From Opitutia bacterium (lineage in GTDB: Bacteria; Verrucomicrobiota; Verrucomicrobiia; Opitutales; Opitutaceae): a stretch of 64,000 nt of DNA. Each line of letters starts with the position of its first letter. Position 1 is the first letter of the stretch. The notes under the pieces are model-generated. The model had not been told where the DNA came from. It saw only the letters and a program-made list of their open reading frames with translations, and ran no database searches. The stretch is taken from assembly GCA_947453695.1 (NCBI GenBank), contig CANGHW010000011.1:1-64000 (forward strand), in the 5' to 3' direction. Positions 1-64,000 of the stretch are shown here, one piece after another. The translations under genes and the position numbers were made by a program.

Positions 1-397
1 AGGTGGGATTCGCACTCAGCGGTCCCTCCTCCATTGCCTGCTCGATGCTTTTGTTGATCGCGCCGAAATCCATCAGCGTGGCGCCGATGGTGACCAAAGC
101 CCCACGATCTCGCAGCGAGGAAAACGAATAGCCAGCGTCGCTCACGGCCAATTGGGCTGCCGCCAACGCGAATTGAGTGTGCCGAGCCATCCGCCGCGAA
201 TTCAACCCGGGCACGTAGCGCTCCAACTTGAAGCCCCTCACCTCCGCCCCCGCGAACGCTCCTGCACCTTCGGGAAACCGCTTGAGAGTCGTCACGCGGC
301 TCACCGGTTCCTGAATCTGCCGGAGAAATTCTTCCCGGCCGATCCCCGCGGGGGTGACAAAACCAATCCCGGTGATCTTAACGCGCCGCCGCTTCAT
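1..397 (-). CDS. Beta-ketoacyl-ACP synthase family protein, N-terminal part (runs off left edge)
   Basis: The first 132 residues of a ketosynthase read leftwards from an ATG at 397. The opening KITGIGFVTPAG is the usual start of FabF-type condensing enzymes, and SRRMARHTQFALAAAQLA matches the conserved helix before the thiolase-fold core. The catalytic Cys-His-His lies beyond the window edge, so activity cannot be judged. FabF-type enzymes condense malonyl-ACP with acyl chains in the cytoplasm; a family member in secondary lipid or polyene synthesis is equally possible. The ATG overlaps the stop of the upstream receiver-kinase gene (ATGA), so the two are probably translated as a coupled pair. 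Confidence 0.85.
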   Translation of the reverse strand, partial: MKRRRVKITGIGFVTPAGIGREEFLRQIQEPVSRVTTLKRFPEGAGAFAGAEVRGFKLERYVPGLNSRRMARHTQFALAAAQLAVSDAGYSFSSLRDRGALVTIGATLMDFGAINKSIEQAMEEGPLSANPT

Positions 398-1545
398 TCC
401 TGCGCCGCGGCGGGGAATACGAGGTGGACGGTCGTGCCCTTACCCGGCGCCGACTCCACGGAAAATGTCGAACCGTGTGTGCCTGCCAAGTGACGGCAAA
501 TGCTCAGCCCAAGACCGGTCCCGTTGGCTTTGCTGCTGTAGCCGCCGTGCAACGCCCGCTTCAGCCGCTCGGCATCCATCCCGGCCCCGTTGTCCGCTAC
601 GCTCATCTCGATTTGCGCTCGCCGCGTCACGAAGGTCACCATCAGGCGCGTCGCCCCGGCCTCCAGCGCATTCTTAAACAAGTTCTGGAACACTCGCATT
701 AGCTCGAAACGGGAGCCGCGCACCCACGCCTCAGTCTGACCCGCGCTTTGAATCGCCGTATTGCCGAAGAAGATGACCTGCCGCACCTCGTGCACGATGT
801 GCACCAAGTCGACCCGGGAAAACTGCTGGGTCTGCTTCGACGCCATCCTCCAGTTCTCTGACAGATGGTGACAATACTCCGCCGCCTTCTCGACCATCGA
901 CGAATACTCGATGAGCTTCCGGGCCGATTCCGGATCACGCTGACCGATGATTCGCGCTTCCTCCGCCATCAACGACGCGTAGCCGATCACCACGGTCAGC
1001 GGGTTATTCAAATCGTGCACGAGTTCGACCGAGGCCCGGGCCTGCCAAATCTGCGGCTCGCTGCGCTCGATTTCACGCTTGAGCGCTGAATTCATCTCCA
1101 AGGCCTCGCGCGCCAGGTTCGCCTGCGCCCGCCGCAACCGGGTCGCCTGCGTCTGCTTCCGCACCGCCTCGATCAACTCCGCAATGTCCGGCGGCTTCCG
1201 CAGATATTGGTTGGCGCCCGCCAGCATCGCCTGCTGCGCCGTGAGCAAAGTCCCGTAGCCTGTCAGCATGATCACCGACACGTGCGGATCGATCTTCCGC
1301 AATTCTTCCAGCGCCTTGATTCCATCCATCTCCGGCATGCGGATATCCATCACCACCGCCGCAAACTGCCGCGCCCGGAGCTTCGTCAACGCCTCTTTCG
1401 CCCGCTCCGCCGTATCCACGGCAAACTCCGCGCCGAGGCTGAACGCGATCGACTCCCGTGGGCCGTATTCATCGTCCACCACCAAAACAGGCGGCTTTTC
1501 CGAGGGCATGACCGCGGGGGTTACGGGTAGATTTTCGGTCAGCAT
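394..1545 (-). CDS. Response-regulator receiver domain fused to a histidine kinase
   Basis: A soluble protein of about 383 residues. The N-terminal receiver domain (VLVVDDE, then VVMDIRMPEMDG with phospho-acceptor Asp near residue 67) is followed by a coiled linker, a kinase H-box of unusual form (VHDLNNPLTVV) and an ATPase domain with QNLFKNALEAGA (N box), DNGAGM (G1) and GTGLGLSIC (G2). The reversed order, receiver before kinase, means its own phosphorylation could gate the kinase. There is no membrane segment, so input probably comes from a partner kinase. I chose the ATG at 1545; an in-frame GTG at 1584 and an ATG 12 codons inside are alternatives. It is coupled by ATGA to a ketosynthase, which hints at control of lipid or polyene synthesis (inference). 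Confidence 0.9.
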   Translation of the reverse strand: MLTENLPVTPAVMPSEKPPVLVVDDEYGPRESIAFSLGAEFAVDTAERAKEALTKLRARQFAAVVMDIRMPEMDGIKALEELRKIDPHVSVIMLTGYGTLLTAQQAMLAGANQYLRKPPDIAELIEAVRKQTQATRLRRAQANLAREALEMNSALKREIERSEPQIWQARASVELVHDLNNPLTVVIGYASLMAEEARIIGQRDPESARKLIEYSSMVEKAAEYCHHLSENWRMASKQTQQFSRVDLVHIVHEVRQVIFFGNTAIQSAGQTEAWVRGSRFELMRVFQNLFKNALEAGATRLMVTFVTRRAQIEMSVADNGAGMDAERLKRALHGGYSSKANGTGLGLSICRHLAGTHGSTFSVESAPGKGTTVHLVFPAAAQE

Positions 1546-1683
1546 GTGGGCTGAATCACTGAAATTGGGCGTAAGAAACGGCACGGGCCGTGAAGCATCT
1601 CGAGTGTCTGCATTTCGGCATTTGCGCTGTCAAGGCATGCATCCGGGATTGATTTGCATGAAGGCCAACCCGACGATCTTCAC

Positions 1684-2913
1684 GTGATTTTTACCGTCGT
1701 CGCCCTTGCCTCCGCCGCGCTCGCCGGGGCCTTCACCTGGCTCTTCTTGCGTTCCCAATCCGCCGCCCTGGCCGAGCGCGCTCGTCTCGCTGCCGAGGCT
1801 CTCGCCCGCGCTGAGTCCGATCTGGCCGGGCTGCGGGCCCGCGCGAGCGAACTTGAAAAACAGGCCGCCACCGCCACGGAAAAAGTCGCTGCATTTAACG
1901 AAGCTCGTGAACGCCTCACGGTAGAGTTCAAGGCCTTGGCGGCCGACGCCCTCGCGCGGAATAGCGACGAGTTCATGAAACGCGCCGGTGATTCGCTGGT
2001 GAAGCCGATCCGCGAGTCGCTCGACAAGGTCGACACCAAGATCGCCTCGCTCGAAAAGGCCCGCACCGAGGCCTACGGTTCTCTTTCCGAACAACTCAAG
2101 GGCCTCGCCACGACCAGCGCGACGCTCCAGGCCGAGACGACCAAACTCTCCCGCTCCCTCCGCTCTACCAGCACTGCCGGTCGCTGGGGCGAACTCCAGC
2201 TCCAGCGCGTCGTCGAACTCGCCGGCATGGTCGAGAACGTCGACTTCCTCCAGCAAAACGCCGTGGGCGAAGTGCGGCCCGACATGCTCATCAAACTTCC
2301 CGGCGGGAAGACCATCGCCGTCGACGCCAAGGCCCCGATGCAGGCCTTCCTCGAAGCCCTCGAGGCCTCGGATGAAAGTGTCCGCAAAGCGAAGTTCATC
2401 GAACATGCCCGCGTGGTCCGCGGCCACATCGACGCCCTCGGCAACAAGTCCTACTGGAAAAACATTCAGCCTTCCCCCGAGTTCGTCGTCCTCTTCATCC
2501 CCGGCGAAGCCTTTTACTCCGCTGCCCTCCGCTACGAACCCGACCTCTTCGAGCGAGGCACCGCCGTCGGCGTCATTCTCGCTTCCCCGGCCACCCTCAT
2601 CGCCCTGCTGAAGGCCGCCGCCTACGGCTGGAAACAGGAGGCCCTCTCGAAAAACGCCGACGACATTCGCAAGCTCGGCCTCGAGCTTCACGAGCGCGTC
2701 GCTTCCGTCGCCAAGAACATGGATGAACTTGGACAGCGCCTCACCCAGGCCGTCGGCGCCTACAACAGCACCGTCTACCAAACCGAAAGCCAGCTGCTCG
2801 TCACCGGTCGCAAGCTCGAAAAACTCGGCGCCGGCTCCGAGAAGAAAATCCTCGAACCCCGCCTCGTCGACGACACCCCGAAGTCGCTCACCGCGCCGGA
2901 ATTGAAAAAATGA
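1684..2913 (+). CDS. rmuC: DNA recombination protein RmuC
   Basis: A protein of about 409 residues with the RmuC layout: an N-terminal membrane helix (VIFTVVALASAALAGAFTWLF), a long Ala/Glu-rich coiled coil to about residue 150, then the nuclease-like core with GRWGELQLQRVVE, an AVDAKAP strand and FIPGEAFYSAAL. RmuC proteins limit inversions at short inverted repeats and are presumed endonucleases of the PD-(D/E)XK type. The start is uncertain: GTG at 1684 puts the membrane helix at the very N terminus as in relatives, while TTG at 1654 would add ten residues. The stop overlaps the next gene's ATG (ATGA), so the downstream small gene is coupled. Confidence 0.93.
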   Translation: MIFTVVALASAALAGAFTWLFLRSQSAALAERARLAAEALARAESDLAGLRARASELEKQAATATEKVAAFNEARERLTVEFKALAADALARNSDEFMKRAGDSLVKPIRESLDKVDTKIASLEKARTEAYGSLSEQLKGLATTSATLQAETTKLSRSLRSTSTAGRWGELQLQRVVELAGMVENVDFLQQNAVGEVRPDMLIKLPGGKTIAVDAKAPMQAFLEALEASDESVRKAKFIEHARVVRGHIDALGNKSYWKNIQPSPEFVVLFIPGEAFYSAALRYEPDLFERGTAVGVILASPATLIALLKAAAYGWKQEALSKNADDIRKLGLELHERVASVAKNMDELGQRLTQAVGAYNSTVYQTESQLLVTGRKLEKLGAGSEKKILEPRLVDDTPKSLTAPELKK

Positions 2914-3269
2914 GCCACGCCCTCCACGGTATTTGGGAGATGGTCCGGGCCGAATCGGGCGGCGAACCCTCCAGCGATCTTCTCGCGCTCCGGGTGGAAC
3001 TTCGCCTCACCGCCGAGACCTACCAAGTCCACTTCGCCGGCGAGCTCGCCGACCAAGGCACTTTTTCCCGCGGCCCCGACACCCCGCACGCCTCCCTCAT
3101 TCTCCTCGGTGGCCACGGACCCAACGCCGGCCGCACGATTCCCTGCATTTACCAGCTGGTGGGCGACCGCCTCCGCGTCTGTTACGGCCTCGATGGCACA
3201 ACGCCCACCGCGTTCGCCAGCCCCGCCGGCTCCACCCACTACCTCGCAACCTATCGCCGCAAAAAATAG
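2910..3269 (+). CDS. TIGR03067-like domain protein
   Basis: A 119-residue protein coupled to rmuC by an ATGA overlap. It begins with ALHGIWEMVRAE and ends with IYQLVGDRLRVCYGLDG and a Pro-Thr-Ala-Phe-Ala-Ser-Pro-Ala-Gly-Ser motif, the pattern of the TIGR03067 domain, a beta-rich family common in Planctomycetes and Verrucomicrobia with no known function. There is no signal peptide, whereas many family members are exported. The coupling to rmuC may only reflect compact gene packing. Confidence 0.7.
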   Translation: MSHALHGIWEMVRAESGGEPSSDLLALRVELRLTAETYQVHFAGELADQGTFSRGPDTPHASLILLGGHGPNAGRTIPCIYQLVGDRLRVCYGLDGTTPTAFASPAGSTHYLATYRRKK

Positions 3270-3361
3270 GGCCGCTGTCCGTTGGCTTAGGGTCTGATCG
3301 TCGAATAAGCAAAACGGCCACCACACTTCGCTTTTCGCAAACTCCCTCGCCCAACCAATCC

Positions 3362-3808
3362 ATGTCCACCCAGACCATTCGCCTGCACCGCGTCCTCCGC
3401 TCCACCCCGGAAAAACTTTACCGCGCGTTCCTCGACGCCGATGCCATGGCCAAGTGGCTTCCGCCCTATGGCTTCACCTGCCAGATCCACCACTTCGAGG
3501 GTAAAGTCGGCGGCACGTTCCGCATGTCGTTTAAGAACTTCACTACCGGCCACAGCCACTCCTTTGGCGGCGAATACCTCGAACTCGTCCCCGGCGAACG
3601 CCTTCGCTACACCGACCAATTCGACGACCCCAATCTCCCCGGCGTCATCACGGTAACGGTCACGTTTAAAAAAGTGCTCTGCGGCACTGAGGTAAACATC
3701 GAGCAAGCAGGTGTCCCTGCCGTGATTCCCGCCGAGATGTGCTACCTCGGCTGGCAGGAATCGCTCGCCCAATTGGCGAACCTCGTCGAGCCAGAGATTT
3801 CCCAGTAA
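3362..3808 (+). CDS. AHSA1/SRPBCC-family protein
   Basis: A 148-residue protein with the Aha1-type START-like fold: RVLRSTPEKLYRAFLDADAM at the N terminus, KWLPPYGFTC, GGTFRMSFKNF, a GEYLELVPGERLRYTDQF strand and the C-terminal helix GWQESLAQLANLVE. These small proteins bind hydrophobic ligands in a deep cavity; most bacterial members have no known ligand. The ATG at 3362 gives the usual family length. It is a separate gene from the TIGR03067 protein, 92 bp away. The 273 bp that follow, up to the MOSC gene, show no convincing feature. Confidence 0.87.
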   Translation: MSTQTIRLHRVLRSTPEKLYRAFLDADAMAKWLPPYGFTCQIHHFEGKVGGTFRMSFKNFTTGHSHSFGGEYLELVPGERLRYTDQFDDPNLPGVITVTVTFKKVLCGTEVNIEQAGVPAVIPAEMCYLGWQESLAQLANLVEPEISQ

Positions 3809-4081
3809 CTCTCCGCCGCTCTCGGTAATTTTGCCCACAGGTTCCCCGCGCGCGCGTCGCCCGCATGCGCGGCGAGTGGCGCGCCTCGCCATTGGTCACA
3901 TCCAGCGCCGCTACCCCAAGCTTGCGAGCCCCACCTGACGCATGCCAGTCGCACCCCAGCGTCGCGCCCGCACGACTGCCGGCCCGCGTCAATCCGTCGC
4001 CGTTTGCCGGCTCCTCGCACTTTTGTCCGGCCTTGCGGAGTGTCGCCCGCCTCCCTCTCCTGCGCCTGCCTCGCACTCTCC

Positions 4082-4903
4082 ATGCACCTCACCGGCCTCT
4101 TTCTCTATCCTGTGAAATCGCTCCGTGGCTGCGTGGTCAGCGCGGCTGAAGTCGATCCCTTGGGTCTCATGGGCGACCGCCGTTTCCTCGTCGTCGACGA
4201 GACCGGCCGCTTCCTCACCCAGCGTGCCCACCCGCGCATGGCCCTCGTCGATACCACGCTCGACCCCACCCACCTCACGCTCACCACCCCTACCGCCGCC
4301 TCCCTCCGCATCCCCCGGGCTTCAGACCCATCGGCGCCCCTTCGCCAGGTGAGCGTTTGGAAGAGTGAAAACCTTCATGCGGAGGACTGCGGAGCCACCG
4401 CCGCCCAATTTCTTTCCGACTTTCTTTCCGTCAGTTGCCGCCTGGTGCGCATCGGCCCGGCCTTTTCGCGGCCCATCCTCAAGGCCTCCGCGCACGCTGG
4501 CGACCACGTCACATTCGCCGATGCCTATCCCCTGCTCGTCATCAGCGAAGCTTCCCTCGCGAATCTCAACGACCGCCTTGTCACGATCGGCCACGAACCG
4601 CTCCCCATGGACCGCTTCCGCCCCAACCTGGTCGTCTCCGGCTGCCCCGCTTTCGCCGAAGACACCTGGACTCGCTTCCGCGTCGGCGACGTCGTCTTCC
4701 GCGCCGGTGGAGCTTGCGCCCGCTGCAGCATGACCACGGTCGATCAGCTCACCGGCGAACGCACCGGCCCAGAACCCCTCCAAACCCTCGCCGCCTACCG
4801 CCGCGACCCAATAACTCCCGCCAACGTCAACTTCGGGCAAAACCTCATCCACGAAACGAAATCCGGCACGCTCCGTGTCGGCGATGCGGTGCAGTTGATC
4901 TAG
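4082..4903 (+). CDS. MOSC domain protein (YcbX-like)
   Basis: A 273-residue protein with an N-terminal MOSC_N beta-barrel (LTGLFLYPVKSLRG, GLMGDRRFLVVDETGRF) and a C-terminal MOSC domain (PMDRFRPNLVVSG, then ARCSMTTVDQLTGER with the invariant Cys). MOSC proteins carry sulfur or a molybdenum cofactor on this Cys; YcbX partners with a reductase to reduce N-hydroxylated compounds. The YcbX ferredoxin domain is absent, so electrons must come from another protein. The ATG at 4082 begins right at the conserved barrel. mogA, also of molybdenum cofactor synthesis, lies 11 kb downstream. Confidence 0.92.
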   Translation: MHLTGLFLYPVKSLRGCVVSAAEVDPLGLMGDRRFLVVDETGRFLTQRAHPRMALVDTTLDPTHLTLTTPTAASLRIPRASDPSAPLRQVSVWKSENLHAEDCGATAAQFLSDFLSVSCRLVRIGPAFSRPILKASAHAGDHVTFADAYPLLVISEASLANLNDRLVTIGHEPLPMDRFRPNLVVSGCPAFAEDTWTRFRVGDVVFRAGGACARCSMTTVDQLTGERTGPEPLQTLAAYRRDPITPANVNFGQNLIHETKSGTLRVGDAVQLI

Positions 4904-5029
4904 TCCCTCCTCACGCCGTCAGACAAATCGCGCCCGCGGTGACGCTTATGCCGACGCATGCGCCATCTCCCAGTCTCTCGCCGACTCTTTCCGCTCGCTC
5001 CATCGCTCCATCGCTCGCGCCGACCCGCC

Positions 5030-5431
5030 CTACCACCCGTCACCGCCGCGCACGCGCCCACGCTGCGCCTTGTGACCCGCGCGATGCTTCTTCGTCTGGA
5101 TCATCCGCACTTTCTGCCCGCGCGACTTCGGCCGCGTCCGGCGCCGCTCCGCCTCCCGGGCGTCCATGACCGCCTCGCGCGCCACACGCACCCGCGTCTC
5201 GAGCTTCGCGACCAATTCCTCCCACGCCACCTCGCGGTTGGCCGCCTGCGACCGTTCGCGTTGGCACCGCACTTCCACGCCCGTCGGCCCGTGACGCAAC
5301 CACACGGTAGAGCTTGTTTTATTAATTTTCTGCCCGCCCGGTCCCGCCCCGCGCACAAACTTCTCCTCCACGTCGTCCGCGCGCACGCCGAGTGCTCTTA
5401 GTCTTGCTTCGATTTGGGTTGGTAAAGCCAT
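5030..5431 (-). CDS. Stand-alone peptide chain release factor-like protein (GGQ domain)
   Basis: A 133-residue protein holding only the RF-1 peptidyl-hydrolase domain. GAGPGGQKINKTSS contains the catalytic GGQ loop, followed by VEVRCQRERSQAANRE and a very basic tail (KSRGQKVRMIQTKKHR). It lacks codon-recognition domains, so by analogy with ArfB and the mitochondrial MTRFR (C12orf65) family it should hydrolyse peptidyl-tRNA on stalled ribosomes; the KINKTSS continuation is closer to MTRFR than to ArfB. It is divergent from moxR, with 77 bp between the two start codons. Confidence 0.88.
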   Translation of the reverse strand: MALPTQIEARLRALGVRADDVEEKFVRGAGPGGQKINKTSSTVWLRHGPTGVEVRCQRERSQAANREVAWEELVAKLETRVRVAREAVMDAREAERRRTRPKSRGQKVRMIQTKKHRAGHKAQRGRVRGGDGW

Positions 5432-5508
5432 CGGTGCCTCTTTTCTTCTCCGAGAAACTATTTCCTGTCCCCCGAGTCAAACGCCCCCCTTCCTCCCACT
5501 TTCCCTCC

Positions 5509-6474
5509 ATGCTCAACGGTCCCGCTTGGTCCCAGAAACTCCGCGCTGAAATTGGCAAAGCCGTCATCGGTCAGGACGCCGCCGTCGAACGCCTCCTCGT
5601 CGCCCTCCTCGCCAACGGCCACGTCCTCCTCGAGGGCATGCCCGGTCTCGCCAAGACGCTCCTCATCAAGTCCCTCGGCACCGCCCTCGGCGTCCAGTTC
5701 GAGCGCATCCAGTTCACCCCCGACCTCCTCCCCAGCGACGTCACGGGCACGATGATCTTCCAGCCCAAGACCGGTGAGTTCTCCCCCCACCACGGCCCCA
5801 TCTTCGCCAACCTCGTCCTCGCCGACGAAATCAACCGTGCCCCCGCCAAGGTCCAGTCCGCCCTCCTAGAGGCCATGCAGGAGCGCCAGGTCACGATCGG
5901 CGGCCACACCCATCCGCTCCCGAAGCCGTTCTTCGTGATGGCCACCCAGAATCCCGTTGAGCAAGAGGGCACCTATCCCCTCCCCGAGGCCCAGACCGAC
6001 CGTTTCCTCTTTAAGCTGCTCGTCGACTACCCGACGGCCGAAGAGGAATCCACGATGATGCAGCGCTGGGGTCAGGTCACCAAGCAGCCCGCCATCGCCC
6101 CGGTCTCGAGCGGCGAGGAACTCATCGCCCTCCGCGCCAACGTCGACGCCATCCACCTCTCGCCCGCCGTGCAGGGCTACATCCTCGGGCTTGTCCGCGC
6201 CACCCGCGCCCTCGCGGAAAAGGGCGGCACCAGCAAACGCTACCTCAACTTCGGCGCCTCACCCCGCGCCTCGCTCGCTCTCTATCAGGCCGGCCGCGCC
6301 CTCGCCTGGCTCCGCGGGCTCGACTACCTCTCGCCGTCCCTCGTCCAGGAAATTGCCCCCGACGTCCTTCGCCACCGCATCGGACTTACTTACGAGGCCG
6401 AGGCCGAGGAAATCACCTCCGACAAGATCATCGCCCAAGTCATCGAGCGCACCCCGGTGCCGACCATCGCCTAA
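5509..6474 (+). CDS. MoxR-family AAA ATPase
   Basis: A 321-residue AAA+ ATPase with Walker A GMPGLAKT (about residues 43-50), Walker B LVLADEINRAPAKVQSALLE, a sensor 1 motif (FFVMATQNPVEQEGTYPLPE) and the C-terminal lid. MoxR ATPases act as chaperones for von Willebrand factor (VWA) proteins and are nearly always followed by DUF58 and Bat genes, as here. It is the first gene of a six-gene Bat block on one strand. I chose the ATG at 5509 because it gives the standard family N terminus; an upstream in-frame start would add 39 residues unlike the family. Confidence 0.95.
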   Translation: MLNGPAWSQKLRAEIGKAVIGQDAAVERLLVALLANGHVLLEGMPGLAKTLLIKSLGTALGVQFERIQFTPDLLPSDVTGTMIFQPKTGEFSPHHGPIFANLVLADEINRAPAKVQSALLEAMQERQVTIGGHTHPLPKPFFVMATQNPVEQEGTYPLPEAQTDRFLFKLLVDYPTAEEESTMMQRWGQVTKQPAIAPVSSGEELIALRANVDAIHLSPAVQGYILGLVRATRALAEKGGTSKRYLNFGASPRASLALYQAGRALAWLRGLDYLSPSLVQEIAPDVLRHRIGLTYEAEAEEITSDKIIAQVIERTPVPTIA

Positions 6475-6494
6475 CCGCCTTCTCTGCGCTGTTG

Positions 6495-6513
6495 CGGCGG
6501 TCTGTAACCGCCG
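6495..6513. repeat. Small palindrome between moxR and DUF58 gene
   Basis: CGGCGGT and ACCGCCG pair across the 5-nt loop CTGTA. The arrangement (GC stem of 7 bp, 5-nt loop) resembles the two REP-like palindromes at 36381 and 37977. No T-run follows, so it is not a standard terminator, though it could tune expression between moxR and the DUF58 gene. Confidence 0.55.
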
Positions 6514-6538
6514 TCCTCCGCCTCACGTTTCGCCAGCC

Positions 6539-7456
6539 TTGGCCCTCCTTTCCCCCAACTCTCCGCCGCCTGCCGCGACCCAAAAGTCGCCGCTCGCGAT
6601 TCTGCGCCAGCTCGAATGGCGCGTGCGCCACGCCGTTGAAAACATCCTGAGCGGTGAATACCGCTCGGCCTTCCGCGGCCGCGGCATGGAGTTCGACCAG
6701 GTCGTGAAATACGAGTTCGGTGACGACGTCCGCGACATCGATTGGAACGTCACCGCCCGCCTCGGTGAGCCTTACCGCAAGAAATTCGTCGAGGAGCGCG
6801 AGGTCACCCTCCTCCTGGTCTTCGAAGACTCTCCGTCGCTCCACTTCGGCTCCGGCGCGCAGTCCAAACGCGAAGCCCTCCTCGAACTCGCCGGCCTCGT
6901 CATGCTCCTCGGCGCCGTCAACCGCGACCGCGTGGGCTTCGTCCACGTCTCGCCGGCCGGTCCGCTCGTCCGCGAACCCGTCCGCGGCCGCGGCCAGATC
7001 ATGCACGCCGCCGCGACGCTTCTCGCCCGCCCCGCGCCCGCACCCACCGACGCCCCGCCCGAGATGCCGTGGCGTTTCCTCGCCCGTGCCGCGCCGAAAC
7101 ACAGCGTTCTCCTCTGGCTCGGCGACTTCCCGCCGCGCATCGCCCCCGAGGGCTGGGCGGTCCTCCAACGCCGCTACCAAACGATGGGCTTCCGCGTCGA
7201 CGACCCGTGGGAACGCGCCCTCCCGGCCGGCGAAAGCTTCGCCGCCTACGATCCCGCCGCCGGCCGCCTCGTCACCCTCGATGGCAGCGCTGCCGAACGC
7301 GCCGCTCACGCCGCGTGGGTGCGCGAACGTGAGGTCGCATGGAACGCCCTCTTCCCCGATGCTCTCGCCCGCCTGGTCGTCGGCACCGAGGAAAACCGCC
7401 TCGATGCCCTCGTGCGTTTCTTCCACGCCCGCATGAGAGCCGGCGCCCGCCGCTAA
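6539..7456 (+). CDS. DUF58 domain protein of the Bat operon
   Basis: About 305 residues with the DUF58 signature: GEYRSAFRGRGMEFDQVV, DDVRDIDWNVTARLGEP, then a degenerate VWA-like fold beginning LLLVFEDSPSLHFG, where the metal-binding DxSxS is replaced by EDSPS. DUF58 proteins always travel with MoxR ATPases and Bat VWA proteins and are thought to bridge them. No ATG or GTG lies in frame after the moxR stop, so the best start is TTG at 6539, 65 bp downstream of moxR. It ends 5 bp before batA. Confidence 0.9.
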   Translation: MALLSPNSPPPAATQKSPLAILRQLEWRVRHAVENILSGEYRSAFRGRGMEFDQVVKYEFGDDVRDIDWNVTARLGEPYRKKFVEEREVTLLLVFEDSPSLHFGSGAQSKREALLELAGLVMLLGAVNRDRVGFVHVSPAGPLVREPVRGRGQIMHAAATLLARPAPAPTDAPPEMPWRFLARAAPKHSVLLWLGDFPPRIAPEGWAVLQRRYQTMGFRVDDPWERALPAGESFAAYDPAAGRLVTLDGSAAERAAHAAWVREREVAWNALFPDALARLVVGTEENRLDALVRFFHARMRAGARR

Positions 7457-7461
7457 ACGCC

Positions 7462-8823
7462 ATGGGACACCTCGCGTTTAAAGACCCCCTCTGGCTTCTC
7501 GCCCTGCTGGCATTGCCGGTCCTGTTCTGGCTCCGCGGTCGCCGCAGCGTGCCGGTCTTGCTCGTGCCGTTCGCCGCCGCCTGGCATCGACCATCCCTCG
7601 CCGCCCCGTCGCGCTGGCCCGTCGCCCTCGCGGCCATCGGCCTCGCCCTGCTGGTCGGCGCGCTCGCCCGCCCCCAGCGCATCGAGGACAAACGCGAGGT
7701 CCGCTCGCAGGGCTACGACATCATGCTCTCCGTCGACCTCTCCGGCTCCATGCTCGCCGAGGACTACGAGAAAAACGGCGACCCCATCAACCGCCTCCAA
7801 GCCATCAAACCCGTCATCCAAGCCTTCATCGACAACCGTCCCGCCGATCGCATCGGCGTCGTCCTCTTCTCCGGCCGCGCCTATACGATGGCCCCGCTTA
7901 CCTTCGACCACGACTGGCTCTCTCGTCAGCTTGAGCGGCTCAAGATCGGCATGCTCGAAAACGGCACTGCCATCGGCGACGGCCTCGGCGTCGCCCTCAC
8001 CCGCCTCGAACAGGCCAAGCGCGAGAGCGGCGGCAAACGTCAGGGCGCCTTCATCGTGCTTCTCACCGACGGCGTGAATAACAGCGGCGCCATGTCCCCC
8101 GAGCAGGCCACCGCCCTCGCCAAGGCCCGCAACATCCCCGTCTACACCATCGGCGCCGGCAAGGACGGCTATGTGCCCATGCCCGTCTTCGACGCCAACA
8201 ACCGCCGCATCGGCCGCCGCATGATGCTCTCCGATCTCGACGAGGCGGCGCTCCGCCTCATCGCCGAGGAGACCGGCGGGAAATTTTTCCGCGCCGTCGA
8301 CACCGACACCATCGAGAGCGCCTTCAAAGCCATCGACCGCGCGCAAAAGATCGAATTCCAAGCCAAGAGCTACCTCATCACCACCGAGCTCTTCTGGTGG
8401 CTCGCCACCCCCGGCCTCGCCGCCCTCGCCCTCGCCGCTGTCATCGTGCGGCCGCTACGCTCCCAAAGCGTCGTCATCGCTGGCGTCAGTGATGCAGAGG
8501 CTTCTCCACCTTTTGGACAACCACCCCAGTCAGCGAACTCAGTCTCTCCAATACTACCCAAACAAAAACCCGGCACCTGGTTGTTGGTCACAGCAATCCT
8601 CCTTGTATTGTTTAACTTGCTGCTTGGGTTTTTCACCGGTTTGCGCGCATCGGGCAATTCATCCTACGCAATCGGAAATGCCGTCGGTCAACTACTTGGT
8701 GTCCTAGCCGTCGCGTTGCTCTTTGCCATTAGCCCTCGTTTTCGCAGTCCGCTTTCCACGACCCGTCTTGTAATGTGGTCATCCGTAGCAGTCGCCCTCG
8801 GCAATCTCGCTCGTTTGAAATGA
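7462..8823 (+). CDS. batA: BatA-like VWA membrane protein with an extra C-terminal membrane tail
   Basis: A 453-residue protein. Two N-terminal membrane helices (LLALLALPVLFWLRG and a second near residue 60) precede a VWA domain with an intact MIDAS (DLSGSM, Asp about 92; GTAIGDG; LLTDGVNNSG), then the usual closing helix ELFWWLATPGLAALALAAV. BatA homologues should end there. Here about 120 more residues follow (from nt 8461), beginning with a linker rich in Ser, Pro and Gln and then about three hydrophobic helices. The DNA of this tail is visibly poorer in GC than the rest of the gene. The stop overlaps the batB ATG (ATGA). Confidence 0.9.
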   Translation: MGHLAFKDPLWLLALLALPVLFWLRGRRSVPVLLVPFAAAWHRPSLAAPSRWPVALAAIGLALLVGALARPQRIEDKREVRSQGYDIMLSVDLSGSMLAEDYEKNGDPINRLQAIKPVIQAFIDNRPADRIGVVLFSGRAYTMAPLTFDHDWLSRQLERLKIGMLENGTAIGDGLGVALTRLEQAKRESGGKRQGAFIVLLTDGVNNSGAMSPEQATALAKARNIPVYTIGAGKDGYVPMPVFDANNRRIGRRMMLSDLDEAALRLIAEETGGKFFRAVDTDTIESAFKAIDRAQKIEFQAKSYLITTELFWWLATPGLAALALAAVIVRPLRSQSVVIAGVSDAEASPPFGQPPQSANSVSPILPKQKPGTWLLVTAILLVLFNLLLGFFTGLRASGNSSYAIGNAVGQLLGVLAVALLFAISPRFRSPLSTTRLVMWSSVAVALGNLARLK

Positions 8824-10778
8824 CCTTCGCCTCGCCCGAACTCCTCTGGCTGCTCCTCGCGCCTGTCACCCTTCTGATCTGGGAACTCACCCATCGACGC
8901 CGCACGGCTGCGACGTCACGCCCGAAGATCCTCCGGGCCGAGGCCGGCGCCCACTCGCTGAATCTCAAACTCACCTCGACCACGACCGCGAGTGCCACCC
9001 GCGTTCGCTACTGGCTCTTCGCTGGCACTTCGCTCGTCCTCCTCGCCCTCGCCCGTCCGCAATACGGCCGCCTCGAAGAGCCCGTCTTCGACCAGTCCCG
9101 CGAAATCCTCCTCGCGATCGACCTTTCCCGTTCGATGCTCGCCCCCGACGTCAAGCCGTCGCGGCTCGATCGCGGCAAACTTCTCATCCAGTCCCTCCTC
9201 GAAAAACTCGAGGGCGAACGCGTCGGCCTCGTCGTGTTTTCCGGCACCGCCTTTCTCCAGAGCCCGCTCAGCGCCGACTACGAGATCCTCCGCGAATTCC
9301 TCCCGGCGCTCAACCCCGACTTCCTCCCGCAGGGCGGCACGAATTACGGCGCCCTCCTCGACGCCTCCATCCAGGCCTTCAGCGCCACCAACTCCGCCGA
9401 CCGTTTCCTTGTGATCCTCAGCGACGGCGAAGCCACCGACGAGGACTGGAAGGGCCGCATCGACGAGTTGAAAAAGAAAAACATCCGCATCCTCGGTCTC
9501 GGCGTCGGCACCGCCGGGGGTGCGATGATCCCCGATGGCTCCGGCGGTTTTGCCAAAGACGAGCGCGGCGCCGTCGTCCTCTCCAAACTCGAGAGCGGCA
9601 CCCTGCAGGAACTTTCGACCGCCACCGGCGGCGTCTACCGCGACGCCAGCGGCTGGCTCGACCTCGCCGGCCTCATCAAGGAAACCGTCGAAGCCGGCCG
9701 TAAAGGCCAGTTCCTCGAGAAAAATACTATCCGCCTCGCCGAACGATTCCAGTGGCCCCTCACCCTCGGCGTCTGGTGCCTCCTCGTCAGTTTCTACCGC
9801 GAGTTCCCCGTGCGCCCCAAGCCGCGCGACATCAAGCTCACTCCTCACTCCAAAGCCTCCGCTCCGACCACCCCGCCTCCTTCCGCCGTGCCTCCCATCG
9901 TCGCCAGTCTGCTCCTCGCCATCTTCCTCGCGAGCCCAGCGCCCTCGTTCGCGATCATCCCGCCCTCTGGTGCGCCCACCGCCAAGTCCGCTACACCCGC
10001 CAATCCCGCCGCTGCCGGCGCCCCGGCCGCCCCACCCGCTTCCGAAGCTCTCTCCAAAATCGTCGGCCGCCTCGCCACCTCGCCCGCCCCCGCCGCTCGC
10101 GACTGGGCCGAGCTCGGCCGGGAGACGGTCACGTGGGGCAGCAAGCTGCAGTCCGAGCAGCAAACCATTCCAGAGGGCCCCGTCCGCGACGCCCTCGCCG
10201 CCGTCGATGTCGGCTCGAAACTCGACGCCAAGACCGCCGACTGGCCCAAGCTCCGCGAAGAACTCGAAGCCCTCCTAAAGAAATCCGAGGAGCAAAAACA
10301 GGATCAGCAGAAAAAGCAGGACGACCAAAACAAGCAGGACCAGCAGAACAAGGATCAGGACCAGCAAAACCAGGATCAGCAAAACAAGGACCAGCAGAAG
10401 CAGGATCAAAAGAAGTCCGACCAGAAACAATCGAAGGATCAAAAAGATCAGCAGTCGCAGGAGAAACAGGACCAGCAACAAAAGCAGGACCAACAGGACG
10501 CCAAACCCGACGACCAGCAGAAACAGGGCGACTCCGCCTTCGGCGACATGAAGGACAAGCCGCAACCTCCTCCTCCACCGCAGCCCGATCCCGGCACGCA
10601 AAAGGTCGGCGGTCAGCCCGAGCGCAAACCCGTCGAACAACAAGCTCCCGATCCCTCGCTCGCCCTCCCGCTCCAAAAACTCGAGCAACTCCGCAATCAG
10701 GACTCTCCCGCCCATCTCTTCCAACTCATGGAGGGTGAAAAAAAGCCCGCCCCGAAAACGAAGGGTAAAGATTGGTAA
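8820..10778 (+). CDS. batB: BatB-like VWA protein fused to a BatC-like region
   Basis: A 652-residue protein. Residues 1-325 are BatB: two membrane helices, a VWA domain with MIDAS DLSRSM (Asp about 101), GTNYGAL and LSDGEATDE, and a closing helix (QWPLTLGVWCLLVSF). A second hydrophobic segment that looks like a signal peptide (VASLLLAIFLASPAPSFA) follows near residues 360-378. After it come an Ala/Pro-rich linker, a helical stretch, a Gln/Asp/Lys low-complexity region (about 491-573) and a conserved end with LEQLRNQDSPAHLFQLM. Stand-alone BatC proteins have similar Gln/Asp-rich tracts, but I see no clear TPR here. It starts by ATGA overlap with batA and ends by TAATG overlap with batD. Confidence 0.88.
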   Translation: MTFASPELLWLLLAPVTLLIWELTHRRRTAATSRPKILRAEAGAHSLNLKLTSTTTASATRVRYWLFAGTSLVLLALARPQYGRLEEPVFDQSREILLAIDLSRSMLAPDVKPSRLDRGKLLIQSLLEKLEGERVGLVVFSGTAFLQSPLSADYEILREFLPALNPDFLPQGGTNYGALLDASIQAFSATNSADRFLVILSDGEATDEDWKGRIDELKKKNIRILGLGVGTAGGAMIPDGSGGFAKDERGAVVLSKLESGTLQELSTATGGVYRDASGWLDLAGLIKETVEAGRKGQFLEKNTIRLAERFQWPLTLGVWCLLVSFYREFPVRPKPRDIKLTPHSKASAPTTPPPSAVPPIVASLLLAIFLASPAPSFAIIPPSGAPTAKSATPANPAAAGAPAAPPASEALSKIVGRLATSPAPAARDWAELGRETVTWGSKLQSEQQTIPEGPVRDALAAVDVGSKLDAKTADWPKLREELEALLKKSEEQKQDQQKKQDDQNKQDQQNKDQDQQNQDQQNKDQQKQDQKKSDQKQSKDQKDQQSQEKQDQQQKQDQQDAKPDDQQKQGDSAFGDMKDKPQPPPPPQPDPGTQKVGGQPERKPVEQQAPDPSLALPLQKLEQLRNQDSPAHLFQLMEGEKKPAPKTKGKDW

Positions 10779-13306
10779 TGCCCATGCGCCTCGCCCGCTT
10801 CGCCATCCTCGCCGTCATCGCCGCCTTCTTCATCGGCCTCGGGGTCTCCCGCGCCCACGCTCAGGCCGTCCGCTGGGAGCCCTCCGACGCCGATCCCTCC
10901 GAACTCATTCTCATCTTCGAGAACTGCTCGCCCAATGGCGCCCCGCGCCTTCCCGCCATCGAGGGCGTCCAAGCCGACCTCACCGGCCAGGGCACCCGCA
11001 CCGAGTTCAACAACTTCACCCGCACCGATTACGTCCAGCTCACCTATCGCCTCCGCACGCGCGCGAACACCCCGATCACCATCCCGGCCTTCGACATCGC
11101 CACGAACAAAGGCAACCTCCGCGTCCCCGAGTTCAAGACCGCTGGCGCCGCCCGCAACCCGTCCCTCGACACCGCCGCCTCCTCCCAACTCGCCCCCGGC
11201 ACCAAGACTGTCTGGGCCGGCGAGGTCTTCCCCCTGCTCTACGTCCTCGACGTCAACCGCCGCAATTTCTCCCAGCTCGAGACCGCCCCCGACTGGAACG
11301 CGTCTCCGCTCGTCGCCGAGGACTGGTCCAAGCCCGAACCCTCCGAGCGCGTCGTCAACGGCGAGGCCAAGCTGAGCATCGTCTACCGCACCCGCGCTTT
11401 CGCCAAGAACCCCGGTCCGCTCGCCCTCAACCCTGTCACCCAAATCGTCCGCCTGCAGACCGGCAGCATCGGCTTCGGCCTCTTCCAAGCCCCGCGCCTC
11501 GAACGTCTCTCCGTCGAATCTGCCCGCTCCGAACTCACCGTTCGTCCGCTCCCCGGCAACGCCCCCGCGTCCTTCGCCGGCGCCGTCGGCCAGTTCAAAC
11601 TCACCTCCAAGGTAGTCCCGGAAAAAGCCGGCGTCGGTGAACCCATCACTTGGACGCTTGAGCTCACCGGCACCGGCAACTGGCCCGACGTCACCGGCCT
11701 CCCGCAGCGCGACGTCTCCAACGATTTCCAAGTCGTCCAACCCAAAGCCAAACGCACACCCACCGAAGGAAAACTCTTCGATGCTTCGCTCGCCGAAGAT
11801 GTCGTCCTCGTCCCGACCAAGCCCGGCACCTACGCGCTCGGCCCCGTCAATTTCACCTACTTCGATCCAAAGAGCGGCACTTACCAGACCGTCTCCGCCC
11901 CGCGCACCACCGTCACGATCGCCGCCCCCGACGCTCCAAAATTCAACTTCGGCGCGACCGGCCAGGCCACCACTACTAACGAAAGCAATCAACCCGGTTC
12001 GGCGACGGCTTCCGCCAACGGACAAACTCCAGCTACTCCCAAAGCCCCCGCCGCCGTTCCCGCCGCGCCCGCCGGCATCCCGCGTGACCCGCTACCCGGC
12101 AACGCGACTGCCCCGGTGCCCATGGCGAAGCGCGTCCTCGCCGCCCTCCTCGCCCTCCCCGCCGCTTTGCTCCTCGCGTTCTGGCTTACCCTCGCGATCC
12201 GCCGCGCGCGTCAAACTGATCCGCTCCGCCCGCGCCGCGAAGCGCGCACGCGCCTCGCCGCCACCATCGCCCAACTCCGCACCGGCTCCCCCACCGCTCC
12301 CCTCAACGCCCAACTCCTCCTTTCCTGGCAACACGACACCGCCGTCCTCTGGCAACTCGCCCACGCCGCTCCGTCTGCCGCCGCGCTCTCCGATGCCGCA
12401 TGGTCCACGCTCTGGTCCGAGGCTGATCGCGCTCTCTATGGTGCGAAATCCGAACTTCCCTCGGATTGGACCGCCCGCGCCGAGGCCGCCCTCACCGCGA
12501 AAAAAGTCCCCGGCTTCAACGCCCTCCGCCTCTTTCTCCCGCGCAACCTGCTCCCCTTCGCCGCGCTCCTTCTCCTCGCGTTCGCGGGACCTGACTCCCT
12601 GCGCGCCGCCGAACCCACCGCCGACTACGCCGCCGGTAAATTCCCTGCCGCTGAAAAATCCTGGCGCGACGCCCTCGCCAAGAATCCCACCGACTGGATC
12701 GCCCATCACAACCTCTCGCTGGCCCTAGCCCAGCAGGACAAGGCTGCCGAGGCCGCCGCCCACGCCGCCGCCGCCTTTGTGCAACGCCCCGACCACCCGT
12801 CCGTCCGCTGGCATCTCGCCCTTACCACGGAAAAGGCCGGTTTCGTCCCCGCCCCTCTCGCCCCGTTCCTCCAATCCGACCGCGCCCGTGAACTCGCCCA
12901 GCATCACTCGCCCGCCCAGTGGCAACACGTGCTCCTCGGTTCCGCCGTCATCGCCGCCCTCGCACTCGCCGGGCTGCTGGCCCACGCCTACGGGTTTAGC
13001 GCCCGCGCGCTTTTCCCGTCCTGCCTCGCCGTTCTCTTCCTGAGCATAGCCTCCGCCGGAGCCGCCTACGCCGCCTGGCAATCCTACGGCAGCGCCGCCG
13101 ATTCCCGCGCCGTCGTCGTCTGGCGCGCCGGCACCCTCCGCTCGATTCCCACGGAAGCCGATACCACGCAGAAAACGACGCCTCTCGCCGCCGGCAGCGT
13201 CGCCCTCGCCGGCAAAACTTTTCTCGGCCGCTGGGTCCAGCTCACGTTTGACAACGGCCAGACCGGCTGGGTGCGCACCGACGATTTCGTCCCGCTCTGG
13301 CGGTAG
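10778..13306 (+). CDS. batD: BatD-like protein fused to a TPR and SH3-like (BatE-like) module
   Basis: An 842-residue exported protein. A signal peptide (cleavage after SRAHA) leads into BatD-type beta domains (PITIPAF, NPVTQIVRLQTGSIGFGLF, GEPITWTLELTGTGNWPDV) and a membrane helix near 448-475. A second signal-like segment (NLLPFAALLLLAFAG, about 590) then precedes TPR-type repeats (YAAGKFPAAEKSWRDAL, DWIAHHNLSLALAQQ), two more helices and a C-terminal SH3-like domain ending WVRTDDFVPLW. This is the domain content of separate BatD and BatE genes in Bacteroidetes. The start overlaps the batB stop. A Met two codons in is equally possible. Confidence 0.88.
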   Translation: MPMRLARFAILAVIAAFFIGLGVSRAHAQAVRWEPSDADPSELILIFENCSPNGAPRLPAIEGVQADLTGQGTRTEFNNFTRTDYVQLTYRLRTRANTPITIPAFDIATNKGNLRVPEFKTAGAARNPSLDTAASSQLAPGTKTVWAGEVFPLLYVLDVNRRNFSQLETAPDWNASPLVAEDWSKPEPSERVVNGEAKLSIVYRTRAFAKNPGPLALNPVTQIVRLQTGSIGFGLFQAPRLERLSVESARSELTVRPLPGNAPASFAGAVGQFKLTSKVVPEKAGVGEPITWTLELTGTGNWPDVTGLPQRDVSNDFQVVQPKAKRTPTEGKLFDASLAEDVVLVPTKPGTYALGPVNFTYFDPKSGTYQTVSAPRTTVTIAAPDAPKFNFGATGQATTTNESNQPGSATASANGQTPATPKAPAAVPAAPAGIPRDPLPGNATAPVPMAKRVLAALLALPAALLLAFWLTLAIRRARQTDPLRPRREARTRLAATIAQLRTGSPTAPLNAQLLLSWQHDTAVLWQLAHAAPSAAALSDAAWSTLWSEADRALYGAKSELPSDWTARAEAALTAKKVPGFNALRLFLPRNLLPFAALLLLAFAGPDSLRAAEPTADYAAGKFPAAEKSWRDALAKNPTDWIAHHNLSLALAQQDKAAEAAAHAAAAFVQRPDHPSVRWHLALTTEKAGFVPAPLAPFLQSDRARELAQHHSPAQWQHVLLGSAVIAALALAGLLAHAYGFSARALFPSCLAVLFLSIASAGAAYAAWQSYGSAADSRAVVVWRAGTLRSIPTEADTTQKTTPLAAGSVALAGKTFLGRWVQLTFDNGQTGWVRTDDFVPLWR

Positions 13307-13407
13307 GGCAGGTTGTCCTCAACCCGCCGCGCAACAACCAGAGCGGCGCCGGCCCAAGCGCCAACAGTGCCGCAATCCAAACTTGGTCTTTGGTCCTTGA
13401 ACCTTGG

Positions 13408-13962
13408 TCACTCCGCGCGCAGCGCGGCAGTCTTCCGCACCATCCGCGCCATCGACTCCTCGGGATTGAGCGTCGTCACGCGCGCGACGTCCACCCACGC
13501 CAAGTCCTTCGATTCGCTCGAAATCACCAACGGCTCGTTCGGATCCGCCTCGATCATAAATCGCAGATCGTAGTGATAGTGCCCCGGATCGGTCTTGCGC
13601 GCCGGAATCCAGTGCCGGTCGACGTCAAAAATCTCCGCGCTCACGGCCCGCACGTTTGCCAGCCCGCTCTCTTCGCGCGCCTCGCGCAGCGCCACCGCCA
13701 GCAAATCCGGATCGCCGTCCGCGTGCCCTCCGAGCTGCAGCCACTTGTCCAGCTTGTGGTGGTGCGTCAGCAACGTCCGCGTCCGATCCGCATTCACGAT
13801 CCACGCCGACCCCGTCAAATGCCCCGGCACGCACTCACGCCGCAGACACTCCGTCTCCGCCTCCACAAACGAGATCGTCGCCGCGACCATCTCCACCTCA
13901 TGCGCGTCGGCCGCTCGCGCCACATGTGCCCGCAATAATTTCAAAACCGCGTTCCGATGCAT
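13408..13962 (-). CDS. Nudix hydrolase
   Basis: A 184-residue Nudix protein. The Nudix box reads GGHADGDPDLLAVAL followed by REAREESGL, matching the consensus except that the first Glu is Pro; the REXXEE metal ligands are intact. The N-terminal part (GSAWIVNADRTRTLLTHH) and C-terminal half (HYHYDLRFMIEAD, ESKDLAWVDVARV) are typical of a subfamily of unknown substrate. Nudix enzymes cleave nucleoside diphosphates linked to another group. A 31-bp dispersed repeat lies 28 bp upstream of its start. Confidence 0.9.
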   Translation of the reverse strand: MHRNAVLKLLRAHVARAADAHEVEMVAATISFVEAETECLRRECVPGHLTGSAWIVNADRTRTLLTHHHKLDKWLQLGGHADGDPDLLAVALREAREESGLANVRAVSAEIFDVDRHWIPARKTDPGHYHYDLRFMIEADPNEPLVISSESKDLAWVDVARVTTLNPEESMARMVRKTAALRAE

Positions 13963-13990
13963 AAATTATCTATCTTTTTCCCGCCTCTAT

Positions 13991-14021
13991 TTTCCGTGTT
14001 TTCCGTGTGATCCGTGGGCAA
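13991..14021 (+). repeat. 31-bp dispersed repeat, copy 1
   Basis: Three 9-bp units of the form TTTCCGTGT (the last ends in GG), then GCAA. The same 31-mer, with two mismatches and in the opposite orientation, lies at 59514-59544 just upstream of pheS. It sits between the Nudix start and the end of the LOG gene. Its function is unknown. Confidence 0.75.
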
Positions 14022-14041
14022 TTCACATTCCCCACTCCCGC

Positions 14042-14623
14042 TCACCGCGTCTCAAACCACTTCGGCTCCACCTTCACGCCCGCCGACGCCTCGATTTGCG
14101 CGAACACCTCGGGCACCGTCGCCGCTACACGATACAGCTCCATGTTCGATGGCTTGAAAAACTTCTCCGCCAACATCCGCTCAAACAACTTCACGAGGTC
14201 GTCGTAGAACCCGTCCTGATTCAAAAACACGCACGGCTTCTTCACGATATCGAGCTGCCGCAACGTGAGGATTTCCATGATCTCCTCCAGGGTGCCCCAA
14301 CCGCCCGGCAGTGTCACAAACGCATCCGCTCGCGCCTCCATGAGAAGCTTCCGCTCACGCATCGTCACGACCGTCACGAGTTCGTCCGCTTCGTCAAAGG
14401 CCAGCTCCCGCACCTTCATGAAATCCGGGATGACCCCGACCACGTGGCCGCCCTTCGCTTTCACTGCCCGCGCCACCGCGCCCATGAGCCCGGTCTTTCC
14501 GCCGCCGTAGACGAGCCCCCAGCCGCGCGCCACGAGTTCATGCCCGAGTTCTGTCGCTGCCGCATAGTATTTCGGATCGAGCCGGTCGCTGGAGGAACAG
14601 TAAACGCAGAGCAATTTGGGCAT
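14042..14623 (-). CDS. LOG family protein (TIGR00730, putative phosphoribohydrolase)
   Basis: A 193-residue Rossmann-fold protein with the LOG signature PGGWGTLEE, GLVYGGGKTGLMGAVARAV and MRERKLLMEARADAFV. LOG enzymes hydrolyse cytokinin riboside or related nucleoside 5'-monophosphates to base plus ribose 5-phosphate; many were once labelled lysine decarboxylases. The ATG at 14623 (PKLLCVYCSSS) is the family start; the in-frame extension upstream falls in a palindromic intergenic repeat. It is divergent from gluQ. Confidence 0.93.
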   Translation of the reverse strand: MPKLLCVYCSSSDRLDPKYYAAATELGHELVARGWGLVYGGGKTGLMGAVARAVKAKGGHVVGVIPDFMKVRELAFDEADELVTVVTMRERKLLMEARADAFVTLPGGWGTLEEIMEILTLRQLDIVKKPCVFLNQDGFYDDLVKLFERMLAEKFFKPSNMELYRVAATVPEVFAQIEASAGVKVEPKWFETR

Positions 14624-14634
14624 GTATTTTGAGA

Positions 14635-14717
14635 AACCACTAATGCCCACTAATCGACACTAATAATTTTGGATTCCGTTGTCCGAAATTAGTGCTGATT
14701 AGTGTGCATTAGTGGTT
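14635..14717. repeat. 83-bp palindrome of six CACTAAT heptamers between divergent genes
   Basis: The left arm carries CACTAAT at 14638, 14648 and 14658, exactly 10 bp apart. The right arm carries ATTAGTG at 14688, 14698 and 14708, also 10 bp apart. AATTTTGGA (14665) pairs with TCCGAAATT (14682) except for one position, leaving a loop of about 8 nt. It fills almost the entire gap between the LOG start (14623) and the gluQ start, and the gluQ GTG lies inside the last heptamer. It is AT-rich against a GC-rich background. It could be a mobile palindrome, an operator or a cruciform; no T-run marks it as a terminator. Confidence 0.85.
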
Positions 14718-15569
14718 CCTCCCTCCGTCTCCTACCTCGGCCGCCTCGCCCCTTCCCCCACGGGCCACCTTCATCTCGGCCACGCCCGCACGTTCTGGCT
14801 CGCCGCCGAGCGCGCTCGGCTCGCCGACGGTGTCTTGCTTCTACGCAACGACGACCTCGACGCCATCCGCTTCCGCCTCGATTTCGTCGCCGCCATGTTC
14901 GAGGACCTCCGCTGGCTCGGCTTCACTTGGCGTGAACCGGTCATTACCCAAAGCTCCCGGCTGCCCGCCTACCGCGCAGCCCTCGCCAAACTCCACGCCG
15001 CCGGCCTCATCTTCCCCTGCACCCGCTCCCGCCGCGATGTCCTGGAAGCGATCTCCGCCCCGCACGAACACGCCGCCGTGCCCGCCCCCGACGACGAACC
15101 CGTCTACCCTCCGCAGTTCCGCCCGCCCCCCGACGCCCCACTCCCACCCCTCGGCGAAAAAATCACCGTCAACTGGCGCTTCCGTGTTCCCGACGGCGAG
15201 GAGATCACGTTTCACGACGCCCGCTTCGGCCCCCAACGCGCCGTCGCCGGCCGCGACTTCGGTGACTTCCTCGTTTGGCGCAAAGATGATGTTCCCAGCT
15301 ACCAAATGTCCTGCGCGGTCGACGACGCCGAGCTCGGCATCACCGAAGTCGTCCGCGGAGCCGATCTTATCAAGAGCACCTTTCGCCAACTCCTCCTCAT
15401 CCGCGCCCTCGGCCACGCCGCTCCCGCTTACTACCACGCCCCGCTCATGCTCGACGACCAAGGTCAACGCCTCGCCAAGCGCCACGACTCCCTTTCTTTG
15501 CGGACCCTCCGCGCTCAAGGCGTGACTCCGGCCGAGATCATCGCGAAGTTCGCCGCCGAAACGACATGA
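14712..15569 (+). CDS. gluQ: Glutamyl-Q tRNA(Asp) synthetase-like protein
   Basis: A 285-residue shortened glutamyl-tRNA synthetase core: class I signature APSPTGHLHLGHARTFW, ERARLADGVLLLRNDDLD, VDDAELGITEVVRGADLI, LMLDDQGQRLAKRHDSLSL (KMSKS-like) and no anticodon-binding domain. GluQ joins glutamate to queuosine in the tRNA(Asp) anticodon. The zinc site of E. coli GluQ (CxC ... Y ... C) is degraded to a single Cys in FPCTRSRRD. The start is GTG at 14712, inside the palindrome, and no better start is visible. It is coupled to mogA by ATGA. Confidence 0.9.
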   Translation: MVPPSVSYLGRLAPSPTGHLHLGHARTFWLAAERARLADGVLLLRNDDLDAIRFRLDFVAAMFEDLRWLGFTWREPVITQSSRLPAYRAALAKLHAAGLIFPCTRSRRDVLEAISAPHEHAAVPAPDDEPVYPPQFRPPPDAPLPPLGEKITVNWRFRVPDGEEITFHDARFGPQRAVAGRDFGDFLVWRKDDVPSYQMSCAVDDAELGITEVVRGADLIKSTFRQLLLIRALGHAAPAYYHAPLMLDDQGQRLAKRHDSLSLRTLRAQGVTPAEIIAKFAAETT

Positions 15570-16096
15570 GCATTCCCAAAATCGGCGTCCTCAACATCTC
15601 TGACCGCGCCGCCGCCGGTATTTATTCCGACGAACCCGGCCAGGCCTGCCTCGCACTCTTGCGGGAGTGGCTCACGACGCCCTTCGAGGTCGATTACAAA
15701 ATCATCCCCGATGAACGCGACCTGATCGCCTCGGAGCTTCGCCGCCTGGCCGACGACGTCCATTGCTGTCTCGTCGTCACCACCGGCGGCACGGGCCCCG
15801 CGCAACGCGACGTCACGCCCGAGGCTACGCGCGATGTCATTAAGAAAGAGCTGCCGGGCTTCGGCGAACTCATGCGCGCCACCTCCTTGAAATACGTGCC
15901 CACCGCGATCCTCTCGCGCCAGACGGCCGGCATCCGCGGTCGCACCCTGATCGTGAATCTCCCCGGCCGGCCCAAAGCTATCCGCGAGAACCTTGAGGCC
16001 GTCTTCCCCGCCATCCCCTATTGCATCGACCTCATCGGCGGCCCCCGGCTCGAAACCAACGAAGCCGCCATGAAGGCCTTCCGACCCAAGAGCTGA
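15566..16096 (+). CDS. mogA: Molybdopterin adenylyltransferase MogA
   Basis: A 176-residue MoaB/MogA-fold protein: KIGVLNISDRAAAGIYSD at the N terminus, VTTGGTGPAQRDVTPEAT (substrate loop) and TLIVNLPGRPKAIRENLE. MogA adenylates molybdopterin before molybdenum insertion in the cytoplasm. The order of motifs and the length fit MogA better than MoaB. Its ATG overlaps the gluQ stop (ATGA). No other moa or moe gene is present in the window, although a MOSC protein lies upstream. Confidence 0.93.
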   Translation: MSIPKIGVLNISDRAAAGIYSDEPGQACLALLREWLTTPFEVDYKIIPDERDLIASELRRLADDVHCCLVVTTGGTGPAQRDVTPEATRDVIKKELPGFGELMRATSLKYVPTAILSRQTAGIRGRTLIVNLPGRPKAIRENLEAVFPAIPYCIDLIGGPRLETNEAAMKAFRPKS

Positions 16097-16108
16097 TCCC
16101 CCGGCGCC

Positions 16109-16471
16109 TCACCGCCCCCGCGGATTGCGCCACTCGGCCGGGAGGATCGACTCCGGACCAATGATATACACGCGGTAGTAGAGCCAGAATATCACCGCCC
16201 CGAGGAAGATCAGAAAGAATATCTCGCCCAACTCACCGCCGCGCGTCCGGCTGCTCCGCTGCATCCAGCCCACTAAGGTGCCGATCAGCGGGGCCACCAC
16301 GAAGCCGACCAATGAGCCGCCAAAGAGCACCATCCCCATTATCGCCGCAGTGCGCAGGTATTCGTCATCGATGAGCTTCGCCTTGTAGCTCGCCAGCTCA
16401 ACGCAGAGGTTCAGCAACAGCAGGCAACACGGCAGCACGTAGTAGTTCCGAACAACATTTTTGTTTTTCAC
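16109..16471 (-). CDS. Small predicted membrane protein
   Basis: A 120-residue protein with three hydrophobic stretches: YYVLPCCLLLLNLCVELAS near the N terminus, IMGMVLFGGSLVGFVVAPLI in the middle, and IFFLIFLGAVIFWLYYRVY near the C terminus. I recognise no family. The start is GTG at 16471. It is convergent with mogA (12 bp apart) and divergent from the FmdB-like gene. Probably a real gene, as the composition and hydrophobic pattern are protein-like, but the function is unknown. Confidence 0.65.
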   Translation of the reverse strand: MKNKNVVRNYYVLPCCLLLLNLCVELASYKAKLIDDEYLRTAAIMGMVLFGGSLVGFVVAPLIGTLVGWMQRSSRTRGGELGEIFFLIFLGAVIFWLYYRVYIIGPESILPAEWRNPRGR

Positions 16472-16532
16472 AGGGCGCGATTTGACTCGTGGGCCACACT
16501 CGGCTCATGAACTAAGGCACACAACCCCAGCG

Positions 16533-16754
16533 ATGACGACCTACGTTTACGAAACCATTCCGTCCAAGCCTGGCCTCAAGCCGCGCCAGTTCGAAGTGGC
16601 GCAGAGCATGAAGGACGCCCCGCTCACCCATCATCCCGAGACCGGAGAACCGGTCCGTCGCGTGATCGCTGGCGGATACGGACTCATCACCCAAAAAGCC
16701 GCTGCGCCCGCTGCCCCGTGTGGCAACCAGTGTGCCTGCTTCAGTCAAAACTGA
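16533..16754 (+). CDS. FmdB-like small protein without the N-terminal zinc ribbon
   Basis: A 73-residue protein. TYVYETIPSKPG, FEVAQSMKDAPLTHHPETG and PVRRVIAGGYGLI follow the FmdB-family pattern (Y-Y-C-xx-C-G ... FEV-Q-M-D-PLT-CP-CG ... VRR). All four zinc-binding Cys of that pattern are replaced here, and the only Cys are in a C-terminal cluster, CGNQCAC. It may be a family member that lost its metal site or moved it. It ends 8 bp before the DUF5069 gene and probably shares its transcript. Confidence 0.75.
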   Translation: MTTYVYETIPSKPGLKPRQFEVAQSMKDAPLTHHPETGEPVRRVIAGGYGLITQKAAAPAAPCGNQCACFSQN

Positions 16755-16762
16755 TTTTTCAT

Positions 16763-17209
16763 ATGATTAACTACAGCGCTCCCGACCTCACCCAACATCC
16801 GCCTCGCAGCGTCCGCGTCCGCCTCGGCGGTTACGCCCATCTTGCCCGGCTGCTCGATAAGGCCCGCGCGGTGATCGCCGGCAAGGGCGCGGACTACCAC
16901 TACAATTGCCCGCTCGACCAGCAGCTGTTTGCCTTCACCGGCATCTCGGCCGATGCGATGCTCGCCGAAATCAAGACCGGCAAGACCGACACCCAGATCC
17001 TCGCTTGGATTGACGCGCAATCCAAGCGCCAGCGCTATGAAGTCATCGCGTGGTCTGCCTGGCTCGAACAGCACGGCCCCGGCGGAGCCCCCGGTCACGA
17101 GTGGGCCGCGAGCGTCATCAAGGGCAACAAGTCCGAGCGCGACGACATCCGCTCCTTCGCCGACCTGCTCGATTTCGACGACTATCACAGCTACGGCGGC
17201 AAGGCGTAA
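16763..17209 (+). CDS. DUF5069 protein
   Basis: A 148-residue protein matching DUF5069: PPRSVRVRLGGYAHLARLLDK, the hallmark GADYHYNCPLDQQLFAFTG, then EIKTGKTDTQILAWID and a Trp-rich EVIAWSAWLEQ. The family is typical of Verrucomicrobia and Planctomycetes and has no known function; a fixed Cys in YNCPLD suggests a catalytic or metal role. It is the second gene after the FmdB-like gene and is followed by a strong terminator. Confidence 0.87.
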   Translation: MINYSAPDLTQHPPRSVRVRLGGYAHLARLLDKARAVIAGKGADYHYNCPLDQQLFAFTGISADAMLAEIKTGKTDTQILAWIDAQSKRQRYEVIAWSAWLEQHGPGGAPGHEWAASVIKGNKSERDDIRSFADLLDFDDYHSYGGKA

Positions 17210-17267
17210 GCAGATTGATTGTAGCCGCGCCGGTTACGGCGAGGCCTCGATATCAGCACACCCCGCG

Positions 17268-17293
17268 GGGCCGGTTTCATACCGGCCCTTTTT
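17268..17293 (+). terminator. Rho-independent terminator after DUF5069 gene
   Basis: GGGCCGGT pairs perfectly with ACCGGCCC across a TTCAT loop, followed by TTTTT. It ends just before the 3' end of the convergent MazG-like gene (stop at 17298), so it may serve both directions weakly. Confidence 0.9.
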
Positions 17294-17297
17294 GTTT

Positions 17298-17672
17298 TCA
17301 AAGCTCGTCGTATTTGGCCGAACGCCCCTTCGCCTTCTCCACCGGATATTTTTTCGCGTTCGCGACCATCTTCGCCTCGATCGAGGCCGTAAGGTCGAGC
17401 CCCGTCGCATTGGCGAACTCTAGGGCGTAGACCACGACGTCCGCCAGTTCGTCCGCGATTTTCTGCCGCTTCACCGGATCGGCGGCGATCGCCTTGGACT
17501 GCTCCGGCGTGGCCCACAGAAAGTGCTCCATGAGCTCACCCGACTCCGCCGCCAGCGCCATACTGAGGTTCTTCGGCGAGTGAAATTGCTCCCAGTCCCG
17601 CTCCCGCACAAAGGCGAGCACCCGTGTTTTCAGTTCTGCGACAGTGGTAGTTGCGTCGGTCGAAGCGGCCAT
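17298..17672 (-). CDS. MazG-like nucleotide pyrophosphohydrolase
   Basis: A 124-residue all-alpha NTP-PPase of the single-domain MazG/RS21-C6 type. NLSMALAAESGELMEHFLW and KIADELADVVVYALEFANATG supply the paired EXXE and EXXD metal-binding motifs. RS21-C6-like enzymes hydrolyse dCTP and modified dNTPs to the monophosphate and so clean the nucleotide pool. The N-terminal helix with RDWEQFHSPKNL is typical of this clade. It stands alone on the minus strand. Confidence 0.9.
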   Translation of the reverse strand: MAASTDATTTVAELKTRVLAFVRERDWEQFHSPKNLSMALAAESGELMEHFLWATPEQSKAIAADPVKRQKIADELADVVVYALEFANATGLDLTASIEAKMVANAKKYPVEKAKGRSAKYDEL

Positions 17673-17734
17673 TCGCGGATGATGTAAACCGGTTCACCGT
17701 CACGCAATCTTCACCATCACAAAATAATTTCCGC

Positions 17735-17750
17735 TTGGCACGAAGGCTGC
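17735..17750 (+). promoter_or_regulatory. Candidate sigma-54 promoter
   Basis: TTGGCACG, AAGG and CTGC give the -24/-12 elements with exactly 10 nt between the GG (17737-17738) and the GC (17749-17750). One base differs from the consensus TTGC. It lies 255 bp upstream of the Hsp20-family gene and 27 bp upstream of a doubtful 45-codon ORF. No sigma-54 activator is seen in the window. Confidence 0.4.
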
Positions 17751-17776
17751 GTCATGCAATCTCAACGACGTTCCTA

Positions 17777-17914
17777 ATGACTGAGTCCTTTAAACATCAA
17801 CGCAGCCATGCCGGCACTTCGTTTACGAAGGCCGAGCAGCAGTGCTGCGTCGCGATGCGACCGGTCGTTATTTCCAATTGGAACAAACAAACCGGCTCCG
17901 GCCTCAAAAACTAA
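17777..17914 (+). CDS. Doubtful small ORF upstream of Hsp20 gene
   Basis: A 45-residue reading frame with ATG at 17777, just downstream of the candidate sigma-54 promoter. It contains FTKAEQQCCVAMRPVVISNW and has no recognisable family. Its end overlaps a perfect 12-bp palindrome (17872-17883), so the stretch may instead be untranslated leader. Listed only because it is the best reading frame in this 332-bp gap. Confidence 0.2.
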   Translation: MTESFKHQRSHAGTSFTKAEQQCCVAMRPVVISNWNKQTGSGLKN

Positions 17915-17918
17915 ACCA

Positions 17919-17992
17919 TCCGTCCTGACGGAACGCGTTTAGTCTCTTGAGACCCGGAGCCCAACAAGGCCCGAGGAAAACGCTTCCGTTTT
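17919..17992 (+). promoter_or_regulatory. Hairpin-rich leader of the Hsp20-family gene
   Basis: Three perfect short stems follow one another: TCCGTC/GACGGA (17919-17932), GTCTC/GAGAC (17942-17953) and AAAACG/CGTTTT around CTTC (17977-17992), the last ending 12 nt before the ATG. A GAGGAAA stretch is partly held in the final stem. Heat-shock leaders often act as RNA thermometers; that is only a suggestion here, since no ROSE or fourU motif is evident. Confidence 0.35.
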
Positions 17993-18004
17993 AAATTTCC
18001 TCCC

Positions 18005-18418
18005 ATGCATACGATCATCCATCCCCTAAATCCCAGCACCCGCAGTGCAGCGACCGAGTCGACCACTTCCGTGGCCGCCTTTCGTCAGCCCAACTACGAC
18101 TGCCAGGAACACACGGACACGATGAAACTTGTCGTCTATGTGCCGGGAGTCGATGCCGCCGGCGTCGAGATCGAAGCCCGCGGCCCCGACCTCACCGTCA
18201 CCGCCAAGAAATCTCACTTCGTCCGCGTCAACTGGCAGTCCCTGCACCTCGAAACCGCGCAGCGCGACTACCAGCTCCGGCTGCGCCTCGGTTCCGGCTT
18301 CGATTACACTTCGATGCAGGCCGAGATTCACCACGGTGTCCTCACCGTGACGTTGCCCAAGCGCCTCACCGTCGCTGCCCCCAAGGGCAACGCCCGGCTC
18401 CGGCGCGTGGCTGCGTAA
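18005..18418 (+). CDS. Hsp20/alpha-crystallin family small heat-shock protein
   Basis: A 137-residue protein. The alpha-crystallin core runs from about residue 30: YDCQEHTDTMKLVVYVPGVD, VEIEARGPDLTVTAKK, then the closing GVLTVTLPKR. Such proteins hold unfolding clients in the cytoplasm for later refolding. The loop of the dimerisation strand is short and the C-terminal IxI motif is not seen, so oligomer assembly may differ from classical Hsp20. The upstream gap contains hairpins and a possible sigma-54 promoter. Confidence 0.85.
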   Translation: MHTIIHPLNPSTRSAATESTTSVAAFRQPNYDCQEHTDTMKLVVYVPGVDAAGVEIEARGPDLTVTAKKSHFVRVNWQSLHLETAQRDYQLRLRLGSGFDYTSMQAEIHHGVLTVTLPKRLTVAAPKGNARLRRVAA

Positions 18419-18545
18419 CGCATCACCCTTTCGCTTCGACTGCGGCGGATCGCATTGCAGGCAGGAATAGGCGGCAACCTCTTCCAGACTTCGTTGCCAC
18501 CGCCACAGTCGGGCAAAACTCTTCCGCGGTTCAAACGGCGAAAAC

Positions 18546-18573
18546 AAAAAGGCCGCACCCCAAAGGTGCGGCC
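18546..18573 (-). terminator. Terminator of the MFS permease gene
   Basis: Read on the minus strand, a perfect 9-bp stem GGCCGCACC/GGTGCGGCC with a 5-nt loop is followed by TTTTTG. It lies 38 bp beyond the stop of the permease gene (18611). Confidence 0.92.
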
Positions 18574-18610
18574 TGAATTTTTGTCGGAAAGCGCGCGGCG
18601 CGCTCCGTCG

Positions 18611-20215
18611 TTAGCTGCCAGATTTCTCTGCCTCGGCGAGAGTGAGAACCTTGTAGCCGCCGATCGTTTTGAAGTAGACGAGGATCACGAGGAAGATGAT
18701 CGCCATCGTGAGCGGGATAAACGAATCGGCCTTGAGCGTATTGCGGTCGCCCGTTTGGTCGGCCGCCACGATCGCCTTTTGCTCCGGCGTGGGCGTCTTG
18801 GCCTCTTTTGCCTCGGCCAGTTTCTTGCCATCAATGGCGTAAACCGGCGAAAACACACCCGGGATGGGGAATTCCGACGGCGTGGCGGTCTTCACACTCT
18901 GGTAAACCGCCGGGCTCGATTCCTTCAGCGCATCCGCCGCGTAGCGGTCCTTACTGTAGCCGAGGCCGGGACCGCCGATCAAACCCGCGGACAACATACC
19001 GATGCCGCCCATGATTGAGATCGCGACCGCACCCGTGCGGGGATAGCGGTCGGAAGCGATCGCCAACATCGTCGGCCAGAAGAAGGTCTTGCCCGCTGCG
19101 TAGATGCCGAGGGCGATCAACGCCATGGTGAAGGTTTGCATGCCACTCGCAAGGCGGAGGCCCACGACGGCGAGGATCGAGCAGACGACCAGGAGGCCGA
19201 CCGGCGAGAGCTTGAGGTTCTTCTCAATCCAATGGGCGCAGAAGCGCAGGCTGAACATCACCACGGAGGTCCAGATGAAGAGCCACTTGCCCTGCTCCGA
19301 CGTGAACAGATTGCCAGTGATGTTTTGAATCCAGCCGTCCGTTCCAAGTTCGACCGCGCCGATCAGAGCGTGAGTGATGAAGAGCACAAACAGGAGAATT
19401 GAGCCGAGCGAGAAGCGGGTGATGACGCCCACGATGATCAGCAGCACGCCACCGACTGCATAGCCGGCGGAGGCCGGGAAACTCGCCAGACCAAAGAGTG
19501 CGGCCATGGGACCGGACACAAAGTTCGCCAACAGGTAGCAGGCCACCGCGGCGCCGAGCAAACCGACGTCCTTGAGCATTTCGCCAAATTTGGCGCCCTT
19601 CTGGGACGCTTCGGACTTCGGCATCTTTTGCCCCAGGAACATCAGACCGTAACCGACCGTCGGAATGAGATAAAGCGCGAGCTGGATCTTCCAGCTGACT
19701 TCCAACTTGTCGTCGAGAATCCAGCCGAGGACGGAACCGGCCACGAGACCCGCCGGCCAGGAGGCGTGAAGGATGTTGAGATAGTGGGTGCGGTTTTGCG
19801 GGAACAGAGTCGCCACGAGCGGATTGGCCACGGCCTCCAGTGTGCCGTTGGCAAATGCGAAGATAAACATGCCGATCGTCAGCATCTGGTAGGCATTAGC
19901 CGGACTGGTCGCACCAAATGTCACGAACGCCGAGATGACGTGGCACGCGAAGGCCGCGATCACCAGTTTTCCGTAACCGATCTTATCGACAATCACGCCG
20001 CCAATGATGATGCCGAAGCAGAAACCTGTGAAACCGGCGCCGCCGATGGCTCCGAGTTGCGTGGCCGTGAAGCCGAATTCCTTGCCCCAGTTGTCAAAGA
20101 TACCGCCGCGAATGGCGAAACCGACGCCGGCGGCAAAAATAGCCGCAAATCCGGCCCAAAGCAGGCGTTTCGCATTGGGAGCGATGCCTTCGTTGCTAAC
20201 TTGTTCGTTACTCAT
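18611..20215 (-). CDS. MFS sugar permease (FucP-like)
   Basis: A 534-residue transporter with about twelve membrane helices. Conserved pieces include [18 protein letters not shown] in helix 1, [12 protein letters not shown] between helices 2 and 3, and [18 protein letters not shown] in helix 4, the form seen in the fucose/glucose-galactose permease group and very common in Opitutaceae. A large loop (about residues 430-480) separates the last two helices. It probably imports a hexose or deoxyhexose with protons. It is a single-gene unit with its own terminator. The 267 bp upstream hold no clear promoter. Confidence 0.9.
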
Positions 20216-20482
20216 AGATGTGGATTAACGTGATGGTTGAGGGGAGAAAGCAGGTCACCGACCGGTTCAAGACCGACACATGAGTGCACCAGCACAGCAG
20301 AGCTGCACCAACGCCGCGGGGTCTCGTCGCAAGGGGGTGAAAAGCAAACGAGCGCTAAGTTGAGCGGCTCTTCCGTCGTCGGCAAGGGCGCAATTTAGCC
20401 GGGCCTTGCATCTTGCGTCTTACTTTGTGCTCAACTGGCGGGCGCCCCGTGCCGATGCGTATTCATACTCACCGCAACCCCC

Positions 20483-20692
20483 ATGCACCTCCCGGTCCAC
20501 CTTTTTCACCCCAAGGCTCCGACTCCGCCGCGCCTCGCCGAGACGATTTCTTTTCCTTCCGCCATCGACGTCACGTGGAATCGCCCCGTTTTTCGCGCCC
20601 CGCATCTCGCAGCCCTTCACCCGTTCGGGCCGGAGATTCCGTTTGTCGCCCGCCAGGCGCCCAAGTTTACGGCGCGTAAAAACAGCGCCTGA
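20483..20692 (+). CDS. Microprotein with WNRPVFRAP motif (copy 1)
   Basis: A 69-residue protein I do not recognise. Its centre, DVTWNRPVFRAPHL, matches DVMWNRPVFKAPPL in the next ORF, and both begin with M-x-LP and a Pro-rich stretch. The WNRPVF codons differ from those of copy 2 at four synonymous third positions, which suggests that the peptide, not the DNA, is conserved. It is Pro-rich with no signal peptide or membrane helix. The gene is divergent from the MFS permease, and copy 2 follows 65 bp later. Confidence 0.6.
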   Translation: MHLPVHLFHPKAPTPPRLAETISFPSAIDVTWNRPVFRAPHLAALHPFGPEIPFVARQAPKFTARKNSA

Positions 20693-20757
20693 TTATTTTG
20701 AGAATTCCCCCGGCTCATGGGGCACTTTCTCTGCCACTCACGGTCAACAGGGCTCCC

Positions 20758-20949
20758 ATGCCACTCCCGATTCCCTTCTCCCGCCCGCCTGTCGCTCCCG
20801 AGCCACCGGCTCTGGTTCGCCTCGTCACGCGCGAAGACGTGATGTGGAACCGGCCTGTCTTTAAAGCTCCGCCGCTCGAGGTGCGGCCTCCCTTGGAGGA
20901 TGTCGCCACGCTGAACTCTGGCCTCCGCCGCGAACTCAGCCTCGTCTGA
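20758..20949 (+). CDS. Microprotein with WNRPVFKAP motif (copy 2)
   Basis: A 63-residue paralogue of the preceding microprotein, sharing DVMWNRPVFKAPPL and a Pro-rich N terminus; the C-terminal parts differ (EDVATLNSGLRRELSLV here). The ATG at 20758 aligns with the start of copy 1; an in-frame start 20 codons upstream is not supported by copy 1. A strong terminator follows 22 bp after the stop, so the pair forms a complete short transcription unit. The function is unknown. Confidence 0.6.
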   Translation: MPLPIPFSRPPVAPEPPALVRLVTREDVMWNRPVFKAPPLEVRPPLEDVATLNSGLRRELSLV

Positions 20950-20971
20950 GTTCCGCCCGCGGTCCCGCAAC

Positions 20972-20997
20972 GGCCGGCCCTGACAGGCCGGCCTTTT
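20972..20997 (+). terminator. Terminator after the microprotein pair
   Basis: GGCCGGCC at 20972-20979 pairs perfectly with GGCCGGCC at 20986-20993 (self-complementary arms, loop CTGACA), followed by TTTT. It is 22 bp past the stop of copy 2 and supports expression of the pair. Confidence 0.88.
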
Positions 20998-21058
20998 CGT
21001 TTTTCGCGTTTCCGCACTTGGCGCGATGGGGGCGTTACGATTCCACTCGTTCGCCGTG

Positions 21059-21499
21059 ATGCCCCTCACTCCGCCTCTTCTCGTCGCCTTGCGTGCCGTC
21101 CTCGACCGGCTGATTCCCACCGACGAATTCCCCGGCGCACTCGCCGCCGGCACGGATGACTACGTCGTGCGGGCACTCCTCGGCGACTCCGCTCGCGAAC
21201 TTCCGCTGATCATCGCCGGCCTCGCTCGTCTCGATGCGCTGGCCCTCGCCCACCATTCTCCCGCCTCCACCTTCGCCGCCCTGCGCCCCGTCCAGCAGGA
21301 TGAGCTCCTCCGTTCCCCGGAGGTTGCCGGCGACCCGTTTTTCCACCGCCTCGTCGATCTCGCCCACGAAGGCTTCTATGCGGACCCCGGCAATGGCGGC
21401 AATCGCGACGCCCTTTCATGGCAGATGCTCGGCTACGATCCACACGGCGGTGCCGACCGCCCACCGACCAGCGCGCCGGCCACGCCCTCGTCTCGGTGA
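21059..21499 (+). CDS. Gluconate 2-dehydrogenase subunit 3-like protein
   Basis: A 146-residue partner subunit of a GMC dehydrogenase. LRAVLDRLIPTDEFPGALAAG and the C-terminal FYADPGNGGNRDALSWQMLGY are the hallmarks of the gluconate 2-dehydrogenase subunit 3 family. Members usually carry a Tat or Sec signal; none is visible here. It is coupled to the flavoprotein gene by a GTGA overlap, as expected for a stoichiometric complex. I chose the ATG at 21059; an in-frame upstream start would add only 11 residues unlike the family. Confidence 0.88.
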   Translation: MPLTPPLLVALRAVLDRLIPTDEFPGALAAGTDDYVVRALLGDSARELPLIIAGLARLDALALAHHSPASTFAALRPVQQDELLRSPEVAGDPFFHRLVDLAHEGFYADPGNGGNRDALSWQMLGYDPHGGADRPPTSAPATPSSR

Positions 21500-23175
21500 T
21501 CACTCGACCTGCGCATCTCCCTTCCGGCCCCTCCCCGGACGTCATCATTGTTGGCGCCGGTCTCGCCGGAGGCATTCTCGCGGGCCAGCTGGCCGAAGGC
21601 GGACGCCGTGTCCTCCTCCTCGAACGAGGCGACCACTTGCCGCACGAGGCCATTCCCGGTGATCATCTCCGCAATCACCGGCTCTCCCTCTACGGCGACA
21701 ACACGAGTCTCGATCCCGCTGGCCACCCGCGCGTCTTTGTCGATCCGACCGGCCGTGAACACCTCGTCCCGCCCCACGACGCCCGGCACCAACTCAACGC
21801 TTACACTGTCGGTGGCGGTGCCCGCATTTGGGGAATGCAGGCGTGGCGCTTTCATCCGGACGATTTTCGCATGGCCTCGCGCTATGGCGTGCCGGCCGAT
21901 AGCTCCCTTGCCGACTGGCCCATCGCTTACGACGACCTCGCCCCGTTCTACGATCAGGCCGAGCACGCCATTGGTATCGCCGGCGATCATTTCGGCGATA
22001 CTCACGCCCCACGCACGCGCCCCTTCCCGCTCCCGCCCGTGCCCCGCTCGCCTTCGGCCGCCTGGCTCGCGCGCGGCGCCGCGTCACTGGGTTGGTCTAC
22101 CTTCACTCCCCCGCTCGCGGTCAACACCGCGCCCTACCAAGGCCGCGGCGCCTGTATCCAATGCGCCCAGTGCATCGGCTTCAGTTGTCCCACCGACGCC
22201 AAGAACGGCTCGCACAATACCCTCCTGCCCCGCGCCCTCGCGACCGGCCGTTGCACCCTCGTCACGCGCGCCCAAGCCACCCGCGTCCTCACCGATGCGC
22301 GCGGTCGCGTCACCGGTGTCGCCTATGTCGCTCCCGTCTCACCCGGCTCTGCCACCCTCGCCTCGCACACCGTCCACGCGCCGCTCGTGATCGTCTCCAG
22401 CGGCGCCCTCGAGTCTGCGCGGCTGTTGCTTCTCTCCAGCTCCCCGACCCACCCGCACGGTCTCGGCAATCACAGCGATCACCTCGGCCGCCACGTGCAG
22501 GGCCACTACTATCCCATTGCCTACGGCGTGCTGCCTCCCGGCGTGGAGCAGACCCTCACCGGTCCGGGCGTGAGCATCGCGACCACGCGTTTCAACCACG
22601 GCAACCCCGGCATCATCGGCGGTGCGATGCTCGCCAATGACTTCGTCAAACTTCCGCTCATCTTCTGGCGCCAGTCGCTCCCGCCCGACGTCCCGCGCTG
22701 GGGTCTCGCCAACAAACGCGCCATGCGCGACCTCTTCCGCCGCGGCATCGATGTCCGCGGGCCCGTGCAGGAAATCCCTTCGCCGCACTCCCGGATCACC
22801 CTCGATCCCACGGTGCGCGACCGCCACAGCCTCCCGGTAGCGCGCCTTTCTGGCACCACTCATCCCGAGACCGTTCGCACCGCCGAATTCATCCGGCAAC
22901 GCGCCGAGGAATGGCTCCGCGCCAGCGGCGCCGAACGCGTCTGGAGCTGGCCCCCGGAATTGAAGTTCTCCGCCGGCCAGCACCAGGCCGGCACCTGCCG
23001 CATGAGCGCCGATCCCTCCGCCGGCGTCACAGATCCCTTCGGCCGCGTCCACGGACACGACAATCTCTACGTCTGCGACGCCTCGCTCCATGTCACCAAT
23101 GGCGGGTTCAATCCCGCCCTCACTGTCATGGCCCTCGCCTTCCGCACTGCCGCGCACATGCTCCGGTCTGCCTGA
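21496..23175 (+). CDS. GMC-family FAD-dependent dehydrogenase
   Basis: A 559-residue GMC oxidoreductase. The FAD-binding Rossmann motif is DVIIVGAGLAGGILAGQLAE near the N terminus. TVGGGARIWGMQAWRF and the C-terminal catalytic region (HQAGTCRMS, DASLHVTNGGFNPALTVMAL) complete the family pattern; the usual His-Asn active-site pair maps to HVTN. A Cys cluster (CIQCAQCIGFSCPTD) is typical of the gluconate/sorbitol dehydrogenase group. It oxidises a sugar or polyol and passes electrons onward; no cytochrome subunit is nearby. The start is GTG, overlapping the partner subunit. Confidence 0.92.
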   Translation: MITRPAHLPSGPSPDVIIVGAGLAGGILAGQLAEGGRRVLLLERGDHLPHEAIPGDHLRNHRLSLYGDNTSLDPAGHPRVFVDPTGREHLVPPHDARHQLNAYTVGGGARIWGMQAWRFHPDDFRMASRYGVPADSSLADWPIAYDDLAPFYDQAEHAIGIAGDHFGDTHAPRTRPFPLPPVPRSPSAAWLARGAASLGWSTFTPPLAVNTAPYQGRGACIQCAQCIGFSCPTDAKNGSHNTLLPRALATGRCTLVTRAQATRVLTDARGRVTGVAYVAPVSPGSATLASHTVHAPLVIVSSGALESARLLLLSSSPTHPHGLGNHSDHLGRHVQGHYYPIAYGVLPPGVEQTLTGPGVSIATTRFNHGNPGIIGGAMLANDFVKLPLIFWRQSLPPDVPRWGLANKRAMRDLFRRGIDVRGPVQEIPSPHSRITLDPTVRDRHSLPVARLSGTTHPETVRTAEFIRQRAEEWLRASGAERVWSWPPELKFSAGQHQAGTCRMSADPSAGVTDPFGRVHGHDNLYVCDASLHVTNGGFNPALTVMALAFRTAAHMLRSA

Positions 23176-23182
23176 TCGCTGC

Positions 23183-25033
23183 ATGTCCGCTCCCGCCACC
23201 ACTGTTTCGTCTTCCGACCATACGCTCGACCAGCGGGTGCAAGCCGAGCTCGTGCGCACCGCCTACGTCGATTCGATCTACGGTGCGATCTTCGCCTCGC
23301 TCGTGGCGCTGCTGCTCGCGTGGCAGATGACCGATCACTTTCCCCGCTCCGTCATCGCCCCCTGGCTCATCTTTTCGCTCTTCGGCAATGCCCTCCGCTT
23401 CGGCATGCGGTGGGCCTACGTCCGGCAACCCATTGATCCCAGCTCTGCCGCCCGCTGGTCGCAGGGATTCGCCGCGGTCAGCGGCCTCACCGGTCTCGGC
23501 TGGGGCTGGGGCGGTTGGGTCTTTGCGGTGGGCGAAGCCAGCAATCGCATCTTTGTCGTGCTCGTGCTGGCCGGCCTCGTCACCGGTGCCTCCCGGCTCC
23601 TCGTCCCCATCCTCGCGGCCAATCTCGCCTACCTTTATCTCACCGTCGTTCCGCTGATGACGCGCCTGATTCTCGATCCCGAGCAGGCCAATCCGATCCT
23701 CATCACGCTCACGGTGCTGTTTCTGTGCTACATGACGCTCGCTGCGCGCCAGCAGCTCCAAACACTACGCCGCACCATTCGTCTTAGTCTGGAAAACACC
23801 GCACTGGTCGCCTCCCTCGGCGCCGAAATCGATCGCCGCACGCTCGTCGAAACCGAACTCCGCTCCGCGTCCACTCGCGCCGAGGCCGCCAGCGTCGCGA
23901 AGAGCGAGTTCCTTGCCACCATGAGCCACGAGATTCGCACGCCCATGAATGGCATTCTCGGCATGCTCCAGATCGTGCGCGAATCCCAGCTCACTCCCGA
24001 ACAACGCACCCAGATCGAGACCGCCGCCACTTCGGCCGATGCCCTCCTCGATGTCCTCAACGACGTGCTCGATTTCTCCAAGATCGAAGCCGGCCGACTC
24101 GACCTCGAACGCATCCCCTTCGCGCCCGAGCCTACTTTGCGCACGGTCGTCGATCTCCTCCGACCCCGCGCCCAGGCCAAGGGCCTCACGATCACCGCCG
24201 ACTTTGCTGCCGATCTCCCTCCCGCCGTCGTGGGCGATCCCACCCGCCTCCGTCAGGTCCTCTTCAATCTCCTCGGCAACGCCATCAAGTTCACCGCTCA
24301 AGGATCAGTCACCTTGCGCGTTTTCCGCTCCGGCATTTCCGACTCAGCGGCGCCCACGCTCGTCTTCTCGGTGGTGGATTCCGGCATCGGTATGGATGCG
24401 GCGTCGGTGGCCCGGCTCTTCTCTCCGTTTACCCAGGCCGATAGCTCGATGAGCCGCCGCTTCGGTGGCACCGGCCTCGGCCTCGCCATCTCGCAAAAAC
24501 TCGTCGAGGCGATGAACGGCAAGATCGCCGTCCGCAGCGAGCCTGGTCGCGGCTCGGAGTTTTCCTTCAGCCTGCGCTTCGAACTCCCGTCCGCCAGCGA
24601 CACCAGCCAGCTCCGCACCACCGGCTCCCGCCACTACGTCTCACCGGCCCTGCGCGGACGCGTGCTCGTCGTCGAAGATGATCGCATCAACCAGCGCGTC
24701 ATCGGCCACTTCCTCACCCAAATGGGCCTCGAGCACTCGCTCGTCGAAAACGGTCACGACGCCGTCAAAACCGCCCTGCAATCGCCCTGGGACATCGTGC
24801 TCATGGATTGCCAGCTGCCCGGCCTCGACGGTCTCGAGGCGACCCGCCGCATCCGCACCCAGCTCGCCACGCGCCCGCTCCCGATCATCGCCCTCACGGC
24901 CAACGCCAACACGCAGGATCGTGCAGCCTGCTTCTCCGCCGGCATGGATGATTTTATCTCGAAGCCCGTGCGGATCGAACACCTCGCCACCACCTTGGAA
25001 AAATGGCTTCCGGCAGCTCCACGCGCCAAGTGA
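23183..25033 (+). CDS. Hybrid histidine kinase with membrane sensor (copy 1)
   Basis: A 616-residue protein: an N-terminal domain of about five membrane helices (residues 30-190), a coiled linker, HisKA with MSHEIRTPMNG (His about 249), an ATPase domain (LLGNAIKFT, VVDSGIGM, GGTGLGLAIS) and a C-terminal receiver with LMDCQLPGLDG (Asp about 542). It has the layout of BarA/RpfC-type hybrids that hand phosphate to an Hpt protein; no Hpt gene is in the window. It begins 7 bp after the GMC gene and is followed by a close paralogue. Confidence 0.95.
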   Translation: MSAPATTVSSSDHTLDQRVQAELVRTAYVDSIYGAIFASLVALLLAWQMTDHFPRSVIAPWLIFSLFGNALRFGMRWAYVRQPIDPSSAARWSQGFAAVSGLTGLGWGWGGWVFAVGEASNRIFVVLVLAGLVTGASRLLVPILAANLAYLYLTVVPLMTRLILDPEQANPILITLTVLFLCYMTLAARQQLQTLRRTIRLSLENTALVASLGAEIDRRTLVETELRSASTRAEAASVAKSEFLATMSHEIRTPMNGILGMLQIVRESQLTPEQRTQIETAATSADALLDVLNDVLDFSKIEAGRLDLERIPFAPEPTLRTVVDLLRPRAQAKGLTITADFAADLPPAVVGDPTRLRQVLFNLLGNAIKFTAQGSVTLRVFRSGISDSAAPTLVFSVVDSGIGMDAASVARLFSPFTQADSSMSRRFGGTGLGLAISQKLVEAMNGKIAVRSEPGRGSEFSFSLRFELPSASDTSQLRTTGSRHYVSPALRGRVLVVEDDRINQRVIGHFLTQMGLEHSLVENGHDAVKTALQSPWDIVLMDCQLPGLDGLEATRRIRTQLATRPLPIIALTANANTQDRAACFSAGMDDFISKPVRIEHLATTLEKWLPAAPRAK

Positions 25034-25089
25034 CGTCTGCTCTCGCCAACTCCCCGCCCCGCTGTAAATTTATCGGTCTTTCGTAGCCC

Positions 25090-26961
25090 ATGCCCGCCGA
25101 AGCCAAGCCCGTCCCGCCCGCCGCCCCGGCTCCGCCTCCCTCCCGGCGCAACGACCCCGTCGAGATCAAGACGCGCGTTGAACTGGTGCGCATGGCCTTC
25201 CGCGAGCTGCGGAGCGGCACCTACGCCTCGACCGGAGCCGCCGTCGTATTCGCGATCGCCGCCGCCCAGACAAATTCGTCGGTGACGATGATCTGCATCT
25301 GGCTCTCATTCTCCCTTTGCCTCGGAGGATACCGGATCTGGTTGGACGATAGTTTCCAGTCGGCCAAACCCAGCCCCGAACAAACCCCCAAGTGGGCCTT
25401 CCGCTTCGTCGCCGCCACCACGCTTTCCGGACTTTCCTGGGGCGTCACCGCCTGGATGTTTCCCTTCCTGGAACGCGACAGCCCCTACGCGATCGCGCAC
25501 ACCCTCCTCCTCGCCGGACTCAGCACCGGCTCCTCGCGGCTGCTGCTCCCGATGCGCAAAGGCAGCATCGCCTACCTCACGGTCATCGCGCTGCCGATGT
25601 CCGCAGCCTTCTTCGCTCAGGGTGATTTGATTGGCATCACCCTTGGACTGGCCGTGATCGCCTACGTGGTCTTCATCGCCTCGGCCACCCTGCACTATCA
25701 CCGCACCCTCTCGGATGCGCTCGTCGCCCGCTTCGAACGTGAAGCCCTCGCTGACGCCCTCACCGCAGAAAACGCCCGCCGTGAGGCCCGCGAAGCCGAG
25801 CTCGACGACGCCCGCAACAAAGCCGAGTCCGCCAGCAAGGCCAAAGGTGAATTCCTCGCCGTCATCTCCCACGAAATCCGCACCCCGATGAATGGCGTGC
25901 TCGGCATGCTCCGGGTCGTCCGCGACACCCCGCTCTCCCCAGAGCAGCGCGGTTATCTCAAGACTGCGTCCGATTCCGCCGAGGCCCTCCTGCTGTTGCT
26001 CAACGACGTGCTCGACTTCTCCAAGATCGAGTCCGGCCGCCTCGAAATCGAAAACGCCCCCTTCCCGCCCGCGACGATGGTCAAGTCCGTCGCCGACCTC
26101 CTCCTCGCCCGTATCCGCGACAAGGGCCTCCAGTTTGATCTCCAGCTCGGTGACAATCTCCCCGGCGTGATCGTCGGCGATCCCACCCGGCTCCGCCAGA
26201 TTCTCGTCAATCTCCTCGGCAACGCCATCAAGTTCACCGAGCGCGGCCGCGTGGAGCTCTCCGTCACCTGCGCCGAGCGCACCCCGCAGCGCGCGGTGAT
26301 GTATTTTACCGTCACCGACACTGGCATCGGCATCGATTCCGCCGCCCAGGAGCGCCTCTTCAAACCGTTCTCGCAGGCCGACAATTCCATGAGCCGGCGC
26401 TACGGCGGCACGGGCCTCGGTCTCGTCATCTCCATGCGGCTTGCGCAAGCCATGGGCGGCGCGATTCAGGTGCAGAGCGTGCTCAACCAGGGATCCACCT
26501 TCCGCCTAATTCTTCCGTGCAAGTTGCCGGAGATCACCGCGGTCACTCCGCGCTCGGATGAACCGGCGCGCTTCGTCACGCCCAAGCTTTCCGGCCGCGT
26601 CCTCGTCATCGAAGACGATTCCGTCAACCGTCAGGTCGTCGATCTCTTCCTCAAGAAACTCGGGGTTACGCCGACCTTTGCCCCCGATGGCGAGCAGGCC
26701 ATCGAGGTCGCCACCAGCCAGCCGTTCGATCTCGTGCTCATGGACTGCCAGCTCCCTGGCATCGACGGCATGGAGGCCACACGTCGCATTCGCACGGCTC
26801 TCGCCGGCAAGCCCCTGCTCATCATCGCGCTCACGGCCAATGCTTCCACCCACGTGCGCGAGGCCTGTCTCGCCGCCGGCATGAACGACTTCTTGAGCAA
26901 GCCAATCCGCTTCGAGCTCCTCGCCAACGCGCTGCAGAAACATCTGCCGCCCGCTGCGTAG
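25090..26961 (+). CDS. Hybrid histidine kinase with membrane sensor (copy 2)
   Basis: A 623-residue paralogue of the preceding kinase with the same order: a multi-helix membrane domain, a coiled linker, HisKA (ISHEIRTPMNG, His about 261), an ATPase (LLGNAIKFT, VTDTGIGI, GGTGLGLVIS) and a receiver (LMDCQLPGIDG, Asp about 552). Catalytic domains are closely similar to copy 1, while the membrane sensors have diverged more. This suggests a tandem duplication with change of input. The ATG at 25090 follows copy 1 by 56 bp. Confidence 0.95.
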   Translation: MPAEAKPVPPAAPAPPPSRRNDPVEIKTRVELVRMAFRELRSGTYASTGAAVVFAIAAAQTNSSVTMICIWLSFSLCLGGYRIWLDDSFQSAKPSPEQTPKWAFRFVAATTLSGLSWGVTAWMFPFLERDSPYAIAHTLLLAGLSTGSSRLLLPMRKGSIAYLTVIALPMSAAFFAQGDLIGITLGLAVIAYVVFIASATLHYHRTLSDALVARFEREALADALTAENARREAREAELDDARNKAESASKAKGEFLAVISHEIRTPMNGVLGMLRVVRDTPLSPEQRGYLKTASDSAEALLLLLNDVLDFSKIESGRLEIENAPFPPATMVKSVADLLLARIRDKGLQFDLQLGDNLPGVIVGDPTRLRQILVNLLGNAIKFTERGRVELSVTCAERTPQRAVMYFTVTDTGIGIDSAAQERLFKPFSQADNSMSRRYGGTGLGLVISMRLAQAMGGAIQVQSVLNQGSTFRLILPCKLPEITAVTPRSDEPARFVTPKLSGRVLVIEDDSVNRQVVDLFLKKLGVTPTFAPDGEQAIEVATSQPFDLVLMDCQLPGIDGMEATRRIRTALAGKPLLIIALTANASTHVREACLAAGMNDFLSKPIRFELLANALQKHLPPAA

Positions 26962-26968
26962 CCCCGCG

Positions 26969-27835
26969 TCACTCCGGCACGACCCACTCCACCCGCCCGC
27001 CCCCGCCCGGCGCCTGGGCCAGCGCCTCCGCGAGCCACGCCAGCATCGGCTCCGCTTCCTGCTCAAATTGCCACGGCGGGTTGATCACCACGAGGCCGCA
27101 GCCTTTCATCCGCATCGGCGCGGCCGGACCCGCGATCATCAATTCCAGCGCGAGTGTCGGCGGGGGACGCAGCATCCGCAGTTCCGCGAAGAAATCGTCG
27201 ATCCGCGCGCGCTCCGTCAGCGGATACCACACGGCAAACACCCCGCCAGGCAGCCGCCGCAGTCCTTCGTCCAGCGCCCGCACGATATCCGCAAACTCAT
27301 GCTGCGACTCAAAGGGCGGGTCGATCAACACCAGCGCCCGTCGCTCCGGCGGCGGCAGCAGCGCCCGCAGCGCGCCGTAGCCATCGCCTTCATGGACCAG
27401 CGTTCGGGGTGAAAATTGAAACGCTTCGCGCAAGGCCGCGCATTCCGCTGGTTGTCGCTCCCAGATAGCCAGGCGATCCTGCGCTCGCACCAGCTCACGC
27501 ACAAACCAGGGCGAGCCCGGGTAATACCGTGGAGTCGCCGAGGAGTTGCCTTGTTGCGCGTCGTAGCGTCGGGCCAGCGCTGCATATTCCGACAGGACTT
27601 CCGGCAGATCGTTGCGCCCCGCGAGTCGCCCGATTCCTTCCGGCCACTCCGGCTTGCGTTCCATGGTATCGCCGCTCGCCGCCGCCGCGAGGTCGTAGCC
27701 GCCGCGTCCCGCGTGCGTGTCGAGGTAGAGAAAGCCTTTCTCCTTTTTCTGCAGCGCACGGACCAGCCGCGCGAGCAGGGCGTGCTTCATCACGTCCGCG
27801 AAATTCCCGGCGTGAAAATGATGCCGGTAGTTCAT
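26969..27835 (-). CDS. rlmJ: 23S rRNA (adenine2030-N6)-methyltransferase RlmJ
   Basis: A 288-residue methyltransferase. The N terminus MNYRHHFHAGNFADVMKH is diagnostic of RlmJ, followed by the SAM motif LDTHAGRGGYDL and the catalytic LVLIDPPFE (a DPP[FY] N6-adenine motif). RlmJ methylates A2030 of 23S rRNA. It is convergent with the second histidine kinase, 7 bp apart, and the downstream ends of both lie within this gap. Confidence 0.95.
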   Translation of the reverse strand: MNYRHHFHAGNFADVMKHALLARLVRALQKKEKGFLYLDTHAGRGGYDLAAAASGDTMERKPEWPEGIGRLAGRNDLPEVLSEYAALARRYDAQQGNSSATPRYYPGSPWFVRELVRAQDRLAIWERQPAECAALREAFQFSPRTLVHEGDGYGALRALLPPPERRALVLIDPPFESQHEFADIVRALDEGLRRLPGGVFAVWYPLTERARIDDFFAELRMLRPPPTLALELMIAGPAAPMRMKGCGLVVINPPWQFEQEAEPMLAWLAEALAQAPGGGGRVEWVVPE

Positions 27836-27908
27836 GCTTTTCCTCCGGAGCCGCTCATCGGGCCCGCCGCTGGCGTTCTCCTCGTCACGGCTTCGTCGCG
27901 CATCGCGC

Positions 27909-28406
27909 TCACGCCACCGGGATTTTCACCACGCACTTGCGGGTTAGCTGCGCCGCGTCGCCCACGCGGAGCGTGGGCATGTGCACATCCGCCGGGAAAA
28001 AGACCGCGGCCTGTCCCGGCCACACGCGGAGCAGCGACGCCGCCGGCGTATCAGCATACACGATCAGATCGCGCGCCGGATCATAGTCCGCCCGGGCCGT
28101 GATCGCGCCGATGTCCGCCACTTCCATCAGCTCCGCTCCCTCAAAAATAATCTGCAGGTCGATATACTTGCGGTGCGACTCGAAGAATCCGTCGCTGCGC
28201 GCCTTCGTCAGGTAGCACTCTTCGCTCACAAACACCCCGCCGCCCAGCTCCGTGCGCTGACGCTGGCCGGCTTCGATCGCCCGCACGCGCGCCTGCACCG
28301 GCGAGCCCGCCCGCAGCAATTCCTCCGCGTATGCAAACGCGACTTCGAATCCGGGGCGCGACGCCAGTTGCGCGCGCACTGTTGCCAACGTGCCATAGAG
28401 AGCCAT
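27909..28406 (-). CDS. YhcH/YjgK/YiaL family protein
   Basis: A 165-residue cupin-like protein of the DUF386 family: ALYGTLATVRAQLASRPGF, ESHRKYIDLQIIFEGAELM, VFFPADVHMPTL with metal-ligand His. E. coli relatives (NanQ/YhcH) act as sugar anomerases, for instance on N-acetylneuraminate. The nearby FucP-like permease hints at a sugar role, but the genes are 8 kb apart. It lies 73 bp upstream of rlmJ on the same strand. Confidence 0.9.
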   Translation of the reverse strand: MALYGTLATVRAQLASRPGFEVAFAYAEELLRAGSPVQARVRAIEAGQRQRTELGGGVFVSEECYLTKARSDGFFESHRKYIDLQIIFEGAELMEVADIGAITARADYDPARDLIVYADTPAASLLRVWPGQAAVFFPADVHMPTLRVGDAAQLTRKCVVKIPVA

Positions 28407-28481
28407 CGCGCGACTTCACCGTCCGCCTCCGCCACTGGCAAGCCGCGAAACCCCGGCGAGCCCACCACGCGGCGCGTCCAG

Positions 28482-29222
28482 CTACTTCTTCCCCGGCAAT
28501 GCCACCAGCGGTCGCGTAAACATCTCCGGCGTCACCGGCGGATTGGCCTCGATCGCTTCGATCACGATTTCCTGCGTCACCCGCCCGTCGCTCTGCACCG
28601 AGATGCGGTGGGGCAGCAGCACACCGTCTACGGGACGGAAATCATCGAACCGCGTCGTGACCTCGATCTTCCGCCCGCCGGCGGTGGTGCGTTGATCGAT
28701 GCGCGCCACGATGAAAAACGTCTCTGCATCGAGCACCACGGCAAACGTGTCCGCGAGCTTCCGGGTCACCAGTAGCCGGACAAATTTCCGGCCTTTCACG
28801 TTAAACTCACCGGCAAAGTCCAGCGCGTAGCCCGCCGCTGGCCCCGCGACCAGCGGATCGTCGAACTCCACATCGGCCAAAAACAATTTCGCCTCGGCCG
28901 GCGGCATGTCCACCGGGCGCAGAGGGAGGGCCGAGGTATCGTATTTCCACGGTGGCGTGCGGCCGTCGCTGCCTTGCACGAGCGAGCGCTCCGGTGTGCC
29001 GATCTCCTGTCGCACCCGGTCGGGGCGCGCCGTGATCTGCGCAAACCGCACTTTCTTGCCTCCCGCGTAGACGAATCCCGTGGCCCGCAGCGATTTCAGC
29101 GCGGCGATCCGCTCGCGGCCGCCGATCACTTCTACGTGGATACTCGCCAACTCGCTGGCCTGATCCGCCCATGCGCTCACCGTCATGAGCAGCCCGCCGA
29201 GAAAAAGTGTCCACCATTGCAT
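28482..29222 (-). CDS. Exported LolA-like lipoprotein-carrier fold protein
   Basis: A 246-residue secreted protein with a signal peptide (LFLGGLLMTVSAWA, cut before DQ). The rest (HVEVIGGRERIAALKSLRAT, VRFAQITARPDRVRQEIG, VVLDAETFFIVARIDQRT, GVLLPHRISVQSDGRVTQEI) has the strand pattern of the LolA/LolB-like outer-membrane sorting family. There is no lipobox Cys, so it is probably soluble in the periplasm. Function within this broad family cannot be told from sequence. Confidence 0.7.
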   Translation of the reverse strand: MQWWTLFLGGLLMTVSAWADQASELASIHVEVIGGRERIAALKSLRATGFVYAGGKKVRFAQITARPDRVRQEIGTPERSLVQGSDGRTPPWKYDTSALPLRPVDMPPAEAKLFLADVEFDDPLVAGPAAGYALDFAGEFNVKGRKFVRLLVTRKLADTFAVVLDAETFFIVARIDQRTTAGGRKIEVTTRFDDFRPVDGVLLPHRISVQSDGRVTQEIVIEAIEANPPVTPEMFTRPLVALPGKK

Positions 29223-29329
29223 GACGCACCGTCACATGCGACGCCCCGCGCCTCAAGCTCACTTACGACTCCCGTCGTTCCGGATTCGACGGGCCTGCGT
29301 TACCCGCTCAACCTTCCACCCTTCTTTCC

Positions 29330-30145
29330 GTGTCCGGTCCACTCACCCGCATCCTTTCCGATCTGCACTACGGCGACCGCGCCAGTCAGGTCCGCGATCT
29401 GGCGCAGTTGCACCCGCTCTTCGCCGGAGTTTCGGCGCTCGTCTTCAATGGCGATACGCTCGACACGCGGCCCGGCCCCGATCCGGCCCTCACCGCCCAA
29501 CTGCGGCGCGATGTCACTCACCTGCTCTCGACGATCCCAGCCCCGGTCACGCTGCTCACCGGTAATCACGATCCCGATCTTTCCCCGCTCCACTCCCTCG
29601 AGCTCGCTGCCGGCCAGGTCTTCGTCACGCACGGCGATGTGCTCTTCGACGACCTCGTGCCGTGGAGCAACGATGCCCCGGAGATTCGGCGGCTCATCCA
29701 CGCCGCCGCGTTGCCCCCCACCGCCTCCCTGGAGGACCGGCTGTCCGTCTGGCGCCGCACCGCCGTCCAAATCCCCCAGCGCCATCAATCCGAGCGCAAT
29801 CCCGTCAAATACGCCCTGCGCTTCGCGGCCGATACCGTGTGGCCGCCCTTGCGCGTCTTCCGTATTCTCGCGGCCTGGCGCGCCGCTCATCCTCTTGCCG
29901 TCGGCCTCGCCCGGCAGCATCGCCCCGCCGCCCGTTTCATTCTCACGGGCCACACCCATCGGCCCGGCCTCCACCGCTCTCCGTCCGGCGTCGTGTCCAT
30001 CAACACCGGATCGTTCTGCCGACCCCTCGGGGGCACGTGCGTCGATCTCACGCCCCAGGCGCTGATCGTCCGCCGCATCGAATTTCGCTCCGGATCCTTT
30101 CATCCTTCCTCCCCGGTCGCCGAATTTTCCCTCGCCCCGGCCTGA
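29330..30145 (+). CDS. Calcineurin-like metallophosphoesterase
   Basis: A 271-residue enzyme with every metal motif of the family: ILSDLHYGD, LVFNGDTLD, LTGNHDPD, VTHGDVLFDD and TGHTHRPG. The overall form resembles UDP-2,3-diacylglucosamine hydrolases (LpxH) but is not close enough to assign that reaction. The start is GTG at 29330, 107 bp from the divergent secreted-protein gene. Confidence 0.88.
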   Translation: MSGPLTRILSDLHYGDRASQVRDLAQLHPLFAGVSALVFNGDTLDTRPGPDPALTAQLRRDVTHLLSTIPAPVTLLTGNHDPDLSPLHSLELAAGQVFVTHGDVLFDDLVPWSNDAPEIRRLIHAAALPPTASLEDRLSVWRRTAVQIPQRHQSERNPVKYALRFAADTVWPPLRVFRILAAWRAAHPLAVGLARQHRPAARFILTGHTHRPGLHRSPSGVVSINTGSFCRPLGGTCVDLTPQALIVRRIEFRSGSFHPSSPVAEFSLAPA

Positions 30146-30165
30146 TCGTTCGCGAAGCTCCGGCC

Positions 30166-30477
30166 ATGAGCATCGAGTTTGGCTGGTGGAGCAAAGATCC
30201 CGAGGGGAAAAAATGTCAGATCAACGCCGTCGTCCACGGCGGTAATATCGAATGGACCCGCCACGTCGGTCACCACACGTCGTGGATTCCCCATGAGCCC
30301 AACGATGACGACCGTGAGCGCCTCGTCTACGAAGCGTCCAAGCGCGTGCCCCGTCGGCTCATCACCACCAAGCAGTTTGAAGAAATTAAGATGCTGAGCG
30401 AAAACACCGGCCCCGGTCGCATCACCGGCCGCCGCGTCACCGGCATCGCGCCGTCGTTCAAGGCCAAGTCCTTGTAA
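30166..30477 (+). CDS. Conserved small hypothetical protein
   Basis: A 103-residue soluble protein I do not recognise. It starts MSIEFGWWSKDPEGKKCQIN and has a Trp/His-rich centre (IEWTRHVGHHTSWIPHEP) and a basic C terminus. It follows the phosphoesterase by 20 bp on the same strand and probably shares its transcript. Its composition is protein-like, with GC-rich third positions, so I regard it as real. Confidence 0.7.
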   Translation: MSIEFGWWSKDPEGKKCQINAVVHGGNIEWTRHVGHHTSWIPHEPNDDDRERLVYEASKRVPRRLITTKQFEEIKMLSENTGPGRITGRRVTGIAPSFKAKSL

Positions 30478-30861
30478 GCCCGCTCAGCGTCCGGCGGTCA
30501 GCGCAAGCCACCGCATCGATTTTACCCGGGGATGTCTCATCCGCACAGCTTATGCTTCATGGCGGGGTCAGGGCATTTCATGATTCATAATTCGTAAGTC
30601 CACGGAGCAAGGGCATCCCCGGCCACCGATTGCACTGAGATTCCCCCAACGAAACAGAGCCGGCCCGAGGAAGCCCCAGAACCGGCTCTTTTCGATTTAT
30701 CGACAAGGTGACCGGCTTGGACCGCGTGTGCGGCCAATCGGGGGCCAACGTGTGCTCCCACCTGCGGGCTTTTGATCGATCCCAAGGAACTGGGATCTGC
30801 TGTCCCAAAACCAGGGGCCTTTTCGGGATCAATCCCCTACTCCAAAGTTCCATCGTCCGCA
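30478..30861. other. Gene-free stretch with one terminator-like hairpin
   Basis: No convincing gene. It has lower GC than its surroundings. AGAGCCGG (30656-30663) pairs with CCGGCTCT (30682-30689) over an 18-nt loop and is followed by TTTT, a possible terminator for the rightward phosphoesterase unit. The rest leads into a transposase remnant and may be further decayed insertion-sequence DNA; it includes a run rich in GGGATC-like words near 30775-30836. Confidence 0.5.
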
Positions 30862-31099
30862 GACGCGTTGCTAAAACGGTGGCTTCAGAAACGTGAGAGC
30901 CTATCCCGCCAAAGAATTCGCGCCGTCATCCGGCGGCGATCCATCGCGGCTACTATCGGTGCCGGCACAAAATCGAAAACTTCTTCTGCCGTATCAAACG
31001 CCCTAGCCGAATCGGCACCCGTTAAAAAAACTTGCCGTCACTTTTCTCGCCTTCGTCCAGTTTGCGGCGGTCCTTGATTGGCTCACTCATCGATTTTGA
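30862..31099 (+). pseudogene. Broken IS5-family transposase, C-terminal remnant
   Basis: In the frame set by 30906-31016 the DNA reads IPPKNSRRHPAAIHRGYYR followed by CRHKIENFFCRIK and RIGTR, the C-terminal signature of IS5-type (DDE) transposases, where the final catalytic Glu sits in KIENFF. A stop (TAA, 31023) interrupts where TRY is expected; reading resumes one frame over as KLAVTFLAFVQFAAVLDWL and ends at TGA 31097-31099. A second shift lies near 30897, where a fragment LLKRWLQKRES joins. The N-terminal two thirds are missing, so the element is dead. Confidence 0.85.
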
Positions 31100-31130
31100 A
31101 AACACGCCTAGTCGCTCGATGGAGCGGAAA

Positions 31131-31841
31131 TCAGTTTTCCAACAACCTTCCCCGCCGGCGCAACCATACCGCGCCCAAGAGCACCGCGCCGCCAAAAATG
31201 GCGGCATAGGTCGCGGGCTCGGGGATCGCGGAAACCGCGAGCGATCCGCCGACTTGAATTTGGTCGATGGTCGCTTGAAAAATAAAGGGATCGCCCGGCA
31301 TTTCGACCGGCGTCTTACGTGCGTAACCATAGATGCGCAGCGTGGTCGCTCCAGTGATCGCCGAGAAATTTTGGTTGAATCCGCTGAAGGACAGCGTCGC
31401 CGTCCCATCGCTGGCGGAAGTGGTCGATCCGAGTATGGCGCTGAATCCCGATACCGATGAGGTCAGATAAAAATCAATCGTCCCTTCCAGCCCCTCGATC
31501 AGATTCGCGGAGAAGCTCGTCAGCGCCATTGAATATCCGGCGGCCGGCGTGAGTGTGAATTCAAAATAATCCGTCCCAGGTGTCCAAGAAGCAGCCGTCG
31601 TGGCATGCCAAAATCCGGGATTTGAAGTTCGCGCACCACCAAACCCACTTTCCAGCAGGCCCGCGCCATTGGTCAGCGGCGACGCCCCGAGCGAGGCGAC
31701 GACCGCATCGCTCGCGAAGCCATTCGCGGCGGTGTTGCTGAAATTATAGTTCACCGCAAACGCTTGCGCATGAGCCGCAGAAGGCATGACGCCAGCTATG
31801 CACCAAAGCGCGGAGAGCACGGGAGCACGGAGTAGTTTCAT
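31131..31841 (-). CDS. PEP-CTERM sorting domain protein
   Basis: A 236-residue exported protein. A signal peptide (LSALWCIAGVMPSAAHA) leads to a beta-rich body (FEFTLTPAAGYSMALTSFSA, TLRIYGYARKTP) and a C-terminal sorting signal: IPEPATYAAIFGGAVLLGA, then WLRRRGRL. The PEP motif, single helix and basic end are recognised by exosortase, which places such proteins on the surface or in the exopolysaccharide. No exosortase gene is in the window. It lies right beside the transposase remnant and between two copies of an IS-end-like 14-mer. Confidence 0.92.
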   Translation of the reverse strand: MKLLRAPVLSALWCIAGVMPSAAHAQAFAVNYNFSNTAANGFASDAVVASLGASPLTNGAGLLESGFGGARTSNPGFWHATTAASWTPGTDYFEFTLTPAAGYSMALTSFSANLIEGLEGTIDFYLTSSVSGFSAILGSTTSASDGTATLSFSGFNQNFSAITGATTLRIYGYARKTPVEMPGDPFIFQATIDQIQVGGSLAVSAIPEPATYAAIFGGAVLLGAVWLRRRGRLLEN

Positions 31842-32293
31842 TGGATTGAAGTTTTGAGATCAACTGGGCCTCCGGCCCGTGCCAATCGCAAAAGCCTCCC
31901 TGCGCCGACTACAGTGGTGGGCCAGAAGGCCCACGCCACCAATGGCGACTCTGGCCCAGCACGCTTGCCCACACATGTAGGGTTCGACGGCATGCTCGGA
32001 TTTGAAAACACGCCCTACTTGCAGCCACTTGTGGACAAGTCGCCACTTTCATCGTGAAAATCAGCCATTCCAAATAGGAAGAATTCTGGAACGTGGCCGA
32101 CGCATGAACATAACGAGGTTGCGCGGAGCCGAATGAAAGTGGCGCGAGTCGTCTAGCACCACGGTAGCGCCAGGATCCCGGACAGCTCATCGCTACGCGG
32201 TAGTGATTTCGGACAACTCATGGCCACCCACTGAAAAGCACAACCCGCCGCCTGCCTGCTGAAGGGGTGGACAACTCTTGGTTTCCTCCGCGG
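31842..32293. other. Gene-free stretch rich in palindromes and IS-end-like repeats
   Basis: No gene seen. Contents: a palindrome GTGGGCC/GGCCCAC with loop AGAA (31917-31934); TTTGAAAACACGCC at 32001-32014, identical to the end of the transposase remnant at 31095-31108; GTAGGG (31977) facing CCCTAC (32013); and three direct copies of a GGACA[AG]CTC word at 32180, 32211 and 32269 within longer similar context. It looks like stacked insertion-sequence scars upstream of the PEP-CTERM gene. Confidence 0.6.
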
Positions 32294-32830
32294 TCATTTC
32301 ATGGCTAAACCGACACCCCGCGCCCAGAGAAGCTTGAACGCCGAGCAATAGTCCGCGGGGCGTTGGGCGATGCGTCGCGTCACTTCTTCCGGCGCGAGCC
32401 AGTCGCCCCCTGAAATCTCCTCCGGGTCGAGCGTGAGTGGTCCGTCGTGGCGCAAGCGGTAGATCCAGCAGAATTCCCAGCCCGTCTCCTCGCACGCTTC
32501 CACGCGAAACCAGCGTCGCAGTTCCGTCTCGGCCGTTCCGATCGTGGCGCCGTGCACCCCGATCTCTTCCCCGAGCTCCCGCACGGCCGCCGTATCGTAG
32601 TCTTCCCCCGAGTCCACGTGCCCGGAGCACGAGGAATCCCACAACCCGGGCGACATATCCTTCTTCATCGAGCGTTTCTGCAGAAACACCCGGCCCGCTC
32701 CGTCATACACCAAAATGTGCACCGCCCGGTGCCACAAGCCCGTCGCATGGACGACCCGGCGCATTTCCCGCCCCACCACTTCGTCGCGCTCGTTCACCAC
32801 ATCAAACCACTCGTCCGCTTTTTGGCTCAT
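32294..32830 (-). CDS. Nudix hydrolase, isopentenyl-diphosphate isomerase-like (YfcD type)
   Basis: A 178-residue protein: WFDVVNERDEVVGREMRRVVH at the N terminus, GLWHRAVHILVYDGAGRVFL, and the Nudix box GHVDSGEDYDTAAVRELGEE, all matching the IDI-like branch of the Nudix family. True IDI enzymes need a Cys in the (S/T)xTNTCCSH region; here the equivalent is DSSCSGHVD, closer to YfcD-type hydrolases of uncertain substrate. It is divergent from the next gene by 202 bp. Confidence 0.9.
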   Translation of the reverse strand: MSQKADEWFDVVNERDEVVGREMRRVVHATGLWHRAVHILVYDGAGRVFLQKRSMKKDMSPGLWDSSCSGHVDSGEDYDTAAVRELGEEIGVHGATIGTAETELRRWFRVEACEETGWEFCWIYRLRHDGPLTLDPEEISGGDWLAPEEVTRRIAQRPADYCSAFKLLWARGVGLAMK

Positions 32831-33032
32831 AGCCGCCCACGAAACGCACGCGCCCGACTGTGATCAAGCCCGCCCTTCTCCTCTTTCCTGTCCCCGGCCC
32901 GCGCCGCTTCCGCCTGATCCCGCCACCGGCGTTTTTCGCGACTCACCCTGCCCCGTCCGCGCCCGCGGGAAGATTCGCTTTGTCATCTCCGGCCCTTCGT
33001 GTCCTCTCATCCTTTCTTAAAGCAAAAACACC

Positions 33033-33470
33033 ATGGCAAAAATCGACGTCAGCAAGGTCGCTGAAATTTTGAAGAAGAACCAAGTCGATCCCGCGCTCCT
33101 CCGCCGCGTGATCGAAGAGATGAACCTGGCCGTCGAACCCGAGGGCGCCGAGGGCGACAAGCCACCGGCCGTCAAAAAGCAATTCGTCATCGTCGTCTCC
33201 GACCCCGAAGGCCGCCTCCCGAAAAACGACTTCGTCGGCTGGGTCGTCCAGATCCCTGACAGCGAGAGCCCCGCCACCACGTTGGACCGCATCTTCCGCA
33301 GTTCTTACGACTACAACACCACCAAGAAGGGCCGCCTGCTCCCGGTGAAGACGGTCGGCGAGGCCATCGAGGCCATCCCGGCCAAGTTCTTCAAAGAGGC
33401 TGAGCTCTGGGTGAAACACAAAACCCCTGTCCTCGTCGTCAAAACCGACAACGAGATCCCGAAGGAGTAA
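33033..33470 (+). CDS. Conserved hypothetical protein
   Basis: A 145-residue soluble protein without a family I can name. It begins with a helical segment (KVAEILKKNQVDPALLRRVI), has an acidic linker, then an alpha/beta region (KKQFVIVVSDPEGRLPKNDF, GWVVQIPDSESPATTLDRIF) and ends KTPVLVVKTDNEIPKE. Codon use is that of a normal chromosomal gene and it has a clean ATG. It ends 6 bp before the glutaminyl cyclase gene, so the two are co-transcribed. Confidence 0.8.
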   Translation: MAKIDVSKVAEILKKNQVDPALLRRVIEEMNLAVEPEGAEGDKPPAVKKQFVIVVSDPEGRLPKNDFVGWVVQIPDSESPATTLDRIFRSSYDYNTTKKGRLLPVKTVGEAIEAIPAKFFKEAELWVKHKTPVLVVKTDNEIPKE

Positions 33471-33476
33471 GTCCCC

Positions 33477-34328
33477 GTGCTCCGCGCCGCGCGCCTTTCC
33501 GCCTTCGCCCTGCTCGGCCTCGGCGTCGCGCTGCTGTCCGGTTGCGATGCCCGCCCCGCCGCGCCCCTCGCGGCCGCGGCTTCGTCCGCCCCGGCCCCCG
33601 CCGCTCCTTCCGCCAACACCGCGGACGTGGTGCCGATCTCTGGTTATGAGATCGTCAACACCTACCCTCACGACCGTGGCGCCTTCACTCAGGGGTTGAT
33701 CCACTACCAAGGCATCTTCCTCGAAAGCACGGGCCTCCACGGCGGTTCCTCCCTGCGCAAGGTCGACCCTTCGTCCGGCCGCGTCCTCCAGCTTACCCGC
33801 GTCCCCGCGCAATACTTCGCGGAAGGTATGACGGTCCTCGGCGACAAGATCTACCAGCTCACCTGGCAGAACCAAAAGGGCTTCATCTACGACCTTGAGC
33901 GCTTCGAAAAAACCGGCGAGTTCGCCTACACCGGCGAGGGCTGGGGCCTCACCACCGATGGCACCTCGCTTATCCTGAGCGACGGCACCCACCTTATTCG
34001 CTTCCTCGACCCCGTTACTTTCCGCGTCACCCGCACCATCGCCGTCCTGCAAAACGGCCAGCCCCTCCGCCAGCTCAACGAACTCGAGCTCGTCCGCGGC
34101 GAGCTCCTCGCCAACATCTGGCAGACCAACACCGTGGCTCGCATCGATCCCGCCACCGGACGCCTCCTGGGCCTGATCGACTTTAGCGGCCTCCTCGCCC
34201 CTGCCGACTACGCCGGCAACACCGACGTCCTCAACGGCATCGCCTACGACGCGAAGAACGACCGTCTCTTCGTCACCGGCAAGAACTGGCCCAAGCTCTT
34301 CGAGGTCCGCCTGAAGCCCCGCTCCTGA
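33477..34328 (+). CDS. Glutaminyl-peptide cyclotransferase, plant/bacterial type, lipoprotein
   Basis: A 283-residue lipoprotein. The signal ends in a lipobox (LLSGC), followed by an Ala/Pro linker and a five-bladed propeller of the glutamine cyclotransferase family: IVNTYPHDRGAFTQGLIH, GIFLESTGLHGGSSLRKVD, GMTVLGDKIYQLTWQ, LNELELVRGELLANIWQTN, DVLNGIAYDAKNDRLFVTG. The enzyme turns N-terminal glutamine of exported peptides into pyroglutamate, protecting them from aminopeptidases. The lipobox suggests anchoring in a periplasm-facing membrane. The start is GTG at 33477. Confidence 0.93.
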   Translation: MLRAARLSAFALLGLGVALLSGCDARPAAPLAAAASSAPAPAAPSANTADVVPISGYEIVNTYPHDRGAFTQGLIHYQGIFLESTGLHGGSSLRKVDPSSGRVLQLTRVPAQYFAEGMTVLGDKIYQLTWQNQKGFIYDLERFEKTGEFAYTGEGWGLTTDGTSLILSDGTHLIRFLDPVTFRVTRTIAVLQNGQPLRQLNELELVRGELLANIWQTNTVARIDPATGRLLGLIDFSGLLAPADYAGNTDVLNGIAYDAKNDRLFVTGKNWPKLFEVRLKPRS

Positions 34329-34417
34329 GCCCGCTCGCTCGCAGCCCCGCCCGGAATACCCGTCCCCGTCCCGCGGTCCCGGCCGGCCGGTAGCCTGCCT
34401 CCGTCCGCCCTCCTTTG

Positions 34418-34837
34418 GTGATCGGACTTCAGTCTTTGGTCGCCGGAAACACGTTTCTCGTCGCCGGATGTGCCCGCTTGGCCATCGGACGCGCGCTGCT
34501 CGTGACCGGATGTGCCCGGCTTGTGCCCGGACGCGCCCGGCCTGTCATCGGACGCGGGAATTTGCTCATCGGATTCGCGTTTCCTGTCATCGGACGCGCA
34601 CGTCCGATCCGCAATTCTACCAAAATTGTCGCCGCCCGGGCGCCGGCGGTCACCGGATTCGCAAAAACTGACCCCAAATCTTCAAATTCGCTCACCGGAT
34701 TTACAAATCCGATCATCAAAAGTGCTCATTCGTTCATCGGATTTACAAATCCGATCATCGGACGCGCGTGTCCGGTCACAGGATTTGTAAATCCGATGAC
34801 CGGACGCGCGCGTCCGATGAGCAATTTCACGTCCACG
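34418..34837. repeat. Array of twenty 21-bp imperfect palindromic tandem repeats
   Basis: Twenty consecutive units of exactly 21 bp, with no indel. Consensus features: CGGA at positions 6-9 of the unit (14 of 20 units, with AGGA in one more) and TCCG at the end of many later units. Units at 34691 and 34733 contain CGGATTTACAAATCCG, the unit at 34775 holds its reverse complement, and the unit at 34796 holds the perfect palindrome CGGACGCGCGCGTCCG. 21 bp is two helical turns. As 21 is a multiple of 3, the array is open in several frames on both strands; the plus frame from GTG 34418 gives heptads like VIGRARP. Confidence 0.9.
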
Positions 34838-35222
34838 ACGCCACACCCCTCCCCGCCGGCGGCATCCTACCGCCTGACGGCTCGCTATTTCCGCAACTCG
34901 ACCAGTGGGCCGTGCCGCATTTCTTCTATTTTTGCCCATGCCCGCGCCGCTTCCCTCCAAACGAGCTCAGCCTGACCTGCCGGAGCCCAAAGCCGGCCAT
35001 GCCCGACCTCTTATCGCGTCCGCTCGGAGCCGACCGCTGATCGCGCTCAACCCCATGAGCACACGCCCCCCTCGTTCTAAATCGCATGCACCCCGGGCAC
35101 GGCACCCACCGCCCTGCTCTCATCGCGACGGCCCCGCACCACTCCCCCCAAACCGCATTTGCCTTTTCTCCGGCCTTCCCGGCTAATCCACGCCTCCTTT
35201 TTCGTCCAACTCCCTCCTCCCC
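34838..35222. other. Gene-free stretch between the repeat array and the M24 peptidase gene
   Basis: No gene, terminator or clear promoter recognised. The frame that is open through the 21-bp array continues to 34975 without any protein-like pattern. The DNA is Pro/Ser-codon-rich with C runs on the plus strand, as are other intergenic stretches here. Confidence 0.5.
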
Positions 35223-36365
35223 TTGGCCGCCAAATCTCTTCCCCCTCCGCTCCTCTATGCCGACACCGAGCGTAGCCCCGATGCGCTCTACTTCGGCCGC
35301 GTCGGTGTGCCCGATGCCTTCCTCGCTTTCGGCCTCCGCGGCAAGAAATACGCCGTCGTTAGCGCCTTGGAATTTGGTCGCGTCAAGAAGACGTCGGACT
35401 TCGACGTCGTGCTCCCGCTCGAGAACTACGTGAAGCGCGCTCGCGAGCTCTGGCCCCAGCGCACCATCGGCCCCGCCGAGGTGATCTTCCTCGTCGCCAA
35501 GGACCACAAACAAACGCGCTTCACCGTCCCGGAAGATTTTCCCGCCGGCATCTACGACAAACTTTTCGAACTCGGCCTCGATCTCGAAATCGCCGCCGGC
35601 GCGCTCTTCCCGGAGCGTGAAATCAAGACGCCCACCGAGATTGCCGCGATCCGCGAGGGCAATCGCCTCAGCGCCCTCGGTTTCGCCGCCGCCGAGAAAG
35701 TCCTCCGCGCCAGCAAAATTTCCGGCCGCCAACTCCTCCACCGCGGCCAGCCCGTCACGAGCGAGTCGCTCAAATTTGCCATCGAGGTCGCCATCCTCGC
35801 AGCCGGCGGCGTCTCCTCCCACACCATCGTCGCCGGCGGCGACCAGGCCTGCGATCCGCACGAGCGCGGCTCCGGCCCGATCCGCCCGCACGAGCTCATC
35901 ATCATCGATATTTTCCCGCGCGTGACGGCCACCGGCTACCACGGCGACATGACGCGCACCTTCCTCCGCGGTCGCGCCTCGGACGCCCAGCGCGCCCTCG
36001 TCGCCGCCGTGCGCGATGCCCAACTCGCCGCCCTGAAGAAGATCCGCAGTGGTGCCAATGGTCGCGATGTCCACGCCCAGTGCGTCGAGGTTTTCGATTC
36101 ACGCGGCTACGAGACGAAGCGCTCGTCCACGGGCTCCGTCGGTTTCTTCCACGGCACCGGCCACGGACTAGGACTCGCCGTGCATGAGCCACCCCGCATG
36201 AGTGGCGCCATAGACTATACCCTGCTCAAGGGCTCCGTCGTCACCGTTGAGCCCGGCCTTTACTATCCCGGTCTCGGCGCCTGCCGCATCGAGGATGTCG
36301 TGCAGGTCACCGATCGCGCACCGAAATTCCTCTCGTCCTATCCCTACGACTGGGAACTCTGTTAA
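35223..36365 (+). CDS. M24-family metallopeptidase (Xaa-Pro aminopeptidase-like)
   Basis: A 380-residue protein: an N-terminal creatinase-like domain (residues 1-150) and a C-terminal pita-bread domain with the five metal ligands in IIIDIFPR (Asp), GYHGDMTRTF (Asp), FHGTGHGLG (His), TVEPGLYYP (Glu) and CRIEDVVQV (Glu). It removes N-terminal residues before proline, or a close variant of this reaction. The start is TTG at 35223, where the N-terminal domain begins; no ATG is nearby. A REP-like palindrome follows the stop by 16 bp. Confidence 0.92.
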   Translation: MAAKSLPPPLLYADTERSPDALYFGRVGVPDAFLAFGLRGKKYAVVSALEFGRVKKTSDFDVVLPLENYVKRARELWPQRTIGPAEVIFLVAKDHKQTRFTVPEDFPAGIYDKLFELGLDLEIAAGALFPEREIKTPTEIAAIREGNRLSALGFAAAEKVLRASKISGRQLLHRGQPVTSESLKFAIEVAILAAGGVSSHTIVAGGDQACDPHERGSGPIRPHELIIIDIFPRVTATGYHGDMTRTFLRGRASDAQRALVAAVRDAQLAALKKIRSGANGRDVHAQCVEVFDSRGYETKRSSTGSVGFFHGTGHGLGLAVHEPPRMSGAIDYTLLKGSVVTVEPGLYYPGLGACRIEDVVQVTDRAPKFLSSYPYDWELC

Positions 36366-36380
36366 CCGCCCTCCGGGCCC

Positions 36381-36406
36381 TGTGGGGCAGGCTTTATGCC
36401 TGCCAT
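36381..36406. repeat. REP-like palindrome, copy 1
   Basis: A 26-bp element with stem GGCAGGC/GCCTGCC and loop TTTAT, preceded by TGTGG. The copy at 37977 differs at three positions, two of which are paired and keep the stem intact (A-T replaced by G-C). It lies between the M24 peptidase gene and hldA. Confidence 0.8.
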
Positions 36407-36418
36407 TCTTCCCACCCG

Positions 36419-37393
36419 ATGAAATCCCTTCCCGCTCTCCTCAAGAAAATCGCCGGCCTGCGCATCCTCGTCGTCGGCGATGTGATGCTTGATCGCTACA
36501 TCTGGGGTGATGCCACGCGCATCTCTCCCGAGGCGCCGGTGCCTGTCGTCGACGTATCCAAGGAAACCTGGACCGCGGGCGGCGCAGCCAACGTCGCGCT
36601 CAATATCGCCGCGCTCGGGGCCCATTGCACGGTGGCTGGCTATGTCGGCCCGGATGAATCAGGCGCCAAGCTCACCCAGTCCCTCGGCTCAAAGCAGATC
36701 GACGTCATCCGCACACCCGGCGCCGCGCAGACGATCGTCAAGACCCGCGTGATGGTGCAGCGCCAGCAGCTCTGCCGGATCGACCGTGAATCAGCCCCTT
36801 CCGCCTACCGCTTCACTGCCGACGAGGCCGAGTCGCTCCTGAAGAAAGAGATCGGTGCGTGCGACGCGGTGATCCTCTCCGACTACGCCAAGGGCATCCT
36901 TCACGACGACCTCGTCGCCCGCATCACCACCCTCGCCCGCGCCGCCGGGAAGTTTATCGCGCTGGACCCGAAGCCCAAACGCAAACTCGCCTTCCACGGG
37001 CTCGATCTCATCACGCCCAACAAGCGCGAGTCCCTCGAGCTGGCCGGCATCACGCCTCCGCCGCACGCCCCCTACCCCGCCGCCGAGGTCTGCGCCCGCC
37101 TGCACGATCTCTACGCCACGAAGCACCTCGTGATCACGCTCGGTGAAGACGGCATGCTGCTCAGCACCAAGGGCAAGATCACCGGCACCATTCCGACCGC
37201 CGCCCGTGAAGTTTTCGATGTCTCGGGCGCCGGCGACACCGCGCTGGCCGCCCTCGTGCTCGCGCTCACCGCGGAAGCCCCGCTCAAGCAGGCCGCCCAC
37301 TTCGCCAACGCCGCCGCGGGCGTCGTCGTCGGCAAACTCGGCACCGCCACCGTCACTCCGGCCGAACTCAAGGCCTACGTGAATCTCCGCTGA
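36419..37393 (+). CDS. hldA: D-glycero-beta-D-manno-heptose-7-phosphate kinase (HldE N-terminal type)
   Basis: A 324-residue PfkB-family kinase with the RfaE signature: ILVVGDVMLDRYIWGDATRI, SPEAPVPVVDV, GGAANVALNIAALGA, and the C-terminal DVSGAGDTALAALVLAL anion hole with catalytic Asp. It phosphorylates heptose 7-phosphate at O1 in ADP-heptose synthesis for LPS. It lacks the C-terminal adenylyltransferase half of E. coli HldE, so an hldC equivalent must lie elsewhere. The next gene, gmhB, supplies the following step, 3 bp downstream. Confidence 0.93.
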   Translation: MKSLPALLKKIAGLRILVVGDVMLDRYIWGDATRISPEAPVPVVDVSKETWTAGGAANVALNIAALGAHCTVAGYVGPDESGAKLTQSLGSKQIDVIRTPGAAQTIVKTRVMVQRQQLCRIDRESAPSAYRFTADEAESLLKKEIGACDAVILSDYAKGILHDDLVARITTLARAAGKFIALDPKPKRKLAFHGLDLITPNKRESLELAGITPPPHAPYPAAEVCARLHDLYATKHLVITLGEDGMLLSTKGKITGTIPTAAREVFDVSGAGDTALAALVLALTAEAPLKQAAHFANAAAGVVVGKLGTATVTPAELKAYVNLR

Positions 37394-37396
37394 TCC

Positions 37397-37960
37397 GTGG
37401 ACATCGAACCTCGCCACTCACCCGCCGAAAATCGCGGGGCCCTGTTTCTCGATCGCGACGGCACCCTCATCTTCGACAAGCACTACCTCTCGGATCCGGC
37501 CGGCGTAGAGCTCATCCCCGGGGTCATCGATGCCCTCGTCCGGGCCCGGGCCCTCGGCTACAAGCTCTTCATCCTGACGAATCAGTCCGGCATCGGCCGC
37601 GGGATGTATACCCTCGACGATGTCCATCGCTGCAACGACCGCATGGATGAACTCCTCGGCCTGCCCCGCCCCATCTGGGATGGTATCTGCATCGCTACCG
37701 AGGCGCCCCACGAGCCTTCCCCATATCGGAAACCCTCGCCCGCTTATATCCTCGAGACCATCGCACAACACGGCCTCGACCCCGCGCGGTGTTGGATGAT
37801 CGGCGACCGCCAGTCGGACATCGACGCCGGTCGCAATGCCCACATCCACGCGATCGCCGTCTGCACCGGCAAGCACGACGCCGCCGGCTGGGCGCAACTC
37901 GCCCTCCCGGGCCTCCCCGTCTACGCCGACTTGGCCGAGTTCGTCGCCACCCTCCGCTGA
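37397..37960 (+). CDS. gmhB: D-glycero-D-manno-heptose 1,7-bisphosphate phosphatase (GmhB-like)
   Basis: A 187-residue HAD-IIIA phosphatase: FLDRDGTLIFDKHYLSDP (motif I with nucleophile Asp), FILTNQSGIGRGMYT (motif II), YRKPSPAYI (motif III Lys) and MIGDRQSDIDAG (motif IV). Position right after hldA supports the heptose role. The GmhB zinc loop, normally a His and three Cys before the RKP motif, is here ATEAPHEPSP without those Cys, so it is the zinc-free type or a relaxed homologue. The start is GTG. Confidence 0.9.
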   Translation: MDIEPRHSPAENRGALFLDRDGTLIFDKHYLSDPAGVELIPGVIDALVRARALGYKLFILTNQSGIGRGMYTLDDVHRCNDRMDELLGLPRPIWDGICIATEAPHEPSPYRKPSPAYILETIAQHGLDPARCWMIGDRQSDIDAGRNAHIHAIAVCTGKHDAAGWAQLALPGLPVYADLAEFVATLR

Positions 37961-37976
37961 CGCCTGCGCGGCTCAC

Positions 37977-38002
37977 TGTGGGGCGGGCTTTACGCCCGCC
38001 AT
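37977..38002. repeat. REP-like palindrome, copy 2
   Basis: Stem GGCGGGC/GCCCGCC, loop TTTAC, preceded by TGTGG as in copy 1. It begins 17 bp after the gmhB stop and before the Fpg-like gene. Confidence 0.8.
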
Positions 38003-38048
38003 CCGTCCGCGACCGCCCTTTCACTCCCACCTTCACTTTCACTAAGCC

Positions 38049-38873
38049 GTGCCCGAACTCGCCGAAGCTGAATTCTTCCGGAAGCGCTGGGACCTCGTCG
38101 CGCGCGGCGCGCTCATCACCAACGTCCTGACCCACGACCGCGCCGGGATTTTCCGCGGCACCGATCCCCGCGTCGTTCGCCAGCATCTCACCCAGGCCCG
38201 CTTCCTCGGCTCGCAGGCGGCCGCGAAGCAGATGATCTTCCGCTTCAGTGGCGACAGCTGGCTGGGCATCCACCTCGGCATGAGCGGCGAACTCCGCGCC
38301 GAGCCCCCGGGCTACGTCCCGCAGAAACACGACCACCTCGTCCTCGTGGCGCCGCACCATACGCTCGTCTTCTCGGACCCGCGCATGTTTGGCCGCGTGT
38401 TGTTTCACCACGATCCTGTCGCACCCGCGTGGTGGACGGATATCGCACCGGCGCTGACCTCGCCCGCCTTCACGCTCGAAGTCGTCACCCTCTTCCTCCG
38501 CCGCCGCGCCCGCGCTCCGATCAAGGCCGTGCTCCTGATGCAGGAACGCTTCCCCGGCATCGGCAATTGGATGGCCGATGAAATCCTCTGGCGCGCGGCG
38601 ATCCACCCCAAGCGCCTCGCCGGCTCCCTCACGCCGGCCGAGATCCGCGCCCTCTGGCGTGAATGCCGCCGGGTCGCCCGCCTCGCCCTCGACACCATCG
38701 CTGGCAAGGGCGACTACCTCCCGCCCGACCTCAACGCCCACATCCCTCAGACGTGGTTGTTTCTCCACCGCTGGGCCGATGGTGGACGATGCCCGAAGAC
38801 GAAGAAGCCGCTGCGCCGCGAAGAAGTCGGCGGTCGCACCACCTGCTGGTCTCCGGCGCGGCAGAAGCTTTAG
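38049..38873 (+). CDS. Fpg/Nei-family DNA glycosylase
   Basis: A 274-residue protein beginning PELAEAEFF, the Fpg/Nei catalytic N terminus (Pro as nucleophile, Glu as acid, after removal of Met). The helix-two-turn-helix is seen in LMQERFPGIGNWMADEILW, with the essential GIGN. The C-terminal zinc finger is incomplete: only two Cys are found, in GGRCPKTKKPL and GRTTCWSPARQ, where family members have four. It may be a zincless or half-site finger. The reaction is excision of oxidised bases plus strand cleavage. The start is GTG. Confidence 0.88.
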   Translation: MPELAEAEFFRKRWDLVARGALITNVLTHDRAGIFRGTDPRVVRQHLTQARFLGSQAAAKQMIFRFSGDSWLGIHLGMSGELRAEPPGYVPQKHDHLVLVAPHHTLVFSDPRMFGRVLFHHDPVAPAWWTDIAPALTSPAFTLEVVTLFLRRRARAPIKAVLLMQERFPGIGNWMADEILWRAAIHPKRLAGSLTPAEIRALWRECRRVARLALDTIAGKGDYLPPDLNAHIPQTWLFLHRWADGGRCPKTKKPLRREEVGGRTTCWSPARQKL

Positions 38874-38930
38874 TTTTAGATTCTCGCGTTTCGCTTTCCG
38901 CCTCAGTCTCTCCTCGGTCCGTCCCCTCCC

Positions 38931-39731
38931 ATTCAATCGAAACCCGAAAACCCTCCGGCGAAAATTCACCGGCTTCGTCTCGACGAACTACTCGTCGCCC
39001 GCGGCCTCGCCCCCACCCGGGCTCAGGCGAAGGCGCTCATCATGAGCGGTCGCGTGCTCCGCGGCACCGAGCGCCTCGACAAGCCGGGCAAGGAGTTTCC
39101 CGAGGATCTCGATCTGATCATCGAGCAACCGCCGCGCTTCGTCTCCCGCGGCGGGGAGAAACTCGCGGGCGCGATCGAGCGCTTCGCCCTCAATTTGCAG
39201 GGCGCCCACGTCCTTGACGTCGGCGCCTCCACCGGCGGCTTCACCGATTGCGCGCTGCAGGCCGGAGCCGCTGACGTGGTGTGCGTGGATGTCGGCCGCG
39301 CCCAGCTCCACGCCAAGCTGCTCGGCGATCCACGCGTCACCAATTTCGAAAAGATCAACGCCCGCCATCTCACCGCGCGTGATCTCCCGCGGGCGGAATT
39401 CGACGCGATCGTGATGGACCTCTCGTTCATTTCCCTGCGCTCCGTGCTGCCTGCGGTATGGCCGCTCCTTCGCGTCGGCGGCACACTCGTGGCGCTGGTC
39501 AAACCCCAGTTCGAAGCCGGCAAGGCCGAGGTCGACAAGGGGCGCGGCGTCATCCGCGACACCGCCGTGCAGGACGCGGTGCTGGCCGGGATTCGCGATT
39601 TCGCCCTCGCCGAACTCCCCGGCGCTGCCCTCGTGGGCACGATGGACTCACCGATCACGGGCACCGACGGAAACCGGGAGTTTCTGCTCGGACTGCGCCG
39701 GGAAACGCCGCAGCCTCGCGCCCGTTCATGA
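38931..39731 (+). CDS. tlyA: TlyA-family rRNA/hemolysin methyltransferase
   Basis: An S4 RNA-binding domain ([31 protein letters not shown]) precedes an FtsJ-like methyltransferase domain ([41 protein letters not shown]). TlyA 2'-O-methylates rRNA. The only ATG in frame, at 39042, would cut the S4 domain in half. Upstream the frame stays open back to TAG 38877 but contains no ATG, GTG or TTG. A non-standard start such as ATT (38931 or 38964) is therefore likely; a base error is the alternative. It is coupled to nadK by ATGA. Confidence 0.82.
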
Positions 39732-40567
39732 AGCCCATCCGCAAACTCGCGTTCGTCGTGAACGAGGACAAACCCGGCGCCCACGCCCTCGCCCGGGAGC
39801 TCGTGCCGATCGCGCGTCTGGCCGGCGTAAAGGTCAAACAGACCACGCGCTTTCCCCTGCCCAGCGGCTGGCTCAAGGGCTGGGATGCGTGCTGCGTGAT
39901 CGGCGGGGATGGCACGCTCCTCGGCGTGGCCCGCGAATCGGCCCGCGAACAAGTGCCGATCATCGGCGTCAACCGCGGCAGCCTCGGCTTTCTCACCACG
40001 TTTTCCGCCGACGAAGCCCGCACCCAATTTGCCGGCCTGCTGGAGGGCGCCTTCCGCGTCACCCACCGGGCCATGCTCGATTGCTCGACCGGCCCCGGCA
40101 CCCACGACCTCGCACTCAACGACGTCCTCATCAAAGACGAGATCAACTCCCGGCTCGTCCGCCTCGAAGTCTACGCCGACGACGAGCTGGTGACCGACTA
40201 CACCTGCGATGGTCTGATCTTCTCCACGCCGACGGGCTCCACCGCCTACAATCTCTCGGCCGGCGGACCGATCATTCATCCGAGCGCCGGCGTGATCGCG
40301 ATGACGCCGATCTGTCCGCACACGTTGAGCAATCGCTCGATCATCTTCCGTGACAGCGTCTGCCTCCGGGTCGTCAACCGCAGCCCCGACTCGCGCCTCC
40401 TCGTCGCCATGGATGGCCAGCGCAACCTGAAGGTCGCCGCGACCTCGCCCATCGAGATCACGATCGCGCAGCCCAGACTCCCGCTGGCCCAGCGCCCTGA
40501 CTACTCGCACTTCTCCGTCGTCCGCACGAAGCTCAAGTGGAGCGGCGGCTTCGTGGACAAGCGGTAA
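39728..40567 (+). CDS. nadK: NAD kinase
   Basis: A 279-residue NAD kinase with the GGDGT motif ([11 protein letters not shown]), [11 protein letters not shown], the NDVLIKDE segment and [22 protein letters not shown]. It phosphorylates NAD to NADP in the cytoplasm. The ATG overlaps the tlyA stop, so the two are translated together, an order (tlyA-nadK) also found in other bacteria. The stop lies 13 bp before a strong hairpin that can end transcription from both sides. Confidence 0.96.
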
Positions 40568-40579
40568 GAGGCGGGCACG

Positions 40580-40608
40580 AAAAAGCCCCGGCTTTTTAGA
40601 CCGGGGCT
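40580..40608 (-). terminator. Terminator of the EF-hand protein gene
   Basis: AGCCCCGG and CCGGGGCT form a perfect 8-bp stem with a 9-nt loop. On the minus strand it is followed by TTTTT, giving a classical terminator 22 bp past the stop of the small EF-hand gene. The stem may also stop nadK transcripts. Confidence 0.9.
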
Positions 40609-40629
40609 CGGAAACTTAAACGAGAGGAA

Positions 40630-40887
40630 TTACTTCTTCTCTTCGGCCTTCTTCTTCTTCTCGGCCTTCATCTTCTCTTGATCGGCCTTGAGGGCGGCTT
40701 CCTCGTCTGGATCGAGCTTACCGTTGCCGTTCTTGTCATACTTCTTGAGGTTTTCGGCGTCACGTTTGGCCTTCTTTTCGGCCTTGGCGGCGGCGTCGTC
40801 AGCGGCGCGAACGGCCGGAGCGAGGAACATGCCGGCAACCGCGAGGAGGCTGGCAAGGAGGGTAACTTTAGAGGTGATAGTTTTCAT
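40630..40887 (-). CDS. Small exported EF-hand-like protein
   Basis: An 85-residue protein with a signal peptide (LLASLLAVAGMFLAPAVRA) and a very Lys/Glu/Ala-rich mature part. The central DKNGNGKLDPDEE is a canonical calcium-binding EF loop, with one loop only. Such single-EF, Lys-rich secreted proteins are common in Planctomycetes and Verrucomicrobia; the function is unknown. It has its own terminator. Confidence 0.85.
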   Translation of the reverse strand: MKTITSKVTLLASLLAVAGMFLAPAVRAADDAAAKAEKKAKRDAENLKKYDKNGNGKLDPDEEAALKADQEKMKAEKKKKAEEKK

Positions 40888-40935
40888 AGGGCGCAGAGAT
40901 CAGAGCGCACCCCGCCCCTGAAATCCAGCCTGTTT

Positions 40936-41718
40936 TTATAACCATGAAACCACTTGGTTACGAATCCGCCCGAGGCGTTTGTAGGTCAGGACAGCCTCCG
41001 GCATCGTCTCCAGTGCCCGGCGCAAGCCCGCAGCCGCCGCCCGATCCGCCGCCACCTCATCCATCCGGTGCAGCTCGATCCGCAGGCCAAACACGATCCC
41101 CCGCGACTGCGGCAGCGCCAAAAACGCCTGCCGCTCGACCCGCAACCACAGCCGATCCGGCGCCGTCGGCAGATCCGGCGCCGGCACGCCGCGCGCCGGG
41201 TGCAGATTGAGTTCATCGGTGGCAGCCAGCCCCCAGTTGTCTCGTTCAATCACCCCGCCGGGCTTCAGTCGCATAAGGAACTGCCGGATGGGCGAGGCCA
41301 GCACGGCGTTCAGCCCAGGGACCACGCCATGGATCTCATCCAAGGTGTGCCCCATCTTTTCCTCGAGGGCCCAGCCGGTCGGAAAGCAGAGCGCCCCACC
41401 CTGCAGACGAAACGCACCCTGCGCGTCAGCCGTGAGCAAGAGGAAATCCGGCTCCAACTCGGCCCCCAACTCCACCGGCGACTTGGCGGGCCGTGCCCCC
41501 CACGTGCGACTCAGCTCGGCCCACTCGGCAAACGCCGGCCGGCCCGGCTCGGCCAGAGCGGCGTAGCGACCGGGGGCTTCGGCGAGCCAACGCGCACGCT
41601 CGGCGCGCAGCCGACCCGAGGAATCCCGCCGGCCGAAAAAGGCCGCGGGCTCGCTCCGCCGCAAGGTGAGGTGGAAACGAAAGTCGCCGTCCGGAAAGAG
41701 GTCGGCGAGCGCGCTCAC
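40936..41718 (-). CDS. DUF3445 (heme-dependent N-demethylase alpha-like) protein
   Basis: About 260 residues. FRFHLTLRRSEPAAFF, DFLLLTADAQGAFRLQGGAL, CFPTGWALEEKMGHTLDEIH and GVVPGLNAVLASPIRQFL fit DUF3445, the family that includes the alpha subunit of heme-dependent oxidative N-demethylase. The start is best placed at GTG 41718, overlapping the stop of the M16 peptidase (GTGA); an ATG at 41742 would overlap that gene by 27 nt. The two genes are therefore translated as a unit. Confidence 0.82.
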   Translation of the reverse strand: MSALADLFPDGDFRFHLTLRRSEPAAFFGRRDSSGRLRAERARWLAEAPGRYAALAEPGRPAFAEWAELSRTWGARPAKSPVELGAELEPDFLLLTADAQGAFRLQGGALCFPTGWALEEKMGHTLDEIHGVVPGLNAVLASPIRQFLMRLKPGGVIERDNWGLAATDELNLHPARGVPAPDLPTAPDRLWLRVERQAFLALPQSRGIVFGLRIELHRMDEVAADRAAAAGLRRALETMPEAVLTYKRLGRIRNQVVSWL

Positions 41719-44288
41719 GGCCGCACGACCAACTGCGTGCACCGCCTGCGTTGGAAGTATTTTTGGGCAAACGCCGCCAGATCAGCGATCGTGACCGCAT
41801 CGATCTTGGCGTCGTAGTTCTTCCACGCGTTGACCGGCTGGCCCTGCAACACGTTGAGCGCCGCATGGGCAGCCCGTGAGGCATTGGTCTGCATCGACTG
41901 GCGCTGGCCGGCCTTCAGCCGGGCCTGGCAGCGGCGCAATTCGATCTCCTCGACGCCGCCGGCCTGCACGCGCGCGATCTCCGCGTTGATCTCTGCCAGC
42001 ACCTCGTCCTCCTTGCCCGGCTGGGTGCCGGCAAAGAAGTAGAACATACCGGTATCGAGCCCCGTCACGCGCGAGGAGCGCACGAAATACGCGAGGCCTT
42101 TTTCCTCGCGCACCCGCTCAAACAACCGCGAGGCCATGCCGCTGAACAACTCGTCGGCCACTTCGCCCACGAAGAAATCCGCGGTATGCACGGAGGTGCC
42201 CGGATAGGCCTGCAAGACAACCGCCTGTTCGCGGGGCTGCTTTTCCACAAAATCTCCCGCCGCCGCCGGCAACGCCTTCACCAGCGCCTCCGTCGCCACC
42301 GCCGCGGGCGCCGCGCCGCGCGGCAACTTCGCCAGCATGGCCTTCAATTTCGGGAGCAGCTTCTTGGGATCAAAATCACCGGCGACCGCCAGCACGACAT
42401 TCGGCGCGACAAACAGCCGGCGGTGCAGCGCGCGCAGGGCGGCGGGCGTGAGTGCCTTGACTCCGGCGGTGTCGCCGCTCGCATCCACGGCCAGCGGGTG
42501 GGCGCCAAAGAATTTCTTCCGCATGAGCTTGCGGGCAAAGGTGACTACATCGTCCTCGTCCTGCGCGAGCGCCGCGAGTTGCGCATCGCGTTCCGTAGCG
42601 AAGGTCGCAGCCGCAAATTTCGGAGCGAGCACCGCGTCCGAAATCACGGAGAGCGCCCGTTCCCAATCGGGCGGCAGCACCTCGGCGGCCAGGCCCACAC
42701 TGTTGTTGCCCCCGAGGGAGTGAAACGAGCCCCCGACTTCCTCGATGAACTCGGCGACCTGCGCCGCGGTGCGCTTGCCCGCATCCTTCGTGAGCATCGT
42801 GCCGAGGAGCGACGTCGCGCCGCGCTGACCAGCCTCCTCGAAGAGCACGCCACCATTGGCGACGAGGCGAAAGTGAAGATTCGGCAGGCGCCGATCAGGC
42901 TGCAGGAGCAGTCGTGCCCCATTGGCCAGACGCAGCTCGATAAACTCGGTCGTCGTGGTCCGCGCCGATTCGGCCACGGCGGCGGTCGCAGTCGCGCCCT
43001 TGGGATTGAGCGAGATCGACGTGATCCGGGAAGAAACGAGATAGGCCTGCAGCACGCGTTTCAGGTCCGCCGGAGTGATCGAGCGCAATTGCTCGAAATA
43101 AGACTTACTGTAATCGAGGTCGCCCACGACGACTTCAGCGGCGCCGAGGCGGGAGGCCTGACCGCTCATGGTCTTGCGGGTATTAATCTCACCCACGACG
43201 AGCTGCCGCATGGCCTTGCGCAACTGGGCCGGAGTGAAACCCTTGGTCGCGCAACGCGCCAACGTGCGCTCGATCGCGGCGATGGCGGCCGTGCGCTTGT
43301 CAGCATCAGCGGTGTAACCGATGCAAAACAAACCGCTGCTGCCGGGATTCCAGCTCGAGGCATCGATCGTATGGACGAGTCCGGCCTTTTCGCGGATCTC
43401 CTGCCACAGAACCGAGCTGTCGCCGCCCCCGAGGACAGTGGCGAGCAGATCAAGCAAGGGTGCATCGGCATGCGTCAGGCCGGGGATCGGCCAAGTGAGT
43501 GCTCCGCGTGAGAGCTCGACCTCCTCGAACCGATGGTCGGCCCGGGGCGCGAGTTGCAGGGGTTCGTTCGGCACGAGCACCGGCGCGAGCCGCACCCGGG
43601 GCGCGGCACCAAAGTGCTGCTCGACGGCCGCCCGGGTCGCGGCGACGTCGATGTCGCCTACGATCACGACCACGAGATTGTTGGGCACGTAGCGGGCGCG
43701 GTAATAGCCCACCAAGTCCTCGCGCGTGACCGCCGAGAATACATCGCGATGGCCGATGATCGGCTGCCGATAGGGATGTTCGCGAAAGGCCGCGGAGAAC
43801 AAGGTATCCCAGAGCCGGTTGTCCGGATCGTCCTTCGTCATCGCGATCTCGCGGAGGATCACGTCCTTCTCCTTTGCCACCTCGTCGGCCGGTAGCGTGG
43901 AGTGCAGCACGGCATCGGCCAGCAAGTCGATCGCCACGCCCGTGTGCTCACTCGGCAAATCGATGTAATAGACCGTGCGATCGAAGGTGGTGTAGGCGTT
44001 GATGTAGCCGCCATGGGCTTGGACCGTCGCGGAAATATCGCGGCCCGCACGGCGCTCCGTGCCCTTGAACAGCATGTGCTCCAAGTAATGCGAAAGACCG
44101 GCCCCGAGGTGAGCGCCCTCGTGAATGCTGCCCGTCTTGACCCACACCTGAACCGAGGCGAGCGCCGCGGAGCGGTCAGGTTTCAGAATCAGCGTGAGGC
44201 CGTTGGGCAGCACAGTGCGTTCGATCGGTTCGTGCCAGAAAGCATCGAGCAGGCTGAGGTCGGCGGTGGCAGTGGACGGTTTGGCCAT
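41715..44288 (-). CDS. M16-family zinc peptidase, two fused halves
   Basis: An 857-residue pitrilysin-type protein containing both halves in one chain. The N-terminal half has the active HXXEH (SHYLEHMLFKGTERRAGRD) and the third ligand Glu in ILREIAMTKDDP. The C-terminal half (from about 450) lacks HXXEH, as in the inactive subunit of two-chain M16B enzymes. I see no clear signal peptide. The ATG at 44288 (AKPSTATADLSLLDAFW) is preferred over a GTG at 44351, which overlaps the upstream gene's stop. It is coupled to the DUF3445 gene downstream. Confidence 0.93.
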   Translation of the reverse strand: MAKPSTATADLSLLDAFWHEPIERTVLPNGLTLILKPDRSAALASVQVWVKTGSIHEGAHLGAGLSHYLEHMLFKGTERRAGRDISATVQAHGGYINAYTTFDRTVYYIDLPSEHTGVAIDLLADAVLHSTLPADEVAKEKDVILREIAMTKDDPDNRLWDTLFSAAFREHPYRQPIIGHRDVFSAVTREDLVGYYRARYVPNNLVVVIVGDIDVAATRAAVEQHFGAAPRVRLAPVLVPNEPLQLAPRADHRFEEVELSRGALTWPIPGLTHADAPLLDLLATVLGGGDSSVLWQEIREKAGLVHTIDASSWNPGSSGLFCIGYTADADKRTAAIAAIERTLARCATKGFTPAQLRKAMRQLVVGEINTRKTMSGQASRLGAAEVVVGDLDYSKSYFEQLRSITPADLKRVLQAYLVSSRITSISLNPKGATATAAVAESARTTTTEFIELRLANGARLLLQPDRRLPNLHFRLVANGGVLFEEAGQRGATSLLGTMLTKDAGKRTAAQVAEFIEEVGGSFHSLGGNNSVGLAAEVLPPDWERALSVISDAVLAPKFAAATFATERDAQLAALAQDEDDVVTFARKLMRKKFFGAHPLAVDASGDTAGVKALTPAALRALHRRLFVAPNVVLAVAGDFDPKKLLPKLKAMLAKLPRGAAPAAVATEALVKALPAAAGDFVEKQPREQAVVLQAYPGTSVHTADFFVGEVADELFSGMASRLFERVREEKGLAYFVRSSRVTGLDTGMFYFFAGTQPGKEDEVLAEINAEIARVQAGGVEEIELRRCQARLKAGQRQSMQTNASRAAHAALNVLQGQPVNAWKNYDAKIDAVTIADLAAFAQKYFQRRRCTQLVVRP

Positions 44289-44340
44289 GAAAATGCGTGA
44301 CCCGGGCGCGGCGACAGAGGCGCCGCCGACCGCGGGAATA

Positions 44341-44856
44341 TTATGCGGCACCGAACGCTTCGGTCGTCGCCGAGCCCGAGGCGCGGGGACGGCGGGTGGG
44401 CTCGAAGGGCTTCACAAATGCCGCGTCAAAGTCGTAAATGTCAGCGAAATCCTCGCGCCGGTCGCTCTCGGTCTTGGAGAACACGTTGTATTCGATCAAA
44501 TTGAAGACGATGTCGCCAAAATGGGTGCACTTGGTGACACCCCAGGCATTGAGGACGGTCTTGGTGAGCGGGCCAAACTGGTCGAGAGCATAGACCCGCA
44601 AACCATCCAGCAGCTCGGGACCGGTCACGTGCCGGGACTTTTCCGCGCGCTCGGCATCCCGCTTACGCAATTCCTTAACCGTGTGGTCCAAGCCGAGACG
44701 GACAAAATCGTAGGCTTTCCGGTCGAAGCGCGGGTCTTCCTTGCAGATGAGGTTTACGATTTCGGAGAAATCCGGGTCTTGCATGGCGGCGGGCGGGGAC
44801 ATTGGCACAGGGCCGAACGACGTGCAATCCCTCTCGCGTGTGATTCGCTCGACCAC
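44341..44856 (-). CDS. Minf_1886 family protein
   Basis: About 171 residues matching the Minf_1886 family, named after Methylacidiphilum: IVNLICKEDPRFDRKAYDFV, RHVTGPELLDGLRVYALDQF, GPLTKTVLNAWGVTKC, FGDIVFNLIEYNVFSKTE and REDFADIYDFDAAF. The family is largely limited to the Planctomycetes-Verrucomicrobia group and has no known function. In-frame starts at MSPPAAM or MQDPDF inside are possible. It lies upstream of the M16 gene on the same strand and is divergent from the Fur-like gene. Confidence 0.85.
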   Translation of the reverse strand: MVERITRERDCTSFGPVPMSPPAAMQDPDFSEIVNLICKEDPRFDRKAYDFVRLGLDHTVKELRKRDAERAEKSRHVTGPELLDGLRVYALDQFGPLTKTVLNAWGVTKCTHFGDIVFNLIEYNVFSKTESDRREDFADIYDFDAAFVKPFEPTRRPRASGSATTEAFGAA

Positions 44857-44931
44857 CCCATAGGTATAGCCCCCGGCCCGGCTTCAGCAATAATACTCAA
44901 TAACTATTAACTGGCTACCTCGTCTTGCAAT

Positions 44932-44947
44932 GTAACAACATCGTTAC
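44932..44947. promoter_or_regulatory. Possible operator upstream of the Fur-like gene
   Basis: GTAAC and GTTAC form a dyad with a 6-nt spacer, ending 10 bp before the ATG. A more AT-rich stretch with AATAATACTCAATAAC lies at 44889-44904. The gap is shared with the divergent Minf_1886 gene, so the site could control both. The consensus Fur box is not matched closely. Confidence 0.35.
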
Positions 44948-44957
44948 CGTTCATTCC

Positions 44958-45485
44958 ATGATTGCTTCTACCCAAACAAATCATCCGCTGGCTGGCGGAA
45001 AGTCGGGCTCTCGCATCCCGACCCCGATTGAGTTGGCAACGGCCAAGCTCAAGTCCGCGGGCATGCGGATTACCCAACCCCGTGTCGCCATACTGGCGGC
45101 TCTGAACAAGTGCAGCAAACCCACGAGCATCGAACACCTCCACACGTTGCTCGGGGGCGAGTCCTGCGATCTTGTAACTGTTTACCGCTGCATGGCCGCG
45201 TTCGAGGAGATCGGCCTAGTGCGCCGGGCATTCCTCTACAACGGAACCGCTCTCTACGAGATCAACCTCGGACAACCGGTGCGCTACCACGTAGTGTGCA
45301 AGGCGTCCGATCAGGTTGAGCAACTCGACGCCGAGACCTCGGCCGAAATCGCGACCGCACTGCGTGCGGTGGAAGACAAACTGCGCGCCCGGGGCTACAG
45401 CGATGTCTCGCACATCGTCGAATTCTTCGGTTCACCGCCTCCGACCAGTCGCATAGGCACGTTGAGCCCGTTGGCTCATCGGTAA
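44958..45485 (+). CDS. Fur-family transcriptional regulator, atypical zinc site
   Basis: A 175-residue protein with the Fur winged helix: ATAKLKSAGMRITQPRVAIL, TSIEHLHTLLG, CDLVTVYRCMAAFEEIGLV and a dimerisation domain with YHVVCKASDQVEQLD. The structural zinc site of classical Fur (two CxxC pairs) is missing; only one Cys of HxxCxxC remains and the C terminus (PPPTSRIGTLSPLAHR) has none. The regulatory site may differ, so the sensed metal cannot be told. It has a very strong terminator and a dyad in its upstream gap. Confidence 0.9.
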   Translation: MIASTQTNHPLAGGKSGSRIPTPIELATAKLKSAGMRITQPRVAILAALNKCSKPTSIEHLHTLLGGESCDLVTVYRCMAAFEEIGLVRRAFLYNGTALYEINLGQPVRYHVVCKASDQVEQLDAETSAEIATALRAVEDKLRARGYSDVSHIVEFFGSPPPTSRIGTLSPLAHR

Positions 45486-45499
45486 TCTTTCGGCTTTCC

Positions 45500-45528
45500 G
45501 GCCGGTCACTCCAGTGACCGGCCTTTTT
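45500..45528 (+). terminator. Terminator of the Fur-like gene
   Basis: GGCCGGTCACT and AGTGACCGGCC form a perfect 11-bp stem over a CC loop, followed by TTTTT. The T-run reaches the stop codon of the convergent transporter fusion (45527), so the hairpin may also act in the other direction. Confidence 0.96.
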
Positions 45529-48500
45529 ATTGTCGGCCCCCGCCCAGGCGGATGCGGGGATCCAGCCACAGCAGCAGCAGATCGCTGACGAGTGTGCCCA
45601 CGACGCCCAGCAAACTGAGCACCATCAACAGCGACCCCGCCAAATAGACATCCTCGGCGAGCAATGCATCCAACAGCGTCGGGCCGATCATTGGCAGGCT
45701 GAGCACCATGGCGACGATTGCCCCGCCGGAGACAAGATGGGGGAACAAGCCACCGAGTCCGGAAACAAACGGATTGAGCGCGAGCCGCACGGGATACTTC
45801 AGTAACAAGCGCAGGGGCCGCACGCCCTTGGCCCGCGCGGTCGTTACATAGGGCTTCTGCAGTTCATCGAGCAAATTGGCGCGCATCACCCGGATCATCC
45901 CCGCGGCCGAACCGAAACCCAGCACCACCACTGGAAGCCAGAGGTGTTTCACGAGATCGACGAATTTTGCCCAACTCCAGTCCGGCATCGCCGCAAACTC
46001 CGGGGAGAAAAGACCGGCGATATTCAAATCGAACCACCGCTTCGCACCATACATGAAAACTAGCGCGAGCAGAAACGAGGGCACCGACATACCGAGGAAC
46101 CCCAAAAAGGTGAGCACGTAGTCACCCACCGAGTATTGCCGCACGGCGGAGTAGATCCCCATCGGCAAGGCAACGGCCCACGTAAACACCACGGTCGCCA
46201 ATGAGACGACTATGGTAAGCACAATCCGATCACCAATGACCGCGCTCACCGGCTTCTCGTGCTCCATCGAAAGCCCCAGATTGCCTTGTAGCAGCCCCGA
46301 GTCCGCGCTGTCGAACGACGTGAACCACGTGAAACCAATCCAGCGCGCGTAGCGCTGCCACATCGGCTGATCGAGGCCGAAGTTCTTGCGCAAATCGGCC
46401 GCGAGCTCGTCGGTGCTCGCCGTGCCCTCCATTTGGAGACGCGCCACGCGCATCTCGGCGAAGTCTCCCGGCGGCAACTGCACGAGCGTAAACACAATCA
46501 CTGAAACCACGAACATGGTCGGGATCATCAACAACAGACGCCGCGCGATGAACGGATGGCGCAACGCCACGAGCACGAGGCCGAGCCCCGCGGCCGCCAC
46601 CAACAGCCACCGGATCAACGAGGCAAAAGCACTCGGTGGCGGGGCCAGCACGATATCATCGGCGGGAGAATCGGGGTCGAGCGGCAGGACGGCCGCGAGC
46701 AGTGCCTGCTTGGTCTGCGCCACAACCGAGGGTTCATTCGGCGGATTTGCCCAGAAATAAGTTTCTATCCCCGTATTCGCCGGCGACTGCATGTTGGCGC
46801 CAAACAGCGCCACGCGGGGCACATTGCGGAATCCGTTTTTCACCACCACCAATTGCGGAGGCGGTGAGGCCACGCTGATCGTCCACACATTATCCGCGGC
46901 GATTTCCTGGATCTCGTTAAACCGCGCGATGCGCTCCGCCTCGAGCGGCTGCCGGTTGGCATCCTCCAGCAACTCCATCGCCCGCCGCAATGGGTGACCT
47001 GGCGCCGGCTCGATGGCATTGGGCCGGCGCGCCGCGGGGTCGCCGTGCAGACCGCCATATTGATTCCAGATACCGAAGCCCGGCGCGAAAAACGACTCGA
47101 AGTAGGTCGGCACAAAATTCCGCGCTTCAATCAACGGGTAGAATTCACTCTCTCCGGTCCAAACCGTGAAGTCGTGTTCGTAGGTAAGTTTCTCCTGCTC
47201 GAAAAGGCGGCGGGCGCGATTGCGCTGCAAGCTGCGCACACCGACGGCCGCCCAGTCGTCGACGATGAACTGCCCCGGCCCCTGCATCGTGTAATCGGTG
47301 AGATTCAAAACGAACGTCATGCGCGAGCCATCGGGAAAGGTGCGAAATCCTTCGCCGTCGCGCCCGGTCAAGCCGAGTTCGTCGAGCAGTCGGTTCGCCC
47401 GGGCCGGATCGTAATCCGTGAACGAGTAATAGAGCCGCGCATTGTGATACGGTGACTCGGGAGGCGGCGCGATCTGCGCCGGCTCCGTCTGGCCGTTGAA
47501 CTCGGCGTTGATGATATCGCGGCGGTTAATCGCCAGCGAGAGCGCCTGGCGGAAACGCGCCTCGTTGAGCAGATCGTGCTTCCACTTCGTCTCCGGCCGC
47601 TCCGGATCGACGCGCCGGTTGAGATTCGGGAACAGCGTGAACAGGGACTGGGTGCTGGATTTCCAGTGGTAGACCTCGTAGCCGTTTCGCGCGGCATTCC
47701 CGAGCAGCATAATGTGGTCTTCGTAGCGGATGTGCCGCTCCTGCATCGACGGCTCACCATTGGACGCCGAGACGGCGATCAAATTGTTCGTCTTCACATC
47801 CAGCACGACCCGATCGAGGTAGGGCAGCTGCTTCCCCCGGGTATCAACAGCATAGTAGTAGGGATTGCGCACGAGCGTCTGCGTCGACGTCGATTGGTTC
47901 GAGCGCAGCACCCAGGGCCAGAGTCGCGGATGCTCCGGGTTCAGATAGTGCTTCATCTTCTTGTAGACCGCGACCGGACTGGAGAGCTTGAGCGCGGCCA
48001 TGGTGGTGCGAATCAACTCAGGGTCTCCGTGCGCGGGATGAAATTTGCGCAAGTAGTGCGCCGGCACGATGTGGTCCGTGTAATCCTCGTAGTTCATGCC
48101 CGTCGTCGCGAGGCGTTCGAGGAACAGAGGGTTGGGCTGATCGAAAACGAAGCGCACGCGGAAATCATCCACTCGTTCAACTCGCCCCAGTGTGCCACCG
48201 GCGCGCAGGAATCGCGGCTGCGGGTTAAAATACCGCACTTCATCTTCATACCAGTAGATGATGTCTTCACTCGTGAGCGGGTGACCATCGGACCACCGCA
48301 CGCCCTGCCGCAGGGTGAAGGTGTAGACGCGGAAGTCGGACGAAATCTCCCAGGCTTTGGCGAGATGGGGCACCACCGGATAGCCTTGCGGCGACCACCG
48401 CACGAGATTGGCCCCCGAGAGCCGCCAATAGATCGTGCTAAAATCCGTGATCGAGTTGACGAGGCGATACCAGGAACCGCCGTAGCGGCCGACCCCATCG

Positions 48501-48847
48501 ACTCCCTCCATTACGACCGGCTCCGGTCCCACCCGTTCCAGCAACGGCGGCAGGCGCCCTTCCCGCACTAACTCTGCTAACACCGGGGCCTCGGCTTTCG
48601 GCCACCACGGCGCGCGCGAGCCGTCATGGTAGTCGACCGACCGGGTGACCACGGGCGGCCGAGCCAGATCGAGCAATTTGGCGTTTTGCCGCGCCTTTTC
48701 CACCGCCGCCAGTTCCGTGGCCGACGGCGGTTGCGGTAACGTCGTGACCGCCGGACGAAACGCCGCGCCAAATGCATACAGCAGCACGGAAAAACCGAGT
48801 GCGGCCGCAGCAAACCCGGCGAGGATGACCAGAATGCGCTTTGTCAC
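45527..48847 (-). CDS. Family 5 peptide-binding protein fused to a DppB-type ABC permease
   Basis: A 1106-residue fusion. After an N-terminal membrane anchor comes a family 5 solute-binding domain (about 60-700): GQTEPAQI, SDGHPLTSEDIIYWYEDEV, LNEARFRQALSLAINRRDII. A helix near 741-760 then leads to a full DppB/OppB-type permease (765-1106): RRLLLMIPTMFVVSVIVFTL, RKNFGLDQPMWQRYARWIG, GFLGMSVPSFLLAL, RANLLDELQKPYVTTARAKG (EAA loop). Normally these are separate genes. No second permease or ATPase gene adjoins. The start is GTG at 48847; longer frames overlap the divergent gene. Confidence 0.92.
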   Translation of the reverse strand: MTKRILVILAGFAAAALGFSVLLYAFGAAFRPAVTTLPQPPSATELAAVEKARQNAKLLDLARPPVVTRSVDYHDGSRAPWWPKAEAPVLAELVREGRLPPLLERVGPEPVVMEGVDGVGRYGGSWYRLVNSITDFSTIYWRLSGANLVRWSPQGYPVVPHLAKAWEISSDFRVYTFTLRQGVRWSDGHPLTSEDIIYWYEDEVRYFNPQPRFLRAGGTLGRVERVDDFRVRFVFDQPNPLFLERLATTGMNYEDYTDHIVPAHYLRKFHPAHGDPELIRTTMAALKLSSPVAVYKKMKHYLNPEHPRLWPWVLRSNQSTSTQTLVRNPYYYAVDTRGKQLPYLDRVVLDVKTNNLIAVSASNGEPSMQERHIRYEDHIMLLGNAARNGYEVYHWKSSTQSLFTLFPNLNRRVDPERPETKWKHDLLNEARFRQALSLAINRRDIINAEFNGQTEPAQIAPPPESPYHNARLYYSFTDYDPARANRLLDELGLTGRDGEGFRTFPDGSRMTFVLNLTDYTMQGPGQFIVDDWAAVGVRSLQRNRARRLFEQEKLTYEHDFTVWTGESEFYPLIEARNFVPTYFESFFAPGFGIWNQYGGLHGDPAARRPNAIEPAPGHPLRRAMELLEDANRQPLEAERIARFNEIQEIAADNVWTISVASPPPQLVVVKNGFRNVPRVALFGANMQSPANTGIETYFWANPPNEPSVVAQTKQALLAAVLPLDPDSPADDIVLAPPPSAFASLIRWLLVAAAGLGLVLVALRHPFIARRLLLMIPTMFVVSVIVFTLVQLPPGDFAEMRVARLQMEGTASTDELAADLRKNFGLDQPMWQRYARWIGFTWFTSFDSADSGLLQGNLGLSMEHEKPVSAVIGDRIVLTIVVSLATVVFTWAVALPMGIYSAVRQYSVGDYVLTFLGFLGMSVPSFLLALVFMYGAKRWFDLNIAGLFSPEFAAMPDWSWAKFVDLVKHLWLPVVVLGFGSAAGMIRVMRANLLDELQKPYVTTARAKGVRPLRLLLKYPVRLALNPFVSGLGGLFPHLVSGGAIVAMVLSLPMIGPTLLDALLAEDVYLAGSLLMVLSLLGVVGTLVSDLLLLWLDPRIRLGGGRQ

Positions 48848-48992
48848 GATGGGGAGGAGGGCAACCGCAACGCGCGCTCCCACCGAAGGCAACGCTCTTC
48901 CCTCCCCCTCTCCGGCACAGGCGCGCCGGACCGTCCGCGTCGTGCACGCTTGCCACCGCCCGACCGCAAATCGAATCTCCCGACCTCGCCCC

Positions 48993-49898
48993 ATGAATTC
49001 CCCGATCTCCCGTCGCACCGCCTTGCGCTCCCTCGCCGGCGCCGCCGCCATTGCCACCATGCCGCGCACGCCCGCTGCCGAAACTTCCGCCTCAGCCACA
49101 CCCTCCTCCGCCCCGATTCGCCAATCGGTGTGCAAATGGTGCTTCAAGGATATCCCACTCGACGCCTTTTGCGCCGCAGCCAAGGGCATGGGCTTGGAGT
49201 CCGTCGAGCTCCTCAACCCGGAAGATTTTCCCACGCTCAAAAAATACGACCTCTACTGCGCGATGGTCAGCAACCCCACGGGCAAGACCGCCCAGGGTGT
49301 GACCGTCGGCGGCATCAACAAGTCGTGGAACCGCCTCGAGCACCACGACACGCTCGTCGAGATCTACACCAAGCGCCTGGGGGAAGTGTCCGCCGCCGGC
49401 TTCAGCCAGCTGATCTGCTTCTCGGGTAACCGCGAAAAAATGGACGATCAACAGGGCCTCGAGAACTGCGCGGTCGGACTCAAACGCCTGCTCCCCGTCG
49501 CCGAAAAGGCCGGCGTCACCCTCGTGATGGAGCTGCTTAACTCGAAAGTGAACCACAAGGATTACATGTGCGATCACACCGCGTGGGGCGTGGAGCTCTG
49601 CAAGAAACTTGGCTCGGATCGGTTCAAGCTCCTCTACGACATCTATCACATGCAGATCATGGAGGGTGATGTGATTCGCACGATTAAGGACAACCATACC
49701 TATCTGTCGCACTATCACACGGCCGGGAATCCGGGACGCGCCGAGTTCGAAGCGCAGGACCAGCAGGAACTCAACTACGCGCCGATCATGCGCGCGATCA
49801 AGGCCACGGGTTTCAAGGGCTTCGTCGGCCAGGAGTTCATCCCGAAGCGCGATGCGCTCACCTCCCTGCGCGAGGCGGTAAAACTGTGTAACGTATGA
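48993..49898 (+). CDS. Tat-exported hydroxypyruvate isomerase-like TIM-barrel protein
   Basis: A 301-residue xylose isomerase-like TIM barrel with a Tat signal (SRRTALRSLAGAAA). VCKWCFKDIPLDAFCAAAKG, GLESVELLNPEDFP, LVMELLNSKVNHKDYMCDH, KLLYDIYHMQIMEGDVI and the final GQEFIPKRD hold the Glu, Asp, His and Glu metal ligands. The family covers hydroxypyruvate isomerases and sugar epimerases. Tat-exported sugar isomerase-like proteins are frequent in Planctomycetes and Verrucomicrobia. It is coupled by ATGA to the next small membrane gene. Confidence 0.9.
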   Translation: MNSPISRRTALRSLAGAAAIATMPRTPAAETSASATPSSAPIRQSVCKWCFKDIPLDAFCAAAKGMGLESVELLNPEDFPTLKKYDLYCAMVSNPTGKTAQGVTVGGINKSWNRLEHHDTLVEIYTKRLGEVSAAGFSQLICFSGNREKMDDQQGLENCAVGLKRLLPVAEKAGVTLVMELLNSKVNHKDYMCDHTAWGVELCKKLGSDRFKLLYDIYHMQIMEGDVIRTIKDNHTYLSHYHTAGNPGRAEFEAQDQQELNYAPIMRAIKATGFKGFVGQEFIPKRDALTSLREAVKLCNV

Positions 49899-50119
49899 GT
49901 GGAGGCCGGAGACCTTCGAAAGTTCTCCGCTTCGTGCTCATCGGCATCGGGTCGCTCGTGATCATATCGGCCTTGGTGAATATTGTGTCCGCCGGAATGC
50001 TCATCGAGCCCTCCGATGAGCAGTCGCTCGGTATCACCCGTAAGGAAATATTCGTGCAATACGGTGCGGGGTTCATTGCCGGAGCGACGCTCGTCTGGCT
50101 GGGCGTGCGGCGCAAATAA
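49895..50119 (+). CDS. Small membrane protein
   Basis: A 74-residue protein with two helices (FVLIGIGSLVIISALVNIV and FVQYGAGFIAGATLVWLGV) joined by a polar loop. I recognise no family. It overlaps the TIM-barrel gene by ATGA and precedes the OpuC-type transporter by 58 bp. It probably belongs to the same transcript. Confidence 0.75.
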   Translation: MSGGRRPSKVLRFVLIGIGSLVIISALVNIVSAGMLIEPSDEQSLGITRKEIFVQYGAGFIAGATLVWLGVRRK

Positions 50120-50177
50120 TCACGCCATGCCGGGCTCGGCTCTGGACACTCGCCGGGCGAACGGGTTCTGATGCGCC

Positions 50178-51131
50178 ATGATCGAACTGCGCGATCTGCG
50201 GAAGGACTTCGGCGCCAAGACCGTAATCAATGGCGTCAATCTCCGCGTCCGGCCCGGAGAAAAACTGGTCCTGCTCGGACCGAGCGGTTGTGGCAAGACC
50301 ACCCTGCTCCGCATGATCAACCGGCTGCTCGAACCCACATCAGGCAGCGTCTGGTTTGAAGGAACTGATGCTGGAAAATACGACCCGGTCCTCCTGCGTC
50401 GTAAACTTGGCTACGTCGTGCAGGACGGCGGCCTGCTCCCTCACCGCACCGTGCGGGAAAACATTTTCACCGTTCCGCGGCTCCTCGGCTGGAGCACGCA
50501 ACAATGCGAAGACCGCCTCTTTGTTATTAAAGCCATCCTCTGGCTCTTCGACAGTTGGTTTGAGATGTTCCCCCACGAACTCTCGGGAGGCCAACGCCAG
50601 CGGGTGGCCCTGGCCCGAGCACTGATCGCTGATCCCGCTGCGTTGCTCATGGACGAGCCCTTCAGCGGACTCGACCCGATGACACGTCAACTCATCCGCC
50701 GCGAGGTGCGAGGACTCTGGGCCTTGCGCGACAAGACGATCATCATGGTCACGCACGATATCAGTGAAGCCTTCGAATTCGGCGACCGTGTGGCGCTCAT
50801 GTCCTCGGGCACAATCCAGCAAGTCGGCACTCCCTCCGAACTTCTCTTCCGGCCCCGCAACGAATTTGTCCAAAACTTCTTCAATCAAACCGAGCGCATT
50901 CACCACGAATGGCAAGCGGTGCGATTGATGGATCTCGAGTTGGGCCCCGCCGCCGAAAAATCCCCGCGCTTCGACGCCAAAATCGATCTACCTGCCACCG
51001 CAACAATCGCCGAAGCACTGGCCGCAATGGGCGGCGATACCAAGCGTAGCAGTGCGTTGCTCGAAGCCTTTCAAAAGCACAAAGTCCACGTCCGCGCCGC
51101 CGCACCGGAGCAGGACCCTCAGCAGTCATGA
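50178..51131 (+). CDS. OpuC/YehX-type ABC transporter ATP-binding protein
   Basis: A 317-residue ATPase with Walker A GPSGCGKTT, Q-loop VVQDGGLLPHRTV, signature LSGGQRQRVALARAL, Walker B LLMDEPFSGLDP and the H-loop MVTHDISEAFEFGDRV. It is in the glycine betaine/choline/carnitine group by the NRLLEPTSGSVWFEGTD and PHRTVRENI pattern. The paired CBS domains of OpuCA are absent; a short tail (residues 250-317) takes their place. The next gene, a permease fused to the binding protein, overlaps by ATGA. Confidence 0.93.
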   Translation: MIELRDLRKDFGAKTVINGVNLRVRPGEKLVLLGPSGCGKTTLLRMINRLLEPTSGSVWFEGTDAGKYDPVLLRRKLGYVVQDGGLLPHRTVRENIFTVPRLLGWSTQQCEDRLFVIKAILWLFDSWFEMFPHELSGGQRQRVALARALIADPAALLMDEPFSGLDPMTRQLIRREVRGLWALRDKTIIMVTHDISEAFEFGDRVALMSSGTIQQVGTPSELLFRPRNEFVQNFFNQTERIHHEWQAVRLMDLELGPAAEKSPRFDAKIDLPATATIAEALAAMGGDTKRSSALLEAFQKHKVHVRAAAPEQDPQQS

Positions 51132-52726
51132 TCCCCGACACGCTCCGAGCATTCGTCGGCATGCACCGCAATGAATTGGTGACGCGCACGCTTGAGCACG
51201 TCGAGTTGGTCTCATTGTCACTCTTGGCAGCAGTCGCGATCGGCATGCCGCTGGCCGTTGCGTTGCGTCGCAGCCGCCCGCTCTCCACGGGCTTCGTGGG
51301 CATGGCCAGCGTGGTGCAAACCGTGCCGAGTCTCGCCCTCTTGAGCTTGATGCTGCCGTTATTTGGCTTGGGAAGAAACAGCGCAGTGGCTGCTCTCTTT
51401 CTCTACGCGCTGCTGCCGGTAATCCGTAACACGCTGGTCGGTCTTGAAGGCGTCCCACTGAACATCGTCGATTCGGCCCGGGGCATCGGGATGAATCGGG
51501 TTCAGCTCTTCTGGGCAGTCGAACTGCCGCTCGCGCTGCCTACGATTTTCGCCGGCCTGCGCACCGCCGCGGTAATTAACGTGGGCGTCGCTACGCTCAG
51601 CGCCCTGGTCGGCGCGGGCGGCCTGGGCGTCTTCATCTTTCGCGGCGTCGCCAACAACCAGCCCCAGATCATTCTGCTCGGGGCACTACCGGCCGCGCTC
51701 CTGGCCCTCACCATCGACAGTCTGCTCGCGCTCGCCGAGCGCACCCTCCTCCGCCATACTTGGCGCGTCGCCGCCATCAGCGCTGTGATCCTCTCCGGTG
51801 TGCTGTTTGCCGTGTGGCGCCCCGTCCCCAGCACCGAGATCACCTTTGGTTTTCCCTCGGGATTCATCCAACGCCCGGACGGCTACGAGGCGTGGCGAAC
51901 GCAGTATGAAATTCCGGCTGTTCGCTACACCGAGCTCGATATGAGCCTGCTCTACAATTCGCTGCGCACCGGCGACATCGACGTGGCCTGCGGCTCGGCT
52001 CTGGACAGCCGCGTTGAGTCGCTCGGCCTTCGGGTCATCGCGGACGACCGGCATTCCTTCCCGAGCTACGAGGCCGCGCTCCTCGCCCGGGAACAGCTCT
52101 TTCAGCGCATCCCGGCTATGCGACCGTTGCTCGACAAGCTCGGCGGAGCCCTGTCCACCGAGACGATGCGTAAGCTTGTGCGACGCGTGGAACAAGACGG
52201 GCTCACGAACGAAGCCGTATCCCGCGAATTCCTGCGTGAGTGGACCAAGTCCGTCGGAATTGACTGGCAGGAGCGCCGCGCCCTCGCAAAACGCCCTGAG
52301 CTCGATGCCCCCGACATCATCATCGGCACCAAGTCCGCCACCTCCCAATACATCTTGGGCCGAATAATCGAGCAGCTGATTGACGGTGCCACGGGATGGA
52401 ACGCCCAGCTCAAATCCGGTCTGGGCAGCACGGCGATCTGCTTCGAATCACTACAACGCGGTGATATCGATCTCTATCCGGAATTTAACGGCATGTTGGC
52501 CGTGGCGATCTTCCAACTCGGCTCGGACACCACGAGCATGGACCGCCTGCGCAATGGAGCTGACCTGAATTCTTGGCTCAAACACGAGCTGGGACAACAG
52601 CATCACTTGGAATGGATGCCAACGTTCGGCTTCAGTAATGCCTACACCTTGATCGTGCGGGCAGACGACCCTCGCTTCGAGAACGTGCAAACCATGTCGC
52701 AACTCGCCGAGCTACTCCGGCGCTAA
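51128..52726 (+). CDS. OpuC-type permease fused to a circularly permuted binding protein
   Basis: A 532-residue protein. Residues 1-230 are an OpuCB/YehW-type permease with EAA loop (ARGIGMNRVQLFWAVELPLA). Residues 235-532 are the OpuCC/OsmF binding domain, but in swapped order. First comes the half that is normally C-terminal: FIQRPDGYEAWRTQY, LLYNSLRTGDIDVACGSALD, RVIADDRHSFPSYEAALLAR. Then, from about 395, the normally N-terminal half: PDIIIGTKSATSQYILGRII, ICFESLQRGDIDLYPEFNG, FGFSNAYTLIVRADD, TMSQLAEL. The cut falls exactly after the hinge helix SDLA. Both lobes keep their motifs, so the domain should fold and bind a quaternary amine or similar solute. Confidence 0.9.
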   Translation: MIPDTLRAFVGMHRNELVTRTLEHVELVSLSLLAAVAIGMPLAVALRRSRPLSTGFVGMASVVQTVPSLALLSLMLPLFGLGRNSAVAALFLYALLPVIRNTLVGLEGVPLNIVDSARGIGMNRVQLFWAVELPLALPTIFAGLRTAAVINVGVATLSALVGAGGLGVFIFRGVANNQPQIILLGALPAALLALTIDSLLALAERTLLRHTWRVAAISAVILSGVLFAVWRPVPSTEITFGFPSGFIQRPDGYEAWRTQYEIPAVRYTELDMSLLYNSLRTGDIDVACGSALDSRVESLGLRVIADDRHSFPSYEAALLAREQLFQRIPAMRPLLDKLGGALSTETMRKLVRRVEQDGLTNEAVSREFLREWTKSVGIDWQERRALAKRPELDAPDIIIGTKSATSQYILGRIIEQLIDGATGWNAQLKSGLGSTAICFESLQRGDIDLYPEFNGMLAVAIFQLGSDTTSMDRLRNGADLNSWLKHELGQQHHLEWMPTFGFSNAYTLIVRADDPRFENVQTMSQLAELLRR

Positions 52727-52746
52727 TCGCCGGAGCGCCGCACTTG

Positions 52747-54204
52747 CTACATGGCCGCGAGCAATTTCCGGAGCGTTTCGTCGACGAGCTTGGGGTTAGC
52801 TTTGCCCTTGGCGGCTTTCATGATCGGGCCCTTGAAGGCGTTGATCGCGCTATCCTTGCCGGCCTTGAACTCGGCGAGGGCCTTCGCGTTCACCGCGATT
52901 GAGTCGCGGCACCACTGCTCGAGTTCGTTGGTGTCAGTGGGCGCGGCTTTGAGGCCTTTGCGGTCGGCGATGGCATCCGGTTGATCGCCGGTGGCGGCCA
53001 TCTCAACGAAGATTTCCTTGGCGGCGTTGGTCAGCACCGTGCCGGCATCGAGCAGCTTCACGAGGGCGGCGATGTGGGCGGGACGCACGCGTGACGTCGC
53101 GAGCGAAAGATGCGCCGCCGCGAGTTCGCGGAGGAGGTCATTGACGATCCAGTTGCCGACGCCTTGGGCTTTGCCCGGACCAGCCAGCTGCGCGGTCTCC
53201 TCAAAGTAGTCAGCGAGCGCCCGATCCCAGACGAGAACAGACGTGAGCGTGTAAGGGAGCTGATACTGCTCCATGAAGCGGCGCTGTTTCGCAAAGGGTA
53301 GCTCGGGGCACTCGGCTTGGAGGCGGGATTTCCATTCGGCATCGACCTTCACGGGCATGAGGTCGGGGTCGGGAAAATAGCGGTAGTCGTGCGCATCTTC
53401 CTTCGAGCGCAGCGATTGGGAAGTGCCGGCCTGGCCATCGTAGTCACGTGTCTCCTGCACGATGGTGCCGCCGCGCTCGAGGACGGCGAGCTGGCGCTTG
53501 ATCTCGTGCTGAATGCCGTCGCGGACGAAGGAAATCGAGTTGAGGTTCTTCAGCTCGACCTTCGTGCCGAGCTTGGTCTCGCCCACCGGACGGATCGAGA
53601 TGTTGGCGTCGCAGCGAAGCTGCCCTTTCTCCATGTCGCAGTCGGAAATCCCTCCGTAGATCATCGTCGCGCGGAGCGAAGTGAGGTAGGCGTAGGCTTC
53701 ATCGGCCGTGTGCATCGCGGGATCAGAAACGATCTCCATGAGCGGTGTGCCGGCGCGGTTATAATCGATCAGCGAATCAGTCGCGCCGTGGTTGAGTTTA
53801 CCCACGTCTTCTTCGAGGTGAATGCGCGTAAGCGGGACTTTTTTGTGCTCGCCCATGATGTTGCGAGCGGAGCCGGGCAACTCGATCTCGACGGAGCCGC
53901 CGAGACAGATCGGCTGGTCGTATTGCGAGATCTGGTAGTTCTTCGGCGAATCCGGGTAGAAGTAATTTTTCCGGTCCCATTTGCAGACCGGCGCGATCTC
54001 GCAGCCGAGGAGGAGGCCGGCCTTGATGATGGCGTCGAGCGCGGCCTTGTTCATCACGGGCAGCGCACCGGGAAGAGCAAGGACGACGGGGTCGGTCAAC
54101 GTGTTGGGCTCGTGCCCGTAGCCAGCGGCGACGCGCGTAAACATCTTCGACTGAGTCTTGATCTGGACGTGGACCTCCAGACCGATGACGGCTTCGTAGT
54201 TCAT
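52747..54204 (-). CDS. gatB: Asp-tRNA(Asn)/Glu-tRNA(Gln) amidotransferase subunit B
   Basis: A 485-residue Gat[82 protein letters not shown] and the C-terminal YqeY-like tail domain. GatB binds mischarged tRNA and activates its acyl group with ATP. It starts by TGATG overlap with gatA. The minus-strand order gatC-gatA-gatB is complete. Confidence 0.97.
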   Translation of the reverse strand: MNYEAVIGLEVHVQIKTQSKMFTRVAAGYGHEPNTLTDPVVLALPGALPVMNKAALDAIIKAGLLLGCEIAPVCKWDRKNYFYPDSPKNYQISQYDQPICLGGSVEIELPGSARNIMGEHKKVPLTRIHLEEDVGKLNHGATDSLIDYNRAGTPLMEIVSDPAMHTADEAYAYLTSLRATMIYGGISDCDMEKGQLRCDANISIRPVGETKLGTKVELKNLNSISFVRDGIQHEIKRQLAVLERGGTIVQETRDYDGQAGTSQSLRSKEDAHDYRYFPDPDLMPVKVDAEWKSRLQAECPELPFAKQRRFMEQYQLPYTLTSVLVWDRALADYFEETAQLAGPGKAQGVGNWIVNDLLRELAAAHLSLATSRVRPAHIAALVKLLDAGTVLTNAAKEIFVEMAATGDQPDAIADRKGLKAAPTDTNELEQWCRDSIAVNAKALAEFKAGKDSAINAFKGPIMKAAKGKANPKLVDETLRKLLAAM

Positions 54205-55667
54205 CAAAGTGAGGGAAATTTCGCAGACCAGTCGTGCCCTTGCTCGTAGGAGCGGGCGATGGCGAGGAGGTTGGATTCTTGGAAGGGTTGGCCAATGAGC
54301 TGGGCGCCAATGGGCAGGCCGCTCTGGGTGAATCCGCAGGGGACGCTGATCGCGGGGAGGCCGGCGAGGTTCACGCCGATCGTATAGATATCGAGGAGAT
54401 ACATCGCGAGTGGATCGGCTTTCTCGCCGATCTTGAACGCGGGCACAGGCGAAGTGGGCGTGAGCAACGCGTCGACCTCGCGGAAGGCATTGAGAAAGTC
54501 CTGGCGGATGAGCGTGCGGACCTTTTGCGCGCGAAGGTAGTAGGCGTCGTAGTAGCCGGAACTGAGCACGTAGGTGCCGAGGATGATGCGACGCTTCACC
54601 TCGGGGCCAAAGCCCTCGGCGCGCGATTGGAAGTAGAGATCGACGACGTCCTTCGCCGCGGTCGAGCGATGGCCGTAGCGGATGCCGTCGTAGCGCCCGA
54701 GATTTGAGGAGGCCTCGGCCGTCGCAATGACGTAGTAGGTGTCTAGGCAGTATTGAGTGTGCGGCAGTGAGACTTCGCGGATTTCGCAGCCCTGCGATTT
54801 GTAGAACGCGATGGCTTTCTCGACGGCGGCACCAATCTCGGGATCGAGGCCTTCGGCGAAATACTCTTTCGGGATGCCGAGTTTCCACGGGCCTTTGCGC
54901 TTCGTCAGCTCGGCGCGGTAGTCGGGAATGTCGGTCTTGAAGGACGTGGAGTCGCGCTCGTCATGACCGGCGATGGCGCCGAGCACGATGGCGGCATCCT
55001 CGACGGTGCGCGCGAAGGGACCGATCTGGTCGAGCGACGACGCGTAGGCGATAAGGCCAAAACGCGAGACGAGGCCGTAGGTGGGCTTGAGGCCGACCAC
55101 GCCGCAGAGGGCGGCGGGCTGGCGAATCGAGCCGCCCGTGTCGGAGCCGAGCGTCGCGATGGCTTCGCCAGCGGCGAGCGCGGCGGAACTGCCGCCCGAA
55201 GAGCCGCCGGGGACGCGCGAGGTGTCCCAGGGGTTGCCGGTGGGGCCAAAAGCAGAATTTTCCGTGGACGAGCCCATCGCGAACTCATCGCAATTCAGGC
55301 GCCCCCAGAGGACGGCGCCGGCACGGCGTAGTTTTTCGGTAACCGTCGCGTCGTAGGGCGAGACGAAGTTCTTGAGCATCTTGCTCGATGCCGTGAGCGG
55401 CTGACCGGTGACGGCGATCACGTCTTTCAGGCCGATCGGAATGCCGTCGAGTGCGCCGCGCGACTGGCCGGCGGCGCGACGGGCATCGGAGGCGGCAGCC
55501 TGCGCGAGCGCATCGGCTTCGTCGAAGGAGTTGAAGGCGTGGACCCGCGGCTCAACCGACTTGGTCCGGGCGACGACGGCCTGAGTAAGCTCGACCGACG
55601 TTAGTTTCTTCGCGTCTAGTGCAGCGGCCAGCGAGGTGATCGGTTGATAGAAGAGTTCGGAGGACAT
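54204..55667 (-). CDS. gatA: Asp-tRNA(Asn)/Glu-tRNA(Gln) amidotransferase subunit A
   Basis: A 487-residue amidase-signature protein. The Lys-Ser-Ser triad is in [29 protein letters not shown] and [12 protein letters not shown]. GatA releases ammonia from glutamine and channels it to GatB. The ATG at 55667 is preferred over a GTG four codons upstream that overlaps gatC. Confidence 0.97.
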
Positions 55668-55675
55668 GGCAGGGT

Positions 55676-55966
55676 TCACTCCACAACTTTCGGCACGACG
55701 ACCATGTTTTCACGCTGCGCTGGTGCATTGCGGAGCGCATCGACCACGGCGAGTCCAGGACGAGCGACATCGGGCTGCCACACGTTAAAGACCGGCGACG
55801 CGTGGGCGGTAGGCTCAACGCCCGTCACGTCGACCTTGGCGAGCTGCTCGATGTGGTGAAGCACATCGCCGAGCTGCTGGGAAAACTTCTCCTTCTCCTC
55901 AGGCGTAAGCGCGAGGCGGGCGAGCTTGGCGATATGGTTGATGTCGAGCTGGGGAGCGGAGGACAT
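55676..55966 (-). CDS. gatC: Asp-tRNA(Asn)/Glu-tRNA(Gln) amidotransferase subunit C
   Basis: A 96-residue Gat[21 protein letters not shown] at the N terminus, then [18 protein letters not shown]. It wraps around GatA and stabilises the complex. The stop lies 8 bp before gatA, and the start is 2 bp after the pheT stop. Confidence 0.95.
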
Positions 55967-55968
55967 GG

Positions 55969-58440
55969 TTATTTCCGAATCTGCCAGGCGGTGGTCTTCG
56001 CGACTTCGTCTTGGATCTTGTTGAACGCGGCGTTCACCTCGTCGTCGGTGAGGGTGCGGTCGGCGGCACGGAAGACGAAGCTGAACGCGAGGCTCTTCTT
56101 GCCCTCGGGCATGCCCTGACCGGCGTAAACGTCGAACACGCTCACGCTCTCGAGCGCGAAGGCGTTGCCGACGGCGGCGCGGGCGAGTTTGGCGAGGGTC
56201 TTTTGGACTTCAGTGGATGTCGTGGCGGCATCGACGACGAGGGCGAGATCACGCAACGCGGCAGGCAGGAGGCTGAACTCAGCGAAGCGGCGGCGCGTGG
56301 CGTCACCGGAGATTTTCGCCGGGAGAATGGCAAAGATGCCGGCGTAGATTTTGCCTTCGAGGCCCAGTGATTTCGCCAGCGCGAGATCGACGAGGCCAAA
56401 GCTGGCGCTCCAACCGCCGAATTGGATCTGTCCGGCCGTCGCAGCGTGACCGGTCTGCCAACCAAAGGTCGGCGCGACGACGGACGTGAGTGGTTGACGG
56501 GCGAAGTCGATGCCGGCGGCGGCGGCGAGCGCGCCGACGTGATGCTTGGCGGCGTAGAAATCGGCGGGCTCGCGCTTGAGCCACGAGCGATCGTTGACGG
56601 GCTCGGCCATCACGAAAGCGACGGCGGCGCACTCGAGATTCTGGCCGTTGTGCTCAATGAAGACGCGGCCGGTTTCGCAGAGGCGCGAGGCAGCGACGCC
56701 GCGGGATTGATTGAGCTTCAGCGATTCGAGCAGCCCAGTGATGAGCGTCGGACGCAGGTGTGACTGGTCTTCCGTGAACGGATTCGCGAGGGCGAGTTCG
56801 GTCGCGGCGGGCGCAGTGCACCACGCGGCGATCTCCTTGGCAGGACGGAGAGTGTAGTTGACGCACTCGTGGAAATCGTGGCCGACGAGGTAGTCGGTAA
56901 CGCGACGATTGAAGAGGACGATAGGATCGTCGTCGCCGACGAGGCCCGGAGACGAAACGACAGTAGCGGGAATTTTCTCTGTGCCGTAGAGGCGGAGCAC
57001 TTCCTCGACAAGGTCGATGGGACGGTCAAGGTCGTCACGCCAGCTGGGGATGCCGACCGTCCACGCGGGCCCGCGCGCGGGATGCACCGTGGGCTCTTCG
57101 CGGGTGATAGTGAGCTCGAGGGCCTCGAAGGCGGCGCGCATATCGGCGGCCGGAATATCGAAGCCGAGTTTCTCCGTGATGAAGTCGTGGGTGACGACGA
57201 TCTCACGCTGCCACGGGACATCGCTGCCGACCGTGAAGGCGGGACCGACGACCTGACCGCCGGCGGTCTCGATGATGAGGTCAATCGCGCGGTAGGCGTT
57301 TTCCAACGTGGCGTGCGAATCAACACCGCGCTCGTAGCGGTAAGACGAGTCGGAGGAGAGCGCGAGTCTGCGCGAAGTGGCGCGAATCGACTGCTTCTTG
57401 AAGATGGCGCACTCGATGACGAGGTCGGTGGTGTCGGCGCTAACGCCGGAATCGACGCCGCCCATGATACCGGCGACGACGACGGGCTTTTGCGCATCGG
57501 CAATGACAAGCATCGACGCGCTGAGCGCGCGCTCTTTGCTATCGAGGGTCGTGAGCTTTTCGCCCTCGGTGGCGCGGCGCACGACGATGGAGGCACCGCC
57601 GAGCTTGCGCGCGTCGAAGGCGTGCAAGGGCTGGCCGGTCTCAAGCATCACGTAGTTGCCGACGTCCACGACATTATTGATCGGACGAAGACCGACGGCG
57701 GTGAGACGACGTTGGAGCCACTCGGGGCTCGGCCCGATCTTCACGCCGGTGATGACGTGAGCGGTGTAAAGTGGGCAATCTTCAGGGCTCTCGACGCGAA
57801 CGGAGGCGAGCAAATCAGGGCGCGAGGCTACGTCGACGGGAAGGCCGCGGAATTTTTCCTGCGGGTAAAGCAATGGAAGTTTGAACCACGCGGCGAGTTC
57901 ACGCGCGATGCCGAGGTGCGACTGGCAGTCGGGGCGGTTGGGCGTGATCTCGATGTCGAAGACGGTGTCTCCGGGAGGAAGCACAGCGTTGATCGGCGTG
58001 CCGAGCGCGGGCGAGCCGTCAAGGATGAGCAGGCCGTTACCAGCCGGCAGACCGATCTCATCGGGGCCGCACATCATGCCCTGAGACTCGTGACCGTATT
58101 TTTTCGACTGCGTGATCTTGAAATCTCCCGGCAAGACTGCGCCGGGCAAGGCGACCGGCACGCGGCGGCCAGGGTCGCAGTTGTGCGCGCCGCAGACGAT
58201 CGACTTTACACCACCGGCCGGGCCGACATCGACGGTGCAAAGCGAGATCTCCTTCTTGGGGTTCGGAACCTTGGTGCGGGTCAGGATTTCGCCGACGACC
58301 ACCAGATCGAGTTTCGGGGCGCCAGTGTTGATGATACCTTCGACCTCGAAGCCAAGGAAGGTGATGGCGCGGGAAATCTCGTCATTCGAGACACCTGCGA
58401 GCGCGACGTAGTCGTTGAGCCAGTTAAGGGAAATTTTCAT
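55969..58440 (-). CDS. pheT: Phenylalanine-tRNA ligase beta subunit
   Basis: An 823-residue PheT with all usual domains: tRNA-binding OB fold (VVVGEILTRTKVPNPKKEIS, CGAHNCDPGRRVPVALPGAV), B3/B4 editing (ITPNRPDCQSHLGIARELAA), B5 and catalytic-like core, and the C-terminal anticodon-binding fold (FSLLPAALRDLALVVDAATT). It pairs with PheS as an alpha2-beta2 enzyme. The start is ATG at 58440, 9 bp after the pheS stop. Confidence 0.97.
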   Translation of the reverse strand: MKISLNWLNDYVALAGVSNDEISRAITFLGFEVEGIINTGAPKLDLVVVGEILTRTKVPNPKKEISLCTVDVGPAGGVKSIVCGAHNCDPGRRVPVALPGAVLPGDFKITQSKKYGHESQGMMCGPDEIGLPAGNGLLILDGSPALGTPINAVLPPGDTVFDIEITPNRPDCQSHLGIARELAAWFKLPLLYPQEKFRGLPVDVASRPDLLASVRVESPEDCPLYTAHVITGVKIGPSPEWLQRRLTAVGLRPINNVVDVGNYVMLETGQPLHAFDARKLGGASIVVRRATEGEKLTTLDSKERALSASMLVIADAQKPVVVAGIMGGVDSGVSADTTDLVIECAIFKKQSIRATSRRLALSSDSSYRYERGVDSHATLENAYRAIDLIIETAGGQVVGPAFTVGSDVPWQREIVVTHDFITEKLGFDIPAADMRAAFEALELTITREEPTVHPARGPAWTVGIPSWRDDLDRPIDLVEEVLRLYGTEKIPATVVSSPGLVGDDDPIVLFNRRVTDYLVGHDFHECVNYTLRPAKEIAAWCTAPAATELALANPFTEDQSHLRPTLITGLLESLKLNQSRGVAASRLCETGRVFIEHNGQNLECAAVAFVMAEPVNDRSWLKREPADFYAAKHHVGALAAAAGIDFARQPLTSVVAPTFGWQTGHAATAGQIQFGGWSASFGLVDLALAKSLGLEGKIYAGIFAILPAKISGDATRRRFAEFSLLPAALRDLALVVDAATTSTEVQKTLAKLARAAVGNAFALESVSVFDVYAGQGMPEGKKSLAFSFVFRAADRTLTDDEVNAAFNKIQDEVAKTTAWQIRK

Positions 58441-58449
58441 CGGCGGAGC

Positions 58450-59493
58450 TCAGGCAAACTGCTTCAGGAAACGGAGGTCGTTTTGGTAGAAATAACGAAT
58501 GTCATCGATGCCGTAGAGGAGCATCGCGAGGCGCTCGAGGCCCATGCCGAAAGCGTAGCCGCTCCAAACCTCGGGGTCGTAGCCAACGTCGGCGAACACG
58601 GTCGGATCGACCATGCCGCAGCCGCCAATCTCGATCCACGGCTTCTTCACTTTCGGGAGATGCGTTGCGCTCAAATCCACTTCGAAGCTTGGTTCGGTGT
58701 AGCCGAAGTAGTGCGGGCGGAAACGGGTCTTGGTGTCTTTGCCGAGGAGCGAAGCGAAGATGTAGTCGAGGAGGGCCTTGAGGTCGCGGACGGTGACGTT
58801 CTTGTCGACGTAGAGGCACTCGAGTTGGTGGAAGTTGGCGGAGTGCGTGGCGTCAGTGGTGTCGCGACGGTAAACACGGCCGGGCGAGACGATGCGGATG
58901 GGCGGCTTGCCCTTGAGCATGGTGCGAATCTGCACGGACGACGTGTGCGTGCGGAGAAGGTATTTCTCGTCGGGATTTTTCTTCGAGACGTTGGCGAAGC
59001 GGGAGGACGCCGGGAAATAAAACGTGTCCTTCTCGTCACGCGCCGGGTGATCAGCGGGCGTGTTGAGCGCGTCGAAGCAATAATACTCGGTCTCGACCTC
59101 GGGGCCGTCGGCGACGGTGAAGCCGACCTTGCGGAGAATGCGGCACATTTCTTCGCGGACCAATGTGAGCGGATGGTAGGTGCCGGGGCCGATGTCGGGC
59201 GAAGGGAGCGTGGAGTCGACGGCGGGGCCAAGCTGGGCGGTGAGTTCGGCGGCTTCGATCTGCGCGAGGGCGGCATCGAGGAGGACTTGGACGCGGCCCT
59301 TCGTCTCATTGATGAGCTTGCCGAGCGCGGGCCGCTGTTCCTTCGGGACAGTGCCCATCTGCTTCATCAGCGCGGTGAGTTCGCCATTGGGGCCGACGTA
59401 GCGGGCCTTGGCGGCCTCGAACTCGGGGCGCGTCTGCAACGCGGCGAGCTCAGGGGTGGCTTTGGCAACGAGGGCGGAGAGTTGGTCTTGCAT
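58450..59493 (-). CDS. pheS: Phenylalanine-tRNA ligase alpha subunit
   Basis: A 347-residue PheS: an N-terminal coiled coil, then HPLTLVREEMCRILRKVGF, motif 2 (RIVSPGRVYRRDTTDATHSA), FHQLECLYVDKNVT and motif 3 (GYAFGMGLERLAMLLYGIDD). The ATG at 59493 is the family start; a longer frame upstream is unlike PheS. A 31-bp dispersed repeat lies 21 bp upstream in the likely leader. The terminator of rplT lies between the ribosomal genes and pheS. Confidence 0.97.
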   Translation of the reverse strand: MQDQLSALVAKATPELAALQTRPEFEAAKARYVGPNGELTALMKQMGTVPKEQRPALGKLINETKGRVQVLLDAALAQIEAAELTAQLGPAVDSTLPSPDIGPGTYHPLTLVREEMCRILRKVGFTVADGPEVETEYYCFDALNTPADHPARDEKDTFYFPASSRFANVSKKNPDEKYLLRTHTSSVQIRTMLKGKPPIRIVSPGRVYRRDTTDATHSANFHQLECLYVDKNVTVRDLKALLDYIFASLLGKDTKTRFRPHYFGYTEPSFEVDLSATHLPKVKKPWIEIGGCGMVDPTVFADVGYDPEVWSGYAFGMGLERLAMLLYGIDDIRYFYQNDLRFLKQFA

Positions 59494-59513
59494 GGAAAAG
59501 GGAAGGACTAGGT

Positions 59514-59544
59514 TTGCCCACGGAACACACGGAATACACGGAAA
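59514..59544 (-). repeat. 31-bp dispersed repeat, copy 2
   Basis: On the minus strand the copy reads three 9-bp TTCCGTGT-type units, then GCAA, as in copy 1 at 13991-14021 (29 of 31 identical). It lies in the leader of pheS, between the rplT terminator and the pheS start. Confidence 0.75.
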
Positions 59545-59585
59545 TTTAAGAAAGATTTTCCGCGGGCGGCTCAAACCGGACGGAC

Positions 59586-59624
59586 AAAAAAAGAGGACGG
59601 CGCTTCGGATGAAGCCCGTCCTCT
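59586..59624 (-). terminator. Terminator of rpmI-rplT
   Basis: AGAGGACG (59592) pairs with CGTCCTCT (59617) with inner pairs GCTTC/GAAGC; on the minus strand the stem is followed by seven T. It lies 46 bp after the rplT stop and separates the ribosomal genes from pheST. Confidence 0.88.
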
Positions 59625-59669
59625 GAAAGTGAACCAAGAACGAGCCGGTTGGCTCGCGTTGGAATCGGA

Positions 59670-60053
59670 TTAGGCCTTCTTCGCTGCGGCTGCCTTGGTC
59701 TTCAAGGCGTCCTGAGCTTTCTTGACCAAGCCGGTGAAGGCTACCTCGTCACGGATCGCGAGATCGCTGAGGACCTTGCGGTCGAGCGTGATGTTCGCGG
59801 CGGCGAGGCCTTCGATAAAGCGGCTGTAAGTGATGCCATTGTTACGGCAGGCGGCGTTGAGACGCACGATCCAGAGCGAGCGAAAATCGCCCTTCTTCTT
59901 CTTACGGGCCGCGTAGGCGTATTGCCAAGCGTGCTGGACAGCTTCTTTCGCGTAGCGGAAGAGCTTGGATTTGTTGCCGAAATAGCCCTTGGCGTATTTC
60001 AGGACTTTCTTGCGGCGCTTGCGCGACGCGGGGGAGTTTGTTGCACGAGCCAT
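59670..60053 (-). CDS. rplT: 50S ribosomal protein L20
   Basis: A 127-residue L20: ARATNSPASRKRRKKVLKYA, GYFGNKSKLFRYAKEAVQHA, RSLWIVRLNAACRNNGITYS. An assembly protein of the large subunit that in many bacteria represses its own operon by binding the mRNA leader. It lies downstream of rpmI. Confidence 0.97.
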   Translation of the reverse strand: MARATNSPASRKRRKKVLKYAKGYFGNKSKLFRYAKEAVQHAWQYAYAARKKKKGDFRSLWIVRLNAACRNNGITYSRFIEGLAAANITLDRKVLSDLAIRDEVAFTGLVKKAQDALKTKAAAAKKA

Positions 60054-60144
60054 GTTGTATTATGTTTTGGTTAGTCGTCGGCAGGTCGGCTTAGTTCACC
60101 TGCCGGACGAAGTTATGGTTGATGCCTTGCGCAGACGGCCTGGA

Positions 60145-60339
60145 TTAGAGGCCGAACGGCAGAGCCCGTTTGAGGGCTTCAGCATGGCCAGCGGCGACGA
60201 GTTTGTCCTTGGAGGCACGACGTTTGGACTTCGTGCTCTTCGCAGACAGCAGGTGCCGGAAGCCGGGCGTGCGGCGAATCAGCTTTCCGGTTCCGGAGAG
60301 TTTGAAGCGCTTGGCGACGGACTTTTTGGTCTTTTGCAT
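60145..60339 (-). CDS. rpmI: 50S ribosomal protein L35
   Basis: A 64-residue L35: QKTKKSVAKRFKLSGTGKLI, RRTPGFRHLLSAKSTKSKRR. The usual upstream partner infC is absent; the gene upstream is ggt. The promoter must lie in the 89 bp before rpmI, but I could not identify it. Confidence 0.96.
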   Translation of the reverse strand: MQKTKKSVAKRFKLSGTGKLIRRTPGFRHLLSAKSTKSKRRASKDKLVAAGHAEALKRALPFGL

Positions 60340-60428
60340 GGAGGGAGTGGATGAAAACAGAGAAGCCGGGCGCGGCTGTAAAGGGCAAACTTAGCGGTGA
60401 ACCTGCCCAACAACCGAACGAAAGGGCC

Positions 60429-62129
60429 TCACCAGCCCGCCGCTACATTAGTGCGGCGCGGGTCGGCATAGCCGGTGAGAGAGCCGTCTGAGTTGAACTC
60501 AATGGCGTTGAGACCGCCAAAATGGCGGCCCCGCCCCGCCTCCTCAGGGAGCACGACCTTCCAGCCGAGTTTCACGAGACTCTCGGCATCAACCGAAGGA
60601 AACGAGCGCTCGGCCTCGATGGTAGCGGCATCAGTCGTGTTAAGTGCAGGCACGTAGTGCAGGCGGGTATCGCCAATTGCCTCGGCAAGCGGGCGGCCAA
60701 GGGCCAGGCGATCAAGGAGAGCCTGCAGCATCGCCGTGGGAATACGCGCGGCCCCGGGGATACCAATCGCAAACACCGGCTTGCCGCCTCGCAGCACAAT
60801 CGACGGAGAAATGGTGCTGCGCGGGCGTCGGCCGGGAGCGACGTAGTTGACGCCCTCCGGGCCGGTGTAGGCAAAATTGCTCATGGAGTCGTTGAGCACG
60901 ACGCCCGTGCCGGGCGGGACTACTCCGGCGCCGAAGTGGAGGCTTTGGGATTGGGTCGCACAAACGATGTTACCGACGGAATCGACGACCAGAAAGTGGG
61001 TCGTGGCAGCCATTGGACTCTCGTAGAACGGATTATCGTCGGGTAACGCGAGCGTGAGTGATGGACCGGTGGCGGAGAGGGCCTTGGTGCGGATCTCACG
61101 GATCGACTCGGGAGAGAGGAGCTGGTCGACGCGGGAGCGCGACTCGGGGGCGTCGCCGACAGCACGAGACACAAGCGGCGCGACTATGCGAAGCGTGCGG
61201 CCGATGCGATCTAAGTTGGCGGGAGTGCGAAGGGGACCTCCGCCGAAGGTCTCATCCTCAAGCGCCTTCATGATTGTTAGGAAGAGTGCTGGCCCCTGGG
61301 CGGGCGGCGGGGCGGCCAAAATGCGGTAACCGCGAAAATCAATGGCGAGCGGCGTTTCGGTGATGCGCGCTTCATAGCGGGCGAAGTCCTCAAGGGAGAG
61401 CACTCCCCTACCCTGCTGAGATGCTGTGACCATGGCGGCAGCCACTGGACCGCGATAAAAGCCGTCGCGGCCCTCACGGCCAAAGCGCTCCATCGTGCGG
61501 GCGAGGTCTTCATTCGGCAGCAACGAGCCGGTCGCGGGCAGTTCCCCACCGGGGAGGTAGAGGCGGGCGATCTCAAGATCTCCGCGGCGCAGTTTTTTCT
61601 CCTGTTCCTCAAAGAAATCGCGCGACTTCGGGAGAATAAGGAAACCTTTTCGCGCCAGCGCGACGGCGGGGGCCACGGTCTCGGCGAACGGCTTGGCGCC
61701 CCAGCGCTGGTGGGCGGCCCACAAACCGGCAGCGAGTCCGGGCACGCAAACGGAGCCGTAACCATAGCTGCGATCTTCGGTGGGCCTCTTCAGATAGGCT
61801 GCGACGTCGAGTGAACCGGCGGCATCCATGCCGTCGACGACGTAAGTCCGGCCGGACTTGGCCTCATAATAGAGCATCATGAGTTTGCCGCCAAGGCCTG
61901 AGCCGTAGGGTTCGGCGACACCGACGGCGAGCGAGGTGGCGACGGCGGCATCAATGGCATTGCCGCCGGCTTTGAGGACGGCGACCCCAGCCTCGGCGGC
62001 TTGCGGATGCGCGGCGACCACCATGCCGCGGCGCGCGGTGACGGGAGTGATTTCGACCGGCGTGGAAGCGGCATCCGCCGCAAGCGCGGCAGCGAGGAAA
62101 ACAGAGAAAAGGGAGAGAAATTTGGGCAT
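60429..62129 (-). CDS. ggt: Gamma-glutamyltransferase
   Basis: A 566-residue Ntn hydrolase with a signal peptide (LSLFSVFLAAALAADA). AEAGVAVLKAGGNAIDAAVA and EPYGSGLGG are in the large subunit; autocleavage before the nucleophile Thr is expected in MAATTHFLVVDSVGN, and NDSMSNF and GIPGAARIPTAML in the small subunit. GGT cleaves glutathione and other gamma-glutamyl compounds in the periplasm. The usual NDEMDDF loop is altered to NDSMSNF. The ATG at 62129 directly abuts the upstream gene's terminator T-run. Confidence 0.92.
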   Translation of the reverse strand: MPKFLSLFSVFLAAALAADAASTPVEITPVTARRGMVVAAHPQAAEAGVAVLKAGGNAIDAAVATSLAVGVAEPYGSGLGGKLMMLYYEAKSGRTYVVDGMDAAGSLDVAAYLKRPTEDRSYGYGSVCVPGLAAGLWAAHQRWGAKPFAETVAPAVALARKGFLILPKSRDFFEEQEKKLRRGDLEIARLYLPGGELPATGSLLPNEDLARTMERFGREGRDGFYRGPVAAAMVTASQQGRGVLSLEDFARYEARITETPLAIDFRGYRILAAPPPAQGPALFLTIMKALEDETFGGGPLRTPANLDRIGRTLRIVAPLVSRAVGDAPESRSRVDQLLSPESIREIRTKALSATGPSLTLALPDDNPFYESPMAATTHFLVVDSVGNIVCATQSQSLHFGAGVVPPGTGVVLNDSMSNFAYTGPEGVNYVAPGRRPRSTISPSIVLRGGKPVFAIGIPGAARIPTAMLQALLDRLALGRPLAEAIGDTRLHYVPALNTTDAATIEAERSFPSVDAESLVKLGWKVVLPEEAGRGRHFGGLNAIEFNSDGSLTGYADPRRTNVAAGW

Positions 62130-62156
62130 AAAAAAGGGCCGGTCAGAGACCGGCCC
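62130..62156 (-). terminator. Terminator of the TonB receptor gene, abutting ggt
   Basis: GGGCCGGTC and GACCGGCCC form a perfect 9-bp stem over AGA; on the minus strand six T follow and end at 62130, one base before the ggt ATG (62129). The stop of the receptor is 14 bp upstream. Confidence 0.92.
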
Positions 62157-62170
62157 GAGTTGAGTTGAAC

Positions 62171-64000
62171 TTAGAGTTTCTTGGTCGCTTGGAAGCTCCA
62201 CGTCAGGCCGCGAGCCATGACATTGTAGAGACCGACCTCGTAGCCGCGTGAGTCGGCGGAGAGGGGCGGCTTGGCGTCAAAGAGGTTGTTCACGCCGAGG
62301 CGGAGGCTCGTGTTGTTGAGCCAGCGATTCTGGGAGGAGACCCGGTAGGACAGGTAGACGTTATAGGTCTTGGTGTCGTGCACGACGTAGCGGTAAGAGT
62401 AGGCACCGTTGTTGAAGACGGGCTTGATGTAAGCGGGATTGCCAAGGCTGTCCCACACGGCCTGCGTGGTCGTCGCATTAACATCGGTATAGCTGGCGAT
62501 GTAATACATACCGACGCCGGCGCCCCATTGCTTCTTGCGCCAGGTGAGCGTGGTGGAGCCACGCCAGTCTGGAGTCGCGCCGCCGACATTGGCGCTGTTG
62601 CCGCCCTTATACTCAGTGCGGGAGGCGCCGGCCGCGGTGTAGGCGTGGAAGTCGTTCAGGTAGGTCCAATTCGTATTGAGATTGAACTGACCAATCGAGA
62701 GCGCCGGCAGGCGGTAGTTGATGTCGATATCGAAGCCATTCACGAACTGCTCCGACTTGTTGAAGTAGGAGGAGCGGATGATATCGATGCCGCCGACGAC
62801 GGCGCGCTGGTTTTGGGGATTGGTTTGGCGGGCATTGTAGGCGGCGAACGCATCGCGGTCGGCCTGCGTAACCGGGAGGCGGACGACCGACGGGTCGCCC
62901 TGATAGTTCGCCGTGCCAGAGCCGAGGTCGATGGCCCCGATGGCCGTGCCCTTAGCGAGCGCAGCTTGGGTCGCAGCCTGCAATGCCGCGGTGTCATCAG
63001 CGACGCCGCCGCCGGAGGCGATCAGGTCCTTCTGGCGTATTTCCCAATAGTCGACGCCGATGGAGAGGCCCTTAATACGGGGCACTTCAACGACAAATCC
63101 CGCGGACTTGCCGGTGGCAGTCTCGGGCTTGAGGGTGCGATTACCCGAAGCGACGCTGCGGCGATTAGAGGGACCGTCCGTGATCAGACCGGTAACGGCG
63201 CTGCGGTAGGTATCGGTGCTGCCGGTAACCGTGCGGATGAGCGTGCCGGTGAAGAGTTGGGCGAGGTTGGGCGCGTGGAAGCCCTGGTTATAGGAACCGC
63301 GCACCATGATCCACGAAGCTGGCTTCCAGTTGACGCCATACTTGGGCTTGGTGGTGGAGCCGAAGTCCGTGTAGCTCTCATAACGAGCGGCAGCGGAAAA
63401 CTCGAGGGATTGGACGAGCGGGAATTTGATATCGCGACCAACCAGCGGCACGACGGCCTCGGCATAAGCCGCGGCGACGTGGCGATTGCCATGGGTGTCG
63501 GAGTTGGGCGAGAAGCCAAGGAAGTCGTTGGAGTTCAGGTCGAGTCCGGAACCGGCGGGATTTAGGCCGGCGTAGGGCGGACGGAAATCGTCATAGCCCT
63601 CGTAGCGGAACTCACCGCCGAAGGCGCCACCGATCTTATTGCCACCCCAGAGAGGGAAGACATCGCCGCTCGCGCGGAAGTCGCCACTACCGAGCTTGGT
63701 GATGCCGCTACGGATGAAGCTCGAGCGGAAGGTCTGCTGGACGCTTTCCGGATTAGTGTAGACGCCGGTCGCAACGAGGTTGCCACCCTGCACGGCAAAC
63801 GTGCGAGTGAAGGGATTGAAGGCCTTGGCCGGATCGGTCTGGTTGATCGCAGCGATGAGGAGGCTCTTGCGGGAGGGCCCTTCTTCGTTGTCGATCACGC
63901 GGGCAGTGGACCAGAGGAGGGCGGCTTCCCAGTTCCAGGTATCGAGAAGTTTGCCGCGCAGTCCTACGACGCCGCGATAGATGGAGTCGTCCACCCAACC
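62171..64000 (-). CDS. TonB-dependent receptor, C-terminal part (runs off right edge)
   Basis: The last 609 residues of a TonB-dependent receptor beta-barrel; the plug lies beyond the edge. LEFSAAARYESYTDFGSTTK, PKYGVNWKPASWIMVRGSYN, GFHAPNLAQLFTG and LKPETATGKSAGFVVEVPRI are typical barrel strands (PxVGxxxxP then R-x-S/A-xGF-APN). It ends WSFQATKKL, with an aromatic residue near the terminus rather than a C-terminal Phe. The open reading frame continues to the right edge. The substrate cannot be told from this part; many verrucomicrobial receptors import siderophores or glycans. Confidence 0.9.
   Translation of the reverse strand, partial: GWVDDSIYRGVVGLRGKLLDTWNWEAALLWSTARVIDNEEGPSRKSLLIAAINQTDPAKAFNPFTRTFAVQGGNLVATGVYTNPESVQQTFRSSFIRSGITKLGSGDFRASGDVFPLWGGNKIGGAFGGEFRYEGYDDFRPPYAGLNPAGSGLDLNSNDFLGFSPNSDTHGNRHVAAAYAEAVVPLVGRDIKFPLVQSLEFSAAARYESYTDFGSTTKPKYGVNWKPASWIMVRGSYNQGFHAPNLAQLFTGTLIRTVTGSTDTYRSAVTGLITDGPSNRRSVASGNRTLKPETATGKSAGFVVEVPRIKGLSIGVDYWEIRQKDLIASGGGVADDTAALQAATQAALAKGTAIGAIDLGSGTANYQGDPSVVRLPVTQADRDAFAAYNARQTNPQNQRAVVGGIDIIRSSYFNKSEQFVNGFDIDINYRLPALSIGQFNLNTNWTYLNDFHAYTAAGASRTEYKGGNSANVGGATPDWRGSTTLTWRKKQWGAGVGMYYIASYTDVNATTTQAVWDSLGNPAYIKPVFNNGAYSYRYVVHDTKTYNVYLSYRVSSQNRWLNNTSLRLGVNNLFDAKPPLSADSRGYEVGLYNVMARGLTWSFQATKKL

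Follow-up and report, generated by a model that had tools for sequence, protein, structure and literature searches.

Circularly permuted binding proteins of the glycine-betaine type are already known. In B. subtilis OpuAC (2b4l), the C-lobe precedes the N-lobe and a short linker joins the two, as in the protein studied here, to whose predicted model it aligns structurally over about the length of the domain. However, OpuAC belongs to the OpuA family with its Trp-prism site, is only 12-13% identical in structure alignments and, according to a partial account of it, is a separate lipid-anchored protein that is not fused to a permease. L. lactis OpuA (7ahc/7ahd) shares with our protein the permease followed by a C-terminal binding domain, attached via an anchor helix and a short linker (PMC11065425, in excerpt), but it also represents the OpuA family and carries its binding domain in normal order. 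By sequence, the nearest solved relatives of the binding domain are S. pneumoniae EgtUBC, Bacillus OpuCC/OpuBC and A. fulgidus ProX (cluster F-III) as well as engineered sensors. These possess the same cage positions, and EgtUBC is likewise presented, in the excerpted source, as a fusion of permease and substrate-binding domain, whereas the N-lobe comes first in the five alignments shown (two of EgtUC and three of sensors or their precursors). Furthermore, T. pallidum Tp0684 (MglB-2) is a tethered ABC binding protein that has kept its ligand binding despite circular permutation (PMC4990184, in part), but its fold type (cluster B, sugar-binding) and its cut are different.

Here, we examined a window of 64,000 nt, by which we mean the whole stretch of DNA that was analysed, from an Opitutia bacterium (GCA_947453695.1, contig CANGHW010000011.1; all coordinates are window positions). 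Its genome, G000, is a draft of 356 contigs that is 92.95% complete. The window encodes a 532-aa protein which, at a probability of roughly 0.78, provides both the membrane part and the receptor of an OpuC/OsmF-type (EgtU-like) type I ABC importer encoded by two genes, with a binding domain that is complete but circularly permuted. An OpuC-type importer with a permease fused to a permuted binding domain had been proposed in an earlier note on this DNA, and profiles, relatives and a confident model set beside a normal-order control all speak for it. In sequence, the two lobes are closer to OpuCC, EgtUC and ProX than to OpuA-type proteins, and the protein does not group with the OpuA family: a listing of 39 sequences at E up to 1 lacks 2b4l, and it includes 7ahc only for a match in the permease.

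Circular-permutation relations among 2b4l, 1r9l and 1sw1 were published in 2008 (PMC2395249, in excerpt). The view of the earlier note that a permuted order is not standard has to be narrowed accordingly, as permutation among glycine-betaine-binding proteins is on record, the same kind of order occurs in B. subtilis OpuAC, and it is common among the relatives found here. What survives of that view concerns the OpuC/OsmF family: in the open literature searched, we found no account of permuted OpuC/OsmF domains, nor of how they are fused to a permease, how widely they occur or that a second cut point exists, and it is these features that appear to be new. An older description of the order in OpuAC and ProX may exist.

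Gene pair and order of the lobes

The start codon of the fusion gene lies in a 4-base overlap with the end of an ATPase gene (Table 1), and this adjoining gene and the PF00528 permease are features of a type I ABC importer. The ATPase scores 258.1 bits against TIGR01186 (proV), below the cut-off of 326.6, and an ATPase gene is found in the same stretch in all five permuted relatives whose stretch is uncut (L052, L053, L054, L056 and L057). Downstream of the fusion gene there is no room for a further lobe, as a convergent gene ends at 52747, 21 bases beyond the stop, and no PF04069 domain besides that of the fusion protein was found in the genome at E 0.001. Another receptor-permease fusion is encoded nearby on the minus strand (ORF 45527-49240), in which a family 5 solute-binding protein domain (SBP_bac_5) occupies residues 166-547 of the stretch 45530-48871 and BPD_transp_1 residues 901-1108, near the C-terminal end.

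Table 1. Features of the importer locus, in window coordinates.
Feature	Position	Strand	Basis
ABC ATPase subunit, ProV/OpuC-like, 317 aa	50178..51131	+	PF00005, E 3.2e-34
Permease fused to circularly permuted substrate-binding domain, 532 aa	51128..52726	+	ORF bounds exact
Permease domain PF00528, residues 36-206	51233..51745	+	E 1.3e-19
Anchor helix, residues 211-229, 10 residues upstream of first C-lobe strand (240-242)	51758..51814	+	Secondary structure of the model
C-lobe segment, placed first, residues about 236-375	51833..52252	+	PF04069 114-257; normal-order profile 128-261
Linker from old C-terminus to old N-terminus, residues about 376-395	52253..52312	+	Alignment
N-lobe segment, placed last, residues 396-532, terminal helix 523-531	52313..52723	+	PF04069 2-110; normal-order profile 1-126; model
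Ser290, at EgtUC Tyr419 cage position	51995..51997	+	F/Y in the other 36 of 37 permuted rows
Tyr314, at EgtUC Tyr443 cage position	52067..52069	+	Y in 37 of 37
Phe453, at EgtUC Phe293 cage position	52484..52486	+	Y in the other 36 of 37
Asn504 and Tyr506 (hinge strand), at EgtUC Asn339 and Tyr341	52637..52645	+	504: N in 36 of 37; 506: Y 25, F 9, H 3

Pfam PF04069 matches the 532-aa protein at 122.1 bits, above its gathering cut-off of 21.2 bits, but in broken order: profile positions 114-257 fall on residues 237-371 and precede positions 2-110, which fall on residues 396-528. The second part of the domain thus comes first and the first part last, as had been claimed. The NCBIfam OsmF model NF049931 relates residues 394-530 to its positions 2-132 (75.4 bits, far below the cut-off of 400). 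Against a control profile of 262 positions, built from 44 normal-order domains alone, the native window domain matched in two pieces, 128-261 and then 1-126 (127.3 and 99.5 bits), and exchanging its halves, a check that the earlier note had suggested, turned these into a single collinear piece (1-261, 240.7 bits). From 20 shuffles of residues 235-532 only one was reported, at -0.1 bits, compared with 228.5 bits for the native order. Exactly two pieces were also obtained for all 42 permuted rows (40 different loci, two of them represented twice), among which the window protein had the lowest summed lobe score. The first piece starts at profile positions 114-131 and the second stops at 123-130 in these rows. 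The cut follows the helix that ends the N-lobe, in agreement with its previous placement directly after the hinge helix. From residue 369 to the N-lobe glycine, 37 permuted rows have 19-30 residues. Furthermore, the last part of the protein proved homologous to the starts of EgtUC and A. fulgidus ProX and, in the normal-order profile, to the first half, so that the contrary possibility, an N-lobe unrelated to the OpuCC start, did not materialize.

The same swapped order is present in relatives that are 58, 49 and 44% identical over the domain. Compared with the 58% relative, codon positions 1, 2 and 3 differ 179, 97 and 305 times over 532 codons, and the NG86 estimates are dN 0.31 and dS 1.70 (dS 3.3 in the C-lobe), the latter being near or past saturation. 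By this comparison of coding sequences, the codon pattern is that of a gene maintained by selection.

Predicted structure and binding site

AlphaFold2, run on an alignment of 37 unchanged sequences, modelled the window protein with a mean pLDDT of 89.2, a pTM of 0.78 and no residue below 50. The strands and helices of both lobes are seen in the model as one complete two-lobed domain; the pair of incomplete domains which the earlier note had named as the opposite outcome was not found. A normal-order fused control, L132, folded in the same way, reached a pLDDT of 86.6. In Foldseek comparisons the best match of the window model was L. lactis OpuA, with permease and domain together, followed among binding proteins by B. 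subtilis OpuAC (2b4l, 2b4m and 5nxx; TMt 0.67-0.70 over 310-316 columns, which is about the length of the domain in a listing that gives no aligned ranges), while A. fulgidus ProX (3mam) reached a TMt of only 0.41. The control, instead, matched OpuCC, OpuBC, EgtUC and ProX at TMt 0.83-0.93, and 2b4l was absent among the best 50 matches listed for it; 5nxy, at TMt 0.92 to the control, is titled OpuAC in one listing and OpuCC in another. Against 7ahd_A of L. lactis OpuA the control scored higher than the window model (TMt 0.67 and 0.54), full-length TM-scores being blurred also by the orientation of the domain to the permease.

These contrasts between window and control are attributed to the normal order of L. 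lactis OpuA and the permuted order of B. subtilis OpuAC. When the normal-order OpuA-type protein L146 served as query, the alignments of L. lactis OpuA and of the choline-binding protein 2reg were continuous, whereas that of B. subtilis OpuAC was swapped, its residues 6-155 pairing with 126-273 and its residues 166-267 with 23-124. Sharing of the swapped order by L. lactis OpuA, despite its first rank, was therefore rejected, in view of its normal order relative to L146 and the better score of the control on 7ahd_A.

The ligand cage of EgtUC is formed by F293, N339, Y341, Y419 and Y443 (PMC9732360, in part). Transferred to our protein by alignment, with a chain offset of 229 derived from those five letters, this cage of four aromatics and one Asn retains Y314, F453, N504 and Y506, and its fifth position is taken by Ser290. 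Within the N-lobe motif, the window protein also deviates at Phe404 and Glu406. Judged from the conserved cage letters, most permuted members seem capable of binding a quaternary ammonium group, and the gene pair probably constitutes an importer for solutes of this type. In the window protein itself, with one cage aromatic replaced by Ser290, the specificity is probably altered, and its ligand may be other than betaine, because Ser290 offers no aromatic ring and the motif has changed at 404 and 406. The closest relative, L063 (genome G067), has Arg at the cage position of Asn504 and Cys-Pro-Glu-Tyr-Gly-Gly in place of the usual motif; this Opitutaceae branch seems to be changing its binding site.

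Distribution and history of the lobe order

Among 252 genomes of the family to which the window belongs, six matched the domain: the window, G067 (58%), G134 (49%), G186 (44%), G068 (50%) and G214 (26%). The first five are swapped, G068 being truncated by a contig end, which leaves the N-lobe and the last part of the C-lobe visible, and G214 is in normal order. The search for the same order in other Opitutaceae thus found it in four further genomes of the family. When the whole Pfam family was run against the same 252 genomes, 36 matched, 27 of them only below 40 bits; the nine above comprise the same five swapped genomes and four in order (G013, G146, G147 and G214), of which G013 encodes an OpuA-type protein and is hence not like-for-like with the swapped five. 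In 387 genomes of the phylum there were nine with a match, namely the window, two swapped (G551 and G515), five in order (G282, G417, G562, G434 and G492) and one fragment (G432).

A scan of a genome collection yielded no relative with the window protein alone as query, but 545 with an alignment as query, of which the best 80 were kept. These 80 loci divide into 40 swapped, 38 in order, one tandem (L113) and one with another cut (L103), and since a swapped query favours swapped loci, 40 of 80 is not to be read as a frequency. The 40 swapped loci derive from Verrucomicrobiota/Lentisphaerota, Bacteroidota, Planctomycetota, Armatimonadota, Latescibacterota, Aminicenantes, a MAG labelled Nodularia and unplaced MAGs, and include records of named strains such as Larkinella, Hymenobacter and Niastella. 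Most (33 of 40, including the frameshifted L102) are fused to the permease; the other seven are separate binding-protein genes with an N-terminal hydrophobic stretch. On plasmids, a tblastn search matched 191 records. Several further arrangements were observed along the way. In the Hymenobacter qilianensis copy (L102:3188-4869) the reading frame breaks within the C-lobe, L111, L127 and L134 display the reverse fusion, with a normal-order binding domain at the N-terminus followed by the permease, and the MAG labelled Nodularia (L072, G650) has, besides its swapped copy, a separate normal-order PF04069 match in a 305-aa frame (2-256, 199.9 bits).

To follow the history of the order, we used a tree of 85 un-permuted domains, consisting of 40 swapped rows (with the window, without L102), 44 in order and L103. 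It needs seven order changes, at least three of which are forced by well-supported branches. One pair of opposite order, L059 (normal, G434) and L070 (swapped, on a contig of G551), comes from two genomes of one family (f71); the two are sisters at 98/86, are 69-71% identical, and are mutual nearest rows for each lobe taken apart. Trees of single lobes need eight order changes each and both place the window nearest to its Opitutaceae kin, and L136 and L101 switch neighbours between them, which may reflect either lobe exchange or weak signal. Some of the clades tested were named only after inspection of the tree. The four Opitutaceae rows of the window together with 25 Bacteroidota-type permuted rows were not rejected as a clade (p 0.465), and the other 11 permuted rows were borderline (p 0.049), or p 0.411 once L059 and L103 were added. 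A similar Gly-Ser-Ala-Gly-like linker in L070, L086, L096, L099 and the fused L101 suggests one origin for those five.

In one Brocadiaceae MAG (L103:3890-4843), the N-lobe begins at profile position 22 and is followed by the C-lobe, by N-lobe positions 1-25 and by the stop; inspection by eye of the three forward frames downstream revealed nothing similar. In a Thermoleophilia MAG (L113:2723-5257), the permease is followed by two tandem normal-order domains (NCNC). Tandem duplication with subsequent loss of the outer halves would be the simplest route to the swapped order. Such a route needs a permease with two tandem normal-order domains, and L113 demonstrates that this architecture exists. 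On the tree, however, L113 belongs to a branch of normal order, and the permuted branches showed no tandem form.

Membrane tether and alternative explanations

In the proposed importer, two 532-aa chains and two ATPases would form the transporter, and each chain would run from the transmembrane (TM) anchor through the C-lobe, a linker of about 20 residues joining the old ends and the N-lobe, stopping after the hinge helix. Fold and cleft would remain unchanged, the tether would move from the N-lobe to the C-lobe, and a quaternary-ammonium or betaine-like solute would be bound and imported. Between anchor helix and first strand there are 10 residues in the window model and 11 in the control L132, and the tether of L. 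lactis OpuA likewise has 11 residues, with its two permease subunits contacting different lobes of one docked domain (excerpted text of PMC11065425). Going by these models, the length of the tether is kept and the other lobe is held. The exchange may be tolerated because the OpuA permease subunits touch different lobes, so that two identical, interchangeable halves could accept either one. The earlier note had suggested that placing the permease beside the normally internal edge may orient the lobes over the channel; such contact might account for the order, but seven of the 40 swapped loci encode the binding protein apart from the permease.

The swapped order is a real and conserved design, neither a one-off nor an assembly error. 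The opposite reading, in which the order stems from misassembly or the two halves are decayed remnants, would draw on the draft state of the genome and on the motif letters lost in the window protein, but it is extremely improbable, considering that the same order recurs in the above named strains and others and in half of the 80 loci, that the codon differences point to selection on the gene, and that the model is confident and complete. The diverged cage and N-lobe motif could also mean that the domain senses its ligand or regulates the permease and no longer serves import; we regard this as improbable, although less so, since no part of the system, from the permease and anchor through the two lobes to the ATPase gene, is broken and, at the threshold given above, no other PF04069 domain was found in the genome.

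How often the order changed is a closer matter. That it arose several times within the OpuC/OsmF family, or reverted, is advocated by the changes that the tree requires, by the sister position of L059 and L070, by the different cut point of L103, and by the rejection of the 40 swapped rows as a single clade (AU p 0.009). However, the data do not reject a clade that also takes in L059 and L103 (p 0.148), such that one origin, one reversion and one further shift also fit; nor do they reject a clade of L070 and L086 without L059 (p 0.358), and the common linker type points to a single origin for its five carriers. Several origins or reversions come out slightly below an even chance. The cautious reading is at least one origin, a shift in L103 and, probably, a change between L059 and L070 in either direction. 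Together with the second cut point of L103 inside the N-lobe and the same kind of hinge cut in the sister OpuA family, this could be viewed as a family that switches its chain order repeatedly, an interpretation we put forward only tentatively. A selective reason might be adaptation to the membrane tether, if holding the C-lobe instead of the N-lobe frees the cleft or helps docking. By a crude rule, in which a Cys within 28 residues before the first lobe denotes a lipid anchor and for which 79 of 85 rows could be used, 40 of 40 swapped rows are TM-tethered (L063 exempted by hand, its Cys lying in the fused anchor helix), compared with 9 of 38 normal-order rows, which lack a Cys that the remaining 29 possess; L103 counts as TM-tethered. 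The authors of the permuted T. pallidum MglB-2 also raised the tether as a reason (PMC4990184, in excerpt). Yet supported independent pairs number three, so that significance is out of reach, B. subtilis OpuAC is permuted yet lipid-anchored in its partial description, and normal-order fused domains exist, making this adaptation unlikely.

Natural circular permutants that keep their function reveal which connections of a fold matter, and in searches with whole-domain profiles such proteins show up as two partial matches. As the permutation occurs in several phyla and close relatives of normal order exist alongside it, with 69-71% identity in one case, the family supplies matched natural proteins for tests of tether position on a permease-linked receptor. 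If repeated switching is true, the family would amount to a natural experiment on the choice of the membrane-tied lobe.
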